From Agromyces tardus (GTDB lineage: Bacteria > Actinomycetota > Actinomycetes > Actinomycetales > Microbacteriaceae), in contig NZ_RHHB01000002.1 of NCBI RefSeq assembly GCF_003710805.1, positions 186,001 through 250,000 on the forward strand: DNA of 64,000 bases. The letters run 5' to 3'. This document shows positions 1-64,000 of the stretch, piece by piece. The position numbers were made by a program, and so were the translations under genes. Every line of letters begins with the position of its first letter. The stretch's first letter is position 1. Below the pieces are notes generated by a model. It was not told the origin of the DNA. It was given only the letters and a program-made list of their open reading frames with translations, and searched no databases.

Positions 1-36
1 CCTCGCTATCGCCGCCCACTGGGTGGCGTCGGGACG

Positions 37-543
37 TCACTTCGTGCGAGCGGTGCCCGTGCCGTCGTCCGTGGCCGACTCGGTTCCGGTGTCGGCGGCG
101 GCGCCGGCCCCCTGAGGGGAGCCGACCGTCCGCGCCGACGCTCCCGACCGCCACAGGGCGACGGCCGCGACGGTGGCGAGCACCGCCCATGCCAGCGCGA
201 GCGACCACGCGTACGAGCCCACCAGGATCGTCGGGTTCGGATTGCCGCGTGTCGACGCGATGATCGCGGGCAACGCGATCGCGGTGAGGATCGCGCCGAC
301 GAGCAGCGCCCCCTGTGCCACCGCGATGCCGCGCCGGCCCACCCGCCCCCGGGCTCGCGCCGCCCCCAGCCCGATCGCGACCGCGATCGGCGCGATCACC
401 GCGTCGTGCACGACGATCGCGGCGCCCACCCACACCACGATGCCGAGGTAGCGGTCGGGCGGCACCTCCGTCAGCAGCACGAAGCCGCCGGCGCCCACGA
501 GCCCCAGGCCGAGGCCGATCAGGATGCCGCGCGCCGCGCTCAT
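37..543 (-). CDS. Small polytopic membrane protein, function unknown
   Basis: The gene encodes a 168-residue hydrophobic protein with about four predicted membrane segments (near residues 5-25, 32-60, 75-100 and 118-140) and a short polar, Thr/Gly-rich cytoplasmic-looking tail. I do not recognise a family motif. The start is set by the ATGA overlap with the upstream oxidoreductase gene: its TGA lies at 540-542 and this ATG at 541-543, so the two are translationally coupled. A plausible role is a partner or quinol-side subunit of that membrane redox enzyme, but this is inference from coupling only. A longer reading frame exists in the same phase but reads through the oxidoreductase out of frame and is not real. 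Confidence 0.75.
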   Translation of the reverse strand: MSAARGILIGLGLGLVGAGGFVLLTEVPPDRYLGIVVWVGAAIVVHDAVIAPIAVAIGLGAARARGRVGRRGIAVAQGALLVGAILTAIALPAIIASTRGNPNPTILVGSYAWSLALAWAVLATVAAVALWRSGASARTVGSPQGAGAAADTGTESATDDGTGTARTK

Positions 544-1724
544 GCCGCCACCTCGATCGATCGCAGCCACTTCGTCTGCATGACCCCCGGCCGGCCGGGT
601 GCGATCACGCGGGCGGGGTAGCCGTGGTCGACGTGCAGCACCGAACCGTTGAGCTCGAGTGCGATGAGGGTGAGCGGATCCCGGGCGTACTCGGGCGGCA
701 TCTCGGTGCGAGCGAAGCTCCCACGCGTCTGGAGGCTCGTGAACACGAGCGGCGTCGTCGGCTCGGCCCCCACCTCCGCCAGCAGGTCGACGAGGCGCAC
801 GCCGCGCCACGAGGCCGACTGGCTCCAGCCCTCCACGCACGCGATCGGCAGCACGACGTCGGCCTGCGGCATCCGTCGCAGCTCCTCGAGCGAGAACGCT
901 CGCGAGCCGGCCGGCGTGACGAGCTCGAGCGACCAGCCCGGCGCGACCGCGGTCTCGGTCACGCCTGCCTGCGCGGCAGTGCGATTGACCGGCAGCCCCT
1001 GCGGGCCCACGCCCATGCGGCGGGGTGCGAACACGTTGAACGGGGAGAGCGCGTCGACCGACTGCCCGGCGGTGAGCAGCACGGCGGAGGCGGTGGCGGC
1101 GGTGACCCCGCCGACGAAGGCTCGGCGCGAGACGAAGCGCCCCGCGGCATCCGGATCGTCGCGGGCCGGCCGCCGCCAGAGCCGCGCGATCACGGGAAGC
1201 TTGACGCCGATGTGGATCGCCAGGCTGCCGATCGCGATCCAGGCGAGCGCGAAGTGCGTCGAGCGGAACGAGAACGGGAACGGGTACCACTGCACGATGT
1301 TGAGCAGGCCGATCGTCACCTCGACGAGCGAGACGCCGACGAGCACCGCGATCGACACGCGCTCGAGCAGGTTCGGGAGCGAGCGAACGGGCGGCCACGT
1401 GAAGAGCGCGGGATAGACCGTCCAGAGCTTCCCGAGCAGCAGGGGCACCGACGCGATACCCGAGATCACGTGCAGGCCCTGCGTGAACCGGTAGAGCTCG
1501 GCGGGTCGCGTCGGCAGCGGAATCCACGGCAACGGGTCCTGGAGCAGGTGGCTGTAGAGCCCCGTGGCGAAGCACACGAGGAACGCCGCGGCGAGCAGCC
1601 GGCCGATGACGACGGCCGAGCGCTCGGACTTCACGGGGTCGGCGGCCGCGTCGCGCGCGCGCCGCACGCCGGGCTCGAGCCGGGCGGCGAGCCGCGCCGA
1701 GACGCGTGCGGTGAGGTCGGCCAT
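540..1724 (-). CDS. Membrane-anchored molybdopterin-dependent oxidoreductase (sulfite oxidase-like fold)
   Basis: This 394-residue protein has two parts. Residues about 35-185 form a four-helix cytochrome b561-like membrane domain with several histidines suitable as haem ligands. Residues about 240-394 form a molybdopterin-binding domain of the sulfite oxidase/YedY type, with CVEGWS as the expected Cys ligand of molybdenum. A segment near 195-215 beginning with paired arginines (SRRAFVGG) resembles a twin-arginine-type transfer sequence between the halves, which would put the Mo domain outside the membrane. Known relatives pass electrons between a small substrate (sulfite, methionine sulfoxide or unknown) and the quinone pool. 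The substrate cannot be told from sequence. It is coupled to the downstream membrane protein gene. Confidence 0.85.
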   Translation of the reverse strand: MADLTARVSARLAARLEPGVRRARDAAADPVKSERSAVVIGRLLAAAFLVCFATGLYSHLLQDPLPWIPLPTRPAELYRFTQGLHVISGIASVPLLLGKLWTVYPALFTWPPVRSLPNLLERVSIAVLVGVSLVEVTIGLLNIVQWYPFPFSFRSTHFALAWIAIGSLAIHIGVKLPVIARLWRRPARDDPDAAGRFVSRRAFVGGVTAATASAVLLTAGQSVDALSPFNVFAPRRMGVGPQGLPVNRTAAQAGVTETAVAPGWSLELVTPAGSRAFSLEELRRMPQADVVLPIACVEGWSQSASWRGVRLVDLLAEVGAEPTTPLVFTSLQTRGSFARTEMPPEYARDPLTLIALELNGSVLHVDHGYPARVIAPGRPGVMQTKWLRSIEVAA

Positions 1725-1767
1725 GAGTCCAGTCGAGCACTCGGCACCCGACGATGCAGCCGCCAGT

Positions 1768-1845
1768 CCTTACGGTTCGCGAACGGGCGGCCCCGGGGCC
1801 GCGACGGGCGGATGTCGCGACCGCCGCCGTTCGCGTTCCGTAAGG
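1768..1845. repeat. Imperfect long inverted repeat in a divergent promoter region
   Basis: CCTTACGG at 1768-1775 is matched by CCGTAAGG at 1838-1845. The pairing continues inward through CGCGAACGG and CCGTTCGCG with two mismatches and one bulged base. It lies between the divergent oxidoreductase (start 1724) and membrane protein (start 1968) genes, so it could be an operator or a cruciform-forming regulatory site. No protein can be assigned to it. Confidence 0.5.
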
Positions 1846-1967
1846 TTTCACGGGCTCCGCTGCGGCATCCTCGTCCGTAGTCTCGCAACAGCGGGCCTCC
1901 CGCAGGCCGGCACGGTCGACTCGCGCCCGTCCCGCGCCCGCGCACCGACCCAGCCACGAGGAGCGGC

Positions 1968-3314
1968 ATGAACGTCGAGACCGACACCGCGCGCGAGCGC
2001 ACGCGTGCGCCGGCGATCGGGCTCGGCGTGGCCGTCGCGCTCATCGTGCTCGCCGTCGCCCTGCCGCCGCTCCTCGGCTGGAACGTGCACGTGCGGTCGT
2101 TCCCGCCGCTGCATGCCGAGTGGCTGCCGCGCGTCGGGCCGGGAACGCTGCCGGCCGTCGCGCTCGCCGTGTGCGCCGCCGTGTACGGAGTGGACGTCGC
2201 CGCCCGCGCGCGCTGGCGGTGGCTCCTGGCGGGGAGTTGCGTCGTCGGTGCCGCATGGCTTGCGAGCCTCGCGACGGTCGACGGGCTCGACGGCATCGGC
2301 GTCATCCTCGATACGCCCTACGAGTACCTGGAGACGGCACGGGCCGTCACCGACTTCCCGGCCACCCTGCGCGAGTACGTCTCGCGGATCCCCCTCGACG
2401 CGCCCCACAACTGGCCCGTGCACCTCGCCGGGCATCCGCCGGGCGCCCTGCTCTTCTTCGTCGTGCTCGTGCAACTCGGGCTCGGCAGCGGCCTCGCCGC
2501 GGGATTCGTGGTGCTCCTCGTCGGGGCCACGACGCCCGTCGCCGTGCTGCTGCTGCTGCGCCGGCTCGACGCCGAGGAGTGGGCGCGCCGGGCGGCGCCG
2601 TTCCTCGTGATGGGCTCGGCGGCGATCTGGATGGCGGTGTCGGCAGACGGCATGTTCGCCGCGTTCGCCGCGTGGGGCCTGTGCGCCCTCGGGTATTCGG
2701 CGACCGCGGGAACGCGAGGGGCGACGGCCGCCTGGGGAGTCGCGGCGGGCCTGCTGCTCGGGTACTGCGTGATGTTGTCCTACGGACTTCCGTTGCTCGG
2801 GATCCTCGCGCTCGCCGTGCTGCTCATCGCGCGCACGTGGCAGCCGCTGCCGTGGGCGGTCGGGGCAGCGCTCGCCGTCGTGCTCGCGTTCGCCGCCCTC
2901 GGGTTCGCCTGGTGGGAGGCGTACCCCGTGCTCGTCGACCGCTACTGGGACGGCATCGCGAGCCGGCGGCCGGCGGCGTACTGGGTGTGGGGCGACCTCG
3001 CGGCGCTGGCCGTGAGTGCGGGACCCATGGTCGGCCCGGCGGTCGCGATGGCGCTGCAGCGCGGCATCCGACTGCGACGTCTCGAGGCCGGCGAGCGCGT
3101 GATCGTGCTGCTCGCCCTCGCGGCCGTGCTCACGGTACTGCTCGCCGACCTCTCGCAGATGAGCAAGGCGGAGGTGGAGCGCATCTGGCTGCCGTTCGTG
3201 CCGTGGCTGCTGCTCGGCACGGCGCTGCTGCCCGAGCGTTGGCGCCGCGCCGGGTTCGCCGGACAGCTCGGCTTCGCGCTCCTCGTGCAGCACCTGCTCG
3301 CCACCGGATGGTGA
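1968..3314 (+). CDS. Polytopic membrane protein, GT-C glycosyltransferase-like, unknown substrate
   Basis: A 448-residue protein with roughly ten membrane segments. A long first external loop follows the first helix and includes the polar stretch HNWPVHLAGHPPGALL (about residues 145-160). This is the layout of GT-C fold mannosyl/arabinosyltransferase-like actinobacterial membrane proteins, which use polyprenyl-phosphate sugars at the outer membrane face. I see no clear paired acidic catalytic motif, so the enzyme activity is uncertain. The start is supported by GAGGAG four bases upstream. It is transcribed divergently from the molybdoenzyme and ends in a convergent terminator shared with the next gene. 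Confidence 0.7.
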   Translation: MNVETDTARERTRAPAIGLGVAVALIVLAVALPPLLGWNVHVRSFPPLHAEWLPRVGPGTLPAVALAVCAAVYGVDVAARARWRWLLAGSCVVGAAWLASLATVDGLDGIGVILDTPYEYLETARAVTDFPATLREYVSRIPLDAPHNWPVHLAGHPPGALLFFVVLVQLGLGSGLAAGFVVLLVGATTPVAVLLLLRRLDAEEWARRAAPFLVMGSAAIWMAVSADGMFAAFAAWGLCALGYSATAGTRGATAAWGVAAGLLLGYCVMLSYGLPLLGILALAVLLIARTWQPLPWAVGAALAVVLAFAALGFAWWEAYPVLVDRYWDGIASRRPAAYWVWGDLAALAVSAGPMVGPAVAMALQRGIRLRRLEAGERVIVLLALAAVLTVLLADLSQMSKAEVERIWLPFVPWLLLGTALLPERWRRAGFAGQLGFALLVQHLLATGW

Positions 3315-3392
3315 CCTCCGTCGTGCCGGTGCTGCGGATGCCGCGTGCGAGCCGCTCGTCTCGGGCGACTGCACGCGGCATCCGTCAGGTCA
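3312..3392. terminator. Bidirectional terminator hairpin between convergent genes
   Basis: A perfect 14-bp stem (3335-3348 with 3371-3384) is made of CGGATGCCGCGTGC and its complement, with outer arms TGACCT/AGGTCA at 3312-3317 and 3387-3392. It sits between two genes that converge here; the outer right arm overlaps the stop codon of the minus-strand gene. The stem is built from the GGATGCCGC word common across the window. Confidence 0.65.
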
Positions 3393-5000
3393 CTTCAGGA
3401 ACTTGAACAGCGCGGAATGCGTCGTCCCATCGTTGAGCTTCAGTGCGAAGGTGCCGCACTTGCCCGCCCACGACTTCTCGGTCTTCCAGACGTAGACGTA
3501 CTGGCCCGCGACCGGGTCGTAGCTCAGGCTGCTGCCGCCCGCGGTGATCGTCGTCTCGATCGCGTCGATCGTCGCGCTCGCGTTGCAGGACGTGAACGTG
3601 ATCGTCGGTGAGCCAGCGGCCAGGATGTCGAGGCCCTGATCTCCGTCGAGGCCGAACTTGATCGGCACCGCGCTGCCGGCCTTCGCCGAGTTCACCACGT
3701 TGCCCATGTCGACCGGCCGGAAGAACCCGGCGAAATCGTAGATCACCGAGTAGGTGCAGGAATCAGCAATGGATTCGTTGCCGGCCGCATCCCACACCGT
3801 CCCGGCCGGCACCGTCGCCGTCTTGCTTCCGACGCTGCTCGTCGCGAGCGCCACCGATCCGCTCGACGGGGAATCGTCGGCGATGCCAGATCCCGGTGAC
3901 GGGTCGTAGGCGGTCCACTCGGCGACTGCGCTGGATCCGAGGATCAGCGGCGAGGTCGGGCACACGAGGTCGACGACCGGCGGGGTGTTCTCCGTCACGA
4001 AGTACTCGCACGTCACCTCTGCCGATCCATTGCCGGCGAGGTCCTTCGCTGTGCCGGCCGGGGCCGTCGCGGTGGCAGGGCCGTAGCTCGACGTGTCCAA
4101 ATCGATGGACCCGCTGGAGGGCTCGGCGATGCCGGACCCGCCGGCCTCGTCGGTCGCCACCCATGTCGCCTCTGCGCTCGAGCCCAGCAGCACGTCCTCG
4201 TCAGGGCACGTGAGCACGACCACCGGCGGCGTCTTCTCGGTCACGAAGTAGGCGCACGTGGCTTCCGCGGACTCGTTCCCGGCGATGTCCTTCGCTGTTC
4301 CGACCGGTGCGGTGGCGGTCGCTGCGCCGTAACTCGACGTGTCCAGCTCGATGGAGCCGCTCGACGGCTCCGCGATGCCGGACCCGCCCACCTCGTCGGT
4401 AGCGACCCACGTGGCGTACGCCGTCGATCCGCGCAGCACCTCCTCGGTGGGACAGGTGACCACAACGACCGGGACGGTCTCATCGGGCACCACCACCTCG
4501 CAGTCGACGATCTCCCACGACACGGTGACGTCCTTCGTGGTCGAGAACGCAGCGCTCGAGGTGTTGGTGCCGGCCACCTTGTACGTGACCTTCGAGGTGT
4601 AGGTGCCCTCCACCGAGCCCCCCACGGTGATCTCGGAGTCCGACGGAGTGCTGAAGATGTTGTTGCTGGCCACCCAGTTCCCGGGAAGCGCCGCCGTCGA
4701 GGGCGCAGGCTGGGTGGCGACGGCGCCCGCGTCGCCCGTCGTCGGGAGCACCGAGAAGGTGACGGTGCTCGAGTTCGCGAAGACGTTGCCCGAGTTCACA
4801 TTGCCGTTGCGCTTCGCTGCGAGGCTCACGGTCGCGGTGTCCTGTTCACCGCACGCGATCGGTCCGAAGTCGATCGAGCTCACCTCCACGTCGAGCTCGT
4901 CAGTGAGGAAGAGGCTGTCCGCATACGCAATGCCGCCCCCGCCCAGGATCAGGGCGGCCGCTGTGGCCGCTCCAGCTATCGACATTCCCCAGCGCTTCAT
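3390..5000 (-). CDS. Secreted repeat protein with C-terminal PxKF domain
   Basis: The precursor has an N-terminal signal peptide (cut near AYA-D, about residue 30), an Ig-like domain (30-175), three tandem modules of about 81 residues (roughly 180-261, 262-343 and 344-424, counted from the upstream ATG), and a PxKF-type C-terminal domain carrying AVPIKFGLDG. Each module opens with VxCP and contains GSGIA, TATxPAGT and DxAGNxS, resembling bacterial Ig/HYR-like adhesive modules. Modules 1 and 2 are nearly identical, indicating recent duplication. Two ATGs are possible: I prefer 5000, with GGGGGA (5007-5012) at good spacing, over 5006, which abuts it. It is probably a cell-surface or matrix protein; its binding partner is unknown. 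No LPXTG anchor is present. Confidence 0.8.
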   Translation of the reverse strand: MKRWGMSIAGAATAAALILGGGGIAYADSLFLTDELDVEVSSIDFGPIACGEQDTATVSLAAKRNGNVNSGNVFANSSTVTFSVLPTTGDAGAVATQPAPSTAALPGNWVASNNIFSTPSDSEITVGGSVEGTYTSKVTYKVAGTNTSSAAFSTTKDVTVSWEIVDCEVVVPDETVPVVVVTCPTEEVLRGSTAYATWVATDEVGGSGIAEPSSGSIELDTSSYGAATATAPVGTAKDIAGNESAEATCAYFVTEKTPPVVVLTCPDEDVLLGSSAEATWVATDEAGGSGIAEPSSGSIDLDTSSYGPATATAPAGTAKDLAGNGSAEVTCEYFVTENTPPVVDLVCPTSPLILGSSAVAEWTAYDPSPGSGIADDSPSSGSVALATSSVGSKTATVPAGTVWDAAGNESIADSCTYSVIYDFAGFFRPVDMGNVVNSAKAGSAVPIKFGLDGDQGLDILAAGSPTITFTSCNASATIDAIETTITAGGSSLSYDPVAGQYVYVWKTEKSWAGKCGTFALKLNDGTTHSALFKFLK

Positions 5001-5028
5001 CAGCATTCCCCCATCGGACCATTTGATT

Positions 5029-5059
5029 CGTGTGCATGCACACGGTGAGTCCTCACCGT
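5029..5059. promoter_or_regulatory. Overlapping palindromes upstream of the PxKF gene
   Basis: CGTGTGCATGCACACG (5029-5044) is a perfect 16-bp palindrome. It runs directly into ACGGTGAG-TC-CTCACCGT (5042-5059), a perfect 8-bp hairpin. Both lie 23-60 bases upstream of the PxKF gene start, where an operator or leader structure would be expected. No regulator can be named. Confidence 0.5.
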
Positions 5060-5150
5060 ACGGGGTTGCGTCAGGGCGGGGTGAGCCCCCGTATGAGTGC
5101 CAGACGTCCGGGTGGCCGGGCGATCCGGACTCGCGACTGGGCCGCCCGCT

Positions 5151-5879
5151 TCAGTCCATCGCGACGGAGGCTGCGGGCTGGATCTCAGTCGGGACCGTGG
5201 CCGAGTCCGCCGGCGAACTCGGCTCGCCCGGGTCGGCGTCGAGGTCGACGATGCCGCGGAGGTAGACCTCGAGCTCCTCGGCCATGTCGACGCTGTCGCG
5301 GTCGAGGAGCCACTGCACCTGCAGGCCGTCCATCATGGCCACGGTCGCGCGCGCCGCGCTGTCGGGGCTGACCCCGGGCCGCAGCGCCCCGCGCTCGGCG
5401 GCACGCCCGAAGGTGTTCGCGAGGCTTCCGACCGTGAAGCGGTAACGGCGCACGAAGTAGTCGTGCGCGGGGTGGTCGGGCGTCGTGGCCTCTGCCGACA
5501 GCGTGCAGTAGAGCTCGACGACGCCGGGCACGGAGGCGTTGTAGCGCGCGAGCTCGACGAGTCCGCGCAGCGTCTGCAGGGGGTCGGGGCCGTCGATGGG
5601 GGCCAGCTCGAGCGAGTGCTGGTCGCGCAGGTCGAGCACCTCGGCCAGGAGCGCGCTCTTGGTCGGGAAGTGGTGGAGGAGACCGGCCTCGCTCATGCCC
5701 ACGGCCTCGGCGATCTCGCGGATCGACCCCGAGCGGTAGCCGCCCTTGGCGAAGACGGCGAGCGCGGCTTCGAGGATCGCCTCGCGGGTCTTGCGGGTCT
5801 TGGCGTAGGCGCCCCGGGGGCGCCCTCGGCCGCGCGGCTTCGGCGCCGCATCCGGCGTCGCATCGGTCGTGTCGGTCAT
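5151..5879 (-). CDS. TetR-family transcriptional regulator
   Basis: A 242-residue protein with a basic N-terminal arm (GRGRPRGAYAKTRKTR), a TetR helix-turn-helix at about 30-75 (IREIAEAVGMSEAGLLHHFPTK) and a helical ligand-binding C-terminal domain with an acidic tail. The start at 5879 is chosen because GGGAGGTGAG precedes it; an upstream in-frame ATG at 6017 lies inside the candidate operator and is unlikely. It is divergent from the oligosaccharide transporter operon, and two matching palindromes lie between them, so it is probably the operon's repressor. TetR control of a sugar operon is less usual than LacI control, and the inducer is unknown. Confidence 0.85.
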   Translation of the reverse strand: MTDTTDATPDAAPKPRGRGRPRGAYAKTRKTREAILEAALAVFAKGGYRSGSIREIAEAVGMSEAGLLHHFPTKSALLAEVLDLRDQHSLELAPIDGPDPLQTLRGLVELARYNASVPGVVELYCTLSAEATTPDHPAHDYFVRRYRFTVGSLANTFGRAAERGALRPGVSPDSAARATVAMMDGLQVQWLLDRDSVDMAEELEVYLRGIVDLDADPGEPSSPADSATVPTEIQPAASVAMD

Positions 5880-6005
5880 CCCTCTCACCTCCCGTGGATT
5901 CGCCGTCGAGCCTAGTCGGTGGCCGCACCGCACCGGACGGAGGTCTCCGTTTCGGGCGGATGCTGCGGCGTCCTCTTTCCATCGTGGCACCCGCTGAAAC
6001 AAAAA

Positions 6006-6053
6006 CCTAGTGATCATTAGAAATTCTTCCGTGAAAACCTAGTGTGCACTTGG
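6006..6053. promoter_or_regulatory. Two candidate TetR operators in the transporter-operon leader
   Basis: CCTAGTGATCATTAGA (6006-6021) and CCTAGTGTGCACTTGG (6038-6053) are imperfect palindromes with the same left half CCTAGTG. Their centres are 32 bp apart, close to three helical turns. Both are preceded by the same run of A residues. They lie between the TetR gene and the operon it faces. The promoter itself is ambiguous; TAGCTT at 6063-6068 fits a -10 element. Confidence 0.6.
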
Positions 6054-6121
6054 AATTCGTGCTAGCTTCCATCCCACGAGGCGATCCGCAGTGGTATCGC
6101 CCTTGATCAAGAGGACCGAAG

Positions 6122-7660
6122 ATGCTCCGATGGAGGAAGGCCACAGCAGCCGCCGCGATCGTCGCCGCAGCAGCAACGGCAGCGCTCGCGCTCACCGGCT
6201 GCGCGGCTGACAGCGCGGGATCCACCGCTGGTGGAGGCACCCTGACGCTCGGCGCGATCGCCGCGCCCACCACGTACGACGTAGCCGGCTCCGAGTGGGG
6301 CAACCGTGCGCCGTTCTACCAGGCCGTGTACGACACGCTCCTGCTCGCGACGTCGGAGGGCACGATCGAGCCGTTCCTCGCCTCGGCCTACGCGTACGAC
6401 GAGACGAACACCGTGCTCACGCTCACCATCCGCGACGACGTCACCTTCACCGACGGCTCGAAGCTCACCGCCGATGTCGTGAAGCAGAACCTCGAGCGGT
6501 TCAAGTCGGGCACCTCGCCCGACGCCGGCTACTTCGCGGGCATCGCCTCGATCGAGGCGCCCGACGACACCACCGTGGTCATCACGCTCACCGCGCCCGA
6601 CCCGGCGATGCTCAACTACCTCACCCGCGACCCGGGCCTCATCGCCAGCGGCGAGGCGCTCGCCGACCCCGAGTCGCTCGCGACCGACCCGGTCGGGTCC
6701 GGCCCGTACGTGCTCGACACCGAGGCGACCGTCACCGGTACGAGCTACACGTACACGAAGAACCCCGACTACTGGAACCCCGACCTGCAGCACTACGACA
6801 ACCTCGTGATCAACGTGCTCGGCGACCCGACGGCGGCGCTCAACGCCATCAAGGCCGGCGAGGTCAACGCCATCAAGCTCGCCACCAACGACAACCTGGC
6901 CGAGGTCGAGGGCGCCGGCTGGACCGTCAACTCCAACGAGCTCGACTTCCAGGGCCTGCTGCTGCTCGACCGTGCCGGCACGATGAACCCGGCGCTCGCC
7001 GACGTCCGCGTGCGCCAGGCCATCAACTACGCCTTCGACCGCCCTGCGCTGCTGAGCGCGCTGCAGAACGACCACGGCACCGTCACCGAGCAGGTCTTCC
7101 CCGAGACGAGCGCCGCCTTCGACGCCTCGCTCGACGACACCTACTCGTACGACCCCGAGAAGGCCAAGGAACTCCTCAAGGAGGCCGGCTACGGCGACGG
7201 GCTGACGATCGCGATGCCCAGCACCCCGCTGCTCGGCGCGAACACGTTCACGCTGATCGCGCAGCAGCTCGCCGACGTGGGCATCACCGCCGAGTACACC
7301 GACCCGGGCAACAACTTCATCGCCGACCTGCTCGCGCCGAAGTTCCCCGCGTCCTTCATGGCACTCGAGCAGAACCCCGACTGGCAGCTCATCCAGTTCA
7401 TGATCGCCCCGAACGCCATCTTCAACCCGTTCCACTACGCCGACCCCAAGGTCGACGAGATGATCGTCACGATCCAGAGCGGTGACGAGGCGACGCAGGA
7501 CGAGACGGTCAAGGAGCTCAACAAGTACCTCGTCGAGCAGGCCTGGTTCGCACCGTTCTACCGCGTGCAGGGCAGCTTCCCGTCGGACGCGAACACATCG
7601 GTCACGATGATGCCGACCAACGCCTACCCGGCGATCTACGACATCCAGCCCAAGGGCTGA
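6122..7660 (+). CDS. ABC transporter substrate-binding lipoprotein, peptide/oligosaccharide (family 5) type
   Basis: A 512-residue lipoprotein with a signal peptide and lipobox LTGC (Cys27), followed by a family 5 (Opp/Dpp-type) solute-binding fold. Segments such as TLTIRDDVTFTDGSKLTADVV, VGSGPYVL and DVRVRQAINYAFDR are characteristic of this family. Although the family is named for peptides, members in plant-biomass operons bind cello-, xylo- or manno-oligosaccharides. The downstream glycoside hydrolases argue for an oligosaccharide here. It is the first gene of the operon, with GAGGACC upstream of the ATG and a strong hairpin just after its stop. Confidence 0.88.
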   Translation: MLRWRKATAAAAIVAAAATAALALTGCAADSAGSTAGGGTLTLGAIAAPTTYDVAGSEWGNRAPFYQAVYDTLLLATSEGTIEPFLASAYAYDETNTVLTLTIRDDVTFTDGSKLTADVVKQNLERFKSGTSPDAGYFAGIASIEAPDDTTVVITLTAPDPAMLNYLTRDPGLIASGEALADPESLATDPVGSGPYVLDTEATVTGTSYTYTKNPDYWNPDLQHYDNLVINVLGDPTAALNAIKAGEVNAIKLATNDNLAEVEGAGWTVNSNELDFQGLLLLDRAGTMNPALADVRVRQAINYAFDRPALLSALQNDHGTVTEQVFPETSAAFDASLDDTYSYDPEKAKELLKEAGYGDGLTIAMPSTPLLGANTFTLIAQQLADVGITAEYTDPGNNFIADLLAPKFPASFMALEQNPDWQLIQFMIAPNAIFNPFHYADPKVDEMIVTIQSGDEATQDETVKELNKYLVEQAWFAPFYRVQGSFPSDANTSVTMMPTNAYPAIYDIQPKG

Positions 7661-7667
7661 GTCGACT

Positions 7668-7701
7668 CCCGGCCCGTCGCGGATGACCGCGGCGGGCCGG
7701 G
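7668..7701 (+). terminator. Intra-operon hairpin after the binding-protein gene
   Basis: A 15-bp stem (7668-7682 with 7687-7701, one G-U pair, loop ATGA) starts seven bases after the stop codon. It has no U-run. Such hairpins commonly stabilise or partly terminate the abundant binding-protein transcript relative to downstream permease genes. The distance to the next gene is 64 bases. Confidence 0.65.
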
Positions 7702-7764
7702 CCCCACACCCGGTCGCGCACCAGCCGGCCGTCCCGGAACCGTTCCACCACCACGGAGTCCACC

Positions 7765-8706
7765 ATGCTTCCATTCGTGCTGCGGCGCATCGCCTCCGGC
7801 ATCGTGATGCTGTTCGTGATCTCGTTCGTCGCGTACACCCTCCTCTACCTGAGCGGCGGTGACATCGCCCGCCGCATCCTCGGCCAGAACGCCAGCCAGG
7901 ACGTCGTCGCGCAGAAGGCCGCCGAGCTCGGCCTCGATCGGCCGCTCCTCACCCAGTACTTCGACTGGCTCACCTCGGCTCTGACGGGCGACTTCGGCCG
8001 CTCGTGGTTCACCGGCCAGCTCGTGTCCGCGAGCCTCTCGAGCCGCCTCGCGGTGACGCTCTCGCTCGTCATCGGCACCACGATCGTCGCCGCGATCGTC
8101 TCGGTCGTGCTCGGTGTGCTCGCCGCACGCCGCGGCGGCTGGATCGACGCCGTCGTGCAGTTCGTCGCGGTCATCGGCTTCGCCATCCCGGGCTTCCTCA
8201 TCGCCCTCGTGCTCGTGCTCGTGTTCGCGATCAACCTCGGCTGGTTCAAGGCCACCGGGTACACGCCGTTCGCGACCTCCCCGAGCGGCTGGGTCGCCTC
8301 GGTGACGCTGCCGATCATCGCCCTCGCGATCGGCGCGATCGCGTCGGTCGCCCAGCAGGTGCGCGGCTCGGTGCTCGACGCCCTCTCCCGCGACTACGTG
8401 CGCACGCTCCGCAGCCGCGGACTCAGCACCAATCGCGTCGTCTACAAGCACGTGCTGCGCAACGCCGGCGGTCCGGCGCTCGCGGTGCTCGCCGTGCAGT
8501 TCGTCGGCCTCCTCTCGGGCGCCGTCATCGTCGAGCAGATCTTCGCGCTCCCCGGCATGGGCCAGCTGTCCGTGCAGGCCACGAGCTCGGGCGACATCCC
8601 CGTCGTCATGGGCGTGGTGATCATCTTCGCGATCATCGTCATCGTGGTGAACCTCCTCATCGACCTCGCGCAGGCGGCACTCAACCCGAAGGTGAGACTG
8701 TCATGA
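7765..8706 (+). CDS. ABC transporter permease, DppB/OppB type
   Basis: A 313-residue inner-membrane permease with six membrane segments and the typical DppB N-terminus (LRRIASGIVMLFVISFVAYTLLYL). The cytoplasmic EAA-like loop SRDYVRTLRSRGLSTNRVVYKHVLRNA, which contacts the ATPase, is intact. It forms one half of the translocation pore with the fused permease-ATPase encoded immediately downstream, whose ATG overlaps this stop codon. Substrate is inferred, from the linked GH3/GH43 enzymes, to be a plant-derived oligosaccharide. Confidence 0.9.
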   Translation: MLPFVLRRIASGIVMLFVISFVAYTLLYLSGGDIARRILGQNASQDVVAQKAAELGLDRPLLTQYFDWLTSALTGDFGRSWFTGQLVSASLSSRLAVTLSLVIGTTIVAAIVSVVLGVLAARRGGWIDAVVQFVAVIGFAIPGFLIALVLVLVFAINLGWFKATGYTPFATSPSGWVASVTLPIIALAIGAIASVAQQVRGSVLDALSRDYVRTLRSRGLSTNRVVYKHVLRNAGGPALAVLAVQFVGLLSGAVIVEQIFALPGMGQLSVQATSSGDIPVVMGVVIIFAIIVIVVNLLIDLAQAALNPKVRLS

Positions 8707-10564
8707 CCACCGCAGTGGACCTCCCCACGAACATCCCGACCCCGCCGGTCAAGACCTCGCTCATGCGGCGCATCGTGCGCCGGCCGATCGGCGTCGTCTC
8801 GCTCGGGATCCTCATCGTCGTCGGCATCATCGCCGTCATCGGCCCGTACATCGCGCCGTACGACCCCAACAAGGCATCGCTGCAGCTCGTGCTCGCCCCG
8901 CCGAGCGCAGCACACCCGCTCGGCGCCGACAGCGCCGGCCGGGACGTGCTCTCGCGGCTGCTCGTCGCCACCCAGGTGAGCGTCGTCGCGGCACTCCTCG
9001 CCCTCGTGACGGCCCTCCTGATCGGCGTGATCTCGGGCCTCATCGCCGGCTACTTCAAGGGCTGGTTCGACTCCGTGTCGGCATGGTTCACGTCGCTCGT
9101 GATGGCGCTGCCCGGCATCGTGGTGCTGCTCGCCGTTCGGGCCGTGGTCGGCCCGTCGGTGTGGATCGCGATGTTCACCTTCGGCATCCTGCTCGCCCCC
9201 GCCTACTACCGGCTCGTCTACGCCGCCGTCACCGCGGTGCGGTCCGAGCTCTACGTCGACGCCGCCAAGGTGTCCGGCCTCGGCGACGGGCGCATCATCT
9301 CGCGACACATCCTCTCGGTCGTGCGCGCGCCCATCATCATCCAGTCGGCGATCATCGCGGGGATCGCCATCGCGATCCAGTCGGGCCTCGAGTTCCTGGG
9401 CCTCGGCGACACGTCGGTGCCCACCTGGGGTGGGATGCTCAGCGACGGATTCGCGAACATCTACAAGGAGCCGCTGCTCATGCTGTGGCCCGCCCTCGCG
9501 ATCGGCATCACGTCGATCGCCCTGACGCTGCTCGCCAACGTCATGCGCGATGCCCTCGAACGCACGGTGCTCGTGCGCCGCCGTCGTCGTCGCGCGGTCG
9601 CCACCGCCACGGGCTCGATCGCCGCGGTGACCACGTCGATCGGTGCGGTCACCGGGTCGCTCGACGTGGATGCCGCGTCCGCCCCCGTCATCCGCCACGA
9701 CGACGACGTGCGCGCCGCCGCGCGGGCCGGCGACACGATCCTCCAGGTCCGCGACCTGCACGTGGGCTACGGGCAGGACGACGGCAGCACCCTCGAGGTG
9801 GTGCACGGCGTGTCGCTCGACATCCGCAAGGGCGAGGTGCACGGGCTCATCGGCGAGTCGGGGTCGGGCAAGACCCAGACCGCGTTCGCCGTGCTGGGTC
9901 TGCTGCCCCGGGGCGGCCACATCACCGGCGGCTCGATCGACTTCGAAGGCGTGCGGCTCGACCAGGCGTCCGAGAAGGACTACACGGCGATCCGCGGCCG
10001 TCGCATCGGCTACATCCCGCAGGAGCCGATGTCGAACCTCGACCCCTCGTTCACGATCGGCAGCCAGCTCGTCGAGCCGCTGCGGAAGAGCCTCGGGCTC
10101 AGCAAGAAGGATGCGACCGACAAGGCGCTCTCGCTCCTCGAGCGAGTCGGCATCCCGAACCCGAAGCGCACCTTCGCCGCATACCCGCACGAGGTCTCGG
10201 GCGGCATGGCCCAGCGCGTGCTCATCGCCGGGGCGGTCTCGACCGATCCCGACCTGATCATCGCCGACGAGCCCACCACGGCCCTCGACGTCACGGTGCA
10301 GGCCGAGGTCCTCGACCTGCTGCGGGACCTCCAGGCCGAGCGGCACATGGCGCTCCTCCTCGTCACCCACAACTTCGGCGTCGTCGCCGACCTCTGCGAC
10401 CGGGTCTCGGTCATGCAGCAGGGCCTCATCGTCGAGACCGGACCGGTGCGCGCGATCTTCGGGCATGCGGAGCATCCGTACACCCGGTCGCTCCTCGGCG
10501 CCATCCTCGACGAGGGCCCCGCGCGGCCCCCGCTCGGCACGCTCCTCACGAAGGGAGGTGCGCG

Positions 10565-10568
<4 letters not shown>
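8703..10568 (+). CDS. Fused ABC permease-ATPase (DppC-DppD type)
   Basis: A 621-residue natural fusion. Residues 1-290 are a DppC-type permease with an intact EAA loop (ELYVDAAKVSGLGDGRIISRHIL). Residues 291-345 are an Arg- and Ala-rich linker. Residues 346-621 are an ATP-binding cassette with Walker A GESGSGKT (384-391), signature VSGGMAQRV, Walker B LIIADEPTTALD and an Opp-type C-terminus (HPYTRSLLGA). Most Opp/Dpp systems encode these as two proteins; fused forms are known in actinobacteria. The start is coupled by ATGA to the preceding permease and the end by ATGA to the second ATPase. Confidence 0.92.
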
Positions 10569-11400
<832 letters not shown>

Positions 11401-11404
<4 letters not shown>

Positions 11405-13881
11405 CGATGACGCACCGCACCGACCCCACCGACCACCTCCGGCCCCTGCTCGCGCAGCTGAGCCTCGAGGACAAGGCCGCCCTCGTGCAGGGCGCCGACT
11501 TCTGGACCACCGTGCCGCTGCCGCAGATCGGCCTGCGCGCGATGACCCTGTCCGACGGGCCCGCCGGAGTGCGCGGTCCCGTGTGGGACGAGCGGGACCC
11601 GTCGCTCAACATGCCGTCGGGCACGGCCCTCGCGGCGTCGTGGGACACCGACCTCGCCGACCGCTACGGCGCGGCCGCGGCATCCGAGGCCCGTCGCAAG
11701 GGAGTGGATGTCGTGCTCGGCCCGACCATCAACCTGCACCGCTCGCCGCTCGGCGGCCGGCACTTCGAGTGCTTCAGCGAGGACCCGTGGCTCTCGGGCG
11801 AGCTCGGCGCCGCCTACGTCGAGGGGCTGCAGCGCAACGGCGTCGCCGCCACGCCCAAGCACTACGTGGCGAACGACTCCGAGACCGACCGCTTCACCGT
11901 CGACGTGCAGGTCGACGAGCGCGCCTTGCGCGAGCTCTACCTGCTGCCGTTCGAGCGCACCGTCGACTCCGGCGCGTGGGCGATCATGAGCGCCTACAAC
12001 TCCGTCGACGGCGTGACCATGACCGAGAACGACCTGCTCGAGACGCCCCTCAACTCCGAGTGGGGGTTCGACGGCGTCGTGATCTCCGACTGGACCGCCG
12101 TGCGCAGCCTCGGCTCGGTGCCCGCCGCGCAGGACCTCGCGATGCCCGGCCCCGCCCCCGCCTGGGCCGACCTCGCCGAGGCCGTGCGCGACGGACGACT
12201 CGACGAGGCCGACCTCGACCGCAAGGTGCTGCGCCTGCTGCTGCTCGCCGAGCGGGTCGGCGCGCTCGAGGGCGCCACCGCCGTGACGCCCGACGCGATC
12301 GACGGCCGCGCGTTCGTGCGCGAGGCCGCGATCGAGGGCTCGGTGCTCGTGAAGAACGCCGGCGAGCTGCCGTGGCAGCCGTCGTCGCTCTCGAAGGTCG
12401 CCGTGATCGGGCACAACGCCCTGCACGCGCGCACCCAGGGCGGCGGCAGCGCCACCGTGCTGCCCGACCACGTCATCACGCCCATCGACGGCATCCGCGC
12501 GGCGCTGCCGCACGCCGAGGTGGTCTACGAGCTCGGCGCCGTCGTGCAGGAGGGCGTCGCCGAGATCCCGCTCGAGCGGCTCACCAACCCCCGCACGGGC
12601 GAGCCCGGCCTCGTCGTCACGTTCCGCGACGCCGACGGCGTCGACCTGTTCAGCGAGGACCGCCGCTCGACGGCGCTCGTGTGGTTCGGCGGCGACGCCC
12701 CGATCGCGGCATCCGCCACGGTCGAGCTGCACACGACGTTCGTGCCCGAGGAGACCGGCGAGATCCTGCTCGGCTTCGCCACCGCCAAGCACGGTCGCGT
12801 CTACGTCGACGGTGTGCTCGTGGTCGACGACCAGCCCGTGATCACCGGCACCGACCTCGGCGCCGCGTTCCTCGCGCCGCCGTCGGCCACCGCGCCCGTG
12901 CACGTCGAGGCGGGCGTGCCGCTCGACGTGCGCGCCGTGTTCGAGATGGGCTCGGCGCAGAGCGCGCTCGACGGCGCCCTCAGCGTCACCTTCGGCATCG
13001 CGCTCGACGACACCGACCCCGACGGGCTCATCGCCCGCGCGGTGGAGGCGGCCCGCGCGGCCGAGGTCGCCGTGGTCGTCGTGGGCACCAACTCGAAGGT
13101 CGAGTCCGAGGGCTACGACCGCGAGAACCTCGACCTGCCCGGCCGGCAGGACGAGCTCGTGCGCGCCGTCGCCGCGGTGAACCCGCGCACGGTCGTCGTC
13201 GTCAACTCCGGCTCGCCCGTGCTGCTCCCGTGGCGCGACGACGTCGCCGCCGTGCTCCTCGGGTGGTTCGGCGGCCAGGAGTTCGGCCAGGCCATCGCCG
13301 ACGTGCTGTTCGGCGTCGCCGAGCCCGGCGGTCGCCTGCCCACCTCCTGGCCGGCGAGCCTCGACGACGTGCCCGTGCGCGACGTCACCCCGCACGAGGG
13401 CCGTCTCGAGTACACCGAGGGCATCCACGTGGGCTACCGCGCCTGGCTCCGCGCCGACCGCAGCCCTGCGTACCCCTTCGGGTTCGGGCTCGGCTACACG
13501 ACGTGGTCGTTCGACGCGATCGAGGTGGCGGATGCCGCGAGCGCCGGCGCCGAAGCATCCGACGCGGGCGATGCCGTGGTGCGCGTGACCGTGACGAACT
13601 CGGGCGATCGCGCCGGCAAGCACGTCGTGCAGGTCTACGCCGAGCGCGCGGACTCCGCCGTGGAGCGCCCGGTGCGGTGGCTCGTCGGCTTCGCGGTCGT
13701 GCGCGCCGAGGCGGGTGAGACCGTGGTCGCCGAGGTGCCCGTGGCCGCCCGCCGCTTCGCGCACTGGGCCGACGGAGGCTGGCAGGTCGAACCGGGCGAG
13801 TTCGCGCTCCTCGCGGGCAGCTCGGTGGCCGACCTCTCGCTCGCCGCCACCTACGCGACCCCCGCGGTGGTGGCAGCATGA
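11401..13881 (+). CDS. Glycoside hydrolase family 3 beta-glycosidase, intracellular
   Basis: An 826-residue GH3 enzyme without a signal peptide, so it acts on imported oligosaccharides. The (beta/alpha)8 domain carries KHYVANDSE and the nucleophile motif GFDGVVISDW (Asp230). A PA14-like insert (about residues 400-540, with GRVYVDGVLVVDD) interrupts the second domain, as in many beta-glucosidases, and a fibronectin type III-like domain closes the protein (about 745-820). The activity could be beta-glucosidase or beta-xylosidase; the neighbouring GH43 favours xylo-oligosaccharides, but specificity cannot be read from sequence. ATG at 11401 overlaps the ATPase stop; ATG at 11407 is an alternative. 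Confidence 0.9.
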
Positions 13882-15380
13882 CCGGCTACCCGAACCCGCT
13901 CATCCCGGGCTTCAACCCCGACCCGAGCGTCGTGCGGGTCGGCGACGACTTCTACCTCGCCACGTCGACCTTCGAGTACCTGCCGGGCGTGCCGATCTAC
14001 CACTCCCGCGACTTCGTGACGTGGACCCTCATCGGCAGCGTCGCGACCCGCGCGGGCCAGTTCGACGTCGAGAAGGTCCCCACGGCGGGCGGTGCGTGGG
14101 CGCCGACCATCAGGCACCGCGACGGGGTGTTCCACGTCGTCATCACCGACGCGTTCGGCCGCGGCACCCTGCACTTCACGGCGGAGGACCCGGCGGGCCC
14201 GTGGAGCGACGGCGTCGTGTTCGACGGCATCGACGGCATCGACCCCGACCTGGTGTGGGATGAGGACGGCAACGCCTACCTGACCTTCTCGGGGCTCGGC
14301 GTGAACCCGGAGCTGCCGACGTTCATGAAGCACCGCGGCCTGCTGCAGGCGCGCGTCGACCTCGAGACCGGGCGCGCGCTCGAGGAGCCGCGCAGCATCT
14401 GGTCGGGCGTCGGGGGCCAGTTCCCCGAGGCGCCGCATCTCTACCGGATCGGCGACTGGTGGTACCTCGTCATCGCCGAGGGCGGCACCGAGCGCGGCCA
14501 CAGCGTGAGCGTCGCGCGCTCGACGAGCCCCGAGGGCCCGTTCGAGAACGCGCCGGGCAACCCGCTGCTCACGGCACGCGGCACCGACCGGCCGATCCAG
14601 AACACCGGCCATGGCGACCTCGTGCAGGGCCCCGACGGCGAGTGGCTGCTCGTGCTGCTGGGCGTGCGTCCGCGCAGCATGACCCGCGCGTTCTCGGCGC
14701 TGGGCCGCGAGACCTACGTGACCACGGTCACGTGGGGCGACGACGGCTGGCCGGCGTTCGAGCCGGTGCAGCTGACGCCGCGGCCGGGCGTCGTGACGCT
14801 CCGCGAGGAGTTCGACGGCAGCGAGCTCGGCCCCGAGTGGATGTCGGTGCGCCGCACGCCCGCGTCGGTCGCCGACCTCGGCGCGCGCGCCGGCTCGGTC
14901 GTGCTGCGCGCCGACGGCTCGACGCTCGACGACCTCATTCCCGTGTTCCTCGGGCGACGCCAGCAGCACCAGACGGCGCGCGCCACGATCGCCGTCGACG
15001 TCGCGAACGGCGTCGGCGGGCTCGCGGTGCGGTACGACGAGAAGTTCCACTACTCGATCGCCGCCGGCGCGGGTCGGATCGTCGCCCGCGGCGCCATCCC
15101 CGGCTTCGAGCGCACCGCCGAGCTGCCGCTGACCGCCACGACGCTCGAGCTCGAGGTGCGCAGCCGTCGTCCCGAGGGCGACTCGTTCGAGGCCCGCACC
15201 TCCGACGTCGTCGAGCTCGCCGCCACCGTCGACGGGGAGCGCACGGTGCTCCTCGAGCTCGACGGCCGCTACCTCTCCTCCGAGGTCGCCGAGTCGTTCA
15301 CCGGTCGCGTGATCGGGCTGTTCGCCCGCGAGGGCGAGATCGCCGTCGATCGCTTCGAGTACGAGGGATCCGACGACTGA
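13878..15380 (+). CDS. Glycoside hydrolase family 43, probable beta-xylosidase/alpha-L-arabinofuranosidase
   Basis: A 500-residue cytoplasmic GH43 enzyme. The five-bladed propeller (about 1-310) shows the three expected acidic residues: the base in NPDPSVVRV, the pKa modulator in GIDPDLVWDEDG and the acid in GQFPEAPHLY. A C-terminal beta-sandwich (about 315-500, starting LREEFDG) is the accessory domain of two-domain beta-xylosidases. It would release terminal xylose or arabinose from imported oligomers together with the upstream GH3. Its ATG overlaps the GH3 stop (ATGA). Confidence 0.9.
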   Translation: MTGYPNPLIPGFNPDPSVVRVGDDFYLATSTFEYLPGVPIYHSRDFVTWTLIGSVATRAGQFDVEKVPTAGGAWAPTIRHRDGVFHVVITDAFGRGTLHFTAEDPAGPWSDGVVFDGIDGIDPDLVWDEDGNAYLTFSGLGVNPELPTFMKHRGLLQARVDLETGRALEEPRSIWSGVGGQFPEAPHLYRIGDWWYLVIAEGGTERGHSVSVARSTSPEGPFENAPGNPLLTARGTDRPIQNTGHGDLVQGPDGEWLLVLLGVRPRSMTRAFSALGRETYVTTVTWGDDGWPAFEPVQLTPRPGVVTLREEFDGSELGPEWMSVRRTPASVADLGARAGSVVLRADGSTLDDLIPVFLGRRQQHQTARATIAVDVANGVGGLAVRYDEKFHYSIAAGAGRIVARGAIPGFERTAELPLTATTLELEVRSRRPEGDSFEARTSDVVELAATVDGERTVLLELDGRYLSSEVAESFTGRVIGLFAREGEIAVDRFEYEGSDD

Positions 15381-15409
15381 GCGCCCGGCGACCGAGCGCC
15401 CGGCGACCG
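15380..15409 (+). repeat. Tandem 15-bp duplication after the GH43 gene
   Basis: GAGCGCCCGGCGACC occurs twice head to tail at 15380-15394 and 15395-15409. The first copy begins at the last base region of the GH43 stop codon. It is a small local duplication in the 65-base gap before the next gene. Confidence 0.7.
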
Positions 15410-15445
15410 TTCCGGCACTGACGCAACCCCATCGAAAGGCACCTG

Positions 15446-17209
15446 ATGTTCGACCGCTCCTCCACGTTCGGCGATGCCCTCGACGACGACGCCGCCCGTG
15501 CGGTGCTCGAGACGTTCCTGCCGGGCATCGCGGCCTCGCCCATGGCCGGCCAGTTCCGCGGTGCCCGGCTGGGGCAGCTCATCGCGATCTCGCCCGCGCT
15601 GCGCGAGGACGAGGCGGAGCAGGACAGGTTCTGGGCGGCGCTCGCCGAGGTGCCCGGTGACGGCGAGGTCACGCCCCGCGAGTACTCCCCGGCGATCGCG
15701 CCCGACCCGGCGTACGAGGGCGACGACGTGACCCGTGCGTCCGCCCGTGTCACAATGCCGTCGGTGCCGGTCGAGCGCTGGGGCGTCGTCGAGCTGCGGT
15801 TCGACGGGCCGAGTCACGGCAACCCGTTCGTCGACGTCGAGCTGGGCGCTCGCGTCACGCACGGCGACCGCGCCTTCCACATCGGCGGGTTCTACGACGG
15901 CGACGGCACGTACCGCATCCGGTTCCTCGCCGAGCGCGAGGGGGAGTGGCACTTCGAGACGACGTCGACGGCGCGCTCGCTCGACGGACTGTCGGGCGCG
16001 GTGCAGGTCGGCCCCGCGGCATCCGGAAGCCATGGTCCCGTGCGGGTCGACGGACTGCACTTCGCACACGCCGACGGCACCCGCTACCGACCGGTCGGCA
16101 CGACCGCGTACGCGTGGACGCACCAACCCGAGGAGCTGCAGCAGCGCACGCTCGGGGCGCTCGCGGAGTCGCCGTTCAACAAGATGCGCATGTGCCTCTT
16201 CCCGAAGTCGTACCTCTACAACGCGAACGAGCCCGAGCGGTTCCCGTTCCCCGGCTCGCTCGCCGACGGCTTCGACCTCGCGCGGTTCGATCCCGCATAC
16301 TTCCATGAGCTCGAGGGGCGCGTCGCCGAGCTCGCGGGGCTCGGGATCGAGGCCGACCTGATCCTCTTCCACGCGTACGACCGCTGGGGGTTCGCCGACC
16401 TCGGACCGGCGGTCGACGACCGGCTCATCCGGTACGTCGTGCGCCGGCTGGCGGCATCCGCCAACGTGTGGTGGGCGCTCGCCAACGAGTACGACCTCGT
16501 GTGGGCGAAGACCACCGCCGACTGGGAGCGCATCGCGGCGATCATCGAGGAGGAGGACCCGCACGGGCACCTTCGCTCCATCCACAACTGCCACGGCTTC
16601 TACGATCAGACCCGCCCGTGGATCACGCACGTGAGCGCGCAGCGCATCGACGTCTACCGCACCGCCGAGAACACCGACGCGTGGCGCAGCCAGTACGGCA
16701 AGCCCGTGGTCATCGACGAGGTGGGCTACGAGGGCGACATCGACCAGGGCTGGGGCAACCTCACGGGCGAGGAGCTCGTTCGGCGCTGCTGGGAGGGCGC
16801 GGTGCGCGGCGGCTACGTCGCCCACGGCGAAACCTACCTCAACGACCGCGAGGAGCTGTGGTGGTCGAAGGGCGGCGAGCTCATCGGCACGAGCCCGGCG
16901 CGCATGGGATTCCTCGACGGCATCGTCGCCGAGGCGCCCGGCGGCGTGCTCGACCCGCTCCCGTCGGACTGGGACGTGCCGTGGGGCGGCGTCGCCGGCG
17001 AGTACCTCATCGCGTACTTCGGGTTCAACCGGCCGAGCTTCCGCAGCATCGTGCTGCCCGACGGTTCGTTCGAGATCGACGTGATCGACACGTGGAACAT
17101 GACGGTGGAGCCCGTGCCGGGCGTGCACCGCGGGGCCGTGCGCGTGGAGCTGCCCGCGCGGCAGTACATGGCGGTACGGGCGCGGCGGGTGACGCCGTCG
17201 GTCGAGTAG
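15446..17209 (+). CDS. Putative glycoside hydrolase, DUF5060/DUF4038/DUF5605-like
   Basis: A 587-residue cytoplasmic protein. After a helical N-terminus (1-90) come a beta-sandwich of the DUF5060 kind (about 105-180, ERWGVVELRF...FHIGGFYDGDGTYRIRF), a TIM-barrel of the DUF4038 kind (about 200-480) and a small C-terminal beta domain (about 500-587, DUF5605-like). WWALANEYDL and VVIDEVGYEGD fit the acid/base and nucleophile of a retaining clan GH-A enzyme. Characterised DUF4038 relatives include apiosidases; the substrate here is unknown. The last gene of the xylan-type operon, it has AAAGG upstream of the ATG. Its final codons and TAG lie inside a palindromic repeat (17196-17225). Confidence 0.72.
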   Translation: MFDRSSTFGDALDDDAARAVLETFLPGIAASPMAGQFRGARLGQLIAISPALREDEAEQDRFWAALAEVPGDGEVTPREYSPAIAPDPAYEGDDVTRASARVTMPSVPVERWGVVELRFDGPSHGNPFVDVELGARVTHGDRAFHIGGFYDGDGTYRIRFLAEREGEWHFETTSTARSLDGLSGAVQVGPAASGSHGPVRVDGLHFAHADGTRYRPVGTTAYAWTHQPEELQQRTLGALAESPFNKMRMCLFPKSYLYNANEPERFPFPGSLADGFDLARFDPAYFHELEGRVAELAGLGIEADLILFHAYDRWGFADLGPAVDDRLIRYVVRRLAASANVWWALANEYDLVWAKTTADWERIAAIIEEEDPHGHLRSIHNCHGFYDQTRPWITHVSAQRIDVYRTAENTDAWRSQYGKPVVIDEVGYEGDIDQGWGNLTGEELVRRCWEGAVRGGYVAHGETYLNDREELWWSKGGELIGTSPARMGFLDGIVAEAPGGVLDPLPSDWDVPWGGVAGEYLIAYFGFNRPSFRSIVLPDGSFEIDVIDTWNMTVEPVPGVHRGAVRVELPARQYMAVRARRVTPSVE

Positions 17210-17394
17210 GCGCGCAGCGGTGCAGCGTCGGTCGAGTAGGCGCGCAGCGGTGCAGCGTCGGTCGAGTAGGCGCGCAGCGCCGTATCGAGACCATCCGGCG
17301 GCCGGGTCCCCGGGCCTCGATACGCTCGCCGGCGCTCGCTACTCGACCGGCGGGGCGACGCGGGCCTCGATACGCTCGCCGGCGCTCGCTACTC
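17196..17394. repeat. Cluster of palindromic repeat elements, REP-like
   Basis: A 30-bp unit beginning CGTCGGTCGAGTAGG is repeated at 17196, 17226 and 17256, the last running into CGTATCGAGACC. Two inverted copies follow, each CTCGATACGCTCGCCGGCG followed by CTCGCTACTCGA (about 17317-17347 and 17366-17396). Direct and inverted copies can fold into long hairpins. The first copy supplies the TAG stop of the upstream hydrolase gene. This cluster fills the first part of a 384-bp gene gap. Confidence 0.85.
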
Positions 17395-17425
17395 GAGGGC
17401 GGGCGGTGGCGGCATGCGCCGGGGG

Positions 17426-17487
17426 ATCGAGTCCGGGTCGAACGTGCGCCTGTGGTGGAGGAACCGCACGTTCGACCCGGTCTCGAT
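17426..17487. repeat. Long 23-bp inverted repeat (hairpin)
   Basis: Arms 17426-17448 and 17465-17487 pair over 23 positions with a single T-T mismatch; the inner 16 bp (CCGGGTCGAACGTGCG) pair perfectly. The loop is 16 bases. It lies downstream of the REP cluster and about 107 bases before the next gene, outside its ribosome binding site. It could be a transcription terminator for the long operon or a mobile-element remnant. The rest of the gap to 17593 shows no gene. Confidence 0.7.
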
Positions 17488-17593
17488 GCACCGGGTCGAG
17501 CGCTGTGCAACCCCGTTGACGCCGGCGAGCTGCCCTCGTAGACCGGAGATCGGGCGCGAGCGCCGCGCCCGATCGTCACGGAAAGGACACGTC

Positions 17594-17941
17594 ATGACCG
17601 TGAAGCTCAACCAGACCGGACTCCGGCACGCCCGCTCGCTCGTGCGCGACGGGAAGGTCGTACGCGACGAGCGCGACGACTGGAGCGAGGACGCGCCGAG
17701 CGCCGACGACGAGAACGCCTTCGTCGACGAGCACGGCTGGGGCGAGTACTCCAAGTGGCACCTCGGCGTCGACGACGACATGGACCGCGAGACGAAGGGC
17801 CACTACAAGTTCCCGTTCGGCGACTTCTCGAAGGTGCACCGCTGCGCGGTGATCTCGCTCGAGAGCCGCGCCGGCCAGTTCGACCACGACGACATCCGCG
17901 ACGAGGCGAAGAAGCTCCTCGAGCTCATCGACGAGGGCTGA
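17594..17941 (+). CDS. Conserved small acidic protein, function unknown
   Basis: A 115-residue soluble protein rich in Asp and Glu, with no signal peptide or membrane segment. The stretches NQTGLRHARSLVRDGKVVRDERDDWSE and KGHYKFPFGDFSKVHRCAVIS look like those of a family of uncharacterised proteins found widely in actinobacteria. No catalytic motif is evident. GAAAGGA seven bases upstream of the ATG supports the start. It is apparently monocistronic. I infer no function. Confidence 0.75.
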   Translation: MTVKLNQTGLRHARSLVRDGKVVRDERDDWSEDAPSADDENAFVDEHGWGEYSKWHLGVDDDMDRETKGHYKFPFGDFSKVHRCAVISLESRAGQFDHDDIRDEAKKLLELIDEG

Positions 17942-18022
17942 CGACTGACGGCTGAACGCCGAGGGCCGAGGGCTGAGCGCTGATGTGCGGTGCTCGCCGG
18001 GAGTGTTCGTCTCCATGGCTCA

Positions 18023-18056
18023 TGTGAACGACGCCTCACATGAGGCGGTGTTCACA
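18023..18056. promoter_or_regulatory. 34-bp hyphenated palindrome upstream of the RraA-like gene
   Basis: TGTGAACGACGCCTCA (18023-18038) and TGAGGCGGTGTTCACA (18041-18056) pair over 16 positions with two mismatches around a two-base centre. The size and symmetry suit an operator for a dimeric or tetrameric regulator, or a terminator of the gene ending at 17941. The surrounding 272-bp gap contains no further gene. Confidence 0.5.
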
Positions 18057-18213
18057 CGACGGATGGCCGAATACGAACCGCTCGCAACCGGAGAGCTTGA
18101 CTGGTCTGGCGAGCGAGCGGGCGGGCTCGGCGCAAGGCCACCGAGCAGGCATTGGCCGTGCCGCCCGCCCGGTCACCGATGGCACACTCGAACTCGAGCA
18201 CCCGGAGGTCGCC

Positions 18214-18921
18214 ATGAATGCCCCCGTCCCCGTCCCCGTCCCCGCCTCCGTCCCGCCCACCGCGGCGGTCGCCGACGCCGCCCTGCGCCTCGGCGTCGAC
18301 GCCCGGCTCGCGCCCGTGTCGCTGCGATCGCTGCTGCCGTGTCCGCCCGTCGCGGGGCCCGCGCGCCCGGTGACCCACCTGGGCAGCGTCGACGTGCTGC
18401 TCGAGACGATCGACGACGCGTCGCCCGGCGACATCCTCGTGATCGACAACGGCGGACGCCTCGACGAGGCCTGCGTCGGCGACCTCATGGTGCTGGAAGC
18501 GGAGCGCGCCGGCCTCGCGGCGATGATCGTGTGGGGGCTGCATCGCGACACCGCGCAGCTGCGCGAGATCGGCCTGCCCGTGTTCAGCCTCGGCGCGAAT
18601 CCGTACGGACCCCGCAGGATCCCGCCCGCCGGACGCCGGATGTCGAGCGCCTTCCTCGACGGTGTCGCGGTGAGCGACGCCGATCACGTGTTCGCCGACG
18701 ACGACGGGGTGCTCGTCGTCGCATCCGACCACGTCGACCCCGTCGTCGACCTCGCGCGCGACATCCAGCGCGTCGAGACCGCCCAGGCCGAGCGGATGCG
18801 GGCGGGCTCCAGCCTGCGCGAGCAACTCGACTTCGCGGGGTACCGCGAGCGCCAGGCGGCCGATCCCGAGCTCACCCTGCGCCGGTACCTGCAGGAGCGC
18901 GGCGGCGCCATCGAGGTCTGA
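18214..18921 (+). CDS. RraA-like protein (HMG/oxaloacetate aldolase or RNase-inhibitor fold)
   Basis: A 235-residue RraA-fold protein. The segment GDILVIDNGGRLDEACVGDLMVLEAERAGLAAMIVWGLHRDT corresponds to the core that forms the metal and oxyanion site in RraA-like aldolases. It differs from classical RraA in having GGRLDEACVGDLM rather than GDNLAELAR-type residues. Relatives act as 4-hydroxy-4-methyl-2-oxoglutarate/oxaloacetate aldolases or bind RNase E; the first is more likely here, but untested. The start follows GGAGGT (18204-18209). The first residues (PVPVPVPASVPP) are a Pro-Val repeat of unknown meaning. Confidence 0.75.
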   Translation: MNAPVPVPVPASVPPTAAVADAALRLGVDARLAPVSLRSLLPCPPVAGPARPVTHLGSVDVLLETIDDASPGDILVIDNGGRLDEACVGDLMVLEAERAGLAAMIVWGLHRDTAQLREIGLPVFSLGANPYGPRRIPPAGRRMSSAFLDGVAVSDADHVFADDDGVLVVASDHVDPVVDLARDIQRVETAQAERMRAGSSLREQLDFAGYRERQAADPELTLRRYLQERGGAIEV

Positions 18922-19084
18922 CGGCGTCCGGTCGAGCGGATGCCGCGAGCAGGCGTCGGCGCGCATGCGGATACCTGTCAAGGGGTCGAGGCCGCACCGG
19001 GTCGCGGGCTATCGTCGCCGAAACGGATGCGGGACCGCGTGCTCCGATCGAGTACGCACCGGCGTCACGGAGGGAGTCCCCGAA

Positions 19085-19567
19085 ATGGCACGAGCAACGA
19101 CACGCACGACGAAGCAGGAGCGCACCGAGTCCGCTCGCGCGCTGAAGGCCGCCAAGAAGGCGAACGCCGAGGCTCGCAAGCTCGCCTCCACCCTTCCGCA
19201 GCCGACGCGCGGCAAGCTCGAGGCGGTCGCGGCGACCGAGCGCACGCAGCTCGAGCGGGCGAAGAAGGAGCGCGGCGAGAGCCCGCGCGCGGCAACCCGT
19301 CGCGCTCGCCGGTCGGCGGTACGCCTCGAGCGCGCGTCCGCGCGGCTCGGGCCGCGCAACGAGCGACGTTCCACCTCGGCCGACCCGAAGCGGCGGGCGG
19401 GCTCGATCAAGCGCCAGCGCGTGCAGGCCACCCAGTCGCAGTCGATGCCGGTGAAGGCGGCAGTCCGCACGATCATCACCGCCGTGATGACGCCGACGGA
19501 CCGCGAGCAGAACAAGAAGGTCGCGAAGCGTCGAGTGCGGCGGATGAAACTGCAGCACGCGCGCTGA
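19085..19567 (+). CDS. Small highly basic protein, function unknown
   Basis: A 160-residue protein dominated by Lys, Arg and Ala, predicted to be largely helical or disordered with long charged helices (for example ERTQLERAKKERGE). There is no membrane segment or catalytic motif. Its composition suggests binding to nucleic acid or to an acidic polymer, which is inference from charge alone. GGAGGGAG upstream supports the ATG at 19085. It appears monocistronic and ends before a hairpin terminator. Confidence 0.65.
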   Translation: MARATTRTTKQERTESARALKAAKKANAEARKLASTLPQPTRGKLEAVAATERTQLERAKKERGESPRAATRRARRSAVRLERASARLGPRNERRSTSADPKRRAGSIKRQRVQATQSQSMPVKAAVRTIITAVMTPTDREQNKKVAKRRVRRMKLQHAR

Positions 19568-19585
19568 GCCGGCATCGCCACAGGT

Positions 19586-19608
19586 GCACCCCGCCGATCG
19601 CGGGGTGC
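19586..19608 (+). terminator. Hairpin terminator after the basic protein gene
   Basis: GCACCCCGC (19586-19594) pairs perfectly with GCGGGGTGC (19600-19608) around a five-base loop, 18 bases after the stop codon. No U-run follows, as is usual in this high-GC sequence. Confidence 0.6.
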
Positions 19609-19729
19609 GCCGTCGCGTACAGCACCGCCGTCGATCCTTGCGGCCCGTGCTCCACGGCGGTACGGTGCCGGTATTCGACGGGCGCCGCAGCGCCGACGGC
19701 CACCTCGGCACTCGCCGCAGGGCGGAATC

Positions 19730-21355
19730 ATGGATCCCTCGGGGCTTCTCGAAGACGGTCGCTCGGCCTTCGCCGAGCACCGGTGGGGCGACGCGTTCCG
19801 CGCGCTGACGGATGCCGACGCGGAGCGCCCGCTCGCGGCGGCGGACCTCGAGCAGCTCGCCACGGCCGCGTTGCTGCTCGGGCAGGACGTCGCGGGCATC
19901 GACCTCGGCACGCGGGCGCACGAGGCCTTCCTCGGGGTCGACGCCGTCGGCGCGGCCCGGTGCGCCACCTGGATCGGCCTCTACCTCGAGGGACAGGGCG
20001 ATGACGCGCGAGCCAACGGCTGGCTCGCGCGGGCCCGCCGCATCGTGTCCGAGGACCCCTCGGCCGAGGCCGCCGGTGCGCTCCTGCTCATACCGGCCGC
20101 GCTCGGACACCTGTACTCGGGGCAGCCGGAGCTCGCTGCCCGGACGTTCGAGCAGGCGCTCGTGATCGGGCGCCGGTTCCACGACCGCGACGGGGTGACG
20201 CTGGCGCAGCTCGGGCACGGACAGGCGAAGATCATGCTCGGCGATGCGGCGGGGGGCCTCGCCCTGCTCGACGAGGCGATGGTGGCGGTCACCGCGGGCG
20301 AGGTCTCGCCCGTGGCATCCGGGATCGTGTACTGCTCGGTGATCGGAAGCTGCCACCTCGCTTTCGACGTTCGGCGGGCGCAGCAATGGACGATCGCGCT
20401 GGACCACTGGTGCGGCGAACGGCCCGACATGGTGCTGTTCAGCGGACAGTGCCAGGCGCACCGCGCGGAGCTGTACCGCCTCCACGGCGCGTGGACGGAC
20501 GCGATGGCGGCAGCCCGAGTCGCTCAGGATCGGGCGCGGGCGGGCGACTGGGCCGGCGTCTTCGGTGCGTGGTACCAGGAGGCCGAGGTGCATCGACTGC
20601 GCGGCGAGACGGAGGCGGCCGAGGCGGCCTACCACCGCGCGGGCGAGGCCGGATACCCGCCCGAGCCGGGTCTCGCGCTGCTGCGACTCGCGCAGGGGAA
20701 CGTGCGCATCGCGCGTTCCCTCCTCCGCGAGGCCGTCGAGCAGGCCGACCCCGCGACACGGCGTGGACTGCTCGCCGCGCTCGTCGAGGTCGAGCTCGCA
20801 GCCGGCGACGTCGCCGCCGCCCGGACCGCGACAGACGAGCTGGCCGCCGCGACACCCGACGACGCGATGCCCCTCATGCGCGCCATCGCGGCCCGGTGCG
20901 AGGCATCCGTGCGCCTCGAGGAGGGCGACGCCCGCGGCGCGCTCGGTGCATTGCGCACGGCGTGGGCGAGCTGGCAGGAGGTCGACGCCCCCTACGAGGC
21001 GGCTCGGTGCCGGGTGCTCTCGGCTCGAGCCTGGCGGATGCTCGGCGACGAGACGGCTGCCTCGATGGACGCTGAGGCCGCCCGGGCGGTGTTCTCCGAA
21101 CTCGGTGCGCTGCCCGATCTGCTCGCGGTCGACGCGCTGCCGCACGGTGGGGCGGGGTCGACGGCACCGCTGACGGCGCGAGAGGTCGAGGTCGTGTGCC
21201 TCGTGGCGGAAGGGAAGACCAACCGCGCCATCGCGGGCGAGCTCTACCTCAGCGAGAAGACGGTGGATCGCCACCTCAGCAACGTGTTCGCGAAGCTCGG
21301 CGTCTCGTCGCGGGCGGCGGCGACCGCCTACGCCTACGAGCATGCCCTGCTCTGA
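19730..21355 (+). CDS. LuxR-family regulator with TPR-like helical N-terminal region
   Basis: A 541-residue protein. Residues about 10-460 are a helical-repeat (TPR-like) solenoid with many A/L/E-rich helix pairs. The C-terminus (about 478-541) is a LuxR/GerE helix-turn-helix: LTAREVEVVCLVAEGKTNRAIAGELYLSEKTVDRHLSNVFAKLGVSSRAAA. It lacks the AAA ATPase domain of full MalT/LAL regulators, so it resembles the short TPR-LuxR proteins common in actinobacteria. It stands alone between two small genes; the target genes are unknown. A weak GGGCGGAA precedes the ATG. Confidence 0.85.
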   Translation: MDPSGLLEDGRSAFAEHRWGDAFRALTDADAERPLAAADLEQLATAALLLGQDVAGIDLGTRAHEAFLGVDAVGAARCATWIGLYLEGQGDDARANGWLARARRIVSEDPSAEAAGALLLIPAALGHLYSGQPELAARTFEQALVIGRRFHDRDGVTLAQLGHGQAKIMLGDAAGGLALLDEAMVAVTAGEVSPVASGIVYCSVIGSCHLAFDVRRAQQWTIALDHWCGERPDMVLFSGQCQAHRAELYRLHGAWTDAMAAARVAQDRARAGDWAGVFGAWYQEAEVHRLRGETEAAEAAYHRAGEAGYPPEPGLALLRLAQGNVRIARSLLREAVEQADPATRRGLLAALVEVELAAGDVAAARTATDELAAATPDDAMPLMRAIAARCEASVRLEEGDARGALGALRTAWASWQEVDAPYEAARCRVLSARAWRMLGDETAASMDAEAARAVFSELGALPDLLAVDALPHGGAGSTAPLTAREVEVVCLVAEGKTNRAIAGELYLSEKTVDRHLSNVFAKLGVSSRAAATAYAYEHALL

Positions 21356-21461
21356 CTCCACGTGATTGCGCCGACCGGAGCAGCGGGTCGCTCCATCCGG
21401 ATCGCGAGAATGGGTGATTCACCTGATGCCCCGGCCGGGCGTCGCCCGTAGCGTCGGATGC

Positions 21462-21803
21462 ATGGACGTCGCAGTGTTCGCCGGCGTCGTCTCGGCCGGC
21501 CTCTTCGCCATGAGCTACCTGCCCATGCTGGTGAAGGCCGCCCGTTCGAAGGATCTCTCGTCGTACAGCCTGGGCAACCTCGCGATCACCAACGCGGGCA
21601 ACGTGCTGTACTCGGTCTACGTCTTCAGCCTGCCGATCGGGCCCATCTGGTTCCTCCACGGGTTCTACCTCGTCGCCTCGGCGCTCATGCTCACCTGGTT
21701 CCTGCGGTACCGCCGCCGGTGGCAGCGAACGGACGGCCAGGACCTCGCCGAACCGATCGCGGCCGAGCAGGCGACCCGGCGGTCGCGGCTCCGCCCGCTG
21801 TGA
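21462..21803 (+). CDS. Small PQ-loop/SemiSWEET-like membrane protein
   Basis: A 113-residue protein with three membrane segments (about 3-22, 35-58 and 63-85) and a polar C-terminal tail. The segment SYLPMLVKAARSKDLSSYSLGNLAI resembles the PQ-loop of SemiSWEET-type transporters, with a Leu-Pro-Met in place of Pro-Gln. A role in sugar or amino-acid passage is possible but not demonstrated. TAGCGT (21449-21454) lies seven bases before the ATG and there is no Shine-Dalgarno sequence, so the mRNA is probably leaderless. Confidence 0.65.
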   Translation: MDVAVFAGVVSAGLFAMSYLPMLVKAARSKDLSSYSLGNLAITNAGNVLYSVYVFSLPIGPIWFLHGFYLVASALMLTWFLRYRRRWQRTDGQDLAEPIAAEQATRRSRLRPL

Positions 21804-21893
21804 CCTAGGACCCGGTCCCGCGCCGCCGCTCCCGTTACGTTGGTGGAGCGGGGCGCTCCGTCTGGGACCGCCGTGTGGACGAGGAGGTTCATC

Positions 21894-22556
21894 ATGAGGG
21901 CACGACTGGGACTGCTCGCCGTGGTGGGCGCCTTGGCGCTGGGCGTGGGGTTCGCCGCGCCGGCGGTGGCCGCCATCGAGCCACCGGGCGACTGGATGAG
22001 CGTCACGAAGGTCATGGTGAACAGGCTCGGCGGCGTGAACGTCTCGGGCGAGGTGAGCTGCGCGGGGTCGTACCAGCGGCTCGTCGACGGCCAACTCGGT
22101 TACGACGACGACGGGCAGTGGGTGCCCGTGCCGTTCGTCGAAGGCGACCTCGTGGTGATGAGCGCCAACAACGACAACTACACCGTGAGCCAGCCGGCGG
22201 GCCGCAAGACGATGATCCGGGTGACGCACGGTTCATCGCGGATGAACCCCTGCTTCCTCACCGCCCCGACGCAGCCCGACGGCAGTGCATTCCCCGCCTG
22301 GGTGGGCTGCCAGGCGGACGGCGCCCCGTGCCGCTGGGAGACCGACGCCTACGCCTACGACCATGACGCGAACGGTCCGCTGTACGACTACTCCTCGGAC
22401 GGCAAGTTCAAGTCCGGGTTGCTGAACGTCGACGCCCAGAGCATCGGGCTCCTCGTGCAGATCCTCCACGCTGACCAGACCTGGGATGTCTACTTCATCC
22501 AGGAGGGCAGCTACGCCATGGCCTCGACCGCGATCAAGGCCGTCAACGCTCGATAG
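21894..22556 (+). CDS. Secreted protein, function unknown
   Basis: A 220-residue precursor with a clear signal peptide (ARLGLLAVVGALALGVGFAAPAVAA, cleaved near residue 26). The mature part contains five cysteines and beta-strand-rich sequence such as VNVSGEVSCAGSYQRL and GLLVQILHADQTWDVYF. I do not recognise the family. AGGAGG upstream selects ATG 21894 over the in-frame start at 21840. It converges with lldD, whose stop lies only ten bases away, leaving little room for a terminator. Confidence 0.75.
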   Translation: MRARLGLLAVVGALALGVGFAAPAVAAIEPPGDWMSVTKVMVNRLGGVNVSGEVSCAGSYQRLVDGQLGYDDDGQWVPVPFVEGDLVVMSANNDNYTVSQPAGRKTMIRVTHGSSRMNPCFLTAPTQPDGSAFPAWVGCQADGAPCRWETDAYAYDHDANGPLYDYSSDGKFKSGLLNVDAQSIGLLVQILHADQTWDVYFIQEGSYAMASTAIKAVNAR

Positions 22557-22566
22557 GCGGGCCCAC

Positions 22567-23853
22567 TCAGAGCTGCACGGGCAGGCGCGACGCGGCGAGC
22601 TCCGCGGCATCCGCCACCGGACGTGCGACCGGCTGCAGCCGCGCGAGCTGCGTGACGTGCTGCGGGCCGAGCTCGTCGAGCGTCGCGACCTCGAGGAGCT
22701 TCATCGTGCGCTCGATCTCGCCGCGCAGGATCTGGATGGTGCGATCGACGCCGCGACGCCCGCCGGCCATGAGGCCGTAGAGGTAGGCGCGGCCGATGAG
22801 CGTGAATCGCGCACCCAGGGCGACGGATGCCACGATGTCGGCGCCGTTCATGATGCCCGTGTCGACGTGCACCTCGAGGTCGTCGCCGACCTCGCGCACG
22901 ACGTGCGGCAGCAGGTGGAACGGGATCGGCGCGCGGTCGAGCTGCCGGCCGCCGTGGTTCGACAGCACGATGCCGTCGACGCCGCGGCCGGCGAGGAGCT
23001 TCGCGTCCTCGACGGTCTGCACGCCCTTGACCACGATCCTGCCGGGCCAGATCTCGCGGATGACGTCGAGGTCCTCGAACGAGATCGTGGGGTCCATCGC
23101 CGAGTCGAGCAGTTCGCCCACGGTGCCGCCCGTCGACTGCAGCGACGCGAACTCGAGCTTCGGGGTCGTGAGGAAGTTGATCCACCACGCCGGGCGGGGG
23201 AGCGCGTTGATGATCGTGCCGGGCGTGAGCTGCGGGGGGATCGAGAAGCCGTTGCGCTTGTCGCGCAGGCGGGCGCCCGCGACGGGAGTGTCGACCGTGA
23301 AGAAGAGCGTGTCGAATCCGGCGGATGCCGCACGGCGGGCGAGCTCGTACGAGATCTCGCGGTTCCTCATCACGTACAGCTGGAACCAGTTGCGGCCCGT
23401 GGGGTTCGCGGCCTTCACGTCCTCGATCGAGGTCGTGCCGAGCGTCGACAGCGTGAACGGGATGCCGGCCGCACCCGCCGCTCCCGCCCCGGCGACCTCG
23501 CCCTCGGTCTGCATGAGGCGGGTGAAGCCCGTGGGCGCGATGCCGAACGGCAGCGCGCTCGGGCCCCCGAGCACCTCGCGGCTCGTGTCGACCACGGGCA
23601 CGTTGCGCAGGATCGACGGGTGGAACTCCACGTCCTGGAATGCCTGGCGCGCCCGCGCGAGCGACAGCTCGCCCTCGGCGGCGCCCTCGGTGTAGTCGAA
23701 CGGCGCCTTCGGCGTGCGGCGCTTGGCGATGTCGCGCAGGTCGGCGATCGTGAGCGCGTTCTCGAGGCGGCGCTCGGTGGGGTTGAGGGTGGGCTTCTTG
23801 AACTTCATGAGCTCGGCGAGCTCGCCGATCTTGGGGAGTTGGCGCTGGACCAT
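22567..23853 (-). CDS. lldD: L-lactate dehydrogenase (quinone), FMN-dependent
   Basis: A 428-residue FMN-dependent alpha-hydroxy-acid dehydrogenase that oxidises L-lactate to pyruvate and passes electrons to quinones at the membrane. It closely matches the Corynebacterium-type LldD. FMN and substrate motifs are visible: [25 protein letters not shown], the catalytic [10 protein letters not shown] (His-Gly-Gly-Arg) and IGRAYLYGL. The start at 23853 ([12 protein letters not shown]) follows GAGAGAG and matches the family N-terminus. It is 62 bases downstream of lldR in the same direction, so the pair forms an operon. It could also consume lactate produced by the rhamnose pathway in this window. 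Confidence 0.92.
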
Positions 23854-23915
23854 GTGCTGCTCTCTCTCAGGCGGGGTTCGTGTCGTGTCGTGCCGGTCTC
23901 GGCTGCGGCGGGGTC

Positions 23916-24731
23916 TCACGTGATGTCGTTCTCGCCGGTGGGAACGACATCGACTGCGACCTCGTCGAGGTCGGCGGGGTGGGGAGGGGGCTCAGGGGTG
24001 GCGAAAGTGCGGTCGGGGGAGGTCTGGGCGTAGTAGCCCGAGATGTGGTCGTGCATGCGGGTGCGGGCGGTCGCGGCATCCGCTGCCCGGATCGCGGCGA
24101 CCACGCCGCGGTGCTCGCTGCGCAGGCGGGCGGATGCCGCGTGCCAGTCGTCGATGCGGGCGAGCCCGGCGAGCGCGTAGCCCTCGATGCCGCTGCGCAG
24201 GCCCGCCATCGTGGCGGTGATGACCTGGTTGCCCGACGCCTCGGCGAGCGCGAGGTGGAAGGCCGCGTCGAGCGCCAGGAAGTCGGGGGCGGCGAGGGCC
24301 GCGTCGTCCATGGCGTCGAGCAGGCGGTCGGCCGCCGCGAGATCGGGCCCGGGCTCGACGGCGGATGCCGCGGCGAGATCGCCCGCGACGGATGCCTCGA
24401 GCACGAGCCGCGTCGCGACGATGTCGGCCACGGGGAATCCGCTCGCCGCGACCTGCAGGCGCATGAGGGCGCTCATGCCGCCGCCCGGCGTGGCGATGAT
24501 GATCGCGCCGGCGGTGGGCCCGGAGCCCGTGTGCGTGCGGATGAGCCCGAGCACCTCGAGCACCCGCAGGGCTTCGCGCACGCTCGAGCGGCCGACGCCG
24601 AGCTCCGCGGCCAGCGCGCGCTCGCCGGGAAGGCGATCGCCGGGGGCGAGGTCGCCGTCGAGCAGCCTGCGCTCGATGTGCTGGAGCACCTGCTCCCAGG
24701 CGCGTGGCTCGGCGGATGCGTCAGCTGCCAT
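23916..24731 (-). CDS. lldR: GntR-family (FCD/FadR-type) lactate-responsive regulator
   Basis: A 271-residue regulator with a winged-helix GntR domain (about 12-80; [35 protein letters not shown]) and a helical FCD ligand-binding domain (about 105-235) with the metal-binding histidines characteristic of this class. In Corynebacterium, LldR represses lldD and is released by L-lactate. The two perfect operators just upstream of its start match that logic and imply autoregulation of lldR-lldD. The start is 24731; the upstream in-frame ATG at 24824 would place the operators inside the gene. Confidence 0.88.
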
Positions 24732-24757
24732 GCCGCTCGTTCCCCTCGCCGCTCCCA

Positions 24758-24797
24758 TGTGGTCTGACCACACTGTACCAGATGTGGTCAGACCACA
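24758..24797. promoter_or_regulatory. Two perfect LldR-type operators
   Basis: TGTGGTCTGACCACA (24758-24772) and TGTGGTCAGACCACA (24783-24797) are perfect 15-bp palindromes, centres 25 bp apart. Both fit the FCD-GntR/LldR pattern TNGTNNNACNA. They lie 27-66 bases upstream of lldR and between it and the divergent DUF1707 gene, which could therefore also respond. Confidence 0.85.
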
Positions 24798-24874
24798 CAG
24801 GGGGTTCCGCTGCGCGCACCTCACGGGCCGTACGACCCTTGCCGCATGCCGAACGGAGCGGGCACGCTGGACGG

Positions 24875-25546
24875 ATGAGCGGATACGCGAACCCCGATCA
24901 GCCCGAGCAGCGACTCAGCGACGCCGAGCGGGAGGCCGCCGTGGCGCAGCTCGCCGTGGCCCGTGCCGAGGGGCGCCTCACGTCCGCCGAGTACGACCAA
25001 CGAGCCACGGCGGCGCAAGCGGCGCTGACTCGCGCGGACCTCGTGCCGCTCTTCGAGGACCTGCCGGAGACGACGGCGGCGCCTCCGCGGGTCGCGGCCT
25101 ACTCGACGACGGCGACGGCGCCACCCGCCGCCACCGTCGCCGAGGCGTCGACGCCGCGCCCCTCGCGGGCGCTCGGGGGCCGCATCGGCGACACGATCAT
25201 GGGCGTGACGCCGTTCCTCGCGGTGGCCCTGTTCTTCATCACGGGGTTCCAGGTCAGCTTCATGTGGGCCTGGCTGTGGTTCCTGCTGATCCCGATCGTC
25301 GGCATCATCATCTACGGTCCCGGTCGCCGGAACGAGCCCGAGGAGCCGACCCGCCCGTCCCGAGCGCTCGGCGGTCGCATCGGCGACACGATCATGGCGC
25401 TGACCCCGTTCCTCGCCGTCGCCCTCTTCTTCCTCACCGGCTTCAACGGCAGCTTCGCCTGGTCATGGCTGTGGTTCCTGATCATCCCGGTGACCGCGAT
25501 CATCATCTACGGCCCGGGGGGCGGCGGGCGCCGCGGGCGCGACTGA
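24875..25546 (+). CDS. DUF1707-type membrane protein with duplicated transmembrane module
   Basis: A 223-residue protein. Residues about 12-60 form a DUF1707 (SHOCT-like) domain: LSDAEREAAVAQLAVARAEGRLTSAEYDQRATAA. After a low-complexity linker come two near-identical 55-residue modules (96-150 and 161-215), each PSRALGGRIGDTIM plus two membrane helices and ending IIIYGPG. The duplication is also clear in DNA (25160-25324 and 25355-25519). DUF1707 proteins are common in actinobacteria, but the role is unknown. It is divergent from lldR across the LldR operators. No ribosome binding site is evident before ATG 24875. Confidence 0.75.
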   Translation: MSGYANPDQPEQRLSDAEREAAVAQLAVARAEGRLTSAEYDQRATAAQAALTRADLVPLFEDLPETTAAPPRVAAYSTTATAPPAATVAEASTPRPSRALGGRIGDTIMGVTPFLAVALFFITGFQVSFMWAWLWFLLIPIVGIIIYGPGRRNEPEEPTRPSRALGGRIGDTIMALTPFLAVALFFLTGFNGSFAWSWLWFLIIPVTAIIIYGPGGGGRRGRD

Positions 25547-25596
25547 CGCGACGACCCGCAGTTCGAGGGAACGGGGGCGTTTCGCGGAGGCGGGCG

Positions 25597-26706
25597 TCAG
25601 CCCTTCTTCGGGCGGATGCGGACGCGGGTCTGCCCCGACTCGTCGAGTTCGACGACGCCGCCGCGCGACTTCAGGAAGTCGGTGAAGGTCGCGAAGCCGA
25701 GCCGCCGCTCCTGGAACGACGGGTCCATGCGCAGCATCTGGTTCTTCACGGCGCTCGGCGACTGCCACTCCTGGTCGTTCTTCGCGCGCATGAGCTCGAG
25801 CGCCTTGAGCAGCAGGCGGCCCGGGTTGCGGGGAGTGCCCGTCGCTCCGTCCTCGGCGGCGCCCGGCTCGACCGGTGCCACGAACTGCACGGCCTTCGAC
25901 GACCCCTTGGTCGTCGGGGCTTCGGTCGGCGTGGCTGCCTCGGGCTCGGCGTCGGCGGATGCCGCATCCGTCACGGTCTTCGACGATGCACGTCGGCGCC
26001 GCGCGGGCGGGGCTGCCGCCTCGGGGGCGGCCTCCGCGACCGGCTCGGCCACCGCCGGCTCGGCCGCTGCCCCGCGCCCTGACGCCGCCGCCCTGGGCTC
26101 TGGGGCGCGCGGCGCGGCCTCGACCTCGTCGTCCCGCACCGCGGCATCCGTGGCAAGCAGCGCGTCGTAGTCGGCGTACTCGTCGCACGCGGCGGTGAGC
26201 GCGCGGCTCGTGCCGCCCGCGACGCCGATGCCGACGACGTAGCGGCCGAGTCGCTTGGCCTTCTGCGCGAGCGCGACGTAGTCGGAGTCGCCCGCCACGA
26301 TGACGATGTGCGAGAGGTCGTCGATGCGGAACATGTCCTCGACGGCGTCGACCGCGAGGCGGATGTCGGCGCCGTTCTTCGTCGCCGAGAGCGGGAAGAG
26401 CTGCACGAGGTCGACCGCGCGGTCGATGAGCTGGCCGCGGTAGCTCGCGTTCACGGGCGTCGACCAGTCGGCGTAGGCGCGCGCGATGGCGATCGTGCCG
26501 AACGTCGCTGCGAAGTCGAGCACGGCGTCGATGTCGACCGTCGCCTGCTTGAGGCGCTCGGCCGCGACCGTGCCGGCCGAGACGGCCTTGGTGCGCGAGG
26601 TGTCCTTGCGGTACTGGCTGTCGCCGTGCAACTGGTCGTACCGGGAGATGACGATGTTGTCGAAGTCGAAGTAGAGCGCGACCCGGGGTTCTGCCGTAGT
26701 GGGCAT
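25597..26706 (-). CDS. NYN-domain protein (PIN-like nuclease fold) with C-terminal LOTUS/OST-HTH-like domain
   Basis: A 369-residue protein. The N-terminal NYN domain (about 8-185) has the acidic residues expected for a metal-dependent PIN-like ribonuclease: YFDFDNI near the start, the GADIRLAVD segment and GDSDYVAL. An Ala/Pro/Glu-rich linker (about 190-295) is followed by a winged-helix module like LOTUS/OST-HTH (about 300-360; LLLKALELMRAKNDQEWQSPSAVKNQMLRMDPSFQERRLGFATFTDFLKS). RNA processing or decay is the likely area, by family. GGAAGG precedes the ATG. It is apparently monocistronic. Confidence 0.82.
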   Translation of the reverse strand: MPTTAEPRVALYFDFDNIVISRYDQLHGDSQYRKDTSRTKAVSAGTVAAERLKQATVDIDAVLDFAATFGTIAIARAYADWSTPVNASYRGQLIDRAVDLVQLFPLSATKNGADIRLAVDAVEDMFRIDDLSHIVIVAGDSDYVALAQKAKRLGRYVVGIGVAGGTSRALTAACDEYADYDALLATDAAVRDDEVEAAPRAPEPRAAASGRGAAAEPAVAEPVAEAAPEAAAPPARRRRASSKTVTDAASADAEPEAATPTEAPTTKGSSKAVQFVAPVEPGAAEDGATGTPRNPGRLLLKALELMRAKNDQEWQSPSAVKNQMLRMDPSFQERRLGFATFTDFLKSRGGVVELDESGQTRVRIRPKKG

Positions 26707-26763
26707 GCCGACCTTCCGTCGATGGGTTCCCCTCGATCGTAGGCCCGGATGGGTGGGTCGTGG

Positions 26764-26930
26764 GTCGAGGAGGGGTGCGGGGGCTCGAGACCCGGCCGCG
26801 TGGACCGGGTCTCGAGACGGCCGCGGGCGACCTCCTCGACGCGCAGAAGCGGGTCCTCCTCAGGTCTCGAGACGGCCGCGGGCGGCCTCGTCGACCCGCA
26901 CCGGCAGGGGTCTCCCCGACCCGCAGAGCG
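26764..26930. repeat. Second group of palindromic repeat elements
   Basis: Two direct copies of a 33-bp sequence beginning GGTCTCGAGACGGCCGCGGG start at 26808 and 26863, differing by two bases. A partial inverted copy (GTCGAGGAGG...CTCGAGACCC) precedes them and GTCTCCCCGACCCG follows. The ends resemble the 17.2-kb and 38-kb elements but with GAGACG for GATACG. The group fills the 232-base gap between the NYN and DJ-1 genes, which holds no other feature. Confidence 0.75.
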
Positions 26931-26938
26931 GGGAGCGC

Positions 26939-27532
26939 TCAGCCGGCGGCGACGCCCGCGAGCCGGGCGTCGGCGCGCACGCCGGCGGCCTCGAGCACCT
27001 CGAGGAACGCCTTCATCCACGTGCCGTTGTCGGGCCACGCGCGGGCGGTCACGAGGTGTCCGTCGACCACGCCGCCGCCGTTCTCGAACACGCCGCCGGC
27101 CACCTCCACGTCGACCGCGAGCTCGGGGTACGCCGACGAGGTGCGGCCCTGCAGCACGCCGGCCGCCGCGAGCAGCAGCGGGCCGTGGCAGGTCGCGGCG
27201 ACCGGCTGGTCGGTCTCGAAGAAGTGCCGCACGATGCGCTTCGCATCCTCGTTGTTGCGGATGTACTCGGGCGCACGGCCGCCGGGCACCACGATCGCCA
27301 CGTAGTCGGCGGGGTCGACGTCGGCGAACGCGACATCCGCCGGCCATCGGTGCCCGAGCTTCTCGGTGTACGTGTCGAACCCGTCGACGAAGTCGTGCAC
27401 CACGAACTGCAGCGTGCGCGCCTCGGGGGCGCCGATGTGCACCTCGAAGCCCGCCTCCTGCAGGCGGTGGTAGGGGTAGAACACCTCGAGGGTCTCGGCT
27501 GCGTCGCCGGTGAGGATGAGGATCTTCGACAT
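26939..27532 (-). CDS. DJ-1/PfpI family protein
   Basis: A 197-residue type-1 glutamine amidotransferase-like protein. The nucleophile elbow AATCHGPLLLAAAG carries the catalytic Cys, and GAPEAR the upstream Glu. VVPGGRAPEYIRNNEDAKRIV is typical of the family, whose members include deglycases, chaperones and proteases; which applies here is unknown. ATG 27532 follows GAGGT; the longer frame to 27652 lacks family similarity. It is divergent from an IclR regulator across a palindromic site, suggesting regulated expression. Confidence 0.88.
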   Translation of the reverse strand: MSKILILTGDAAETLEVFYPYHRLQEAGFEVHIGAPEARTLQFVVHDFVDGFDTYTEKLGHRWPADVAFADVDPADYVAIVVPGGRAPEYIRNNEDAKRIVRHFFETDQPVAATCHGPLLLAAAGVLQGRTSSAYPELAVDVEVAGGVFENGGGVVDGHLVTARAWPDNGTWMKAFLEVLEAAGVRADARLAGVAAG

Positions 27533-27658
27533 CGTGTACCTCTCTGCACGTCGGGCCTGCGGGTGCAGGCCCGGTGGGCTGTGCGGGCGGGCGGGCGGAT
27601 GCCGCGGAGCCCCCGCGCACCCAGCGTGCGCGTCGCCGGGACCCCGCGTCACCCCTGC

Positions 27659-27675
27659 TTCGCACTATGTGCGAA
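27659..27675. promoter_or_regulatory. Candidate IclR operator
   Basis: TTCGCAC-TAT-GTGCGAA is a perfect inverted repeat of 7-bp arms with a three-base spacer. It lies between the divergent DJ-1 (start 27532) and IclR (start 27750) genes. Size and spacing resemble sites known for IclR-family regulators such as PcaU/PobR. Confidence 0.65.
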
Positions 27676-27749
27676 TCGCCGGCCGATCTCGATCGCCGGG
27701 GTCGCCTTCGGCCGGACACGCCCCCGATCGCGCGGCGTAGCATCGGGGC

Positions 27750-28526
27750 ATGAGCGCAGTGGAGCGCCGGGGCGGCGCGGGCATCCAGTCGGCGGAGCGA
27801 GCGCTGCGCATCCTCGAACTCGTCGGCGCGGCCCCCACCGGGCTCACCGCGGCCGAGATCGCCGATCGCCTCGGCCTCGGCCAGTCGACCACCTACCGGC
27901 TGCTCGCGACGCTGCAGCACGACGACTACCTCGCCCGCCAGCCCGGCGAGCACCGCTACATCCTGGGCCGCTCGGTCGACGAGCTCGGCAGGGCGCTCCA
28001 GGTGCAACTCGTCGCGACCGATCCGGTGCGGGCGGTGCTGCGGGCGCTCCACGACGCCGTGCACGCGCCCGCGTACCTCACGGTGTTCCGCGGCGACGAC
28101 ATCGCCGTGGCGCACATCGCGGACTCGCCCGACCACCCGCGCATCGGCCAGCTGCACGTCGGCTTCGCCGAGGCCTCGCACACCACGGCGTTCGGCAAGC
28201 TCATGCTCGCGTCGCGCGACGACGCCGCCGTGGCGCGGTTCCTCGAGCGGCGCGGCGCGGCGCGGCTCACGGCGTCGAGCATCACGGATGCCGCGACGCT
28301 GCGCGACCAGCTCGACGAGGTGCGCGCCCAGCAGCTCGCCGTGGAGGTCGAGGAGTACCTCCCGAAGCTGGCGTGCATCGCCGCCCCCGTGCGCAGCCCC
28401 GCCGGACGCGTCGTCGGCGCGGTGTCGGTGTCGGTCTCATCGAAGGACCTGCCGTCGCGGGCGTGGGAGCTCGAGCGCGCGGTGCGACGCGGTGCGTGGC
28501 AGGTGTCGGCGCGCGTCGCGGGGTAG
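27750..28526 (+). CDS. IclR-family transcriptional regulator
   Basis: A 258-residue regulator with an N-terminal winged helix (about 12-70; QSAERALRILELVGAAPTGLTAAEIADRLGLGQSTTYRLLATLQHDDYLAR) and a C-terminal IclR effector-binding domain (about 85-250) including TAFGKLMLA and VEEYLPKLACIAAPV. Members respond to small carboxylates or sugar acids. It probably controls itself and the divergent DJ-1/PfpI gene through the palindrome at 27659. TAGCAT (27738-27743) is six bases before the ATG and no Shine-Dalgarno is present, so the transcript is probably leaderless. Confidence 0.88.
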   Translation: MSAVERRGGAGIQSAERALRILELVGAAPTGLTAAEIADRLGLGQSTTYRLLATLQHDDYLARQPGEHRYILGRSVDELGRALQVQLVATDPVRAVLRALHDAVHAPAYLTVFRGDDIAVAHIADSPDHPRIGQLHVGFAEASHTTAFGKLMLASRDDAAVARFLERRGAARLTASSITDAATLRDQLDEVRAQQLAVEVEEYLPKLACIAAPVRSPAGRVVGAVSVSVSSKDLPSRAWELERAVRRGAWQVSARVAG

Positions 28527-28607
28527 CCATGCCCCCCGGATGCGCGTGAGCGCCGCATCCGCGATCGGCAATAGTCTCGGGAGCACGGCCATCGCGAGGA
28601 GTCCCCT

Positions 28608-30191
28608 ATGACGCACCCACGTTCCGCCCTTCCGGTCATCGCCGTGGCCGCAGTGCTCGCGCTCGCCGGGTGCACCGCCGAACCGGCGTACGCCCCGCGC
28701 CACGTCTCGGGCGACACGCCCGCGGGCGACGCGGTCGAGCTCGCCGCCGACGGGCTCGACGGAGCGCTCGAGGAGCTGCCGGCGATCGTGGAGCGCGTGC
28801 TCGAGGAGTCGGGCGTGCCCGGCGCCGCCGTCGCGGTCGTGAAGGACGACGAGCTGCTGTTCGCCGACGGGTTCGGCGTCAAGGTCATCGGCGGCGACGA
28901 CCCGATCGACAAGGAGACGGTGTTCCAGATCGCCTCGATGTCGAAGCCCATCGGCGCGACCGTCGTCGCGACCCAGGTGGACGCGGGCGTCGTCGACTGG
29001 GACACCCCGGCCGCGCCCCTCGTGCCCGGGTTCGCCCTCTCCGATCCGTGGGTGACCGACCACGTGACCATCGGCGACCTGTACGCCCATCGGTCGGGGT
29101 TGCCCATGGCCGCGGGCGACGACCTCGAAGACGTCGGGTACGACCGCGACGAGGTGCTCCAGCGCCTGCGCTTCGAGCCGCTCGACCCGTTCCGCACCAC
29201 GTACAACTACGCGAACTTCGGCATGACGACCGGTGCGCAGGCCGTCGCGAACGCGGCGGGCGTCGACTGGGAGACGCTGTCGGAGCAGGAGCTCTACGAA
29301 CCGCTCGGCATGGACTCGACGAGCTCGCGCTACGAGGACTTCGTCGCGCGCGACGACCGTGCGACCCTGCACGCGCTCGTGGGCGGGAAGTTCCAGCCGC
29401 TCTACGAACGCGACCCCGACGCCCAGTCGCCCGCGGGCGGCGTGAGCTCGAACGTCGTCGACATCGCGAAGTGGATGTCGCTCATCATCGGCCAGGGGAG
29501 CTCGGCGGGCACCGACCTCATCGACTCCGAGGCGCTCACGCCCGCCATCTCGGCCGAGGTCGTGTCGGGACATCCGCCGTTCCCCGGTCGGCCCGGAATG
29601 TACGGGTACGGCTTCAACGTCGGATCCCAGCCGAGCGGGCGCGTCACGCTCAGCCACTCGGGTGCGTTCACGCTCGGCGCCGCGACGAACTTCCAGATCG
29701 TGCCCGAGCTCGGGCTCGGGGTCGTCGCACTCACGAACGCCGGTCCGGTCGGCGCCGCCGAGGCGATCGTCGCCGAGTTCCTCGACCGCGTGCAGTTCGG
29801 CGAGAGCACGCGCGACTGGTACCCCGCCTACAACGGGGCCCTCGCGCACTACTACGCGCCCGCCGGCGACCTCGCCGGCGAGACGGCACCGGCCGACCCC
29901 GCGGCATCCGGCCCCCTCGAATCGTTCGTGGGCACCTGGTCGAACGAGTACTTCGGCGACGCCGTGGTGGAGCTCGACGGCGATACGCTCGTCGTGAAGC
30001 TCGGCCCCGACGGCGGCTACGAGTTCGACCTCGAGCCGTGGGACGGCGACACGTTCGCGTTCGTGCCCACGGGTGAGAACGCACCCGACGGCTCGCTGTC
30101 GTCGGCGACGTTCGCCCTCGGCGGCGGCGCGGGCGACCGCATGACGCTGCAGTTCTTCGATGCGAACGGACTCGGCACCTGGACCCGGTGA
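28608..30191 (+). CDS. Serine hydrolase lipoprotein, beta-lactamase/penicillin-binding-protein-like
   Basis: A 527-residue lipoprotein (lipobox LAGC, Cys22) with a class C beta-lactamase/esterase fold (about 55-410). The active-site motifs are visible: SMSK (Ser110-Lys113), YAN in YNYANFG, and HSG in LSHSGAF. A C-terminal beta-domain (about 440-527; FVGTWSNEYFGDAVVELDGDTLVVKL) resembles the lipocalin-like domain often attached to these enzymes. It acts outside the membrane, probably as an esterase or D-aminopeptidase rather than a true beta-lactamase. GAGGAG precedes the ATG. The next gene may be coupled through a GTGA overlap. Confidence 0.85.
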   Translation: MTHPRSALPVIAVAAVLALAGCTAEPAYAPRHVSGDTPAGDAVELAADGLDGALEELPAIVERVLEESGVPGAAVAVVKDDELLFADGFGVKVIGGDDPIDKETVFQIASMSKPIGATVVATQVDAGVVDWDTPAAPLVPGFALSDPWVTDHVTIGDLYAHRSGLPMAAGDDLEDVGYDRDEVLQRLRFEPLDPFRTTYNYANFGMTTGAQAVANAAGVDWETLSEQELYEPLGMDSTSSRYEDFVARDDRATLHALVGGKFQPLYERDPDAQSPAGGVSSNVVDIAKWMSLIIGQGSSAGTDLIDSEALTPAISAEVVSGHPPFPGRPGMYGYGFNVGSQPSGRVTLSHSGAFTLGAATNFQIVPELGLGVVALTNAGPVGAAEAIVAEFLDRVQFGESTRDWYPAYNGALAHYYAPAGDLAGETAPADPAASGPLESFVGTWSNEYFGDAVVELDGDTLVVKLGPDGGYEFDLEPWDGDTFAFVPTGENAPDGSLSSATFALGGGAGDRMTLQFFDANGLGTWTR

Positions 30192-30259
30192 CGCGGCCGC
30201 CGGATGCCGTGATCGGGGTGACGTCGCGCGCCTCCGCGGCGACGCGTGACGGGGGAACG

Positions 30260-31900
30260 ATGCGCGAACGGCGCTGGTGGCAGCTCGACCCCGGGGGCGC
30301 CGTCGTCGGGCTGCTCCTCGCCGCGCTCTCGATGACGCCGTCGCTGCTGCCGCGTCCGGCGCTCTTCCAGGGGCTCATCACGGGGTTCGGCTTCGCGATC
30401 GGCTACGCCGTCGGCGTCGGCCTGTGGTGGCTCGTGCGTCGGTTCGTCGCGTGGCGGCCGACGACCGACCAGCGACGCGTCGCGTGGTGGAGCTACCTCG
30501 GCGTGGCCGCGGTCGCCACCGTCGTGCTCGCCGTGCTCTCGCTCGGGTGGCAGAACGAGGTGCGCCGTGCGGTGCGGATGCCGGAGGTCGACGGGTTCGA
30601 CTTCCTCGTGTTCGTCGTGGGGTTCGTTCCCGTCGTGGTGCTCGGCATCGCGAGCGGCCGCGGCATCCGGCGCCTGTACCGCCGCGCGGAGCGCACGTGG
30701 GGACGCGCGTGGGGCACGGTCGCGACGGCCGCCACGGTGGTCGTGGGCGTCGCCGTGCTGCTCTCGGTCGTGATGTTCGGGCTCGACCGGCTCTACCTCG
30801 CCAACAACGGGCCCGCGGCGCCGTGGGTGACGGAGCCCGTGAGCGGCGCGAGGTCGGCGGGTCCCGACTCCGAGGTCGACTGGGATCTCGTGGGCCGGCA
30901 CGGCACCGCGTTCCTCGGCGGCGGCCCGAGCGCCGCCGACATCGAGGAACTCACCGGCGAGCCCGCACTCGAGCCCGTGCGCGTCTACGTCGGGCAGGCG
31001 AACGCGCCCACCGTCGAGGAGCGGGCCGCGATGGCCGTGCGCGAGCTCGAGCGCACGGGTGGCTTCGACCGCGACGTGCTCGTCGTCGCGACGACCACCG
31101 GGTCGGGATGGCTCGAGCCGCAGACGGTCGACGCGATCGAGTACCTGCACGGCGGCGACACCGCGATCGTGTCGACGCAGTACGCGTACACGCCGAGCTG
31201 GGTGTCGTTCGTGTTCGACCCCGACGCGCCGGTCGCGGCATCCGTCGCCCTGTTCGACGCCGTGCGCGCGAAGTGGGAGACGCTGCCCGCCGACGATCGA
31301 CCCCAGCTGGTCGCGTACGGGCTGAGCCTCGGCGCGCACGGCGCCCAGGAGACGTTCGCCGACCTCGACGACGTGCGCGGCCGCACCGAGGGCGCGCTCT
31401 TCGTCGGCAGCCCCAACGGCTCGGCGCTGTGGCGCACCCTCACCGAGGGACGCGACGAGGGCAGCCCGCAGTGGCAGCCCGTGGTCGACGGCGGGCGGCA
31501 GGTGCGCTGGCACTCGACGGCAGGCGACTTCGGGGCGCTCGGCCCCGGCTGGGAGGAACCACGCGTCGCGTACCTGCAGCACGCCACCGACCCGGTCACC
31601 TGGCTCGGACTCGAGCTCATCTGGGCCGAGCCCGACTGGCTGAAGTCCGGCCAGCGCTCGGACGACCTCAGCGACTCGATGCGCTGGATCCCCGCCGTCA
31701 CCGCCGTGCAGCTCGTCGTCGACATGTTCATGGGCGAGAGCGTCCCGGCGTCGTACGGGCACAACTACGGCGATGTCGTGCTCGACGGCTGGCGTGCCGT
31801 CACGGGCGACGGCGGGCTCGACGTCGCCGCGCTCGCGCGCATCCAGGAGGTCCTCGAGGGGTACGCGCAGGTGCAGCCGATCGGCAGCGTCAGCGAGTAG
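30260..31900 (+). CDS. Membrane protein with alpha/beta-hydrolase domain (Abhydrolase_9 type)
   Basis: The N-terminal 175 residues hold four to five membrane helices; the rest is an alpha/beta-hydrolase domain with nucleophile YGLSLGAHG, a candidate Asp in HATDPVTWL and a His in GHNYGD. This matches the two-part Abhydrolase_9 family of actinobacteria, whose substrate is unknown (lipid or cell-wall ester is a guess). Two starts are possible: ATG 30260 after GGGGGA, which I prefer, or GTG 30188, which overlaps the previous stop (GTGA) and adds 24 polar residues. The latter would imply coupling to the serine hydrolase. Confidence 0.8.
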   Translation: MRERRWWQLDPGGAVVGLLLAALSMTPSLLPRPALFQGLITGFGFAIGYAVGVGLWWLVRRFVAWRPTTDQRRVAWWSYLGVAAVATVVLAVLSLGWQNEVRRAVRMPEVDGFDFLVFVVGFVPVVVLGIASGRGIRRLYRRAERTWGRAWGTVATAATVVVGVAVLLSVVMFGLDRLYLANNGPAAPWVTEPVSGARSAGPDSEVDWDLVGRHGTAFLGGGPSAADIEELTGEPALEPVRVYVGQANAPTVEERAAMAVRELERTGGFDRDVLVVATTTGSGWLEPQTVDAIEYLHGGDTAIVSTQYAYTPSWVSFVFDPDAPVAASVALFDAVRAKWETLPADDRPQLVAYGLSLGAHGAQETFADLDDVRGRTEGALFVGSPNGSALWRTLTEGRDEGSPQWQPVVDGGRQVRWHSTAGDFGALGPGWEEPRVAYLQHATDPVTWLGLELIWAEPDWLKSGQRSDDLSDSMRWIPAVTAVQLVVDMFMGESVPASYGHNYGDVVLDGWRAVTGDGGLDVAALARIQEVLEGYAQVQPIGSVSE

Positions 31901-31917
31901 CAACCCGCCCTGTGCTG

Positions 31918-31936
31918 GTTGAGCCTGTCGAAACCC
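31918..31936. repeat. Single short repeat of the GGTTGAGCCTGTCGAAACC type
   Basis: This 19-bp sequence sits between two convergent stop codons. Its ends (GGTTGAG...CGAAACC) mirror the layout of the longer palindromic elements in the window. From general knowledge, GGTTTCGACAGGCTCAACC is frequent between genes in related actinobacteria. Confidence 0.5.
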
Positions 31937-31939
31937 GGG

Positions 31940-32911
31940 TCAGGATGCCGCGGCCACCGCGTTGTGCAACTGGTCGGCGTCGAGGCCGAAGCGCCCGATG
32001 CCCCCGCCCACGTTCGCGAGCAGCACGAAGCACACGCCGCGCGAGGGCGTGATCCAGAACTCGGTGCCGGCCCAGCCGCCGTGGCCGAACGTGTCGTTCG
32101 CGAGCAGGCCCGGCGCGGACTGCCGCACGTTCCAGGTGAAGCCCCAGTCCTGGCCGCGCGAGGCGACGTAGGGCTCGAGCTTCGGCAGGCCGGCGGTGAG
32201 CGGGCGCAGCATCGCCTCGGCGGTGACCGGCGCGACGAGCGAGCCGTCGGTGCGCAGCAGCGCGCTGCCCACCGCGAGCAGGTCGGCGGCGCGGGCCAGC
32301 AGCCCGGCTCCCGGATGCCGCAGCGCCGCGAAGCGGGCGTAGTCGAGCCCCTGCTCGGCTGCCTCGACGGGGGCGTGCGGCGAGACCGAGGCGTCGAAGG
32401 TGAAGCCGGAGGCATCCGCCCGCTCGCCGACCCGCGCCACGGCCTGCTCCCACGGCGCACCGGAGGCGTGCTCGATGAGCGCCGCGATGCCCTCGAAGGC
32501 GATCGTCGAGTAGCGCGACACGGCGCCGGCCGCGAAGTCGCGACCCGGTGCGAGCAGCGACGGCCGCAGCCCGTCGGGGGTGTCGAGGGGCGGCTCGACG
32601 ATGCCCGAGGTGTGGCTCGCGAGGTGCCGCAAGCGCACGACGTCGTCGCGCCCGGTGCCGAACTCGGGGATCGCCGCAGTGAGCGGCGTCTCGGGAGTGA
32701 GCCGGCCCTGCTCCACGAGGTGCAGCGCCGCGAGCCCCACGATGGGCTTCGTGATCGAGAACAGCGGGTAGTGGTCGTCGACGGATGCCGCGCCGAACCC
32801 GTCGAGCGCGGCGACCCCCGCTGCCGTCGCCACGCCGAGCACCGCGCTGGGCAGCGGACCCTCCTCGACGTGGCGGCGGACCCAGTCGAAGGCGTGGTCG
32901 AAGCGTGGCAT
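31940..32911 (-). CDS. Serine hydrolase, beta-lactamase family (cytoplasmic)
   Basis: A 323-residue beta-lactamase-like esterase without a signal peptide. SITK provides the SxxK nucleophile pair, RYST stands where YxN/YxS is expected, and HGGWAG fits the third motif. LRHLASHTSGI is characteristic of the family. The start at 32911 follows GAGAGGAC. It lies 14 bases after the 2-hydroxyacid dehydrogenase gene, in the same operon; the shared task is unknown. A short repeat (GGTTGAGCCTGTCGAAACC, 31918-31936) separates its stop from the convergent upstream gene. Confidence 0.85.
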   Translation of the reverse strand: MPRFDHAFDWVRRHVEEGPLPSAVLGVATAAGVAALDGFGAASVDDHYPLFSITKPIVGLAALHLVEQGRLTPETPLTAAIPEFGTGRDDVVRLRHLASHTSGIVEPPLDTPDGLRPSLLAPGRDFAAGAVSRYSTIAFEGIAALIEHASGAPWEQAVARVGERADASGFTFDASVSPHAPVEAAEQGLDYARFAALRHPGAGLLARAADLLAVGSALLRTDGSLVAPVTAEAMLRPLTAGLPKLEPYVASRGQDWGFTWNVRQSAPGLLANDTFGHGGWAGTEFWITPSRGVCFVLLANVGGGIGRFGLDADQLHNAVAAAS

Positions 32912-32925
32912 CGGTGTCCTCTCGG

Positions 32926-33864
32926 TCAGCTGCGCAGCACGACGTTGCGCGGCTCGTCGCCGCGCAGCATCCGCTCGATCTGGTCGCGGAGCAGCCGCGC
33001 CATGCGGGGGATCATCGCGCTCGTCGCGCCGCCGACGTGCGGCGAGATGAGCACGTTCGGCAGGGCGAAGAGCGCATGGCCCTCGGGGAGCGGCTCGGGG
33101 TCGGTGACGTCGAGGGCGAAGCGCAGGCGCCCGCTCGCAGCCTCGGCGAGGATCGCCTCGGTGTCGGCGACGGGTCCGCGGGCGACGTTCACGACGAGGG
33201 CGCCGTCGGGCAGCGCCGCGAGGAAGGCTGCGTCGACGAGGCCGGTCGTGGCATCGGTGAGGGGCACGCCGACGATCACGATCTCCGCCTCGGGCAGCAG
33301 CGCCGGCAGTTCGTCGATGCCGTGGATGCGGCCGTGCTCGTCGTCGCGCGCGTGGCTCGCGACCCGGGTGAGCACCACCTCGAACGGCGCGAGGCGCGCC
33401 TCGATCGCCTGGCCGACGCCGCCGAAGCCGAGCAGCAGCACCCGTCGGTCGGCGAGGCTGGCGTGCCGTGCGGGCGCCCACCGGCCCTCGGCGGCGGCGC
33501 GCACGAAGTCGGGGATGCCGCGCTGCGCCGCGATCGCGAGGCCCACGGCGAGCTCCGCGGTCGAGGTCTCGTGCACGGATGCCGCGTTGGCGAACACGTG
33601 GCCCGGTGGCAGGGCGGCGGGCACGTCGTCGTAGCCGATCGACTGCGACTGCACGAGCCGCACATCGAGACCGGCGAGTGCCCCGAGGCGAGCCGCGGCG
33701 CCCATGTAGGGCGGCACGACGATGTCCAGGTGCTGCGCCGGCGGCGATGACCGCAGGTCCCAGACGACCACCTCGGCTCCCTCGGGCACACCGCCCGGCG
33801 TCGCCGCGAGGGCGGTGCGGAGGGTCTCACCGGGCACGGTCACGAGCAGGCGGGGTGCGGTCAT
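32926..33864 (-). CDS. D-isomer-specific 2-hydroxyacid dehydrogenase
   Basis: A 312-residue NAD(P)-dependent dehydrogenase that interconverts 2-oxoacids and D-2-hydroxyacids. The nucleotide site is GFGGVG within VLLLGFGGVGQAIEARL. The catalytic set is visible as Arg in VVNVARG, Glu in DPEPLPEGHALF and His in ISPHVGGAT. The exact substrate (glyoxylate, hydroxypyruvate, phosphonate or other) is not clear. ATG 33864 follows GGAAGGA; the longer frame is Pro/Arg-rich junk. It is the first gene of a two-gene operon with a serine hydrolase and is divergent from a membrane protein gene 44 bases away. Confidence 0.9.
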   Translation of the reverse strand: MTAPRLLVTVPGETLRTALAATPGGVPEGAEVVVWDLRSSPPAQHLDIVVPPYMGAAARLGALAGLDVRLVQSQSIGYDDVPAALPPGHVFANAASVHETSTAELAVGLAIAAQRGIPDFVRAAAEGRWAPARHASLADRRVLLLGFGGVGQAIEARLAPFEVVLTRVASHARDDEHGRIHGIDELPALLPEAEIVIVGVPLTDATTGLVDAAFLAALPDGALVVNVARGPVADTEAILAEAASGRLRFALDVTDPEPLPEGHALFALPNVLISPHVGGATSAMIPRMARLLRDQIERMLRGDEPRNVVLRS

Positions 33865-33908
33865 GCCGCAATCCTTCCAGAGGCCGCGGCCGCTGCTAGC
33901 TTGGGCGC

Positions 33909-34502
33909 ATGACGGAGGCGGCAGGCGGGGCGGCAGGCGACGCGGCGGGCGAGGCTTCGGCCGACGCCGGGGGCAGGACATCGCCGCTGGGCCGTCGGAG
34001 CCGGCACGACCGACCCGTCGACGAACGGGCCGAGGCGCTCAAGGAGCGCGTCTACGCGACCTTCACGGGCCTCGCGATCGTGCTCGTGCAGCAGACGAAC
34101 GTCGAGCACATCACCGCGGCGCGCGCGACGCTCACGCTGCTCGTCGGCATCGTGGCGATCAGCGCGGCGGGATTCGTGGCCGACGTGATCGCGCACCTCG
34201 CCGTGCACGCCGCGTTCCCCGACCGCGCCGAGCTCGGCCGCATGCTGCGCACCGCCGGCTCGGCGGTCGGGTCGGCGAGCGTGCCGCTGCTCGTGCTCGC
34301 GCTCGCCGCACTCGGCGTGTTCGAGCTCGAGGGCGCGCTGCGGGCCGCCTCGATCGTGTACCTCGTCACGCTCGGCCTGCTCGGGTACGTCGCGGTGCGC
34401 CGAACCCGCGTCGCCTGGTGGAAGCAGCTGCTCGCGCTCGGCGCGCTCGTCGCGCTGGGCCTCGCCGTCGTCGGCCTGCAGCAGCTCGCCCACGGGCACT
34501 GA
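33909..34502 (+). CDS. Membrane protein, function unknown
   Basis: A 197-residue protein with a polar Ala/Gly/Asp-rich N-terminus (1-45) and about four membrane segments (about 52-68, 72-98, 118-140 and 145-190). It ends in a short polar tail. No family is recognised with certainty. TAGCTT (33897-33902) lies six bases before the ATG and there is no Shine-Dalgarno, which suggests a leaderless mRNA. A palindromic repeat follows the stop. Confidence 0.65.
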   Translation: MTEAAGGAAGDAAGEASADAGGRTSPLGRRSRHDRPVDERAEALKERVYATFTGLAIVLVQQTNVEHITAARATLTLLVGIVAISAAGFVADVIAHLAVHAAFPDRAELGRMLRTAGSAVGSASVPLLVLALAALGVFELEGALRAASIVYLVTLGLLGYVAVRRTRVAWWKQLLALGALVALGLAVVGLQQLAHGH

Positions 34503-34506
34503 CCCG

Positions 34507-34546
34507 CCGCCGGTCGAGGAGGCCGCCCCGCGGCCGTATCGAGACC
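34507..34546. repeat. Palindromic repeat element between convergent genes
   Basis: The sequence starts CCGCCGGTCGAGGAGG, has a GGCCGCCCCGCGGCC core and ends GTATCGAGACC, matching the termini of the 17.2-kb and 38-kb elements. It lies between the stops of a membrane protein gene and rhamnulokinase and may serve as a terminator. Confidence 0.75.
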
Positions 34547-34571
34547 TTCGATCCACGCCCACCGCCCCGCG

Positions 34572-36026
34572 TCAGCGCCCCGACGGCTCGTACCGCCTCG
34601 GCGCGAACGCCGCGGCGACGAGCGCGCGCAGCGACTCGAGGTCGCCCCTCGCGAAGCCCTGCGCCCGCGCCTGCACGAGCACGTTGCCGATCGCGGTCGC
34701 CTCGACGGGGCCCGCGAGCACGGGAATGCCGGAGCGATCCGCCGTGCGCCGGCAGAGCAGCTCGTTGAGCGCGCCCCCGCCGACGACGTGGATCGTCTCG
34801 ACGTCGACGCCCGACAGGATCGACGCGGTGCGCACGGCGCCGGCGAACGCCTCGGCGAGGCTCTCGATGATCGACCGCGCGAACTCGGCGCGGCTCGCCG
34901 GCGCGGCGACGCCGTGCTCGGCGCACCACTCGGCGATGCGGCCCGGCATGTCGCCCGGCGCCAGGAACCGCGGGTCGTTCGCGTCGAACACGGGCACCGA
35001 CGCGGTGACGGATGCCGCGGCCGCGAGCAGTCCGCCCAGGTCGATCGCCTCGCCGTCGCGTTCCCACCACCGCACCGACTCCGACAGCAGCCACAGTCCC
35101 ATGACGTTGTGCAGGAACCGCACGCGCCCGTCGACGCCGCCCTCGTTCGTGAAGTTGGCCGCGCGCGCGGCATCCGTCGTCACGGGGTGCTCGAGCTCGA
35201 CGCCCACGAGGCCCCACGTGCCGCACGAGATGTAGGCGGCCGACTCGGCGCGCATCGGCACGGCCACGACGGCCGACGCGGTGTCGTGCGATCCGACCGC
35301 GACGACCTCGATGCCCGCGGGCGCGCCCAGGTCGGCGGCGACGCCGGCGCGGAGGCCGCCGAGCGACTCGCCGGGCGAGACGAGCGGTGCGAAGACGGAT
35401 GCCCCGAAGCCGAGCCGCTCGATGAGCTCGTCGTCCCACTCGCCCGACTCGACGGCGACGAGGCCCGTCGTCGACGCGTTCGTGCGCTCGGACACCTTCG
35501 CGCCCGTGAGCTGGAACCCGATGAGGTCGGGGATCAGCAGGAGCGAATCGGCGAGGTCGAGCCAGCCTCCCGGTCGGGCACCGTCACTCGCCGCGTCGCG
35601 CTCCGCCGCGAGCTGGTAGACCGTGTTGAACGGCAGGAACTGCAGGCCGTTGCGCCGGTAGAGCTCCTCGAACGGCACGACCCGGTGCACGGCCTCGACT
35701 GCGGCCTCGTTGCGTTCGTCGCGGTAGTGGAAGGGCTCGCCGAGCAGGCGACCGCCGCGCAGCAGCCCGTAGTCGACGGCCCACGAGTCGACGCCGATCG
35801 ACGCGACCGCGGGGTCGCGGCGGAACGCGTCGGCGAGGCCGCGGGTGAGGTCGCGGTAGAGGCCGGTGAGGTCCCAGTGCAGGCCCGAGGCGAGGCGCAC
35901 GGGCCCGTTGGGGAACCGGGCGACGTGGCCGAGTTCGAGCGTGCCGGCGCGCTGGTCGACCCGGCCGAGGATGACGCGCCCGCTCGTCGCGCCGAGGTCG
36001 ACCGCCGCGACGGTGCCTCCGCTCAT
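34572..36026 (-). CDS. rhaB: Rhamnulokinase
   Basis: A 484-residue FGGY/ASKHA-family kinase that phosphorylates L-rhamnulose to L-rhamnulose-1-phosphate. AAVDLGATSGRVILG is the phosphate-1 motif, GVDSWAVDYGLL and VGSHDTASAV are typical of rhamnulokinases, and VVGGGALNELLCRRTAD is the adenosine motif. It is the last gene of the minus-strand operon; its ATG overlaps the stop of the aldolase/dehydrogenase gene (ATGA). Cytoplasmic. The alternative name rhaK is used in rhizobia. Confidence 0.92.
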   Translation of the reverse strand: MSGGTVAAVDLGATSGRVILGRVDQRAGTLELGHVARFPNGPVRLASGLHWDLTGLYRDLTRGLADAFRRDPAVASIGVDSWAVDYGLLRGGRLLGEPFHYRDERNEAAVEAVHRVVPFEELYRRNGLQFLPFNTVYQLAAERDAASDGARPGGWLDLADSLLLIPDLIGFQLTGAKVSERTNASTTGLVAVESGEWDDELIERLGFGASVFAPLVSPGESLGGLRAGVAADLGAPAGIEVVAVGSHDTASAVVAVPMRAESAAYISCGTWGLVGVELEHPVTTDAARAANFTNEGGVDGRVRFLHNVMGLWLLSESVRWWERDGEAIDLGGLLAAAASVTASVPVFDANDPRFLAPGDMPGRIAEWCAEHGVAAPASRAEFARSIIESLAEAFAGAVRTASILSGVDVETIHVVGGGALNELLCRRTADRSGIPVLAGPVEATAIGNVLVQARAQGFARGDLESLRALVAAAFAPRRYEPSGR

Positions 36027-38059
36027 CGCAGGAACGCCGCCGCGACGCCCGCGTCGACGGGGATGTGCAGCCCGGTGGTGTGGCTGAGCTCGGGCCCGGT
36101 GAGCACGATGACCGCGTTGGCGACGTGCTCGGGGAGCACCTCGCGCTTGAGGATCGTGCGCTGGGCGTAGAACTTGCCGAGGTCCTCCTCCTCGATGCCG
36201 TACGTCTTGGCGCGGTTCGCGCCCCAGCCGGAGGCGAAGATGCCAGAGCCCCGCACGACGCCGTCGGGGTTGATGCCGTTGACCTTGATGCCGTACTCGC
36301 CGAGCTCGACGGCGAGGAGGCGCACCTGGTGCGCCTGGTCGGCCTTCGTCGCCGAGTAGGCGATGTTGTTCGGTCCGGCGAACACCGAGTTCTTCGACGA
36401 GATGTAGATGATGTCGCCGCCGAGGCCCTGGTCGATGAGCACGCGGGCGGCGGCCTTCGACACGAGGAAGGAGCCCTTCGCCATGACGTCGTGCTGCAGG
36501 TCCCAGTCGGCCTCGGTGGTCTCGAGCAGGGGCTTCGAGAGCGAGAGTCCCGCGTTGTTCACGACGAGGTCGAGTCCGCCGAAGGCGAGCACGGCGTCGT
36601 CGATCGCGGCCTGCACGGCCGCCGCATCCGTCACGTTCGCCTGCACGCCGATCGCGACATCCGTCGACCCGAGCTCGGCCGCCGCGGCCTGCGCCTTCTC
36701 CAGGTCGAGGTCGGCGATCACGACGCACGCGCCCTCGGCCGCGAGGCGGGTGGCGATGGCCTTGCCGATGCCGGATGCCGCGCCCGTGACGAGCGCGATC
36801 CGCGTCGCGTGCGGCTTGGGCTCGGGCATGCGCTGGAGCTTCGCCTCCTCGAGCGCCCAGTACTCGATGCGGAACTTCTCGGCGTCGCTGATGGGGGAGT
36901 ACGTCGACAGCGCCTCCGCCCCGCGCATCACGTTGATGGCGTTGATGTAGAACTCGCCGGCCACGCGGGCGGTCTGCTTGTTCGCGCCGTACGAGAACAT
37001 GCCCACGCCCGGCACGAGCACGATGAGCGGGTCGGCGCCGCGGATCGCCGGCGACGCGGCATCCGCGTGCGCGTCGTAGTACGCCTGGTAGTCGGCGCGG
37101 TAGGCCTCGTGCAGCTCCTTCAGGCGCGCGATGGATGCCTCGATGCCGGCGTCGGCCGGCAGGTCGAGCACCATCGGCTTCACCTTGGTGCGCAGGAAGT
37201 GGTCGGGGCAGCTCGTGCCGAGCGCCGCCAGCCGCGGGTGCTCGCTGCTCGCGAGGAAGTCGAGCACCTCGGGGGCGTCCGTGAAGTGGCCGACCATGGG
37301 CTTGTCGTGGGATGCGAGGCCGCGGATCGTGGGGGCGAGGGCGGCGGCCTTCGCACGGCGCTCGGCGGGCTCGAGCGGCCCGTAACCGGACAGTGCGGAA
37401 CCGAACGGGTCGGCCTTGCCGTGCTCGGCGATGTACGCGGCGGCGGTGTCGATGATCCAGAGCGAGTTGCGCTCCGACTCCGCGCTCGTGTCGCCCCACG
37501 CGGTGATGCCGTGGCCGCCGAGGATGCAGCCGATCGCCTGCGGGTTCGCCGCCTTGATCTCGGCGATGTCGAGACCGAGCTGGAAGCCGGGACGCCGCCA
37601 GGGTACCCAGACGACCCGGTCGCCGAAGATCTTCGCCGTGAGCTCCTCGCCGTCGGCCGCCGTCGCGATCGCGATGCCCGAGTCGGGGTGCAGGTGGTCG
37701 ACGTGCGCCGCGTCGACGAGCCCGTGCATGGCCGTGTCGATCGAGGGGGCCGCGCCGCCCTTGCCGTGCAGGGTGTAGTCGAACGCGGCGACCATCTCGT
37801 CCTCGCGGTCGACGCCCGGGTAGACGTCGACGAGCGCGCGCAGCCGGTCCAGTCGAAGCACCGCGAGGCCCGCCTCGGTGAGGGTGCCCAGGTCGCCGCC
37901 CGAGCCCTTCACCCACAGCAGCTCGACGGGCTCGCCCGTGACCGGGTCGGTCTCGGTGCCCTTGGCCGACGTGTTGCCGCCGGCGTAGTTCGTGTTCCTG
38001 GGGTCGGCGCCGAGGCGGTTCGACCGCGCGATGAGGTCGACAGCAGCCTGGTTCGTCAT
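36023..38059 (-). CDS. rhaD: Bifunctional rhamnulose-1-phosphate aldolase / lactaldehyde dehydrogenase
   Basis: A 678-residue fusion. Residues about 1-410 are a class II aldolase with the zinc-binding pair in HVDHLHPDS (His122, His124); residues about 420-678 are a short-chain dehydrogenase with TGAASGIG (425-432), Ser555, Tyr568 and Lys572. In known homologues the first half cleaves L-rhamnulose-1-phosphate to DHAP and L-lactaldehyde and the second oxidises lactaldehyde to L-lactate. The gene is coupled by ATGA overlaps both to the esterase upstream and to the kinase downstream. Cytoplasmic. Confidence 0.93.
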   Translation of the reverse strand: MTNQAAVDLIARSNRLGADPRNTNYAGGNTSAKGTETDPVTGEPVELLWVKGSGGDLGTLTEAGLAVLRLDRLRALVDVYPGVDREDEMVAAFDYTLHGKGGAAPSIDTAMHGLVDAAHVDHLHPDSGIAIATAADGEELTAKIFGDRVVWVPWRRPGFQLGLDIAEIKAANPQAIGCILGGHGITAWGDTSAESERNSLWIIDTAAAYIAEHGKADPFGSALSGYGPLEPAERRAKAAALAPTIRGLASHDKPMVGHFTDAPEVLDFLASSEHPRLAALGTSCPDHFLRTKVKPMVLDLPADAGIEASIARLKELHEAYRADYQAYYDAHADAASPAIRGADPLIVLVPGVGMFSYGANKQTARVAGEFYINAINVMRGAEALSTYSPISDAEKFRIEYWALEEAKLQRMPEPKPHATRIALVTGAASGIGKAIATRLAAEGACVVIADLDLEKAQAAAAELGSTDVAIGVQANVTDAAAVQAAIDDAVLAFGGLDLVVNNAGLSLSKPLLETTEADWDLQHDVMAKGSFLVSKAAARVLIDQGLGGDIIYISSKNSVFAGPNNIAYSATKADQAHQVRLLAVELGEYGIKVNGINPDGVVRGSGIFASGWGANRAKTYGIEEEDLGKFYAQRTILKREVLPEHVANAVIVLTGPELSHTTGLHIPVDAGVAAAFLR

Positions 38060-39213
38060 GAGGGGATTCCTTCGTTGGTGCGGAGGGTGGTCAGGTGGTC
38101 GGATGTCGCCGGTCGAGTAGGGCGCTCAGCGCCCGCGCCCGCCGGTCGAGTAGGGCGCTCAGCGCCCGTATCGAGACCCGACAGCCCGTCGATCCAGCGC
38201 ACGACGCGCTCGATCGAGGCGGATGCCGCGGGCCCATCCGGCCGGTTCAGGTGTCCGTGCTCGGTGCCAGCCTCGGTCGAGAGCTCGAGCGACACGCCCG
38301 CCTCGACGAGCGTCGCGGCGAACACCTCGCCCGAGACGCGGAGCTCGTCGGCCTCGCCGTTGATCATGAGCACGGGCGGGAATCCCACGACGTCGGATGC
38401 CGCGGCCCGGCCGGGCACGGCCGGAAGCGGCGCATCGTCGACGGGGCCGCCGAGGTAGGCCTCGTACATGCTGCGAACGCGGTCGGGACCGAAGCGGTCG
38501 GCGTCGGGATTCGCGTCGAGGAGCGCCCGCAGCGCGGCATCCGGTGCCGGCTGCACGGCGAGCAGGGTCGGGTAGGCGAGGAACACGCCCGCGGGCGATT
38601 CCGCCGGTCGAGCAGGGCGCGCAGCGCCCGCCCCCTCCGCCGGTCGAGTAGGGCGCGCAGCGCCCGTACCCTCCGCCGGTCGAGTAGGGCGCGCAGCGCC
38701 CGTATCGAGACCCGGGGCGCTGGTCTCGATACGCTCGCCGGCGCTCGCTACTCGACCGGCGGGGTCGCTGGCGCTCGCTACTCGACCGGCGGGGTGGGTC
38801 GCGATACGCGGCCCCGCCGCTCCTCGATCGGCGGGGCGCAGCAGCCGCAGCACGGCGCCCGCGACGAGGTTCGCGCCCGCGCTCGCCCCGCCCAGCGCCA
38901 GGCGGTCGCGGTCGACGCCGAGCTCCTCGGCGTGCGCGAGCGTCCAGCGCCAGGCAGCGAGCACGTCGTCGGACACCGCGGGGTAGCGGCATCCGTCGCC
39001 GACGAGCCGGTAGTCGACCGAGACGACCGTGACGCCGCGGGCAGCGAGGGAGCGCGCGACCCAGTCCGCCTCGGGCATGTCGAGGTCGCCCGCGGCGAAG
39101 CCGCCGCCGTGCGCCCAGACGAGGCCCGGCGTCGGGCGCGCGGCCGCGGCATCCGCCGGGTACACCCGTACGAGTCCCTCCGCTGCGCCGTACGGCTCGG
39201 TCGACTGCGTCAT
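38056..39213 (-). CDS. Alpha/beta-hydrolase (HSL-type esterase) with palindromic repeats translated inside it
   Basis: A 385-residue esterase of the hormone-sensitive-lipase type: HGGG oxyanion motif (35-38), nucleophile GGASAG (Ser111), acid Asp289 (GEADELR) and His319/321 (TEHGHL). A family core of about 280 residues is interrupted at about 130-208 by a low-complexity stretch (GERIETSAP, GLDTGAARPTRPA and repeats). A related tail (346-370, GLDTGAERPTRPA) follows the last core helix. Both come from palindromic repeats (38601-38837 and 38108-38176) and preserve the frame. The insert lies between the nucleophile region and the FLAYPTLL strand, where a loop might tolerate it. Within the rhamnose operon the enzyme may remove acetyl groups from rhamnosides. 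ATGA overlaps rhaD. Confidence 0.82.
   Translation of the reverse strand: MTQSTEPYGAAEGLVRVYPADAAAARPTPGLVWAHGGGFAAGDLDMPEADWVARSLAARGVTVVSVDYRLVGDGCRYPAVSDDVLAAWRWTLAHAEELGVDRDRLALGGASAGANLVAGAVLRLLRPADRGAAGPRIATHPAGRVASASDPAGRVASAGERIETSAPGLDTGAARPTRPAEGTGAARPTRPAEGAGAARPARPAESPAGVFLAYPTLLAVQPAPDAALRALLDANPDADRFGPDRVRSMYEAYLGGPVDDAPLPAVPGRAAASDVVGFPPVLMINGEADELRVSGEVFAATLVEAGVSLELSTEAGTEHGHLNRPDGPAASASIERVVRWIDGLSGLDTGAERPTRPAGAGAERPTRPATSDHLTTLRTNEGIPS
38108..38176. repeat. Palindromic repeat copies encoding the esterase C-terminal tail
   Basis: Two direct copies of a 33-bp unit starting GCCGGTCGAGTAGGGCGC begin at 38108 and 38141, the second running into GTATCGAGACC. A 33-bp period is 11 codons, so the esterase frame is kept (peptide PTRPAGAGAER). 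Confidence 0.88.
38601..38837. repeat. Cluster of palindromic repeats inside the esterase gene
   Basis: Three direct 36-bp copies beginning CCGCCGGTCGAG(T/C)AGGGCG start at 38601, 38637 and 38673, the third ending in CGTATCGAGACC. Inverted copies follow: GGTCTCGATACGCTCGCCGG...TACTCGACCGGCGG (about 38722-38762), a 30-bp partial copy (to about 38793) and a diverged copy with GCGATACGCGG and CTCGATCGGCGG (to 38837). Periods of 36 and 30 bp keep the reading frame open. Confidence 0.88.
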
Positions 39214-39217
39214 CGGC

Positions 39218-40384
39218 TCAGGCGCCCCAGCCCGCCTGCACGCCGCCGACGCGGTCGGCCGCGATCTGCTGCAGGTACCCGGATGCCGCGAACGCCGCCA
39301 TCGGGTCGGCGGGCAGGCCGCGCGACTCGCGCCACTCGGCGAGCGCCGGACGCACGTCGGTGTAGAACGCGTCCATGAACACCGCGTTGGCGGCGAGCAC
39401 GTCGCCCGACACCTGCGCGGCGCGCAGCGCCTCGGCGTCGACGAGCAGGGCCCGGGCGGTCATCTCCTGCACGTTGAGCACGGAGCGGATCTGGCCGGGG
39501 ATCTTGTCCTCGACGTTGTGGCACTGGTCGAGCATGAAGGCGACGTCGGGGTTGTTGAGCCCGCCGCCGCGGGCGACCTCGAAGAGGATGCGGAACAGCT
39601 GGAACGGGTCGGCCGCGCCCACGATGAGGTCGTCGTCGGCGTAGAAGCGGGAGTTGAAGTCGAACGAGCCGAGCTTGCCCAGGCGCAGGAGCTGCATGAC
39701 GATGAACTCGATGTTCGTGCCGGGGGCGTGGTGGCCGGTGTCGAGGCAGACCATCGCCTTGTCGCCGAGGGTCGAGACCTGGGCGTAGCTCGTGCCCCAG
39801 TCGGGAACGTCGGTGTGGTAGAACGCGGGCTCGAAGAACTTGTACTCGAGCACGAGGCGCTGGTCGTCGCCGAGGCGTTCGTAGATCGTTCGCAGCGACT
39901 CGTTGAGGCGGTCCTGGCGGCCGCGCAGGTCGGCCTGTCCGGGGTAGTTCGAGCCCTCGGCGAGCCAGATCTTCAGGTCGCGGCTGCCGGTCGCGTGCAT
40001 GATGTCGATGCACTCGAAGTGGTGGTCGATGGCCTTCCGTCGCACGGCCGCGTCTTCGTGGGTGAGGGCGCCGAACTTGTAGTCGTCGTCCTGGAAGGTG
40101 TTCGAGTTGATCGTGCCGAGGGCGACGCCGAGGTCTTCGGCGTGCTTGCGCAGCACGTCGTAGTCCTCGACCTTGTCCCACGGGATGTGCAGCGCCACGG
40201 TCGGCGCGAGCGCGGTGTACGTGTTGACCTGCGCGGCATCCGCGATCTTCTCGAACGGGTCGCGCGGGGTGCCGGGGGTGCCGAACACCTTGAAACGGGT
40301 GCCCGAGTTGCCGAACGCCCAGCTCGGCAGTTCGATGGCCTGGAGCTCGAGCTCGCTGAGGACGGTGTCGGGAAGGGTGCTCAC
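39218..40384 (-). CDS. rhaI: L-rhamnose isomerase (RhaI type)
   Basis: A 388-residue TIM-barrel, metal-dependent isomerase converting L-rhamnose to L-rhamnulose. It belongs to the Rhizobium/Pseudomonas-type isomerases, not the E. coli RhaA type. Metal ligands are visible as Glu in LEYKFFEPAFYHTDVPDWG, Asp/His in MVCLDTGHHAPGTNIE and Asp in FDFNSRFYADDD. The start is GTG 40384, overlapping the mutarotase stop (GTGA). A four-base gap separates it from the esterase gene. Cytoplasmic. Confidence 0.92.
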   Translation of the reverse strand: MSTLPDTVLSELELQAIELPSWAFGNSGTRFKVFGTPGTPRDPFEKIADAAQVNTYTALAPTVALHIPWDKVEDYDVLRKHAEDLGVALGTINSNTFQDDDYKFGALTHEDAAVRRKAIDHHFECIDIMHATGSRDLKIWLAEGSNYPGQADLRGRQDRLNESLRTIYERLGDDQRLVLEYKFFEPAFYHTDVPDWGTSYAQVSTLGDKAMVCLDTGHHAPGTNIEFIVMQLLRLGKLGSFDFNSRFYADDDLIVGAADPFQLFRILFEVARGGGLNNPDVAFMLDQCHNVEDKIPGQIRSVLNVQEMTARALLVDAEALRAAQVSGDVLAANAVFMDAFYTDVRPALAEWRESRGLPADPMAAFAASGYLQQIAADRVGGVQAGWGA

Positions 40385-40896
40385 GATGCGCTGCTTTCTG
40401 TGCTGGTGGGGTCGGATGCCGCGGGGCCGGCGCCTGCGCCGGGTGCGGTGGTCTCGGGGGCGGTGGCGCCGGGTGCGGCGATGCCGGGTGCGGCGGCCTC
40501 GGGTGCGGCGGCCTCGGGGGCGGTGGCGGATGCCGCGTCGTCGCGGAGTGCAGCCAGCTGGTCCTCGAGGTGGAACACCTCGGGCAGTCGCGGGGCGCCC
40601 TGGTCGGGGCGCGCGCCGTCGAGCGCCACGAAGAACCCGGCCATCTCGGCCTCCCACGGCGCGGTGCGCGGGTCGTTCGCGAGCGACGCCTGGGCCGCCT
40701 CGTCGTCGTCGACCTCGTAGTAGCCGATGAGGAGCCCGTCGTCGCGGAGGAAGAGCGAGTAGTTGCGGCGGCCGGACGCCTCGATCGCCCGCAGCATGTC
40801 GGGCCAGACGGCGGCGTGGCGGTCGCGGTACTCCGCGAGCCGGTCGGGATCGACCTGCAGCTGGAAGCACACCCGCTCGGTGGTGCCTGTGCTCAT
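40381..40896 (-). CDS. rhaM: L-rhamnose mutarotase with an extra Ala/Pro-rich tail
   Basis: Residues 1-112 form the complete L-rhamnose mutarotase (RhaM/RhaU): His27 in YRDRHAAVWPDM, Tyr46 and the WEAEM segment are the expected active-site features. It interconverts alpha and beta L-rhamnose for the isomerase. Family members usually end near residue 104-110; here about 50 more residues follow (121-171), made of APEAA/APGIA-like repeats with a 15-bp DNA period. The tail seems to be a repeat expansion and is probably disordered. It is the first gene of the operon, with AGGAGAG before the ATG and a LacI operator immediately upstream. Confidence 0.9.
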   Translation of the reverse strand: MSTGTTERVCFQLQVDPDRLAEYRDRHAAVWPDMLRAIEASGRRNYSLFLRDDGLLIGYYEVDDDEAAQASLANDPRTAPWEAEMAGFFVALDGARPDQGAPRLPEVFHLEDQLAALRDDAASATAPEAAAPEAAAPGIAAPGATAPETTAPGAGAGPAASDPTSTESSAS

Positions 40897-40920
40897 CGTC
40901 GAGCTCTCCTGTCCGTCGTA

Positions 40921-40962
40921 TGAATCGTTTCAAGAGTAGAACGGATCGAGGGTGATCCGCAA
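40921..40962 (-). promoter_or_regulatory. Promoter and LacI operator of the rhamnose catabolic operon
   Basis: Read on the minus strand: TTGCGG (-35, 40957-40962), an 18-bp spacer, TACTCT (-10, 40933-40938), then TGAAACGATTCA (40921-40932) directly after the -10. This near-perfect palindrome matches the operator of the rhaTPQS importer. Binding there would block transcription start. The rest of the 348-bp divergent gap carries the GH3 promoter and no gene. Confidence 0.78.
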
Positions 40963-41140
40963 GTGGAAGGGCGTGCCGTCCCGCGATTCCGGGTGAATCG
41001 GGTGCGCGGGGCGGACTCGGTCGCGGGTGCCGCGGCTCTCCCGACCCTCCCGGATCGTCCCCGATCGTCTCGGAGCCATCGCAGGGCCGCGGTCCCGACA
41101 GTGCCCGACCGCCCGATCGTAGACCGATCCACGAGTTTTA

Positions 41141-41190
41141 TAAAACGTTGCAATTTCTCCTTGACCGCTGGCGAACGGCTCCCGTAAGTT
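41141..41190 (+). promoter_or_regulatory. Promoter and LacI-like site of the secreted GH3 gene
   Basis: TTGACC (41161-41166), an 18-bp spacer and TAAGTT (41185-41190) form a good actinobacterial promoter. Just upstream, TAAAACGTTGCA (41141-41152) is a partial palindrome around AACGTT, the core typical of LacI-family sites, in a locally AT-rich patch. The regulator is probably the LacI encoded downstream at 43646. Confidence 0.65.
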
Positions 41191-41244
41191 CGCCACCGCG
41201 GGCCCGCACTCCCAGTTCACGATCCTCGAAGGAGAGGCGCTGCA

Positions 41245-43533
41245 ATGGTGAAGTCACGCACTATCCCCCTGCATCGACGACGTGGCGGCATGGCCGTCGC
41301 CGTCGTCTCAGCCGGTCTCGCGCTGTTGATGGGCGCGGTCGCCGTGCCGTCCGCGGTCGCGGCCGAGACCGACTGCTCGACCGTCCCCTGGATGGACACC
41401 GGTGCGTCGTCCGCGGAACGCGCGACGGCCCTGCTCGACGCGAGCAGCCAGCACCAGAAGTACCGCTGGCTGGTGGAACAGCCCGCGGTCACGCCGGCGC
41501 GCACCGACTGGGCGCCCGGCAGGGCGGGGGAGAACCCGGTCGTCTACCCCGTTCAGGTGCCCTGCACGCCCACCATCGTCTACACCGACGGCCCCGAGGC
41601 GGTTCGCTCGGCCGGCGTGACCGACTTCCCGTCGCAACTCGCGCTCGCGTCGACGTGGGATCTCGACCTCGCCTACGACAAGGGCGTCCAGCAGGCGGAG
41701 GAGGCGTTCGCGAAGCGCAAGAACCTGATCCTGGCGCCGGGCATCGCGAGCGGTCGCACGCCCCTGGCCGGCCGCACTCCCGAGTACTTCGGCGAGGACT
41801 CGCTGCTCAGCGGCCTCCTCGGTGCGGAGTCCATCGAGGGGATCGAATCGAGCGGCAAGGTCATCTCCGACGTCAAGCACTACCTCGCGAACGAGCAGGA
41901 GCTCGACCGGCAGACGAGCTCGTCCAACATGGACGAGCGCACGCTGCGCGAGGTCTACGCGCTGCCGTACGAGATCGCCGTCAAGCGGAGCGATCCCGAG
42001 AGCGTGATGTGCGCCTTCAACCAGGTCAACGGCGTCTACATCTGCGAGAGCCCGCTCATGAAGGACGTGCTCAAAGCCGACAACGGCTTCGAGGGATTCA
42101 TCATGTCGGACTTCGGATCCGTGCACTCCACGGCGGCGTCGCTCATGAACGGCCTCGACCAAGAGCTCAACCGGCCGATCTACTTCACGCCCGAGAAGCT
42201 CGACGCGGCACTCGCCGCCGGCGAGATCACGCAGGAGCGGATCGACGAGGCGGCCTTCACGGTGGTCAAGTCCTACATCGACGGCGGGCTCTTCGACCAC
42301 CCGCTGCCGGCCATCGCGGCCACCGAGGCATCCACCCCCTCGGGCGAAGCCGTCGCGCTGCGCATCGCGGAGGAGGGCAGCGTGCTGCTCAAGAACGACG
42401 GGGTGCTGCCGCTCGCGGCCACCGAGGGGCAGACGATCGCCCTCATCGGGCCGACCGCGTCGAGCACCCCGACGACCGTCTCCGGGCAGCCCGTGAGCGC
42501 GATCTCGGTGTGCAGCCTCACGCTCCGGTTCAACCCCGCGGCGCCGCCGCGGAACACGCTGCCGTGCGAGGACGTGGTCTCCGCCGAGACGGCGCTGACC
42601 GAACGGGCCGCCGAGGTCGGTGCATCCGTCGTCTGGAACAACGGACAGGACCTGCAGTCGGCGGCAGCCGCGGCCGCGAGCGCCGACGTGGCCGTCGTGG
42701 TCGGCTACCAGCGCATGGGCGAGTTCAGCGACATCCCCGACCTGCACCTGCAGGGCGGCGGCGATGCGCTCATCCAGGCGGTCGAGCAGGCGAACCCGAA
42801 CACGGTGGTCGTCCTGCAGACGGGCAGCGCGGTGGAGATGCCGTGGCTCGGCGGCGTGCAGGCGGTGCTCGAGACGTGGTACGGCGGCGAGCAGCAGGGT
42901 CCGGCGATCGCGTCGCTGCTGTTCGGCGACACGGCGCCGACCGGCAAGCTGCCCATGACCTTCCCGCGCAGCACGGCCGACCTGCCGACGCAGACGTCCG
43001 CGCAGTACCCGGGCATCTTCTCCGACGGCTCGACGACGCGGCCGGCGGGCACGACCGAGATCCGGCAGGTCTTGTACTCCGAAGGCCTCGAGGTCGGTTA
43101 CAAGTGGTACCAGGCGCAGGGCATCGATCCGCTGTTCGCGTTCGGCCACGGCCTCACCTACACGACCTTCGCGTACGACAAGGTGCAGGTGACGCCCAAG
43201 TCGACCGACGGCGCCAAGGAGATCCGGATCAGCTTCCGGGTCACCAACACCGGCGATCGTGCCGGCACCGAGACCGCCCAGGCCTACGTGGCGCTCCCGG
43301 GCTCCACGGGCGCTCCCGGCACCCGTCTCGTCGGCTGGCAGAAGGTGACGCTGCAGCCAGGTGAGCACGCGAACGTGACGATCGCGCTCTCGCCGGAGGA
43401 CCTCGCGGACTTGCACCTCCTCGAGTACTGGAATACCGAGGCCGGCGACTGGTCGACGGCGGCCGGCACGTACGGCGTGGCCGTCGGCGGCTCGTCCGAC
43501 GTCGACGTGTCGACCTCGTTCGCCATCAAGTAG
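41245..43533 (+). CDS. Secreted glycoside hydrolase family 3 beta-glycosidase
   Basis: A 762-residue GH3 enzyme with a signal peptide (about 1-39, cut after VAA). The (beta/alpha)8 domain (about 60-340) carries KHYLANEQE and the nucleophile motif GFIMSDFGSVH (Asp289). A second alpha/beta sandwich (about 375-590) and a fibronectin type III-like domain (about 655-735) follow; there is no PA14 insert. GAAGGAGAG precedes the ATG. Secretion suggests it trims glycosides outside the cell, for example exposing rhamnosyl groups of flavonoid or saponin glycosides; the exact sugar is unknown. It is followed by a strong terminator, so it is monocistronic. Confidence 0.9.
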   Translation: MVKSRTIPLHRRRGGMAVAVVSAGLALLMGAVAVPSAVAAETDCSTVPWMDTGASSAERATALLDASSQHQKYRWLVEQPAVTPARTDWAPGRAGENPVVYPVQVPCTPTIVYTDGPEAVRSAGVTDFPSQLALASTWDLDLAYDKGVQQAEEAFAKRKNLILAPGIASGRTPLAGRTPEYFGEDSLLSGLLGAESIEGIESSGKVISDVKHYLANEQELDRQTSSSNMDERTLREVYALPYEIAVKRSDPESVMCAFNQVNGVYICESPLMKDVLKADNGFEGFIMSDFGSVHSTAASLMNGLDQELNRPIYFTPEKLDAALAAGEITQERIDEAAFTVVKSYIDGGLFDHPLPAIAATEASTPSGEAVALRIAEEGSVLLKNDGVLPLAATEGQTIALIGPTASSTPTTVSGQPVSAISVCSLTLRFNPAAPPRNTLPCEDVVSAETALTERAAEVGASVVWNNGQDLQSAAAAAASADVAVVVGYQRMGEFSDIPDLHLQGGGDALIQAVEQANPNTVVVLQTGSAVEMPWLGGVQAVLETWYGGEQQGPAIASLLFGDTAPTGKLPMTFPRSTADLPTQTSAQYPGIFSDGSTTRPAGTTEIRQVLYSEGLEVGYKWYQAQGIDPLFAFGHGLTYTTFAYDKVQVTPKSTDGAKEIRISFRVTNTGDRAGTETAQAYVALPGSTGAPGTRLVGWQKVTLQPGEHANVTIALSPEDLADLHLLEYWNTEAGDWSTAAGTYGVAVGGSSDVDVSTSFAIK

Positions 43534-43540
43534 CGGCGAC

Positions 43541-43576
43541 GGGTCGGGGGAGCGGGTTCGCCCGTTCCCCCGACCC
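43541..43576 (+). terminator. Strong hairpin terminator after GH3
   Basis: A 16-bp stem (43541-43556 with 43561-43576, one G-U pair) encloses a TTCG tetraloop, starting eight bases after the stop codon. Confidence 0.8.
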
Positions 43577-43645
43577 ACACGTCCGGGGGGTCCTCGACGT
43601 GGCCGGTCGACGCGATCCCGCGGATGTCGCGGATACGATCCTCCT

Positions 43646-44701
43646 ATGCGGAGGCGAACGCCGGCGGAGTCGCCGAGCAAGCTGTCGGATGTCGCGCGGC
43701 TCGCCGGCGTGTCCCTCTCGACCGTCTCCAACGTGCTCAACCATCCGACTCGCGTGGCGGCGAGCACGCGCACTCGCGTCGAAGCCGCGATCTCCGAACT
43801 CGGATTCACGCCCAACCGGAACGCGCGGGCGCTCGTCGTCGGAACCACCGATTCCATCGGCCTGGTCGTGTTCGACCTCAAGAACTCGCTCTTCGTCGAC
43901 ATCGCGCGCGGTGCGCAGCGCCGTGCACGCGGCCGCGGCTACAGCCTGCAGGTGGGCAGCAGCGACAGTGACGTCGAGCAGCAGGCGGAGCATCTTCGCT
44001 TCTTCGACGCGGCGCAGGTCTCGGGACTCATCCTCGCCCCCATGCACGACGCCCCCGAAAGCGTGGACCGTCTGCGCAGCCACGGCCGGCCGGTCGTGAT
44101 CGTCAACCACGATCCCGCCGAGGCGAACGTCTGCCGGGTGCTCGTGGACAACGAGCAGGCGGGGTTCCTCGCCGTGCGACACCTGATCGAATGCGGAGCC
44201 CGCCGCCTCGGCATCGTCGCGGGACGGCGCGACCTCCAGCCGGTCGAACTCCGCGTCGAGGGTGCCCACCGTGCCGCACGTGAGTCAGCGGTGCCCGTCG
44301 AGGTCGTCGAGTACCCGGTGGACGGCCTCGAGCCCGAGTACGGCGATCGGATGGGTTCGCGCCTCGCAGCGCTGGACCGCGACGAGCGACCCGACGCCGT
44401 GCTGGCGGTCACCGACATGCTCGCGATGACCATCATCAGCCGGCTCACGGCCCAGGGGATCCGGGTGCCCGACGACATCCGAGTCATGGGCTGCGATCAC
44501 AACACGGCTGCCTGGGGCGGTGCGATCCCGCTCAGCTCGGTGTCGCTGCGGGGCGAGGCGCTCGGCGAGCACGCCGTCGACCTCCTGCTCGACGAGATCG
44601 ACGACCCGGCCGGTCACGTCCACGAGACGATCACGATCGGGCCGTCGCTGCACATCCGCGAGAGCACGGTGGGTCGGCCCACGGCCACCCCGCCTGCGTA
44701 G
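43646..44701 (+). CDS. LacI-family transcriptional regulator
   Basis: A 351-residue repressor with a LacI helix-turn-helix (about 12-60; LSDVARLAGVSLSTVSNVLNHP) and a periplasmic-binding-protein-like sugar domain (about 70-340). The recognition helix has Leu-Ser at the specificity positions, unlike the two Val-Gly regulators further downstream, so it should read a different operator, possibly the AACGTT-centred site before the GH3 gene. TACGAT (43634-43639) is six bases before the ATG and no Shine-Dalgarno is seen, so the mRNA is probably leaderless. Confidence 0.88.
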   Translation: MRRRTPAESPSKLSDVARLAGVSLSTVSNVLNHPTRVAASTRTRVEAAISELGFTPNRNARALVVGTTDSIGLVVFDLKNSLFVDIARGAQRRARGRGYSLQVGSSDSDVEQQAEHLRFFDAAQVSGLILAPMHDAPESVDRLRSHGRPVVIVNHDPAEANVCRVLVDNEQAGFLAVRHLIECGARRLGIVAGRRDLQPVELRVEGAHRAARESAVPVEVVEYPVDGLEPEYGDRMGSRLAALDRDERPDAVLAVTDMLAMTIISRLTAQGIRVPDDIRVMGCDHNTAAWGGAIPLSSVSLRGEALGEHAVDLLLDEIDDPAGHVHETITIGPSLHIRESTVGRPTATPPA

Positions 44702-44765
44702 TCCGCTCCCGGGGGACTCGGGCCGCGGGGGACGGCGACGGAGACACGCGCGCCGCCCCCTGGGA

Positions 44766-47438
44766 TCAGCCGCGCAGGGCTTCGGCCGCGGCCGGCTGGG
44801 CGATCCGCGCCGCGGTGACGACGATCCGGTGCGACCCCGGGCCGACGAGGTCGCCCCCCGAGGGAGCGCCGTCGACGGTCACCGTCGACGCGTCCGTGAC
44901 CGGGAGGTCGAGCTCCGCCTCGGCACCGAACGGCACCTGGAGCTCGATCTCGAGGTCGTCGCCCGCGATGCGCCAGTCGATCGCCACCTCGCCGAGCCGC
45001 GACTCGACCGAGGCGCGAGCCCACGGGATCGACACGGTCGGTCGCGGCGCGACCACGATGTGTCGGTAGCCCGGCCGGTCGACGGTCGGCGCGATGCCCG
45101 CGACGTGGCGGTAGACCCAGTCGATCACGGCGCCGTACGCGTAGTGGTTGAACGAGAGCATGCCCGAGCTGTCGTCGGTGGCCATCTCGCCCGAGTGGAT
45201 GGTGCCGTCGGGTGCCAGGGCGTCCCAGCGCTCCCACACCGTGGTCGCGCCCATCTCCACCTGGTAGAGCCAGGAGGGCGGTGCCTGGCGCAGCAGCATG
45301 AGGTAGGCCTCGTCGACGTGGCCGGTGTGCGCGAGCGCGAACAGCACGAGCGGCGTGCCGAGGAAGCCCGTCGCGATCCGTCCCTGCTCGGCTCGCACGT
45401 TGCGGGCGAGTCCGTCGGCGATGCGCTGGCGCTCCGCCGCGGGCGCGATCTCGAACTCGAGGGCGATGGCGGCACCCGTCTGCGTGTCGACGGCGGCTTC
45501 GCCCCACTCGGCCCAGGTGTCGCGGGCGACCCGTTCGGCGAGGCGGGCCGCTCGCTCGCCGCGCTCGGGGTCGCCGACCAGGCGCTCGGCATCGGCGAGC
45601 AGCCGCGCGCTCCGCGCGAAGAACGCGTTCGCGACGAAGTCCGACGAGACCTTCGCCGCCCAGGGCTGGTCGCCGGGCGCGTCGGGGTCGAGCCAGTCGC
45701 CGAACTGGAACTCGGTCGGCAGAAGGCCGCGCCCTCCGGCACGCCGCTCGAGGCTGTCGACCCAGCGCCGCATCGAGTCGAGCTGGCGCTCGAGCACCTC
45801 GGTGCTGCCGTACGACTCGTAGACCGCCCACGGCACGATGGTCGCGGCATCCGCCCAGCCGGCGCGGCCCATGGTGACCCATTCGCCCTCCGCCGGAACC
45901 TCGGGATCCGTCAGGATGTTCGGCACGACCGCGGCGACCGCGCCGTCGGCATCCTGGTCGAGCTCGACGTCGCGCAGCCACGACATCCAGAACGCCTCGA
46001 CGTCGAAGAGCGTCGAGGCGGTCGGCGCGAAGGCCTGCGCGTCGCCGGTCCAGCCCAGTCGCTCGTCGCGCTGCGGGCAGTCGGTGGGGAGCGAGACGAA
46101 GTTGTCGCGCTGCGACCAGGCGACGTTGGAGTGCAGTCGCTCGAGGCGCGGGTCGGCGCTCGCGAAGGAGGAACGCGGGAGGTCGGCGCTCGATACGGCG
46201 ACCGCCGTCGCCGACACCACCTCGGCGCCGGTCACCTCGGCGTACTGGAAGCCGTGGAACGTGAAGGTCGGCTCGAGCGTGGTCTCGCCGTCGTGGGCGA
46301 GCACGTACCCGTCCGTCGCGCGCGCCGTGCGCAGCGACCTGGTGTGGATCGACCCGTCGGGTTCGAGCACCTCGGCGTGCCGCACCTCGACGCGGTCGCC
46401 GGCCGAGCCCCGCACGACGAGGCGCAGCCAGCCCGCGATGTTCTGGCCGGCGTCGATGAAGGTGCGGTCGCCACGGTCCTCGAGGGTGGCGGCCCACTCG
46501 CCGACCGTGCGCACCCCGCCGTTGATGCGCGGCTCGACGACCGTCGTGTCGATCGCGATCTCGCGTGCGGGCGCCCAGCCGGCGGCACCGAAGCCCGGCG
46601 CGTCCCAGCCGTCGGGCTCGGCGCGGAGATCGATCTCCACGCCGTCGTAGAGGCTCGCCGAGCGGATGCCGCCGGTCGACGTCGTCCACTCGGGCGAGCT
46701 CGCGACCCGAACGTGCGATCCGTCGGCGCACTCGACGTCGAGCTGCACGAGCGCCGCGAGCTTGGTGCCGTACTGCTCCGTGCCGTCCTCCCAGCCGAGC
46801 CGGCCTCGATACCAGCCGTCGCCGAGCAGGGCGCCGAGGGTGTTGTCGCCGGCGTGCAGCAGGTCGGTCACGTCCCAGGTGCCCAGCACGATGCGGTGCC
46901 GGTACGCGGTCCATCCGGGCGCGAGGTGCTCGTCGGTCGCCCGGCGGCCGTTGATCCGCAGCTCGCCCACGCCCCAGAAGGTGGCGCGCAGTCGGGCCGT
47001 CACGGGTTCGGCGGGCAGCGCGACATCCGTGCGCAGTAGCATCACGGGACCTTCGACGGGCTCGGTCCCGCCGATCGGGCGCGCCTCGAGTTCGGCCGGG
47101 TCGACGGCGGCCTCGACCAGGAGCTCCTCGCTCCAGTCCGACCAGCCGTCGGCGGTGGCGATGCGCACCGAGTACCGGCGCGTCGCGCCGGAGCCGAGGG
47201 CGGGGCCGGGGGCGGGGACGCCGATCGAATCGCCCGACGCGACCGGCTCGGCGGCGCCGTCGACGTCGCCGCTCCAGCGCAACTGGTAGCCGAGCTGGGC
47301 GGATGCCGCAGACGCACGCCAGGTCAGCCGCAGGCCGGTGCCGGGCACCCCGAGCAGTTCCTCGGGGTACTGGGTGCGCAGTGCGACGACCCGCGCGCCG
47401 GGGTCGACGGTCGTGGGAGCAGGCAGGTGGGGGGACAT
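44766..47438 (-). CDS. Alpha-L-rhamnosidase, glycoside hydrolase family 78
   Basis: An 890-residue GH78 enzyme without a signal peptide. The order is N-terminal fibronectin-like domain (about 15-105), beta-sandwich domains with LRINGRRATDEHLAPGWTAYRHR (about 120-400), an (alpha/alpha)6 catalytic barrel (about 425-780) and a C-terminal beta-sandwich. The acid motif DCPQRDERLGWTGDAQ (453-468, Glu459) and the base motif TTVWERWD (about 732-739) are both intact. It releases terminal L-rhamnose from imported rhamnosides. ATG 47438 follows GAAAGGAC, 92 bases after a LacI gene in the same direction, suggesting an operon. Confidence 0.92.
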   Translation of the reverse strand: MSPHLPAPTTVDPGARVVALRTQYPEELLGVPGTGLRLTWRASAASAQLGYQLRWSGDVDGAAEPVASGDSIGVPAPGPALGSGATRRYSVRIATADGWSDWSEELLVEAAVDPAELEARPIGGTEPVEGPVMLLRTDVALPAEPVTARLRATFWGVGELRINGRRATDEHLAPGWTAYRHRIVLGTWDVTDLLHAGDNTLGALLGDGWYRGRLGWEDGTEQYGTKLAALVQLDVECADGSHVRVASSPEWTTSTGGIRSASLYDGVEIDLRAEPDGWDAPGFGAAGWAPAREIAIDTTVVEPRINGGVRTVGEWAATLEDRGDRTFIDAGQNIAGWLRLVVRGSAGDRVEVRHAEVLEPDGSIHTRSLRTARATDGYVLAHDGETTLEPTFTFHGFQYAEVTGAEVVSATAVAVSSADLPRSSFASADPRLERLHSNVAWSQRDNFVSLPTDCPQRDERLGWTGDAQAFAPTASTLFDVEAFWMSWLRDVELDQDADGAVAAVVPNILTDPEVPAEGEWVTMGRAGWADAATIVPWAVYESYGSTEVLERQLDSMRRWVDSLERRAGGRGLLPTEFQFGDWLDPDAPGDQPWAAKVSSDFVANAFFARSARLLADAERLVGDPERGERAARLAERVARDTWAEWGEAAVDTQTGAAIALEFEIAPAAERQRIADGLARNVRAEQGRIATGFLGTPLVLFALAHTGHVDEAYLMLLRQAPPSWLYQVEMGATTVWERWDALAPDGTIHSGEMATDDSSGMLSFNHYAYGAVIDWVYRHVAGIAPTVDRPGYRHIVVAPRPTVSIPWARASVESRLGEVAIDWRIAGDDLEIELQVPFGAEAELDLPVTDASTVTVDGAPSGGDLVGPGSHRIVVTAARIAQPAAAEALRG

Positions 47439-47530
47439 CCGTTGTCCTTTCGTGGTGGCGCCGGCGGCGCCGGCTGGAGTCGAGGGATCTGCTCGCGTCG
47501 ATGGACGGCGCGAGCGGGTTGCCGATGGGG

Positions 47531-48562
47531 TCAGGGTGCGGGTTCCGGAGGGACGGGCTGCGTCGACCCGCGCACCTTGAGCGTGGGTTCGACGGAGAAG
47601 TGCGTCGGCTCGGTGCGGCCCTGGATGCGTTCGAGGAGGAGGCGGACGGCTCGCTCGCCCATGGCCTCGCCCGACTGGTTCACGGTCGTCAGCGAGATGG
47701 CCGGGTAGCTTGCGATGTCGACGTCGTCGTAGCCGACCACCGACACCTCGGCCGGGGAGAGCCCGTGATCGTTCAGCGCGCGAAGCGTGCCGAGGGCCAG
47801 CTCGTCGTTGCCCACGAAGATGGCCGTCGGCGTCTCCGCGTCGAGCAGCGCGCGCGTGTCGAGCCTCGCCGACTCCTCGTCGAGGCCGGTGCGCACGACC
47901 CGGATGCAGTCGTCGAGTCCGGCGTCGTGCATGTGGGCGAGGTACCGCTCGAGGCGTATCGCATGCGGATTGCCGGAACCGGGCCGCGTGACCTCTTCGC
48001 TGCGGGTCAGGTGCACGATGCGGCGATGGCCGAGGCCGAGCAGATGCTCCATGACCAGACGCGTGCCTTCGGCGTCGTCGCCGGTCACGGTGTCGTAGGC
48101 GACCGACCGGTCGTGGCGGCCGAGCATGACGACCGGCACCCGCGCGGCGAGCCGCTCGAGCCACTCGGGTGCGACGAGGGGTGAGATCGCGATGATGCCG
48201 TCGACCTGCCGGTCGGCGAGGGCGCCGATGGCCCGCACGCCCTCCTCGCCGTCGACGTCGGCGGGGGCGATGATGAGCTGGTACTCGGTGCCGGTGAGCG
48301 CGGCGGTCGCACCGGCGACGATCTTGGTGAAGAACGGGTTGCCGATGTGCGGAAGCTCGATTCCGATCGTGAAGCTCGACCCGCGCATGGCCCGCGCGGC
48401 GACGCGCGGTCGGTAGTCGAGGGCCTCGATGGCGGCGTTGACGCGCTCGCGCATCGCGGGGCTCACGCCGTACGCGTTGCGGATGACCTTGGAGACCGCG
48501 GCGCGTGACACGCCGGCTCGGCGTGCCACGTCTTCGATGGTGGCTGCGCGCAGTGCGGTCAC
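47531..48562 (-). CDS. LacI-family transcriptional regulator
   Basis: A 343-residue LacI-type repressor. The helix-turn-helix (about 5-50; TIEDVARRAGVSRAAVSKVIRN) has Arg-Ala at the specificity positions, so it belongs to a different binding class from the other three LacI proteins here. The sugar-binding domain spans about 60-335. GTG 48562, after GAGAGGGGGAG, is the likely start; an ATG at 48661 would run the gene through the divergent promoter region. It probably controls the divergent sugar transporter and the downstream GH78 gene, perhaps through TAGATCGATCTA at 48634. Confidence 0.88.
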   Translation of the reverse strand: MTALRAATIEDVARRAGVSRAAVSKVIRNAYGVSPAMRERVNAAIEALDYRPRVAARAMRGSSFTIGIELPHIGNPFFTKIVAGATAALTGTEYQLIIAPADVDGEEGVRAIGALADRQVDGIIAISPLVAPEWLERLAARVPVVMLGRHDRSVAYDTVTGDDAEGTRLVMEHLLGLGHRRIVHLTRSEEVTRPGSGNPHAIRLERYLAHMHDAGLDDCIRVVRTGLDEESARLDTRALLDAETPTAIFVGNDELALGTLRALNDHGLSPAEVSVVGYDDVDIASYPAISLTTVNQSGEAMGERAVRLLLERIQGRTEPTHFSVEPTLKVRGSTQPVPPEPAP

Positions 48563-48633
48563 GATCTCCCCCTCTCGCCGTCGATGTCGGAACCTCGACT
48601 CGGTGTCACGATACACGCTCGATCGTTCCTGCA

Positions 48634-48645
48634 TAGATCGATCTA
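48634..48645. promoter_or_regulatory. Perfect palindrome, candidate LacI operator
   Basis: TAGATCGATCTA is a perfect 12-bp palindrome in the divergent region between the LacI gene (start 48562) and the transporter operon (48800). Its half TAGATCG recurs at 48691-48697, just upstream of the transporter -35 element. Confidence 0.6.
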
Positions 48646-48667
48646 CGACACCCGTCGCCATCGATCG

Positions 48668-48728
48668 TAAATCGTTTCAAAGAAATTGTGTAGATCGGTT
48701 GACAAAGTTTCTCCGACGCTCGTAACGT
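48668..48728 (+). promoter_or_regulatory. Promoter of the CUT1 transporter operon with LacI-like site
   Basis: TTGACA (48699-48704), an 18-bp spacer and TAACGT (48723-48728) form the promoter. TAAATCGTTTCA (48668-48679) upstream resembles the rhamnose operator TGAAWCGWTTCA with two deviations, so the rhamnose regulators may act here as well. Confidence 0.7.
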
Positions 48729-48799
48729 GGGCGTCGCCACCGCACCGAGACCATTCGGAGCACTCAACAGCGAAGTTGCTTTACATGGAGGTAAAGAAC

Positions 48800-50122
48800 A
48801 TGGTTCCCCGTACCCCACGACGTTCGATCGTCGCCCTCGGCGCAGGCGGCATCGCCCTGTCGCTCGCCCTCGCCGGCTGCAGCGCCGGCGGAGACTCCGG
48901 CTCCTCCGACGGAACGGTGTCCCTCACCTGGCTGGTCGACAACGGCGAGGCGACGGTCGTCACCGCCCAGGCGCTGGTCGACGCGTTCGAGGCCGACAAC
49001 CCCGACATCTCGATCGAGGTCCAGACCCGCCCCCAGGGCGCGGATGGCGACAACCTCGTCAAGACCCGCCTCGCCACCGGCGAGATGGACGACCTCTTCT
49101 CCTACAACTCGGGCTCGCTCTTCCAGGCGCTCAGCCCCGACGACACGATGGTCAACCTCGACGACCAGGGCTGGGTCGACAAGCTCGACGAGAACTTCGT
49201 GAAGACGGTGTCCACCGACAATGGCGTCTACGGCGTGCCCCTCGGCCAGTCGATGGCCGGCGCGGTGCTCTACAACAAGGACATCTACGAGCAGCTCGGA
49301 CTCGAGATCCCGACGACCTGGGACGAGTTCATCGCCAACAGCGAGGCGATCAAGCAGGCCGGCACGGCCGCGCCGATCGTGCAGACCTACGGCGACACCT
49401 GGACCTCGCAGCTCTTCGTGCTCGGCGACTTCAACAACGTGCTCGCAGAAGACCCGAACTGGGCCGACGACTACACGAACAACAAGGCGAAGTACGTCGA
49501 CCAGCCGGCGTTCGCGGGCTTCGAGCACCTGCAGGAGGCGTTCGAGAAGGGCCTCTTCAACGAGGACTTCGCCTCGGCGACCTACAACGACGGCGTGTCG
49601 ATGGTCGCGACCGGTGCGGGTGCGCAGTACCCGATGCTGACCTTCGCGGCGAGCCAGCTCATGACGTCGAACCCCGACGCCGCGGACGTCGTGGGCACCT
49701 TCCCGCTGCCCGGTCCCGACGCCGACACGAACGGCCTGACCGTGTGGATGCCGGGCGGCGTCTACATCCCGAAGTCGACCGAGGGCGACAAGCTCGAGGC
49801 CGCCAAGAAGTTCCTCGACTTCGTGGCCACGCCCGCGAGCTGCGACATCCAGTCGGAGTCGACGGCGCCGCAGGGACCGTTCGTCGTCGAGGGCTGCGAC
49901 CTGCCGGAGGACGTGCCCGCCATGATCTCCGACATGCAGCCGTACTTCGACGAGGGCAAGACCAACCTCGCCCTCGAGTTCCTCTCGCCCATCAAGGGCC
50001 CGGCGCTGGAGCAGATCACGGTCGCGGTGGGCTCCGGCATCACCTCGGCCGCCGACGGTGCCGCGCAGTACGACGAGGACGTCAAGAAGCAGGCCCAGCA
50101 GCTCGGCATCGAGGGCTGGTAA
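48800..50122 (+). CDS. Sugar ABC transporter substrate-binding lipoprotein (CUT1, family 1)
   Basis: A 440-residue lipoprotein (lipobox LAGC, Cys27) with an MBP-like fold (VSLTWLVDNGEATVVTAQALVDAFEADNPDISIEV; LYNKDIYEQLGLEIPTTWDEF; WMPGGVYIPKST). Such proteins bind oligosaccharides outside the cell. Location between GH78-type enzymes suggests rhamnosylated oligosaccharides. GGAGGTAAAGAAC precedes ATG 48800. A perfect hairpin follows the stop. The ATPase is not encoded here; a shared MsiK-like ATPase elsewhere is likely, as is common for CUT1 systems in actinobacteria. Confidence 0.9.
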   Translation: MVPRTPRRSIVALGAGGIALSLALAGCSAGGDSGSSDGTVSLTWLVDNGEATVVTAQALVDAFEADNPDISIEVQTRPQGADGDNLVKTRLATGEMDDLFSYNSGSLFQALSPDDTMVNLDDQGWVDKLDENFVKTVSTDNGVYGVPLGQSMAGAVLYNKDIYEQLGLEIPTTWDEFIANSEAIKQAGTAAPIVQTYGDTWTSQLFVLGDFNNVLAEDPNWADDYTNNKAKYVDQPAFAGFEHLQEAFEKGLFNEDFASATYNDGVSMVATGAGAQYPMLTFAASQLMTSNPDAADVVGTFPLPGPDADTNGLTVWMPGGVYIPKSTEGDKLEAAKKFLDFVATPASCDIQSESTAPQGPFVVEGCDLPEDVPAMISDMQPYFDEGKTNLALEFLSPIKGPALEQITVAVGSGITSAADGAAQYDEDVKKQAQQLGIEGW

Positions 50123-50136
50123 CCCGTACCATCCAA

Positions 50137-50170
50137 CCGCGGGGCCGGGCCGACCGGCCCGGCCCCGCGG
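50137..50170 (+). terminator. Intra-operon hairpin after the binding-protein gene
   Basis: CCGCGGGGCCGGGCC (50137-50151) pairs perfectly with 50156-50170 around the loop GACC, 14 bases after the stop. Like the hairpin at 7668, it follows a binding-protein gene and precedes permease genes, and probably sets their expression ratio. Confidence 0.7.
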
Positions 50171-50192
50171 CCACACCCCCGGGAGACCCACC

Positions 50193-51128
50193 ATGACCAC
50201 CACGACGGCCCCAGGCCGCCCCGCCACCGGCACGGAGTCGACGTCGCCTCCGTCGCCCGGCAGGCGCAAGCCCATGAAGAGCCCGTACCCCACGTGGTTC
50301 TTCATCCCGGCCGGCGTGTTCTACGTCGTCCTGTTCCTCGTCCCGACGGTCGCGTCGTTCTACTTCTCGCTCACCCGGTGGACGCTCTTCAGCGTCGAGT
50401 TCATCGGATTCGACAACTTCGTGCGGTTCTTCCAGGAACCCCAGCTCGTGCAGGGCTTCATCAACACGTTCATCTACGCGTTCCTCACCTCGGGCGCGAA
50501 GGTCGTGCTCGGCCTCCTGCTCGGCGTCTTCCTGAGCTCGCAGATCATCGGCCGCGGATTCCTGCGGGCGACCATCTTCTTCCCCGTGCTCGTGAGCACG
50601 ATCGGCGTCGGCATCCTCTTCAAGGTGCTCATGGACCCGTTCGGCGGCCCGATCAACGAGTCGCTCGCGGCCATCGGCATCCAGGGGCCGGGCTGGCTCA
50701 CCGACCCGTCGCTCGCCCTGATCTCGGTCGCGCTCGTCGACATCTGGAAGGGCGTGGGTCTCGCGACCCTCATCTACATCGCGGGCATGGTCGCCATTCC
50801 GCAGGAGTACTTCGAGGCGTCGAAGGTCGACGGCGCCAGCGCGTGGAGCACCTTCCGGCACATCACGCTGCCGCTGCTGCGTCCCGCGACCGTGACGGTC
50901 GTGCTGCTCTCGCTCATCGGCGGCCTCCGGTCGTTCGACCTCATCTGGTCGATGACCGGTGGTGGCCCCGGATTCACGAGCGACGTGCTCGCGTCGGTCA
51001 TCTACAAGCAGTACCAGGCCGGGTTCTTCGGCCTCTCCACCGCGGGCAACGTCGTGCTCTTCGTCGTCGTGGCCGCCATCATCTTCCCGCTCTCGTGGTG
51101 GCTCAACCGGAAGGGGGACGAATCATGA
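50193..51128 (+). CDS. Sugar ABC transporter permease (MalF-like)
   Basis: A 311-residue CUT1 permease with six membrane helices. The EAA loop (EYFEASKVDGASAWSTFRHITLPLLRP) that docks the ATPase is intact. Residues 1-30 are a polar Thr/Pro-rich extension. GGGAGA precedes the ATG; the stop overlaps the next permease gene (ATGA). Confidence 0.9.
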   Translation: MTTTTAPGRPATGTESTSPPSPGRRKPMKSPYPTWFFIPAGVFYVVLFLVPTVASFYFSLTRWTLFSVEFIGFDNFVRFFQEPQLVQGFINTFIYAFLTSGAKVVLGLLLGVFLSSQIIGRGFLRATIFFPVLVSTIGVGILFKVLMDPFGGPINESLAAIGIQGPGWLTDPSLALISVALVDIWKGVGLATLIYIAGMVAIPQEYFEASKVDGASAWSTFRHITLPLLRPATVTVVLLSLIGGLRSFDLIWSMTGGGPGFTSDVLASVIYKQYQAGFFGLSTAGNVVLFVVVAAIIFPLSWWLNRKGDES

Positions 51129-51955
51129 GGAACACCGCCTGGCGGTGGGGCGGCGGCATCGTCGCCATCGCCCTCGCGCTCTTCGTGTTCGTCGTGCCGT
51201 TCCTGTTCATCGTCTTCACCGCGGGCAAGACGCAGGCCGAGGCATCCGCCCTGCAGTTCACCCCGCCGACGCAGTGGGTCCTGTTCGACAACATCGTCGC
51301 GGTGCTGCAGAACCGCGACTACCTGCTGGTGACGGCGTTCGTGAACAGCACGATCCTCACGGTCGGCGCCGTCTCGATCATGGTGGTGCTCGGCGCGATG
51401 GTGGGCTACGTGCTGCAGCGACGCAAGTCGCGGTGGAACCCGCTCGTCAACTCGCTCGTGCTCGCGGGGCTCATCATCCCGCCCGCGGTCGTGCCCACGA
51501 TCTGGGTGCTGCAGGGGCTCGAGCTGTTCAAGACGCTGCCGGGCCTGATCGCAGTCCACGTCGCGTTCGGCCTCTCGTTCTGCATCCTGCTGTTCCGGGC
51601 GTTCGTCGCGACGATCCCGCGCGAGCTCGACGAAGCCGCGATCATCGACGGCGCGGGGCCGGTCAAGCTGTTCTTCCGCGTGATCTTCCCGCTGCTGCGC
51701 TCGGTCATCGTGACCGTGATCGTGGTGCAGGCGGTGTTCGTGTTCAGCGACTTCACATACGCGCTGTACTTCCTGCCCGGCGACGAGAACGCCACGGTGC
51801 AGCTGACGACGTTCAACTTCATCTCGCAGTCGGTGAGCTCGTACAACCTGCTGTTCGCCGACGTGCTGCTCATCACGATCCCGCCGCTCATCATGTACAT
51901 CTTCTTCCAGCGCCAGATCGTCGCCGGCATGACGTCCGGCGCCGTGAAGGGCTGA
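51125..51955 (+). CDS. Sugar ABC transporter permease (MalG-like)
   Basis: A 276-residue CUT1 permease with six membrane helices and the EAA loop RELDEAAIIDGAGPVKLFFRVIFPLLRS. With the MalF-like partner it forms the membrane channel. The gene is coupled upstream by ATGA and lies two bases before the following hydrolase gene. Confidence 0.9.
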   Translation: MRNTAWRWGGGIVAIALALFVFVVPFLFIVFTAGKTQAEASALQFTPPTQWVLFDNIVAVLQNRDYLLVTAFVNSTILTVGAVSIMVVLGAMVGYVLQRRKSRWNPLVNSLVLAGLIIPPAVVPTIWVLQGLELFKTLPGLIAVHVAFGLSFCILLFRAFVATIPRELDEAAIIDGAGPVKLFFRVIFPLLRSVIVTVIVVQAVFVFSDFTYALYFLPGDENATVQLTTFNFISQSVSSYNLLFADVLLITIPPLIMYIFFQRQIVAGMTSGAVKG

Positions 51956-51957
51956 CC

Positions 51958-54084
51958 GTGGAGGAGCGACCGCCGCGCTCGGCAGCGGAGCTGCGGCGGT
52001 GGGTGCGCGCGCGGTCGCCGCAGCCCTTCGACGACGCCGCGGTGGTGCCGCGCGCCTCGGACACCGACTGGGTCTACGGGCCCGACCAGTACCCGCTCGC
52101 CCTCCTCGCCCGGCTCGTCGACGACGGCTTCGCGGCGAACCGGCACGTGCACTACCCGCGCAATCACGGCCGGGTCGCGAACCGGGTCGACTTCCGGGCC
52201 GTCGCGACGGCCGCCGGCACCGTGCGGGTGCGGGTGGCGGGGCGAGCGGATGCCGCGGGCGACGCGATCGCCGTCCGCCCCGTCGTGGGCGGCCTCGACC
52301 TCGTGCTTCCGGGGCCGGGCGCCGCGCTCGAGCTCACGGTGACCGGCGAGCACGGAGCCGCGCCGGCGATCGGCGTCCCGTCGGGGGCGCTCCTGTCGGA
52401 GTGGACGGGCAGCGCCGACGGCGGGCCGTGGTTGCCGGTCCGGCCGAGGCCGGGCGGCGAGCGCCCGCCGCACCTCGACCCGCCCGGCACGGTCGACGTG
52501 GTCGCCCGTCCCGGACCCGACGGCGTGCTCGACCTCGGCGCGCCGGTGCTCGGGCATCCGCTCCTTCCGCCCGGCCCCCGGCCCGTGGTCATGAGCGGCG
52601 AGAGCGTCGCCGAGGCGCTCGCCGCCGAGGCGCAGCTCGAGACCCGGCACGAGGTCGTGCCGGTGGCCGGCGGAGGCTGGACCACGCGGCATCCGCTCGG
52701 CTTCCGGTACCTGCGGGTCGTCTTGGATGCCGCGCCCGACCCGGTCCCGGTGCGCGCCGAGGTCGCGCCGGCCACGCGTCCCGGCGCGTTCGCCTGCTCC
52801 GACGAGCGCCTCACCCGGATCTGGGCGACGGCGCAGTACACCCTGCGATCCTGCGACCAGGGACTCATGATCGACGGCATCAAGCGCGACCGCATGCCGT
52901 GGGCCGGCGACCAGGCGCTCAGCACCCTCGCGAACGCCTTCGCGCTCGGCGACGCGCAGGTCGTCGCCGACGGGCTCGTGGCGCTCGGCCGTCCCCGGCA
53001 CGGGTACGTGAACGGCATCGCCGACTACTCGCTCTGGTGGGTCGTGAACGCCGACCTCTACGTTCGGTACTTCGGCGACACCGCGTTCGCGCAGCACGAG
53101 GCCGAGCAGGTCGACGCGTTCGTGGCCGACCTGGCGCGGCACGCCGACGATGCGGGCGTCTTCCGCCCGGCGGCGCAGCGCGGCGGGTTCGTCGACTCGG
53201 GACCCGGGTCGGTGTTCCTCGACTGGGGCCTCGCGCTCGAGGGCGGCCGCGATCCGGTGGCACTGCAGATGCTCTGGTGCTGGGCGCTGCGGAGCGCCGC
53301 ACGCCTGCTCGACCGCGCCGGCCATCCCGGCGCGGAACGATGGGCGCGCCTCGCCGACGTGCTCGAGTCCACGCTGCGCGCGCACGGCTGGGTCGCCGAG
53401 GCGGGGCGCTGGGTCGACTACCTCGATGCCGGCGCCGCCGCCTCGCCGGCGCCGTATGCGAATTTCCTCGCGGTGCTCGCCGGGTTGCACCCCGACGGCG
53501 TGCCGGCGGGCGTCGCGACCGCGATCCGCGGCGGCACCGCCGGCACGCCCTTCATGACGGCGTTCCGCCTGCGGGCGCTGCTCGCGGCGGGCGAGCACGA
53601 TGCCGTCCTTGACGAGGTGCGGCGGTCGTGGGGCGCCATGCTCGACGCCGGCCCCGGCACGTTCTGGGAGGAGGGGGCGGCCGGCGGCGACGACCTCGCG
53701 ATGTACGGGCGACCCTTCGGGCGAAGCCGCTGCCATGCCTGGTCCGCCGGTCCGGCAGCGATCCTGCCCGAGGCGGTGCTCGGCGTGCGCCCACTCGCCG
53801 ACGGGTGGGCGCGGTTCGCGGTCGAGCCTCGCCTCGGCGACCTCGACTGGGCGGCCGTCGTGATCCCGACGCAGGTGGGCGATCTCATCGTGCGGGCCGA
53901 CGCCGAGCGCGTCTCGGTGCGGATCCCCGCCGGGGCGGCGCTCGTGCGCGGTGACCGTGTCGAGCCCGGGCCCGCGCTGGTCGAGTGGTCGACGCAGGAT
54001 GCTCCCGGCTCGGTCGGCGAACCGGCGGTCGCGACGGGTCGTGCCGTCGCCCGAGGGGGAGGCGGCGCGATTGGAACACCATGA
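51958..54084 (+). CDS. GH78-like (alpha/alpha)6-barrel hydrolase, probable alpha-L-rhamnosidase
   Basis: A 708-residue cytoplasmic protein. The N-terminal half (about 1-270) is beta-rich; residues about 275-620 form an (alpha/alpha)6 barrel and about 625-690 a C-terminal beta domain. DGIKRDRMPWAGD (306-318) aligns with the GH78 acid motif DCPQRDERLGWTGD, with Asp311 where Glu is found in the GH78 gene at 44766. This supports a divergent alpha-L-rhamnosidase subgroup, but specificity is unproven. GTG 51958 is two bases after the permease stop, so transport and hydrolysis are coupled. Its end overlaps the next gene by up to 14 bases. Confidence 0.75.
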   Translation: MEERPPRSAAELRRWVRARSPQPFDDAAVVPRASDTDWVYGPDQYPLALLARLVDDGFAANRHVHYPRNHGRVANRVDFRAVATAAGTVRVRVAGRADAAGDAIAVRPVVGGLDLVLPGPGAALELTVTGEHGAAPAIGVPSGALLSEWTGSADGGPWLPVRPRPGGERPPHLDPPGTVDVVARPGPDGVLDLGAPVLGHPLLPPGPRPVVMSGESVAEALAAEAQLETRHEVVPVAGGGWTTRHPLGFRYLRVVLDAAPDPVPVRAEVAPATRPGAFACSDERLTRIWATAQYTLRSCDQGLMIDGIKRDRMPWAGDQALSTLANAFALGDAQVVADGLVALGRPRHGYVNGIADYSLWWVVNADLYVRYFGDTAFAQHEAEQVDAFVADLARHADDAGVFRPAAQRGGFVDSGPGSVFLDWGLALEGGRDPVALQMLWCWALRSAARLLDRAGHPGAERWARLADVLESTLRAHGWVAEAGRWVDYLDAGAAASPAPYANFLAVLAGLHPDGVPAGVATAIRGGTAGTPFMTAFRLRALLAAGEHDAVLDEVRRSWGAMLDAGPGTFWEEGAAGGDDLAMYGRPFGRSRCHAWSAGPAAILPEAVLGVRPLADGWARFAVEPRLGDLDWAAVVIPTQVGDLIVRADAERVSVRIPAGAALVRGDRVEPGPALVEWSTQDAPGSVGEPAVATGRAVARGGGGAIGTP

Positions 54085-54853
54085 GCGCGCCCTCGCCGCC
54101 TACGTCGACTCGGTGCGAGCTGCCCCGGGCACCGTGGCGGTGATCGCCGTGGGCTCGGTCGCTCGCGGCACCGAACGCGCGGACTCCGACGTCGACGTCT
54201 ACCTCGTGGTCGACGACGCCGCGTTCGAGTCGGCGCTCGCCGGCAACCGCCTCTCGTGGGTCGAGCGGCGCGACGCGGACTACCCCGGCGGATACGTCGA
54301 CGTGAAGCTCGCGAGCCCCGGGGTGCTCGCCGCCGCGGCCGAGGCGGGCGACGACCCGATGCGGGCCTCGTTCGAGGGCGCCCGCGTCGCGTTCCAGCGC
54401 GGCGGCGACCTCTCGGCTGTGCTCGAGTCGATCGTCACCCTCCCCGACGAGGGGTGGGAGCTGCGCGTGTGCGCCCACGTCGCCCAGGCGCGGATCCACG
54501 GCGGCTACTTCCTGCCGCAGGCGGCAGCCCACGACGACGCCTTCCTGTTGCAGCACGCTGCGACCCACCTCGCGCTGGCATCCGCCCGGGCGGCGTTCGC
54601 CGAGCGCCGTACCCTCCTGCGCGGCCCGAAGTACGTCGCCGCGACGCTCGCGCGCCTCGACCTGCCGCCCGGGTTCCTGGAGCGTTGGCGCGCGCTCGTG
54701 GAGCGGCCGGGCGTCGAGGAGGGCGCACTGCTGCTCGCGGCGCTGGATGACTGGCTCGGGCCCGCGATCGGCCCCGACGAGACGCTCTCCACGTTCATCC
54801 GCGACAACGAGCTCGCCTGGCTGCACGGAACACTCCCACCCGAGTACCGCTGA
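54071..54853 (+). CDS. Nucleotidyltransferase-domain protein
   Basis: The N-terminal part has the polymerase-beta-type nucleotidyltransferase motif GSVARGTERADSDVDVYLVV, followed by a helical C-terminal domain (about 100-260; LLQHAATHLALASARAAFAERR), as in aminoglycoside adenylyl- and other small-substrate transferases or HEPN-fused toxins-antitoxins. No substrate is evident. The start is unclear: TTG 54071 after GGGGGAGG is my choice; GTG 54041 is also in frame. It is translated with a short overlap from the GH78-like gene, an odd partner in a sugar operon. Confidence 0.7.
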   Translation: MEHHERALAAYVDSVRAAPGTVAVIAVGSVARGTERADSDVDVYLVVDDAAFESALAGNRLSWVERRDADYPGGYVDVKLASPGVLAAAAEAGDDPMRASFEGARVAFQRGGDLSAVLESIVTLPDEGWELRVCAHVAQARIHGGYFLPQAAAHDDAFLLQHAATHLALASARAAFAERRTLLRGPKYVAATLARLDLPPGFLERWRALVERPGVEEGALLLAALDDWLGPAIGPDETLSTFIRDNELAWLHGTLPPEYR

Positions 54854-54947
54854 GCCGGACGGTGCGGCTCCGGCTCCCGCACCCTCGGCCTGCGATCATG
54901 GAGGGACCGGGCACCGGCAGGCGCACCGGAACGACAGGAGGACGTGC

Positions 54948-55964
54948 GTGGCAGTGAGCGTGCGCGAGGTGGCGGCCGCGGCATCCGTGTCGGTGGGCAC
55001 CGTGTCGAACGTGCTCAACCGGCCCGACAAGGTCGCCCCGGCGACCGTGGCGCGCGTGCTCGCGGCGATCGAGGAGCTCGGGTTCGTGCGCAACGACGCC
55101 GCCCGGCAGTTGCGCGCCGGCCGCAGCCGCTCGATCGGACTCGTCGTGCTCGACGTGCGGAACCCGTTCTTCACCGAGGTCGCCCGCGGCGCGGAGGATC
55201 GTGCGGCGGAGGACGGCATGACGATCCTGCTCGGCAACAGCGACGAGAACGTCGACCGCGAGCACGCCTACCTCGACCTGTTCGAGGAGCAGCGCGTGCA
55301 CGGCGTGCTCATCTCGCCGCTCGGCGACGACCTGCCGCGGCTCGAACGCCTGCGCCGGCGCGGCACGCCCGTGGTGCTCGTCGACCGGGAGTCCGAGGAC
55401 CGCAGCATCTCGTCGGTGTCGGTCGACGACGTCGTGGGCGGCTCGCTCGCCGTGCGGCACCTCATCGAGACCGGCCGGCGACGCATCGCGTTCGTCGGCG
55501 GGCCGACGAGCATCCGCCAGGTCGCCGACCGGCTCGAGGGAGCACGCCGTGCGGTCGCCGAGGCGTCCGGTGTGACCCTCGAGGTCGTGGACACCGAGTC
55601 GCTCACCGTGCTGCAGGGGCGGGCGGCGGGCGAGGCGATCCGCCAGCGGCCCGCCTCCGAGCTGCCCGACGCGATCTTCGCCGCGAACGACCTGCTCGCG
55701 GTCGGCGTGCTGCAGGCGCTCATCATGCTCGGGTCGGTGCGCGTGCCCGAGGACATCGCGCTCATCGGCTACGACGACATCGACTTCGCGGCCGCGGCCG
55801 TGGTGCCGCTGTCGTCGATCCGCCAGCCCGCGACGCTCATCGGGTCCACGGCCGTCGACCTGCTGCTGCGGGAGGCCGACGCAGGCGACGGGTTCACGCC
55901 CGAGCAGGTGGAGTTCCAGCCGGAGCTCGTCGTGCGCGACTCGACGCGGCCGCCGGCCGGCTGA
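54948..55964 (+). CDS. LacI-family regulator, paralogue of the adjacent rhamnose regulator
   Basis: A 338-residue LacI repressor (helix-turn-helix about 3-50, VREVAAAASVSVGTVSNVLNRP; sugar domain about 58-335). It is strikingly similar along its whole length to the convergent LacI at 56069-57124 (shared SVGTVSNVLNRP, VRNDAAR, LRAG, YLDLFEEQ, HLIETGRRRIAFVGGP, DAIFAANDLLA). Both have Val-Gly at the operator-reading positions, so both should bind TGAATCGATTCA-like sites. GTG 54948 follows AGGAGG by five bases. Confidence 0.88.
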   Translation: MAVSVREVAAAASVSVGTVSNVLNRPDKVAPATVARVLAAIEELGFVRNDAARQLRAGRSRSIGLVVLDVRNPFFTEVARGAEDRAAEDGMTILLGNSDENVDREHAYLDLFEEQRVHGVLISPLGDDLPRLERLRRRGTPVVLVDRESEDRSISSVSVDDVVGGSLAVRHLIETGRRRIAFVGGPTSIRQVADRLEGARRAVAEASGVTLEVVDTESLTVLQGRAAGEAIRQRPASELPDAIFAANDLLAVGVLQALIMLGSVRVPEDIALIGYDDIDFAAAAVVPLSSIRQPATLIGSTAVDLLLREADAGDGFTPEQVEFQPELVVRDSTRPPAG

Positions 55965-55990
55965 GGCGTCGCGGGCCGCGGGTGGCGGGT

Positions 55991-56070
55991 CGCTCGACGC
56001 CCGCACCGCCGCATCCGCTCGACGCCCGCATCGCCGCATCCGCTCGACGGCCGCGTCGCGGAATCCGCTC
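55991..56070. repeat. Tandem 25-bp repeat between two LacI genes
   Basis: Three 25-bp units beginning CGCTCGACG lie at 55991-56015, 56016-56040 and 56041-56065, followed by a five-base start of a fourth. Units 1 and 2 differ at one base; unit 3 is more diverged. The last unit reaches the stop codon of the minus-strand LacI. Confidence 0.85.
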
Positions 56071-57124
56071 AGAACCCCGAGGCCGCCGCCGGTTTCGCCG
56101 GCGAGGACGACCCCCGTGCCGCGGTCGAGCGGCGGACGACCAGTTCGGGCAGGAACACGGTCTGGCGGGGGATCAGCTCGGGATCGGCGGTCTCCTCGAG
56201 CAGGATCCGCAAGGCAGTGCGGCCGATCACGGCGCTCGGCTGCCGCATCGACGACAGGGGCACGGCCGCCGCCGAGGCGAACGAGATGTCGTCGAATCCG
56301 ATGAGCGCGATGTCGTCGGGCACGAGCATGCGGCCGCCGACGATGAGCGCCTGCTGGAGGCCGAGGGCGAGCAGGTCGTTCGCGGCGAAGATCGCGTCGG
56401 GCCACTCCCGCCGCGGGCGCGAGAGGATGCGTGCGCCGGCGGCGGCGCCCTCGGCGACGGTGAGCGCGGTCGTGGCGACGACCTCGATCTCGACGGGCTC
56501 GGTGCTGTTCTCGACCGCCACCCGCGCGCCCGCGAGCCGATCGGTGACCTGCCGGATCTCGAACGGTCCGCCGACGAACGCGATGCGCCGACGCCCCGTC
56601 TCGATGAGGTGCTCGACCGCCATGCGGCCGCCCACGACGCTGTCGACCGACACGGAGCTGAATCGCCCGTCGCCGCTCAGCCGGTCGACGAGCACGGCGG
56701 GGATGCCGCGCGCCCGCAGCCGCTCGAGCCGCGGGTTGATGTCGCTGTAGGGCGAGATGAGCACGCCGCGCACCTGCTGCTCCTCGAAGAGGTCGAGGTA
56801 CATGCGCTCGCGCGCGACGTCCTCGTCGGTGTTGCCGTAGAGGATGGCGATGCCGTGCTTCGACGCCTCGTCCTCCGCGCCGCGCACGACGTCGCCGAAG
56901 AAGGGGTTCTGTCCGTCGAGGACGACGAAGCCCACGGTCGTGCTCGTGCCGGCGCGGAGCTTTCGGGCGGCGTCGTTGCGCACGTAGCCGAGTTCCTCGA
57001 TGGCCCGCTGCACGCGCTGGACCGACTCGGCGGAGACCTCGCCCGGGCGGTTGAGCACGTTGGACACGGTGCCGACCGAGACGCCGGCGCGCTGGGCGAC
57101 ATCGCGGATGCTCGCCGGTGTCAT
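56069..57124 (-). CDS. LacI-family regulator of the rhamnose importer and catabolic operon (inferred)
   Basis: A 351-residue LacI repressor (helix-turn-helix about 5-52, IRDVAQRAGVSVGTVSNVLNRP; sugar-binding domain about 62-325; Ala/Ser-rich tail). It is divergent from rhaTPQS, with a perfect TGAATCGATTCA operator between them, and the same operator precedes the catabolic operon. It is therefore the best candidate for the rhamnose repressor, released by L-rhamnose or a pathway intermediate. ATG 57124 follows AAGGAG; a longer frame to 57184 would overlap the importer's -35 region. Confidence 0.87.
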   Translation of the reverse strand: MTPASIRDVAQRAGVSVGTVSNVLNRPGEVSAESVQRVQRAIEELGYVRNDAARKLRAGTSTTVGFVVLDGQNPFFGDVVRGAEDEASKHGIAILYGNTDEDVARERMYLDLFEEQQVRGVLISPYSDINPRLERLRARGIPAVLVDRLSGDGRFSSVSVDSVVGGRMAVEHLIETGRRRIAFVGGPFEIRQVTDRLAGARVAVENSTEPVEIEVVATTALTVAEGAAAGARILSRPRREWPDAIFAANDLLALGLQQALIVGGRMLVPDDIALIGFDDISFASAAAVPLSSMRQPSAVIGRTALRILLEETADPELIPRQTVFLPELVVRRSTAARGSSSPAKPAAASGF

Positions 57125-57171
57125 CCGTGCTCCTTCATCGTCGACTGGTCGGATCATTCGGTCGGTGCGAC

Positions 57172-57228
57172 TTGACCGCTGCACTCGACCTCCATAGAGT
57201 ATGCCTGAATCGAGCCTGAATCGATTCA
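57172..57228 (+). promoter_or_regulatory. Promoter and LacI operators of the rhamnose importer
   Basis: TTGACC (57172-57177), a 17-bp spacer and TAGAGT (57195-57200) form the promoter. TGAATCGA at 57206-57213 is a half site and TGAATCGATTCA at 57217-57228 a perfect palindrome, 11 bp apart and just after the expected start of transcription. GAAATGTTTC at 57229-57238 is a further weak palindrome. Confidence 0.82.
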
Positions 57229-57255
57229 GAAATGTTTCACCTCAAGGAGGAGGAC

Positions 57256-58794
57256 GTGCCAGTGCCCGAAGAAGCACCGCCGACGGCATCGCCCGCGCCG
57301 CCCGCGCTCGAACTGTCGAGGGTGGTCAAGTCGTTCGGGGCGGTCGTGGCCCTCCGCTCCGGCACCATCACGCTCGAGGAGGGCTCCATCCACGCCCTCA
57401 TCGGCGAGAACGGCGCCGGCAAGTCGACGCTCGTGAAGATCATCGCGGGGCTCTACCGGCGGGATGCCGGCACCTTCCGCCTGCGCGGCGAGGACGTCGA
57501 CTTCCACAGCACGGCCCAGTCGAAGGCCTCGGGCATCGCGGTCATCTACCAGGAGCCGACGCTCTTCCCCGACCTCTCGGTCACCGAGAACATCTTCATG
57601 GGCCGCCAGCCCACGAACCGCTTCGGGCGCATCGACCGCAAGGCGATGCGCGCCGAGACGCAGCAGATCTTCGGCCGCCTCGGCGTCTCGATCGATCCCG
57701 ACCGCGTGACCGAGGGCCTCTCGATCGCCGACCAGCAGATCATCGAGATCGCCAAGGCCATCTCGCTCGACGCCCGCGTGCTCATCATGGACGAGCCGAC
57801 CGCGGCGCTCAGCGGCGTCGAGGTCGAGCGGCTCTTCGCCGTCGCCCGGAGCCTGCGCGACGAGGGCCGGGCGCTCATGTTCATCTCGCACCGCTTCGAC
57901 GAGGTCTTCGCGCTCTGCGACACCGTCACCGTGATGCGCGACGGCAGCTACATCGCCACCACGCCCATTCGCGAGACGAGCGTCGACGAGCTCGTGCGCC
58001 AGATGGTCGGCCGGGATGTCGCGGAGCTGTTCCCGAAGCTCCCGGCCGAGATCGGCGACGACGTGCTCGTCGTCGAGGGCCTCACCCGGGCGGGCGTCTT
58101 CCACGACATCAGCTTCTCCGTGCGCGCCGGCGAGATCGTCGGCCTCGCGGGGCTCGTGGGCGCCGGACGCTCCGAGGTCGCCCGCGCGGTCTTCGGGGTC
58201 GACCCCTACGAATCGGGGTCGGTGCGACTCGGCGGTCGCCAGCTGCCCAAGGGCAACCCGCGCGTCGCGATGGCGCGCGGCCTCGCCCTCGTGCCCGAGG
58301 ACCGACGCAAGCAGGGCCTCGTGCTCGACGAGAGCGTCGCGCGGAACATCACGCTCGCCATCCGCGGCTCGCTCGCGAAGGCCGGCCTGCTCTGGAGCGG
58401 ACCCGAGAACGAGGCCGCCGCGATCTGGTCGAGCCGCCTCGAGGTCAAGACGGCGTCGCTCGACGCCGAGACCGGCACGCTGAGCGGCGGCAACCAGCAG
58501 AAGGTCGTGCTCGGCAAGTGGCTCGCCACGGACCCGAAGGTGCTCATCGTCGACGAGCCCACGCGCGGCATCGACGTGGGCACCAAGGCCGAGGTGCACC
58601 GGCTCCTCTCCGAACTCGCCCAGCAGGGCCTCGCGATCCTCATGATCTCCTCCGAGCTCCCCGAGGTGCTCGGCATGGCCGACCGCGTGCTCGTCATGCG
58701 CGAGGGCCACCTCACCGGCGAGTTCCCCCGATCCGAGGCGACCCCCGAGGCGGTCATGTTCGCCGCGACCGCAGACAAGGAGGCCGCGCTGTGA
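57256..58794 (+). CDS. rhaT: Rhamnose ABC transporter ATPase (CUT2, duplicated ATPase)
   Basis: A 512-residue protein with two ATP-binding cassettes, as in all CUT2 (ribose-type) systems. The first (about 15-240) has Walker [10 protein letters not shown], signature LSIADQQ and Walker [11 protein letters not shown]. The second (about 255-500) has the degenerate [18 protein letters not shown] and [11 protein letters not shown]. The order ATPase-permease-permease-binding protein behind a rhamnose-type operator matches RhaTPQS of rhizobia. GTG 57256 after AAGGAGGAGG is preferred to ATG 57232, which would have no proper ribosome binding site and lies close to the operator. Confidence 0.88.
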
Positions 58795-59828
58795 CCGCGA
58801 CCGTCGCCCCGCCGACCGCTCCCGTCCACCCCGTCAGCCGCGCTGCGGGGCGTATCCTCAAGGCGCGCGAGACCGGCATCCTCATCGCGCTCATCGCGGT
58901 GATCGTGGTCGCCACGATCCGCAACCCCGCGTTCCTCTTCTCGAGCGACGGATTCCGCGACCTGCTGCTGACCCCCTCGCTGCTGCTGCTCGTGGCGGTC
59001 GGGCAGGCCGTCGTGATCATCACGCGCAACGTCGACCTCTCGGTCGGATCCATCCTCGGGCTCACCGCCTACCTCACGGGACGCCTGTTCATCGACCTGC
59101 AGGGCATCCCGCCGATCCTCGTGTTCGTCGCGGGCGTCGCCCTCGGCGCGTTCCTCGGCCTCGTCAACGGCGCGCTCGTGGCGTTCGCCAAGGTGCCCGC
59201 GCTCGTGATCACGCTCGGCACGCTGTACATCTACCGCGGCATCAACGTCGCGTGGGCGGGCGGCGACCGCATCAACGCGTCCGACCTGCCCGCCGACTTC
59301 CGCGGCCTCGGCACCGGGCAGATCCTCGGCATCCCGATCCTCACGATCATCGCCGCGATCGTGCTCGTCGCGGCCGCCTGGTACCTGCGCAATCTCCGCA
59401 GCGGTCGCGAGCTCTACGCGATCGGATCGGACCCGGCCGCGGCCCACCTCTACGGACTGCGGGTCACCAGCCGGGTGCTCGGTGCGTTCCTCGTGAGCGG
59501 CGCGCTCTCCGGTCTCGCGGGCGTGCTCTACGCCGCGCGGTACGGCACGGTGAGCTCCGCCGCCGGAACCGGCTGGGAGCTGCAGGCGATCGGCGCGGCC
59601 GTCATCGGCGGTGTCGCGATCTCGGGCGGCGTCGGCACCGTGTGGGGTGCCGCGATCGGCGCCTACCTGCTGCTGACCATCAACCGCGCGCTGCCGATCC
59701 TCGGCATCGAGGACTTCTGGCAGCGCGCCGTCGTGGGCGTGCTCATCATCGGCGCGATCGTGCTCGACCGGCTGCTCGCGCTCCGACAATCTCGCAAGCT
59801 CCTCGAAGCCAGGGAGGACGACCGATGA
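58791..59828 (+). CDS. rhaP: Rhamnose ABC transporter permease
   Basis: A 345-residue CUT2 permease with eight to ten membrane helices. It shows the family segments [41 protein letters not shown] and [15 protein letters not shown]. It forms the channel with the next permease. The GTG start overlaps the ATPase stop (GTGA). Confidence 0.87.
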
Positions 59829-60889
59829 CGACCACCGCCCCCGAGACCCGGACCGTGCGCACCTACAGGGCGCACGCCCACCCGGCCTGGCGTCGCATCC
59901 TGCTCACCCGCGAGATGGCGGTGATCGCCCTGCTCGTCGTCGTGATCGCCGTGGCCCTCGCGGTCGTGCCGAACTTCGACAGCCCGCTCACCGTGACCTA
60001 CCTGCTGCGCGACCTCGCGCCGATCCTGCTGATCGCGCTGCCGATGACGCTCATCATCATCACCGAGGAGATCGACCTCTCGGTGGCGAGCATCGTCGGG
60101 CTCACGAGCGTCATGACCGGCATCCTCACGCAGGCGGGATGGGACTTCCCCGTCGCGGCCGTCGCGGCGATCCTCGTCGGCACGGTCGCGGGCGTCATCA
60201 ACGGGTTCCTCGTGACCGTGGTGGGCCTACCCTCGCTCGCCGTGACGATCGGCACGCTCGCGCTGTTCCGCGGCATCGCCGTGGGCCTGCTCGGCACCAC
60301 CGCGATCACCGACTTCCCCGAGTTCTGGAGCGACCTCGCGAAGGACAACATCCCCGGCACGCCGATCCCCGGCATCATGATCCCGTTCGTCGTGCTCGCG
60401 ATCGTGTTCGCCGTGCTGCTGCACTTCACGCCGTTCGGGCGCTCGCTCTACGCGATCGGCTTGAACAAGGAGGCCGCCGCCTTCTCGGGCGTCGACGTGG
60501 GCCGCACGAAGTTCCTGCTCTTCGTGCTGAGCGGCACCGTCTCGGGCTTCGCCGGCGTGTACTTCACGCTGCTCTACAGCAACGCACGCGGCGACAACGC
60601 GACGGGCCTGGAGCTCTCGGTCATCGCAGCCGTGCTGCTCGGCGGTGTCTCGATCTTCGGCGGCCGCGGCGCGCTGCACGGCGTGATCGCCGGCGTGCTG
60701 CTGATCGGAACGCTCGGCAGCGCCCTGCGACTCGCCGGGGTCACCTCCGACATCATCAACGTCATCACCGGGGTGCTGCTCGTGCTCTCGGTGGTGTCCG
60801 CAAGCTTCCTCGCCTGGCTCCGCTCGCGGCGGATCTCGGCGATCGGGAGGAAGAAGGGTCGCACTTCGAGCGCAGCAGAGCCGATCTGA
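59825..60889 (+). CDS. rhaQ: Rhamnose ABC transporter permease
   Basis: A 354-residue CUT2 permease, paralogous to the preceding one ([58 protein letters not shown]). It starts by ATGA overlap with rhaP. Sixty-three bases separate it from rhaS, with a ribosome binding site GGAAGGAAAC. Confidence 0.87.
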
Positions 60890-60952
60890 CCTCAGCACCA
60901 CCTGTCATCACAGTCAGTCCGGTATCCACCGGAACCATGGAAGGAAACAACG

Positions 60953-61999
60953 ATGTTCACTCATGACCGCAAGCGCCGCCTCGGCGTCTCGATCACCGCG
61001 CTGGCCGTCGGCGCCGCGCTCGCCCTCACCGGATGCTCGGCGGGCGGCGGCGGCGACGCCGGCAGCAGCGACGGCGCGAGCGACGCCAACCTGGCGATCA
61101 CGTTCCTGCCCAAGAACCTGGGCAACCCGTACTTCGACACGTCGAACGCGGGCGGCGAGGAGGCCATCAAGGAGTTCGGCGGCACCTATGCCGAGGTCGG
61201 CCCGGCCGAGGCGTCCCCGACCTCGCAGGTCACGTTCATCCAGACCGCCGCACAGCAGGGCGTGGGCGGTCTCGTCGTCTCGGCGAACGACCCCGAGGCG
61301 ATCTGCGACGCCCTCAATGAGGCGCGCGACGCGGGCGTGAAGGTCGTCACGTTCGACTCCGACACGAACCCCGACTGCCGCGATCTGTTCATCAACCAGG
61401 CCACCGCCGAGGGCATCGCCAAGTCGCAGGTCGACCTGATCGCCGAGCAGATCGGCGACGCGGGCCAGGTCGCGATCCTCTCGGCATCCGCCAACGCGAC
61501 GAACCAGAACGCCTGGATCGAGCTCATGAAGACCGACCTGGCCGACAACCACCCGAACATCGAGCTCGTCGAGACGGTGTACGGCGACGACGACGACCAG
61601 ACCTCGTTCGACAAGACCGCGGCGCTGTTGCAGACCTACCCCGACCTGAAGGGCATCATCTCGCCCACCACGGTCGGCATCTCCGCCGCGGCCCGCTACC
61701 TGTCGACCTCGGAGTACAAGGGCAAGGTCGCACTGACCGGCCTCGGCACCCCCAACCAGATGCGCGAGTACGTCAAGGACGGCACCGTGACCGCGTTCGC
61801 GCTGTGGAACCCGGCCGACCTGGGCTACCTCGCCGCGTACGCGACGAAGGCGCTCATCGAGGGCGACATCACGGGCAAGGAAGGCGACACCTTCGACGCC
61901 GGCAAGCTCGGCGAGTACGAGGTCGGCGCCGACAGCGTCGTGCTCCTCGGCGACCCCTACGTGTTCAACGCCGACAACATCGACGACTTCGACTTCTGA
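60953..61999 (+). CDS. rhaS: Rhamnose-binding lipoprotein of the ABC importer
   Basis: A 348-residue lipoprotein (lipobox LTGC, Cys28) with a ribose-binding-protein-like fold (ITFLPKNLGNPYFDTSNAGGEEAIKEFGG; VVTFDSDTNPDC; TGLGTPNQMREYVKDGTVTAFALWNPADLGYLAAY). It closely resembles RhaS of rhizobial and actinobacterial rhamnose importers. It delivers L-rhamnose to RhaP/RhaQ. The last gene of the importer operon, it is followed by a large hairpin. Confidence 0.9.
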   Translation: MFTHDRKRRLGVSITALAVGAALALTGCSAGGGGDAGSSDGASDANLAITFLPKNLGNPYFDTSNAGGEEAIKEFGGTYAEVGPAEASPTSQVTFIQTAAQQGVGGLVVSANDPEAICDALNEARDAGVKVVTFDSDTNPDCRDLFINQATAEGIAKSQVDLIAEQIGDAGQVAILSASANATNQNAWIELMKTDLADNHPNIELVETVYGDDDDQTSFDKTAALLQTYPDLKGIISPTTVGISAAARYLSTSEYKGKVALTGLGTPNQMREYVKDGTVTAFALWNPADLGYLAAYATKALIEGDITGKEGDTFDAGKLGEYEVGADSVVLLGDPYVFNADNIDDFDF

Positions 62000-62014
62000 G
62001 CCGTCGGGCGTGAG

Positions 62015-62049
62015 GGGCCCGGCCCGCGGTCATCCGCGGTGCCGGGCCC
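62015..62049 (+). terminator. Hairpin terminator of the importer operon
   Basis: GGGCCCGGCCCGCGG (62015-62029) pairs with 62034-62049 around the loop TCAT, with one bulged base. It starts 15 bases after the rhaS stop. Confidence 0.72.
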
Positions 62050-62107
62050 TTCGGCGTCCGTGCGCGGCTGCGGATGTCGCCGGCGAGCGAGGGGTGCGGT
62101 AGCCTAT

Positions 62108-62130
62108 CCGGTAAACCGGTCAACCGGTTA
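62108..62130. promoter_or_regulatory. Three CCGGT iterons upstream of the SDR gene
   Basis: CCGGT occurs at 62108, 62116 and 62124, exactly 8 bp apart (CCGGTAAA, CCGGTCAA, CCGGTTAT). AACCGGTT within the array is also a perfect palindrome. The site is 29 bases before the ATG at 62159 and is likely to bind a regulator not encoded nearby. Confidence 0.6.
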
Positions 62131-62158
62131 TGGCAGACGGGACTGCGAAGGGGCAGAC

Positions 62159-62917
62159 ATGGGCGAACGGCTCACTGGAAAGACGGCGCTCGTCACGGGC
62201 GCCGCATCGGGCATCGGGCGCCAGGTCGCCCTGCGATTCCTGCGCGAGGGCGCCCGGGTGGCGTTCGCCGACCGCGACCGTGCGGCCCTCGAATCCGCCG
62301 TGGCAGGCCTCGGCGACAGCGCGCGGGCCGTCGTCATGGACATCTCCGACGAGGCGTCCGTCGAGGCTGCCTTCGCCTCGCTCATCGACGACGGCCGGCG
62401 CCCGGACGTGGTCGTCGCGAACGCGGGCGTACAGCTCTTCGGCCACGACGCCAAGGCCGCCGACCTCGACCTCGAGGTGTGGCGGCGCACGATCGACGTC
62501 AACCTCACGGGCACCTTCCTCACCCTCAAGCACACCGTGCGGGCGATGCTGGGCGGCGAGGGCGGCTCCATCATCCTCACCGGCAGTCCCACGGGCGTGC
62601 GCGGCGAGGGCGCCGACTTCACGGCGTACAGCGCCTCGAAGGCCGGTGTGCACGGCCTCGGTCGCACCGTCGCCGCGGCGTACGCCCGCGACGGGATCCG
62701 GGTGAACACCGTCATCCCGGCGTACACCGAGACGCCGCTCGTCTCGACGCTCACGCACGACACCGAGGCGCATACCGCGATCGTCGGCCGCATCCCGATG
62801 GGACGCTCGGGCTCGCCCGCCGACGTCGAGGGCATCATGGTCTACCTCGCGAGCGACGAGAGCGCATTCGCCACCGGTTCCGCGTTCGCCGTCGACGGCG
62901 GGATGTCGGTGCTGTGA
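62159..62917 (+). CDS. Short-chain dehydrogenase/reductase (SDR)
   Basis: A 252-residue classical SDR with cofactor motif TGAASGIG, NAG in VVANAGVQ, catalytic Ser in ILTGSPTG, and YSASK (Tyr/Lys). FADRD after the second strand suggests NAD preference. It probably oxidises a sugar or sugar acid, given the coupled downstream gene and the rhamnose locus, but the substrate is unknown. The start follows AAGGGGC; the stop overlaps the next gene (GTGA). It is separated from rhaS by a terminator and has its own operator-like iterons. Confidence 0.87.
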   Translation: MGERLTGKTALVTGAASGIGRQVALRFLREGARVAFADRDRAALESAVAGLGDSARAVVMDISDEASVEAAFASLIDDGRRPDVVVANAGVQLFGHDAKAADLDLEVWRRTIDVNLTGTFLTLKHTVRAMLGGEGGSIILTGSPTGVRGEGADFTAYSASKAGVHGLGRTVAAAYARDGIRVNTVIPAYTETPLVSTLTHDTEAHTAIVGRIPMGRSGSPADVEGIMVYLASDESAFATGSAFAVDGGMSVL

Positions 62918-64000
62918 CCACGCCCGACGAGGCGGCGCTGCTCGATCGGGTCTGGGGCGTCGCCGAGCCCGAGCCCGTCGGCGTCGACCTCGGCGCGTGG
63001 CGGTTCGAGCTGCGCGGAGACGAGGTGGCCGACCTCGCGTTCGACGGCAGCCCGGTCGCGCGCAGCGTGCGCGCCGTCGCGCGCGATCGCGACTGGAACA
63101 CGGTGCCGACCGCGGTCGAGGGCGTCGAGCGGTTCGAGGGCGGATGCCGCCTCCGGCTCGCGATGCGGGGACTCGGCGCCGACGTCACGGCGGCCCTCAC
63201 GGTCACTGCAGAGGGCGAGCGCATCGCGGTGTCGCTCGAGGCGACCGCGCACGCCGAGTTCCTGAGCAACCGGCTCGGTCTCGTGGTGCTGCACCCGCCG
63301 GCGCTCGCGGGGGAGGCGCTCGTGGTCGGCGGCCACTCGGGCATCGAGCGTCGCACGACGTTCCCCGAGGCGGTGGCGCCGCATCAGCCGGCGATGGACA
63401 TCGCCACCCTCGCGTGGGCGCACGACGGCGTCGCCGTGCGCGCCGAGTTCGCGGGCGAGGTCTTCGAGATGGAGGACCAGCGCAACTGGACCGACGCGTC
63501 GTACAAGACCTACAGCACGCCACTCTCGCTCCCGTTCCCCGTGCGCATCGAGCCGGGTGCCGGGATCGCGCAGGCCGTGACGTTCACGGCTCGGCGCACG
63601 GGCGAGCGCCGCGCCGCGCCGAGGGCTGTCGTCGTCGAGCTGGTCGGCACCGGCCGGCCGGTGCCCGAGGTGCTGCTCGGCGCGTCGACCGCACCCGATC
63701 CGACCGGCGGTCCTGCCGACGCCGCCGACCGGAAGCCGCTGCCCGAGGGCGTCGCCGGGCTCCTCGTCGAGCTCGACACGCGAACGCCGCAGTGGCCGGC
63801 CGCGCTCCGCCGCGCCGATGCCGAGGCCGGGGCGCTGCGGCTCGACGTGCGCATCGTCGCCGAGCATCCCGGCGCGGTCCGCGAGGCCGTGGACGCGATC
63901 GCCGCGCTGGCGGCCGGTCGGGTGGTGCGGGTCGGTGTCTTCTCGACGCGGACCCACGTGAGCGAGCCACCCCTGTGGGCGGCGCTGGCGGATGCCGCGC
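62914..64000 (+). CDS. D-apionate lactonase-like protein, cut by the window edge
   Basis: The first 362 codons of a larger protein are present; no stop is reached by 64000. The N-terminal region is beta-rich, and a conserved segment EMEDQRNWTDASYKTY followed by STPLSLPFPVRIEPG matches my recollection of proteins annotated as D-apionate lactonase (ApnL), which open D-apionolactone in apiose breakdown. A TIM-barrel C-terminal part would lie beyond the edge. GTG 62914 overlaps the SDR stop, so the two form an operon. The family call rests on this motif only. Confidence 0.55.
   Translation, partial: MTTPDEAALLDRVWGVAEPEPVGVDLGAWRFELRGDEVADLAFDGSPVARSVRAVARDRDWNTVPTAVEGVERFEGGCRLRLAMRGLGADVTAALTVTAEGERIAVSLEATAHAEFLSNRLGLVVLHPPALAGEALVVGGHSGIERRTTFPEAVAPHQPAMDIATLAWAHDGVAVRAEFAGEVFEMEDQRNWTDASYKTYSTPLSLPFPVRIEPGAGIAQAVTFTARRTGERRAAPRAVVVELVGTGRPVPEVLLGASTAPDPTGGPADAADRKPLPEGVAGLLVELDTRTPQWPAALRRADAEAGALRLDVRIVAEHPGAVREAVDAIAALAAGRVVRVGVFSTRTHVSEPPLWAALADAA

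Follow-up and report, generated by a model that had tools for sequence, protein, structure and literature searches.

Among palindromic repeats, REPINs consist of inverted pairs, and the Rickettsia palindromic elements (RPEs) were reportedly described by Ogata and colleagues in 2000. In the parts of the literature available to us, RPEs lie both within and between genes, and those within genes sit in frame inside unrelated conserved proteins (PMC2229807, PMC10969869); RPEs also include families of short, REP-like elements (PMC3733652). The accessible sections of the latter source describe GTAG REPs (Di Nocera et al., 2013) as GTAG stem-loops with complementary variation in the stem, which form dimers and clusters, lie mostly downstream of genes and provide a TAG that serves as stop codon. 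They also occur in frame within genes, where dimers or groups account for 20-30 aa and clusters for 43-82 aa, and in-frame REPs are present in genes of, for example, proteobacteria and Opitutus terrae; the phyla given there for GTAG and CGTC repeats exclude Actinobacteria (PMC3733652).

We analyzed a window of 64,000 nucleotides from Agromyces tardus. The original prediction had placed in it an HSL-type esterase with an intact catalytic set, split near residue 130 by some 80 repeat-encoded residues and carrying the same element in its C-terminal tail, and this description was borne out. The ORF matches Pfam Abhydrolase_3 (PF07859, E 9e-34), and H35-G36-G37, S111, D289, H319 and H321, whose catalytic roles we assume from the HSL family, are invariant in a 16-row alignment. 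Arrays occupy both the loop and the tail (Table 1), and the signature peptide is read in frame in each, as GLDTGAARPTRPA at residues 168-180 and GLDTGAERPTRPA at residues 346-358. The expected periods of 36, 33 and 30 bp, all multiples of three, were recovered in the two arrays. The tail end overlaps the ATG of the next gene (ATGA), and there is therefore no intergenic gap; we read the esterase as the middle gene of a putative rhamnose operon. Most of the insert is predicted to be disordered, with an AF2 pLDDT below 50 over most of residues 127-204 from a shallow alignment of 16 rows. The esterase is under continued purifying selection: dN/dS is 0.10-0.31 in a three-species clade in which every member has loop units (decayed in one case) and, for nine tested pairs, stays below 0.4 on both sides of the loop. 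An ORF of 427 aa on the opposite strand (38095-39378) was rejected as a real gene, as the codon model chooses the esterase frame and a Pfam search of this ORF gives 0 families. The flanks of this ORF have a likewise high GC3, of 0.88 and 0.85.

Table 1. Position of the esterase gene, its repeat-derived parts and intergenic copies of the repeat in the window.
Feature	Position	Strand	Remarks
HSL/Abhydrolase_3 esterase ORF with two REP-coded stretches	38056-39213	-	385 aa, ATG start
REP array read in frame (loop)	38601-38837	-	Residues 127-204; helix 112-125 precedes, strand 210-213 follows
Loop repeats	38601-38714		Spacing 36, 36
Complete unit, GGTCTCGATAC-15 nt core-TACTCGACC	38678-38712	-	Read GLDTGAARPTRP
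Two half units in opposite orientation	38735-38794	+	30 bp spacing; read AGRVASA in the esterase
Decayed reverse unit (GATCGAGGAG...TATCGCGACC), 5' side of loop array	about 38797-38830	-	Identified by eye
Inverted pair folding as one long mRNA hairpin	38668-38770	-	Predicted -76 kcal/mol, z -7.9
Second REP array, C-terminal tail, GLDTGAERPTRPAGAGAERPTRPA	38106-38180	-	Residues about 346-369, spacing 33
Conserved tail end TLRTNEGIPS*	38056-38088	-	Contains GAAGGA
Intergenic copies of the repeat family	17196-17396	.	TAG is the stop of ORF 15446-17209 (...TPSVE*)

The esterase repeats belong to a family that goes beyond chance. Its unit has constant ends, GGTYTCGATAC and TACTCRACC, around a self-complementary core that varies in sequence and length, for a total of about 30-37 bp under a strict pattern, and the GTAG at its R end is embedded in a longer constant arm, GGTCGAGTAG. 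The A. tardus genome holds 211 copies of CTACTCGACCGGCG versus 4 of the reversed control, and 84 full units versus 0 for the control; in the window there are 30 matches with at most 2 mismatches versus 7.9 expected. The unit is present in 62 of 299 genomes of the bacterial family.

A census was made of 230 repeat clusters sampled around listed matches in six Agromyces genomes, with genes called from codon usage rather than by a gene finder. The A. tardus (G000) sample comprised all 84 full units and the first 100 of the 211 short-motif matches; the other samples were stretches from G017 (20), G036 (24), G031 (16), G058 (20) and G049 (20). In these sampled stretches, which do not stand for whole genomes, 23 clusters are open within a gene, or 22 if a doubtful one is left out, spread over 19 proteins, and 207 are not intragenic-open. 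In 24 clusters the frame is the same on both sides with a stop inside, which may reflect neighboring genes or genes disrupted by the repeat. The repeat TAG is the stop codon at 59 of 212 gene 3' ends in the sampled clusters. Proteins with in-frame arrays include a SNF2-type helicase, a ClpC-type protein, MenB, HutI, GH42 and LysR, and inserts reach about 145 aa. Fourteen of the 19 have Pfam or PDB matches next to or across the insert, and homologues without the segment, drawn from related loci and DNA patterns only, exist for the part of the 19 that was tested. The suggestion to look for the repeat peptide elsewhere was fruitful, as it was found inside unrelated proteins in related genomes. 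Locus L261 of G049 is doubtful as an in-gene site, being an Arg/Ser-rich reading upstream of the likely start. MAG locus L081, matched by the insert only, was not retained as an in-gene case, as its repeat lies upstream of an ORF and not clearly inside a gene; the downstream ORF reads as Maf-like, judging from its sequence.

Every in-gene repeat spacing (39 of 39) is a multiple of three, compared with 188 of 491 elsewhere; neither spacings from the same array nor sites from the same protein are independent of each other. The 5' end of the unit has a single codon phase at 13 of 14 GLDT sites and 14 of 15 GRV sites (counts that leave out L276 and L261). Not every frame leaves an array open by default, because the GTAG of the unit is a stop in one reverse phase; an alternative frame is also open in 21 of the 22 in-gene arrays. 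The frame that is used gives a near-neutral peptide with fewer K/R and fewer hydrophobic residues, but not a more hydrophilic one (GRAVY -0.55 versus -0.59 and -1.24 in the others). Insertion locked to one codon phase can be dismissed, as the phases are even where the gene stop precedes the unit (R- 28/35/35, L+ 11/12/8). In a looser test that requires only that the upstream gene runs through, the bias is less marked (R- 15:5, p 0.04; L+ 13:5:9, p 0.17). We infer that the frame bias is caused by selection on the peptide.

The likeness to RPEs that had been proposed is reinforced by orthologues without the segment and by repeat peptides inside unrelated proteins: as RPEs do in the accounts available, the Agromyces repeats lie in frame in unrelated genes (19 proteins, 22 sites). 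Classical RPEs, as far as those accounts go, measure about 105-150 bp and encode one conserved peptide, whereas the Agromyces units of about 30-37 bp form arrays with variable cores, in a GC-rich Actinomycetota host. Gmk, one RPE-bearing product, has had its activity tested according to the same partial sources, whereas the Agromyces products are predicted from sequence. Like GTAG REPs as covered in the accessible sections of PMC3733652, the Agromyces repeats are many-copy, mainly extragenic, grouped in dimers and clusters and complementary in their stem variation; they supply stop codons and also occur in frame inside genes. Unlike them, they carry GTAG within a longer constant arm, form inserts longer than the 43-82 aa of GTAG clusters and show a codon-phase preference, none being noted in those sections. 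They also differ from GTAG REPs, and from the REPINs with RAYT transposases that are likewise many-copy short palindromes (PMC3116915, in the part available), in that a RAYT-type transposase (PF01797, the sole transposase family sought) was found in 0 of 60 genomes of the genus, while 5 of 14 control genomes match. The original prediction knew of no description of such translated insertion for this repeat family. The idea of translated repeats is not new, because in-frame REPs in genes are already described in the accessible part of PMC3733652. As far as the literature searched shows, the new elements are the phylum, the inserts of up to about 145 aa, the RAYT-type absence and the frame bias. 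In those papers naming both Agromyces and a palindromic repeat that were examined, the phrase belongs to CRISPR.

The alignment with homologues proposed at the outset yielded 29 Agromyces rows of the esterase, with orthologues that have no such segment or have it in a different version: the loop is 9-85 aa long, REP-derived in 6 rows and short in 18, and the tail is REP-derived in 4. In G002, G010, G064 and G036 the same loop holds another insert (DSAGG...), which is not a second repeat family: 5 of 60 genomes have its 18-nt motif, in one copy apiece. Phylogenies built on the esterase core were too weakly resolved for counting loop gains, and flanking operon genes were therefore added. The loop could be old, inherited and variable, with repeats that entered once and later diverged or were homogenized with the repeats of each genome, rather than a recurrent target; we give this close to an even chance. 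With the flanking genes, the data do not reject a grouping of all six REP-loop rows in one clade (AU p 0.26), and the 30-row tree, itself weakly resolved, implies 2 changes for the loop. A one-time entry is also in line with the clade formed by G007, G031 and G032, with the DSAGG insert in the same loop, and with an ABC-F insert common to the sisters G036 and G049. However, that tree implies 3 changes for the tail arrays, loop-free rows are interspersed among loop-bearing ones, though many forks are open, and units resemble the local family, the G007 loop unit being the commonest listed form in its sister G031 (10 of 32 listed).

The arrays might instead act on DNA or RNA, through mRNA stability, pausing or transcription end, the peptide being a tolerated by-product. 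The strong predicted hairpin of the esterase array, the predominance of clusters outside genes, the frequent use of the repeat TAG as gene end and the gapless tail overlap all speak for such a role, but it leaves both the preferred frame with its near-neutral peptide and the inserts inside SNF2, HutI, MenB and ClpC-type proteins unexplained, and we consider it unlikely. Far less probable is an error in assembly or sequencing, or a pseudogene in decay. The genome is a draft of 91 contigs and short tandem repeats can be mis-sized; against this, independent assemblies carry counterparts of the esterase insert, the frame is preserved at every in-gene spacing, dN/dS is low on both sides of the loop and the catalytic-set residues are intact. 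A conserved folded domain is hardly credible: the segment recurs in a few relatives, and some PDB sequence alignments extend about 30 residues into the insert (16-158 with 6i8d), an extension that we read as forced, but the variable loop length, the low pLDDT, the presence of the peptide in unrelated proteins and the end of the best Pfam stretch at residue 126 all argue against it.

The best supported reading is that of an intergenic palindromic repeat inserted and kept in frame, as for Rickettsia RPEs; very probably, a REP-type element inserted in genes was kept in frame and translated as a flexible segment. In this scenario, a REP-type element of Microbacteriaceae, presumably mobile, would spread and multiply as tandem and inverted arrays, mostly between genes, and some copies would enter genes. 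These would survive where the frame is kept, their own TAG is avoided and the site is a linker, a tail or a loop at the surface. Translation of the array would then yield a flexible, near-neutral segment, presumably part of a stable protein, and the esterase would offer two such tolerant places, its loop and its tail. More tentatively, and with clearly less than even confidence, a RAYT-independent Microbacteriaceae repeat may be a genome-wide source of disordered segments, with selection keeping near-neutral phases that start on a glycine codon and with the loop and tail of one enzyme re-colonized across species.

Translated palindromes have so far been viewed chiefly as a peculiarity of Rickettsia and of the GTAG/CGTC REPs of other phyla. 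The Agromyces case concerns free-living soil Actinomycetota, with many sites per genome in some species, and a mobilizer other than RAYT may await discovery. For annotators, GLDT/AGRV-type segments in these genomes are repeat-derived. The inserts are numerous enough to reveal that reading frame and peptide character are filtered, and it therefore becomes testable how selfish repeats turn into protein sequence, as well as which loops can take in some 27-145 additional residues in working enzymes.

One palindromic repeat family codes for residues 127-204 and about 346-369 of the esterase, in agreement with the original prediction of some 80 repeat-coded residues near residue 130 and a repeat-coded C-terminal tail. 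The assignment to the HSL type was likewise upheld by Pfam and by comparison with the PDB, where solved relatives include 7wol and 1lzk among others. The stop codon of the gene shares ATGA with the start of the next gene, presumably a RhaD/dehydrogenase-type protein, and the ORF upstream is one that we take to be an L-rhamnose isomerase. A Pfam search with the 427-aa ORF on the opposite strand gave no match. The inverted repeat pair within the gene yields an RNA fold of -76 kcal/mol, against a mean of -47 for shuffled sequences. In an AlphaFold2 model built on a shallow alignment of 16 rows (mean pLDDT 68), confidence is mostly good over the alpha/beta core and the insert falls between helix 112-125 and strand 210-213; pLDDT falls below 50 at residues 128-181, 183-187, 193-198 and 349-385, and also outside the insert and tail, at residues 1-10 and 71-78.

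Features located in the window and in fetched stretches of related loci
Feature	Location	Strand	Description	Basis
Esterase ORF	38056-39213	-	385 aa, Abhydrolase_3/HSL type	Pfam
ORF whose stop codon is a repeat array's TAG	15446-17209; repeats 17196-17396	+	ends ...RRVTPSVE-stop; putatively glycosidase-like by reading	window sequence
SNF2-type helicase	ORF 2084-5956 of L169 (G000:C58)		two inserts	sequence and PDB alignment
ClpC-type ATPase	1226-2524 of L273 (G049)		three separate in-frame inserts	
ORF with Ala/Pro/Thr-rich tail	40381-40896; 15/30-bp tandem repeats at 40436-40528	-	different repeat family; possibly rhamnose-mutarotase-like by reading	
Tandem duplications	3971-4446 and 25157-25517		246-bp and 195-bp units, 80-82% matching	

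The repeat unit consists of GGTYTCGATAC, a self-complementary core and TACTCRACC; there are single units, tandem arrays and inverted pairs. In a subset of the stretches from the window's own genome (G000) the core measures 7-21 nt, 13 or 11 being the commonest lengths; in the esterase gene it has 15. By inspection of the matches listed, whose ends were set by the search pattern, cores vary with matching changes on both arms, as expected of a stem-loop. The 14-mer CTACTCGACCGGCG is present in 211 copies in the window's genome (control, 4) and the full unit in 84 (control, 0). Of 60 genomes in the genus, 34 contain full units (102 copies in G017, 89 in G058); across the family, the unit occurs in 62 of 299 genomes, representing 29 of 85 genera.

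The original prediction that repeats are translated in frame within the esterase gene proved too narrow, since the pattern extends to 19 proteins, translation being predicted throughout. Stretches were taken around the matches listed in six genomes, and a codon model, for which 22 ORFs of the window served as training set, was used to score the flanks of each cluster, excluding the array and the adjacent 30 bp. In 23 of 230 sampled clusters the flanks were coding in one frame and the array was open across (G000 10/77, G017 1/23, G036 4/38, G031 1/21, G058 1/35, G049 6/36). One of these, stretch L261 of G049, was left out as doubtful, so that the search for the same repeat inside unrelated proteins gave 22 sites in 19 proteins in the stretches sampled. 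A further 24 clusters had one frame on both flanks and a stop within the array, and may represent adjoining or broken genes. At 59 of 212 gene 3' ends in the sampled clusters the stop codon was the TAG of the repeat; besides the window ORF in the table, many other gene ends in these stretches are of this kind.

For 14 of the 19 proteins, matches lie on both sides of the insert or run across it. Relative to solved structures, about 145 residues are extra in the SNF2-type helicase (722-873 vs 80-86 in 1z63), presumably between helicase motif I and the next aligned block, about 54 in a GH42 protein (562-619 vs 525-528 in 9ta3), about 29 in MenB of G031 (115-156 vs 119-131 in 1q51) and about 27 in HutI (59-90 vs 59-63 in 2bb0, where the N-terminal piece scores just 4.9 bits; the 2gok alignment spans 38 to 430). 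In a LysR protein, 238 residues cover 204 profile positions. An aminotransferase fusion carries repeat inserts at two sites, and an ABC-F protein has the same insert in G036 and G049. The other carriers are NAD-kinase-like, FAH-RraA, LysE and luciferase-like/FAD fusion proteins, an FHA protein, an MGH1-like glycosidase and a cytochrome c assembly protein (these last three with a Pfam match on one side of the insert only), and a CoA-transferase and a glycosyltransferase, for which the match table lacks the place of the second matched stretch.

Spacings between units of the same type were multiples of three in 39 of 39 cases inside genes vs 188 of 491 elsewhere (Fisher 6e-16; tandem copies are not independent). 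In either orientation, the 5' end of the unit mostly begins on a GGT glycine codon. This holds for the GGTCTCGATAC end at 14 of 15 sites, or 13 of 14 once the sister copy L276 is set aside (p 6e-6 if a single phase is named and 2e-5 if any phase counts), and for the GGTCGAGTA end at 15 sites vs 2, or 14 vs 1 without L261 (p 5e-4 between two open phases). The bias was weaker in a looser set whose sole criterion was that the upstream gene runs through (15:5, p 0.04; 13:5:9, p 0.17). Where the gene's stop precedes the unit, phases were even (28/35/35 and 11/12/8 for the two orientations), so the act of insertion does not seem tied to one phase; in genes that end within the array, 65 of 76 first GGTCGAGTAG-orientation units lay in the stop phase. 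All but one of 22 arrays (the esterase tail and every one of the 22 sites except L276) offered at least one second open frame. Across the 22 arrays the mean net charge per residue was +0.02 in the used frame (other two frames, +0.19 and +0.17), Lys+Arg made up 13% (27% and 25%), and the share of hydrophobic or aromatic residues was 16% (27% and 20%); the used frame was not more hydrophilic (GRAVY -0.55 vs -0.59 and -1.24). Frame bias and peptide composition together suggest a filter acting on the peptide.

The closest esterases were named Agromyces records, several of them matching the esterase of a sampled genome without any difference (A. albus with G031 and A. luteolus with G049, for example), and on these grounds the genus is read as Agromyces. 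A pattern search located the gene at 30 places, in 29 of the 60 genus genomes. With an A. salentinus record these made 31 rows, 29 of them read completely (all except L092 and L109). The alignment with homologues lacking the insert, proposed beforehand, shows a loop of 9-15 residues in 18 of the 29. Six have a REP-derived loop, clear in G000, G031, G007 and G050; by reading, those of G032 and G062 are probably decayed units. The G007 unit reads GGFDTAASLPTQPP, two times, and its DNA is the commonest form among the matches listed in its sister G031 (10/32). The reverse unit of G062 sits in the phase where GTAG would be a stop, and the frame is open because the T there is replaced by G (GGTTGAGGAG). 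Four rows have a REP tail, in an identical frame (G000, G036, G049, G061), and the tails of G062 and G067 may hold remnants. An unrelated insert (DSAGGAPAPGATPEA...) fills the same loop in G002, G010, G064 and G036 (L086, L089, L091, L102); it is single-copy by its motif, which also occurs once in G012. The 45-residue loop of A. salentinus (L035) is of neither type. Such different inserts mark the loop as permissive rather than as a specific target. The G002 tail (L086) contains another near-perfect palindrome (CGAGTGGGCGATCTTGGCG...), outside this repeat family.

A tree of 30 rows, made from the esterase core and flanking operon codons, required two changes for the REP loop and three for the tail; a single clade for the six REP-loop rows was not rejected (AU p 0.26). 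In the clade of G007, G031 and G032, all with loop units (decayed in G032), dN/dS on the two sides of the loop was 0.10-0.31, values also seen in two insert-free pairs (0.09-0.38).

GTAG REPs are described as providing the TAG stop codon of neighbouring genes and as also occurring in frame within genes, with clusters coding 43-82 aa (PMC3733652), and Rickettsia RPEs are the classical case (PMC2229807, PMC10969869). The Agromyces repeats work like both and may belong to the GTAG family; their GTAG lies inside a longer constant arm, and the phyla that Di Nocera et al. (PMC3733652) list do not include Actinobacteria. A search for Y1/RAYT transposases was negative in all 60 genomes of the genus and positive in 5 of 14 controls. 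In keeping with the original prediction, titles and abstract openings of the open-access journal articles listed yielded no description of this repeat in Agromyces or Microbacteriaceae. The esterase and its counterparts are a well-supported instance of putatively translated palindromic repeats, which are already known as a kind; the variant here is apparently new.
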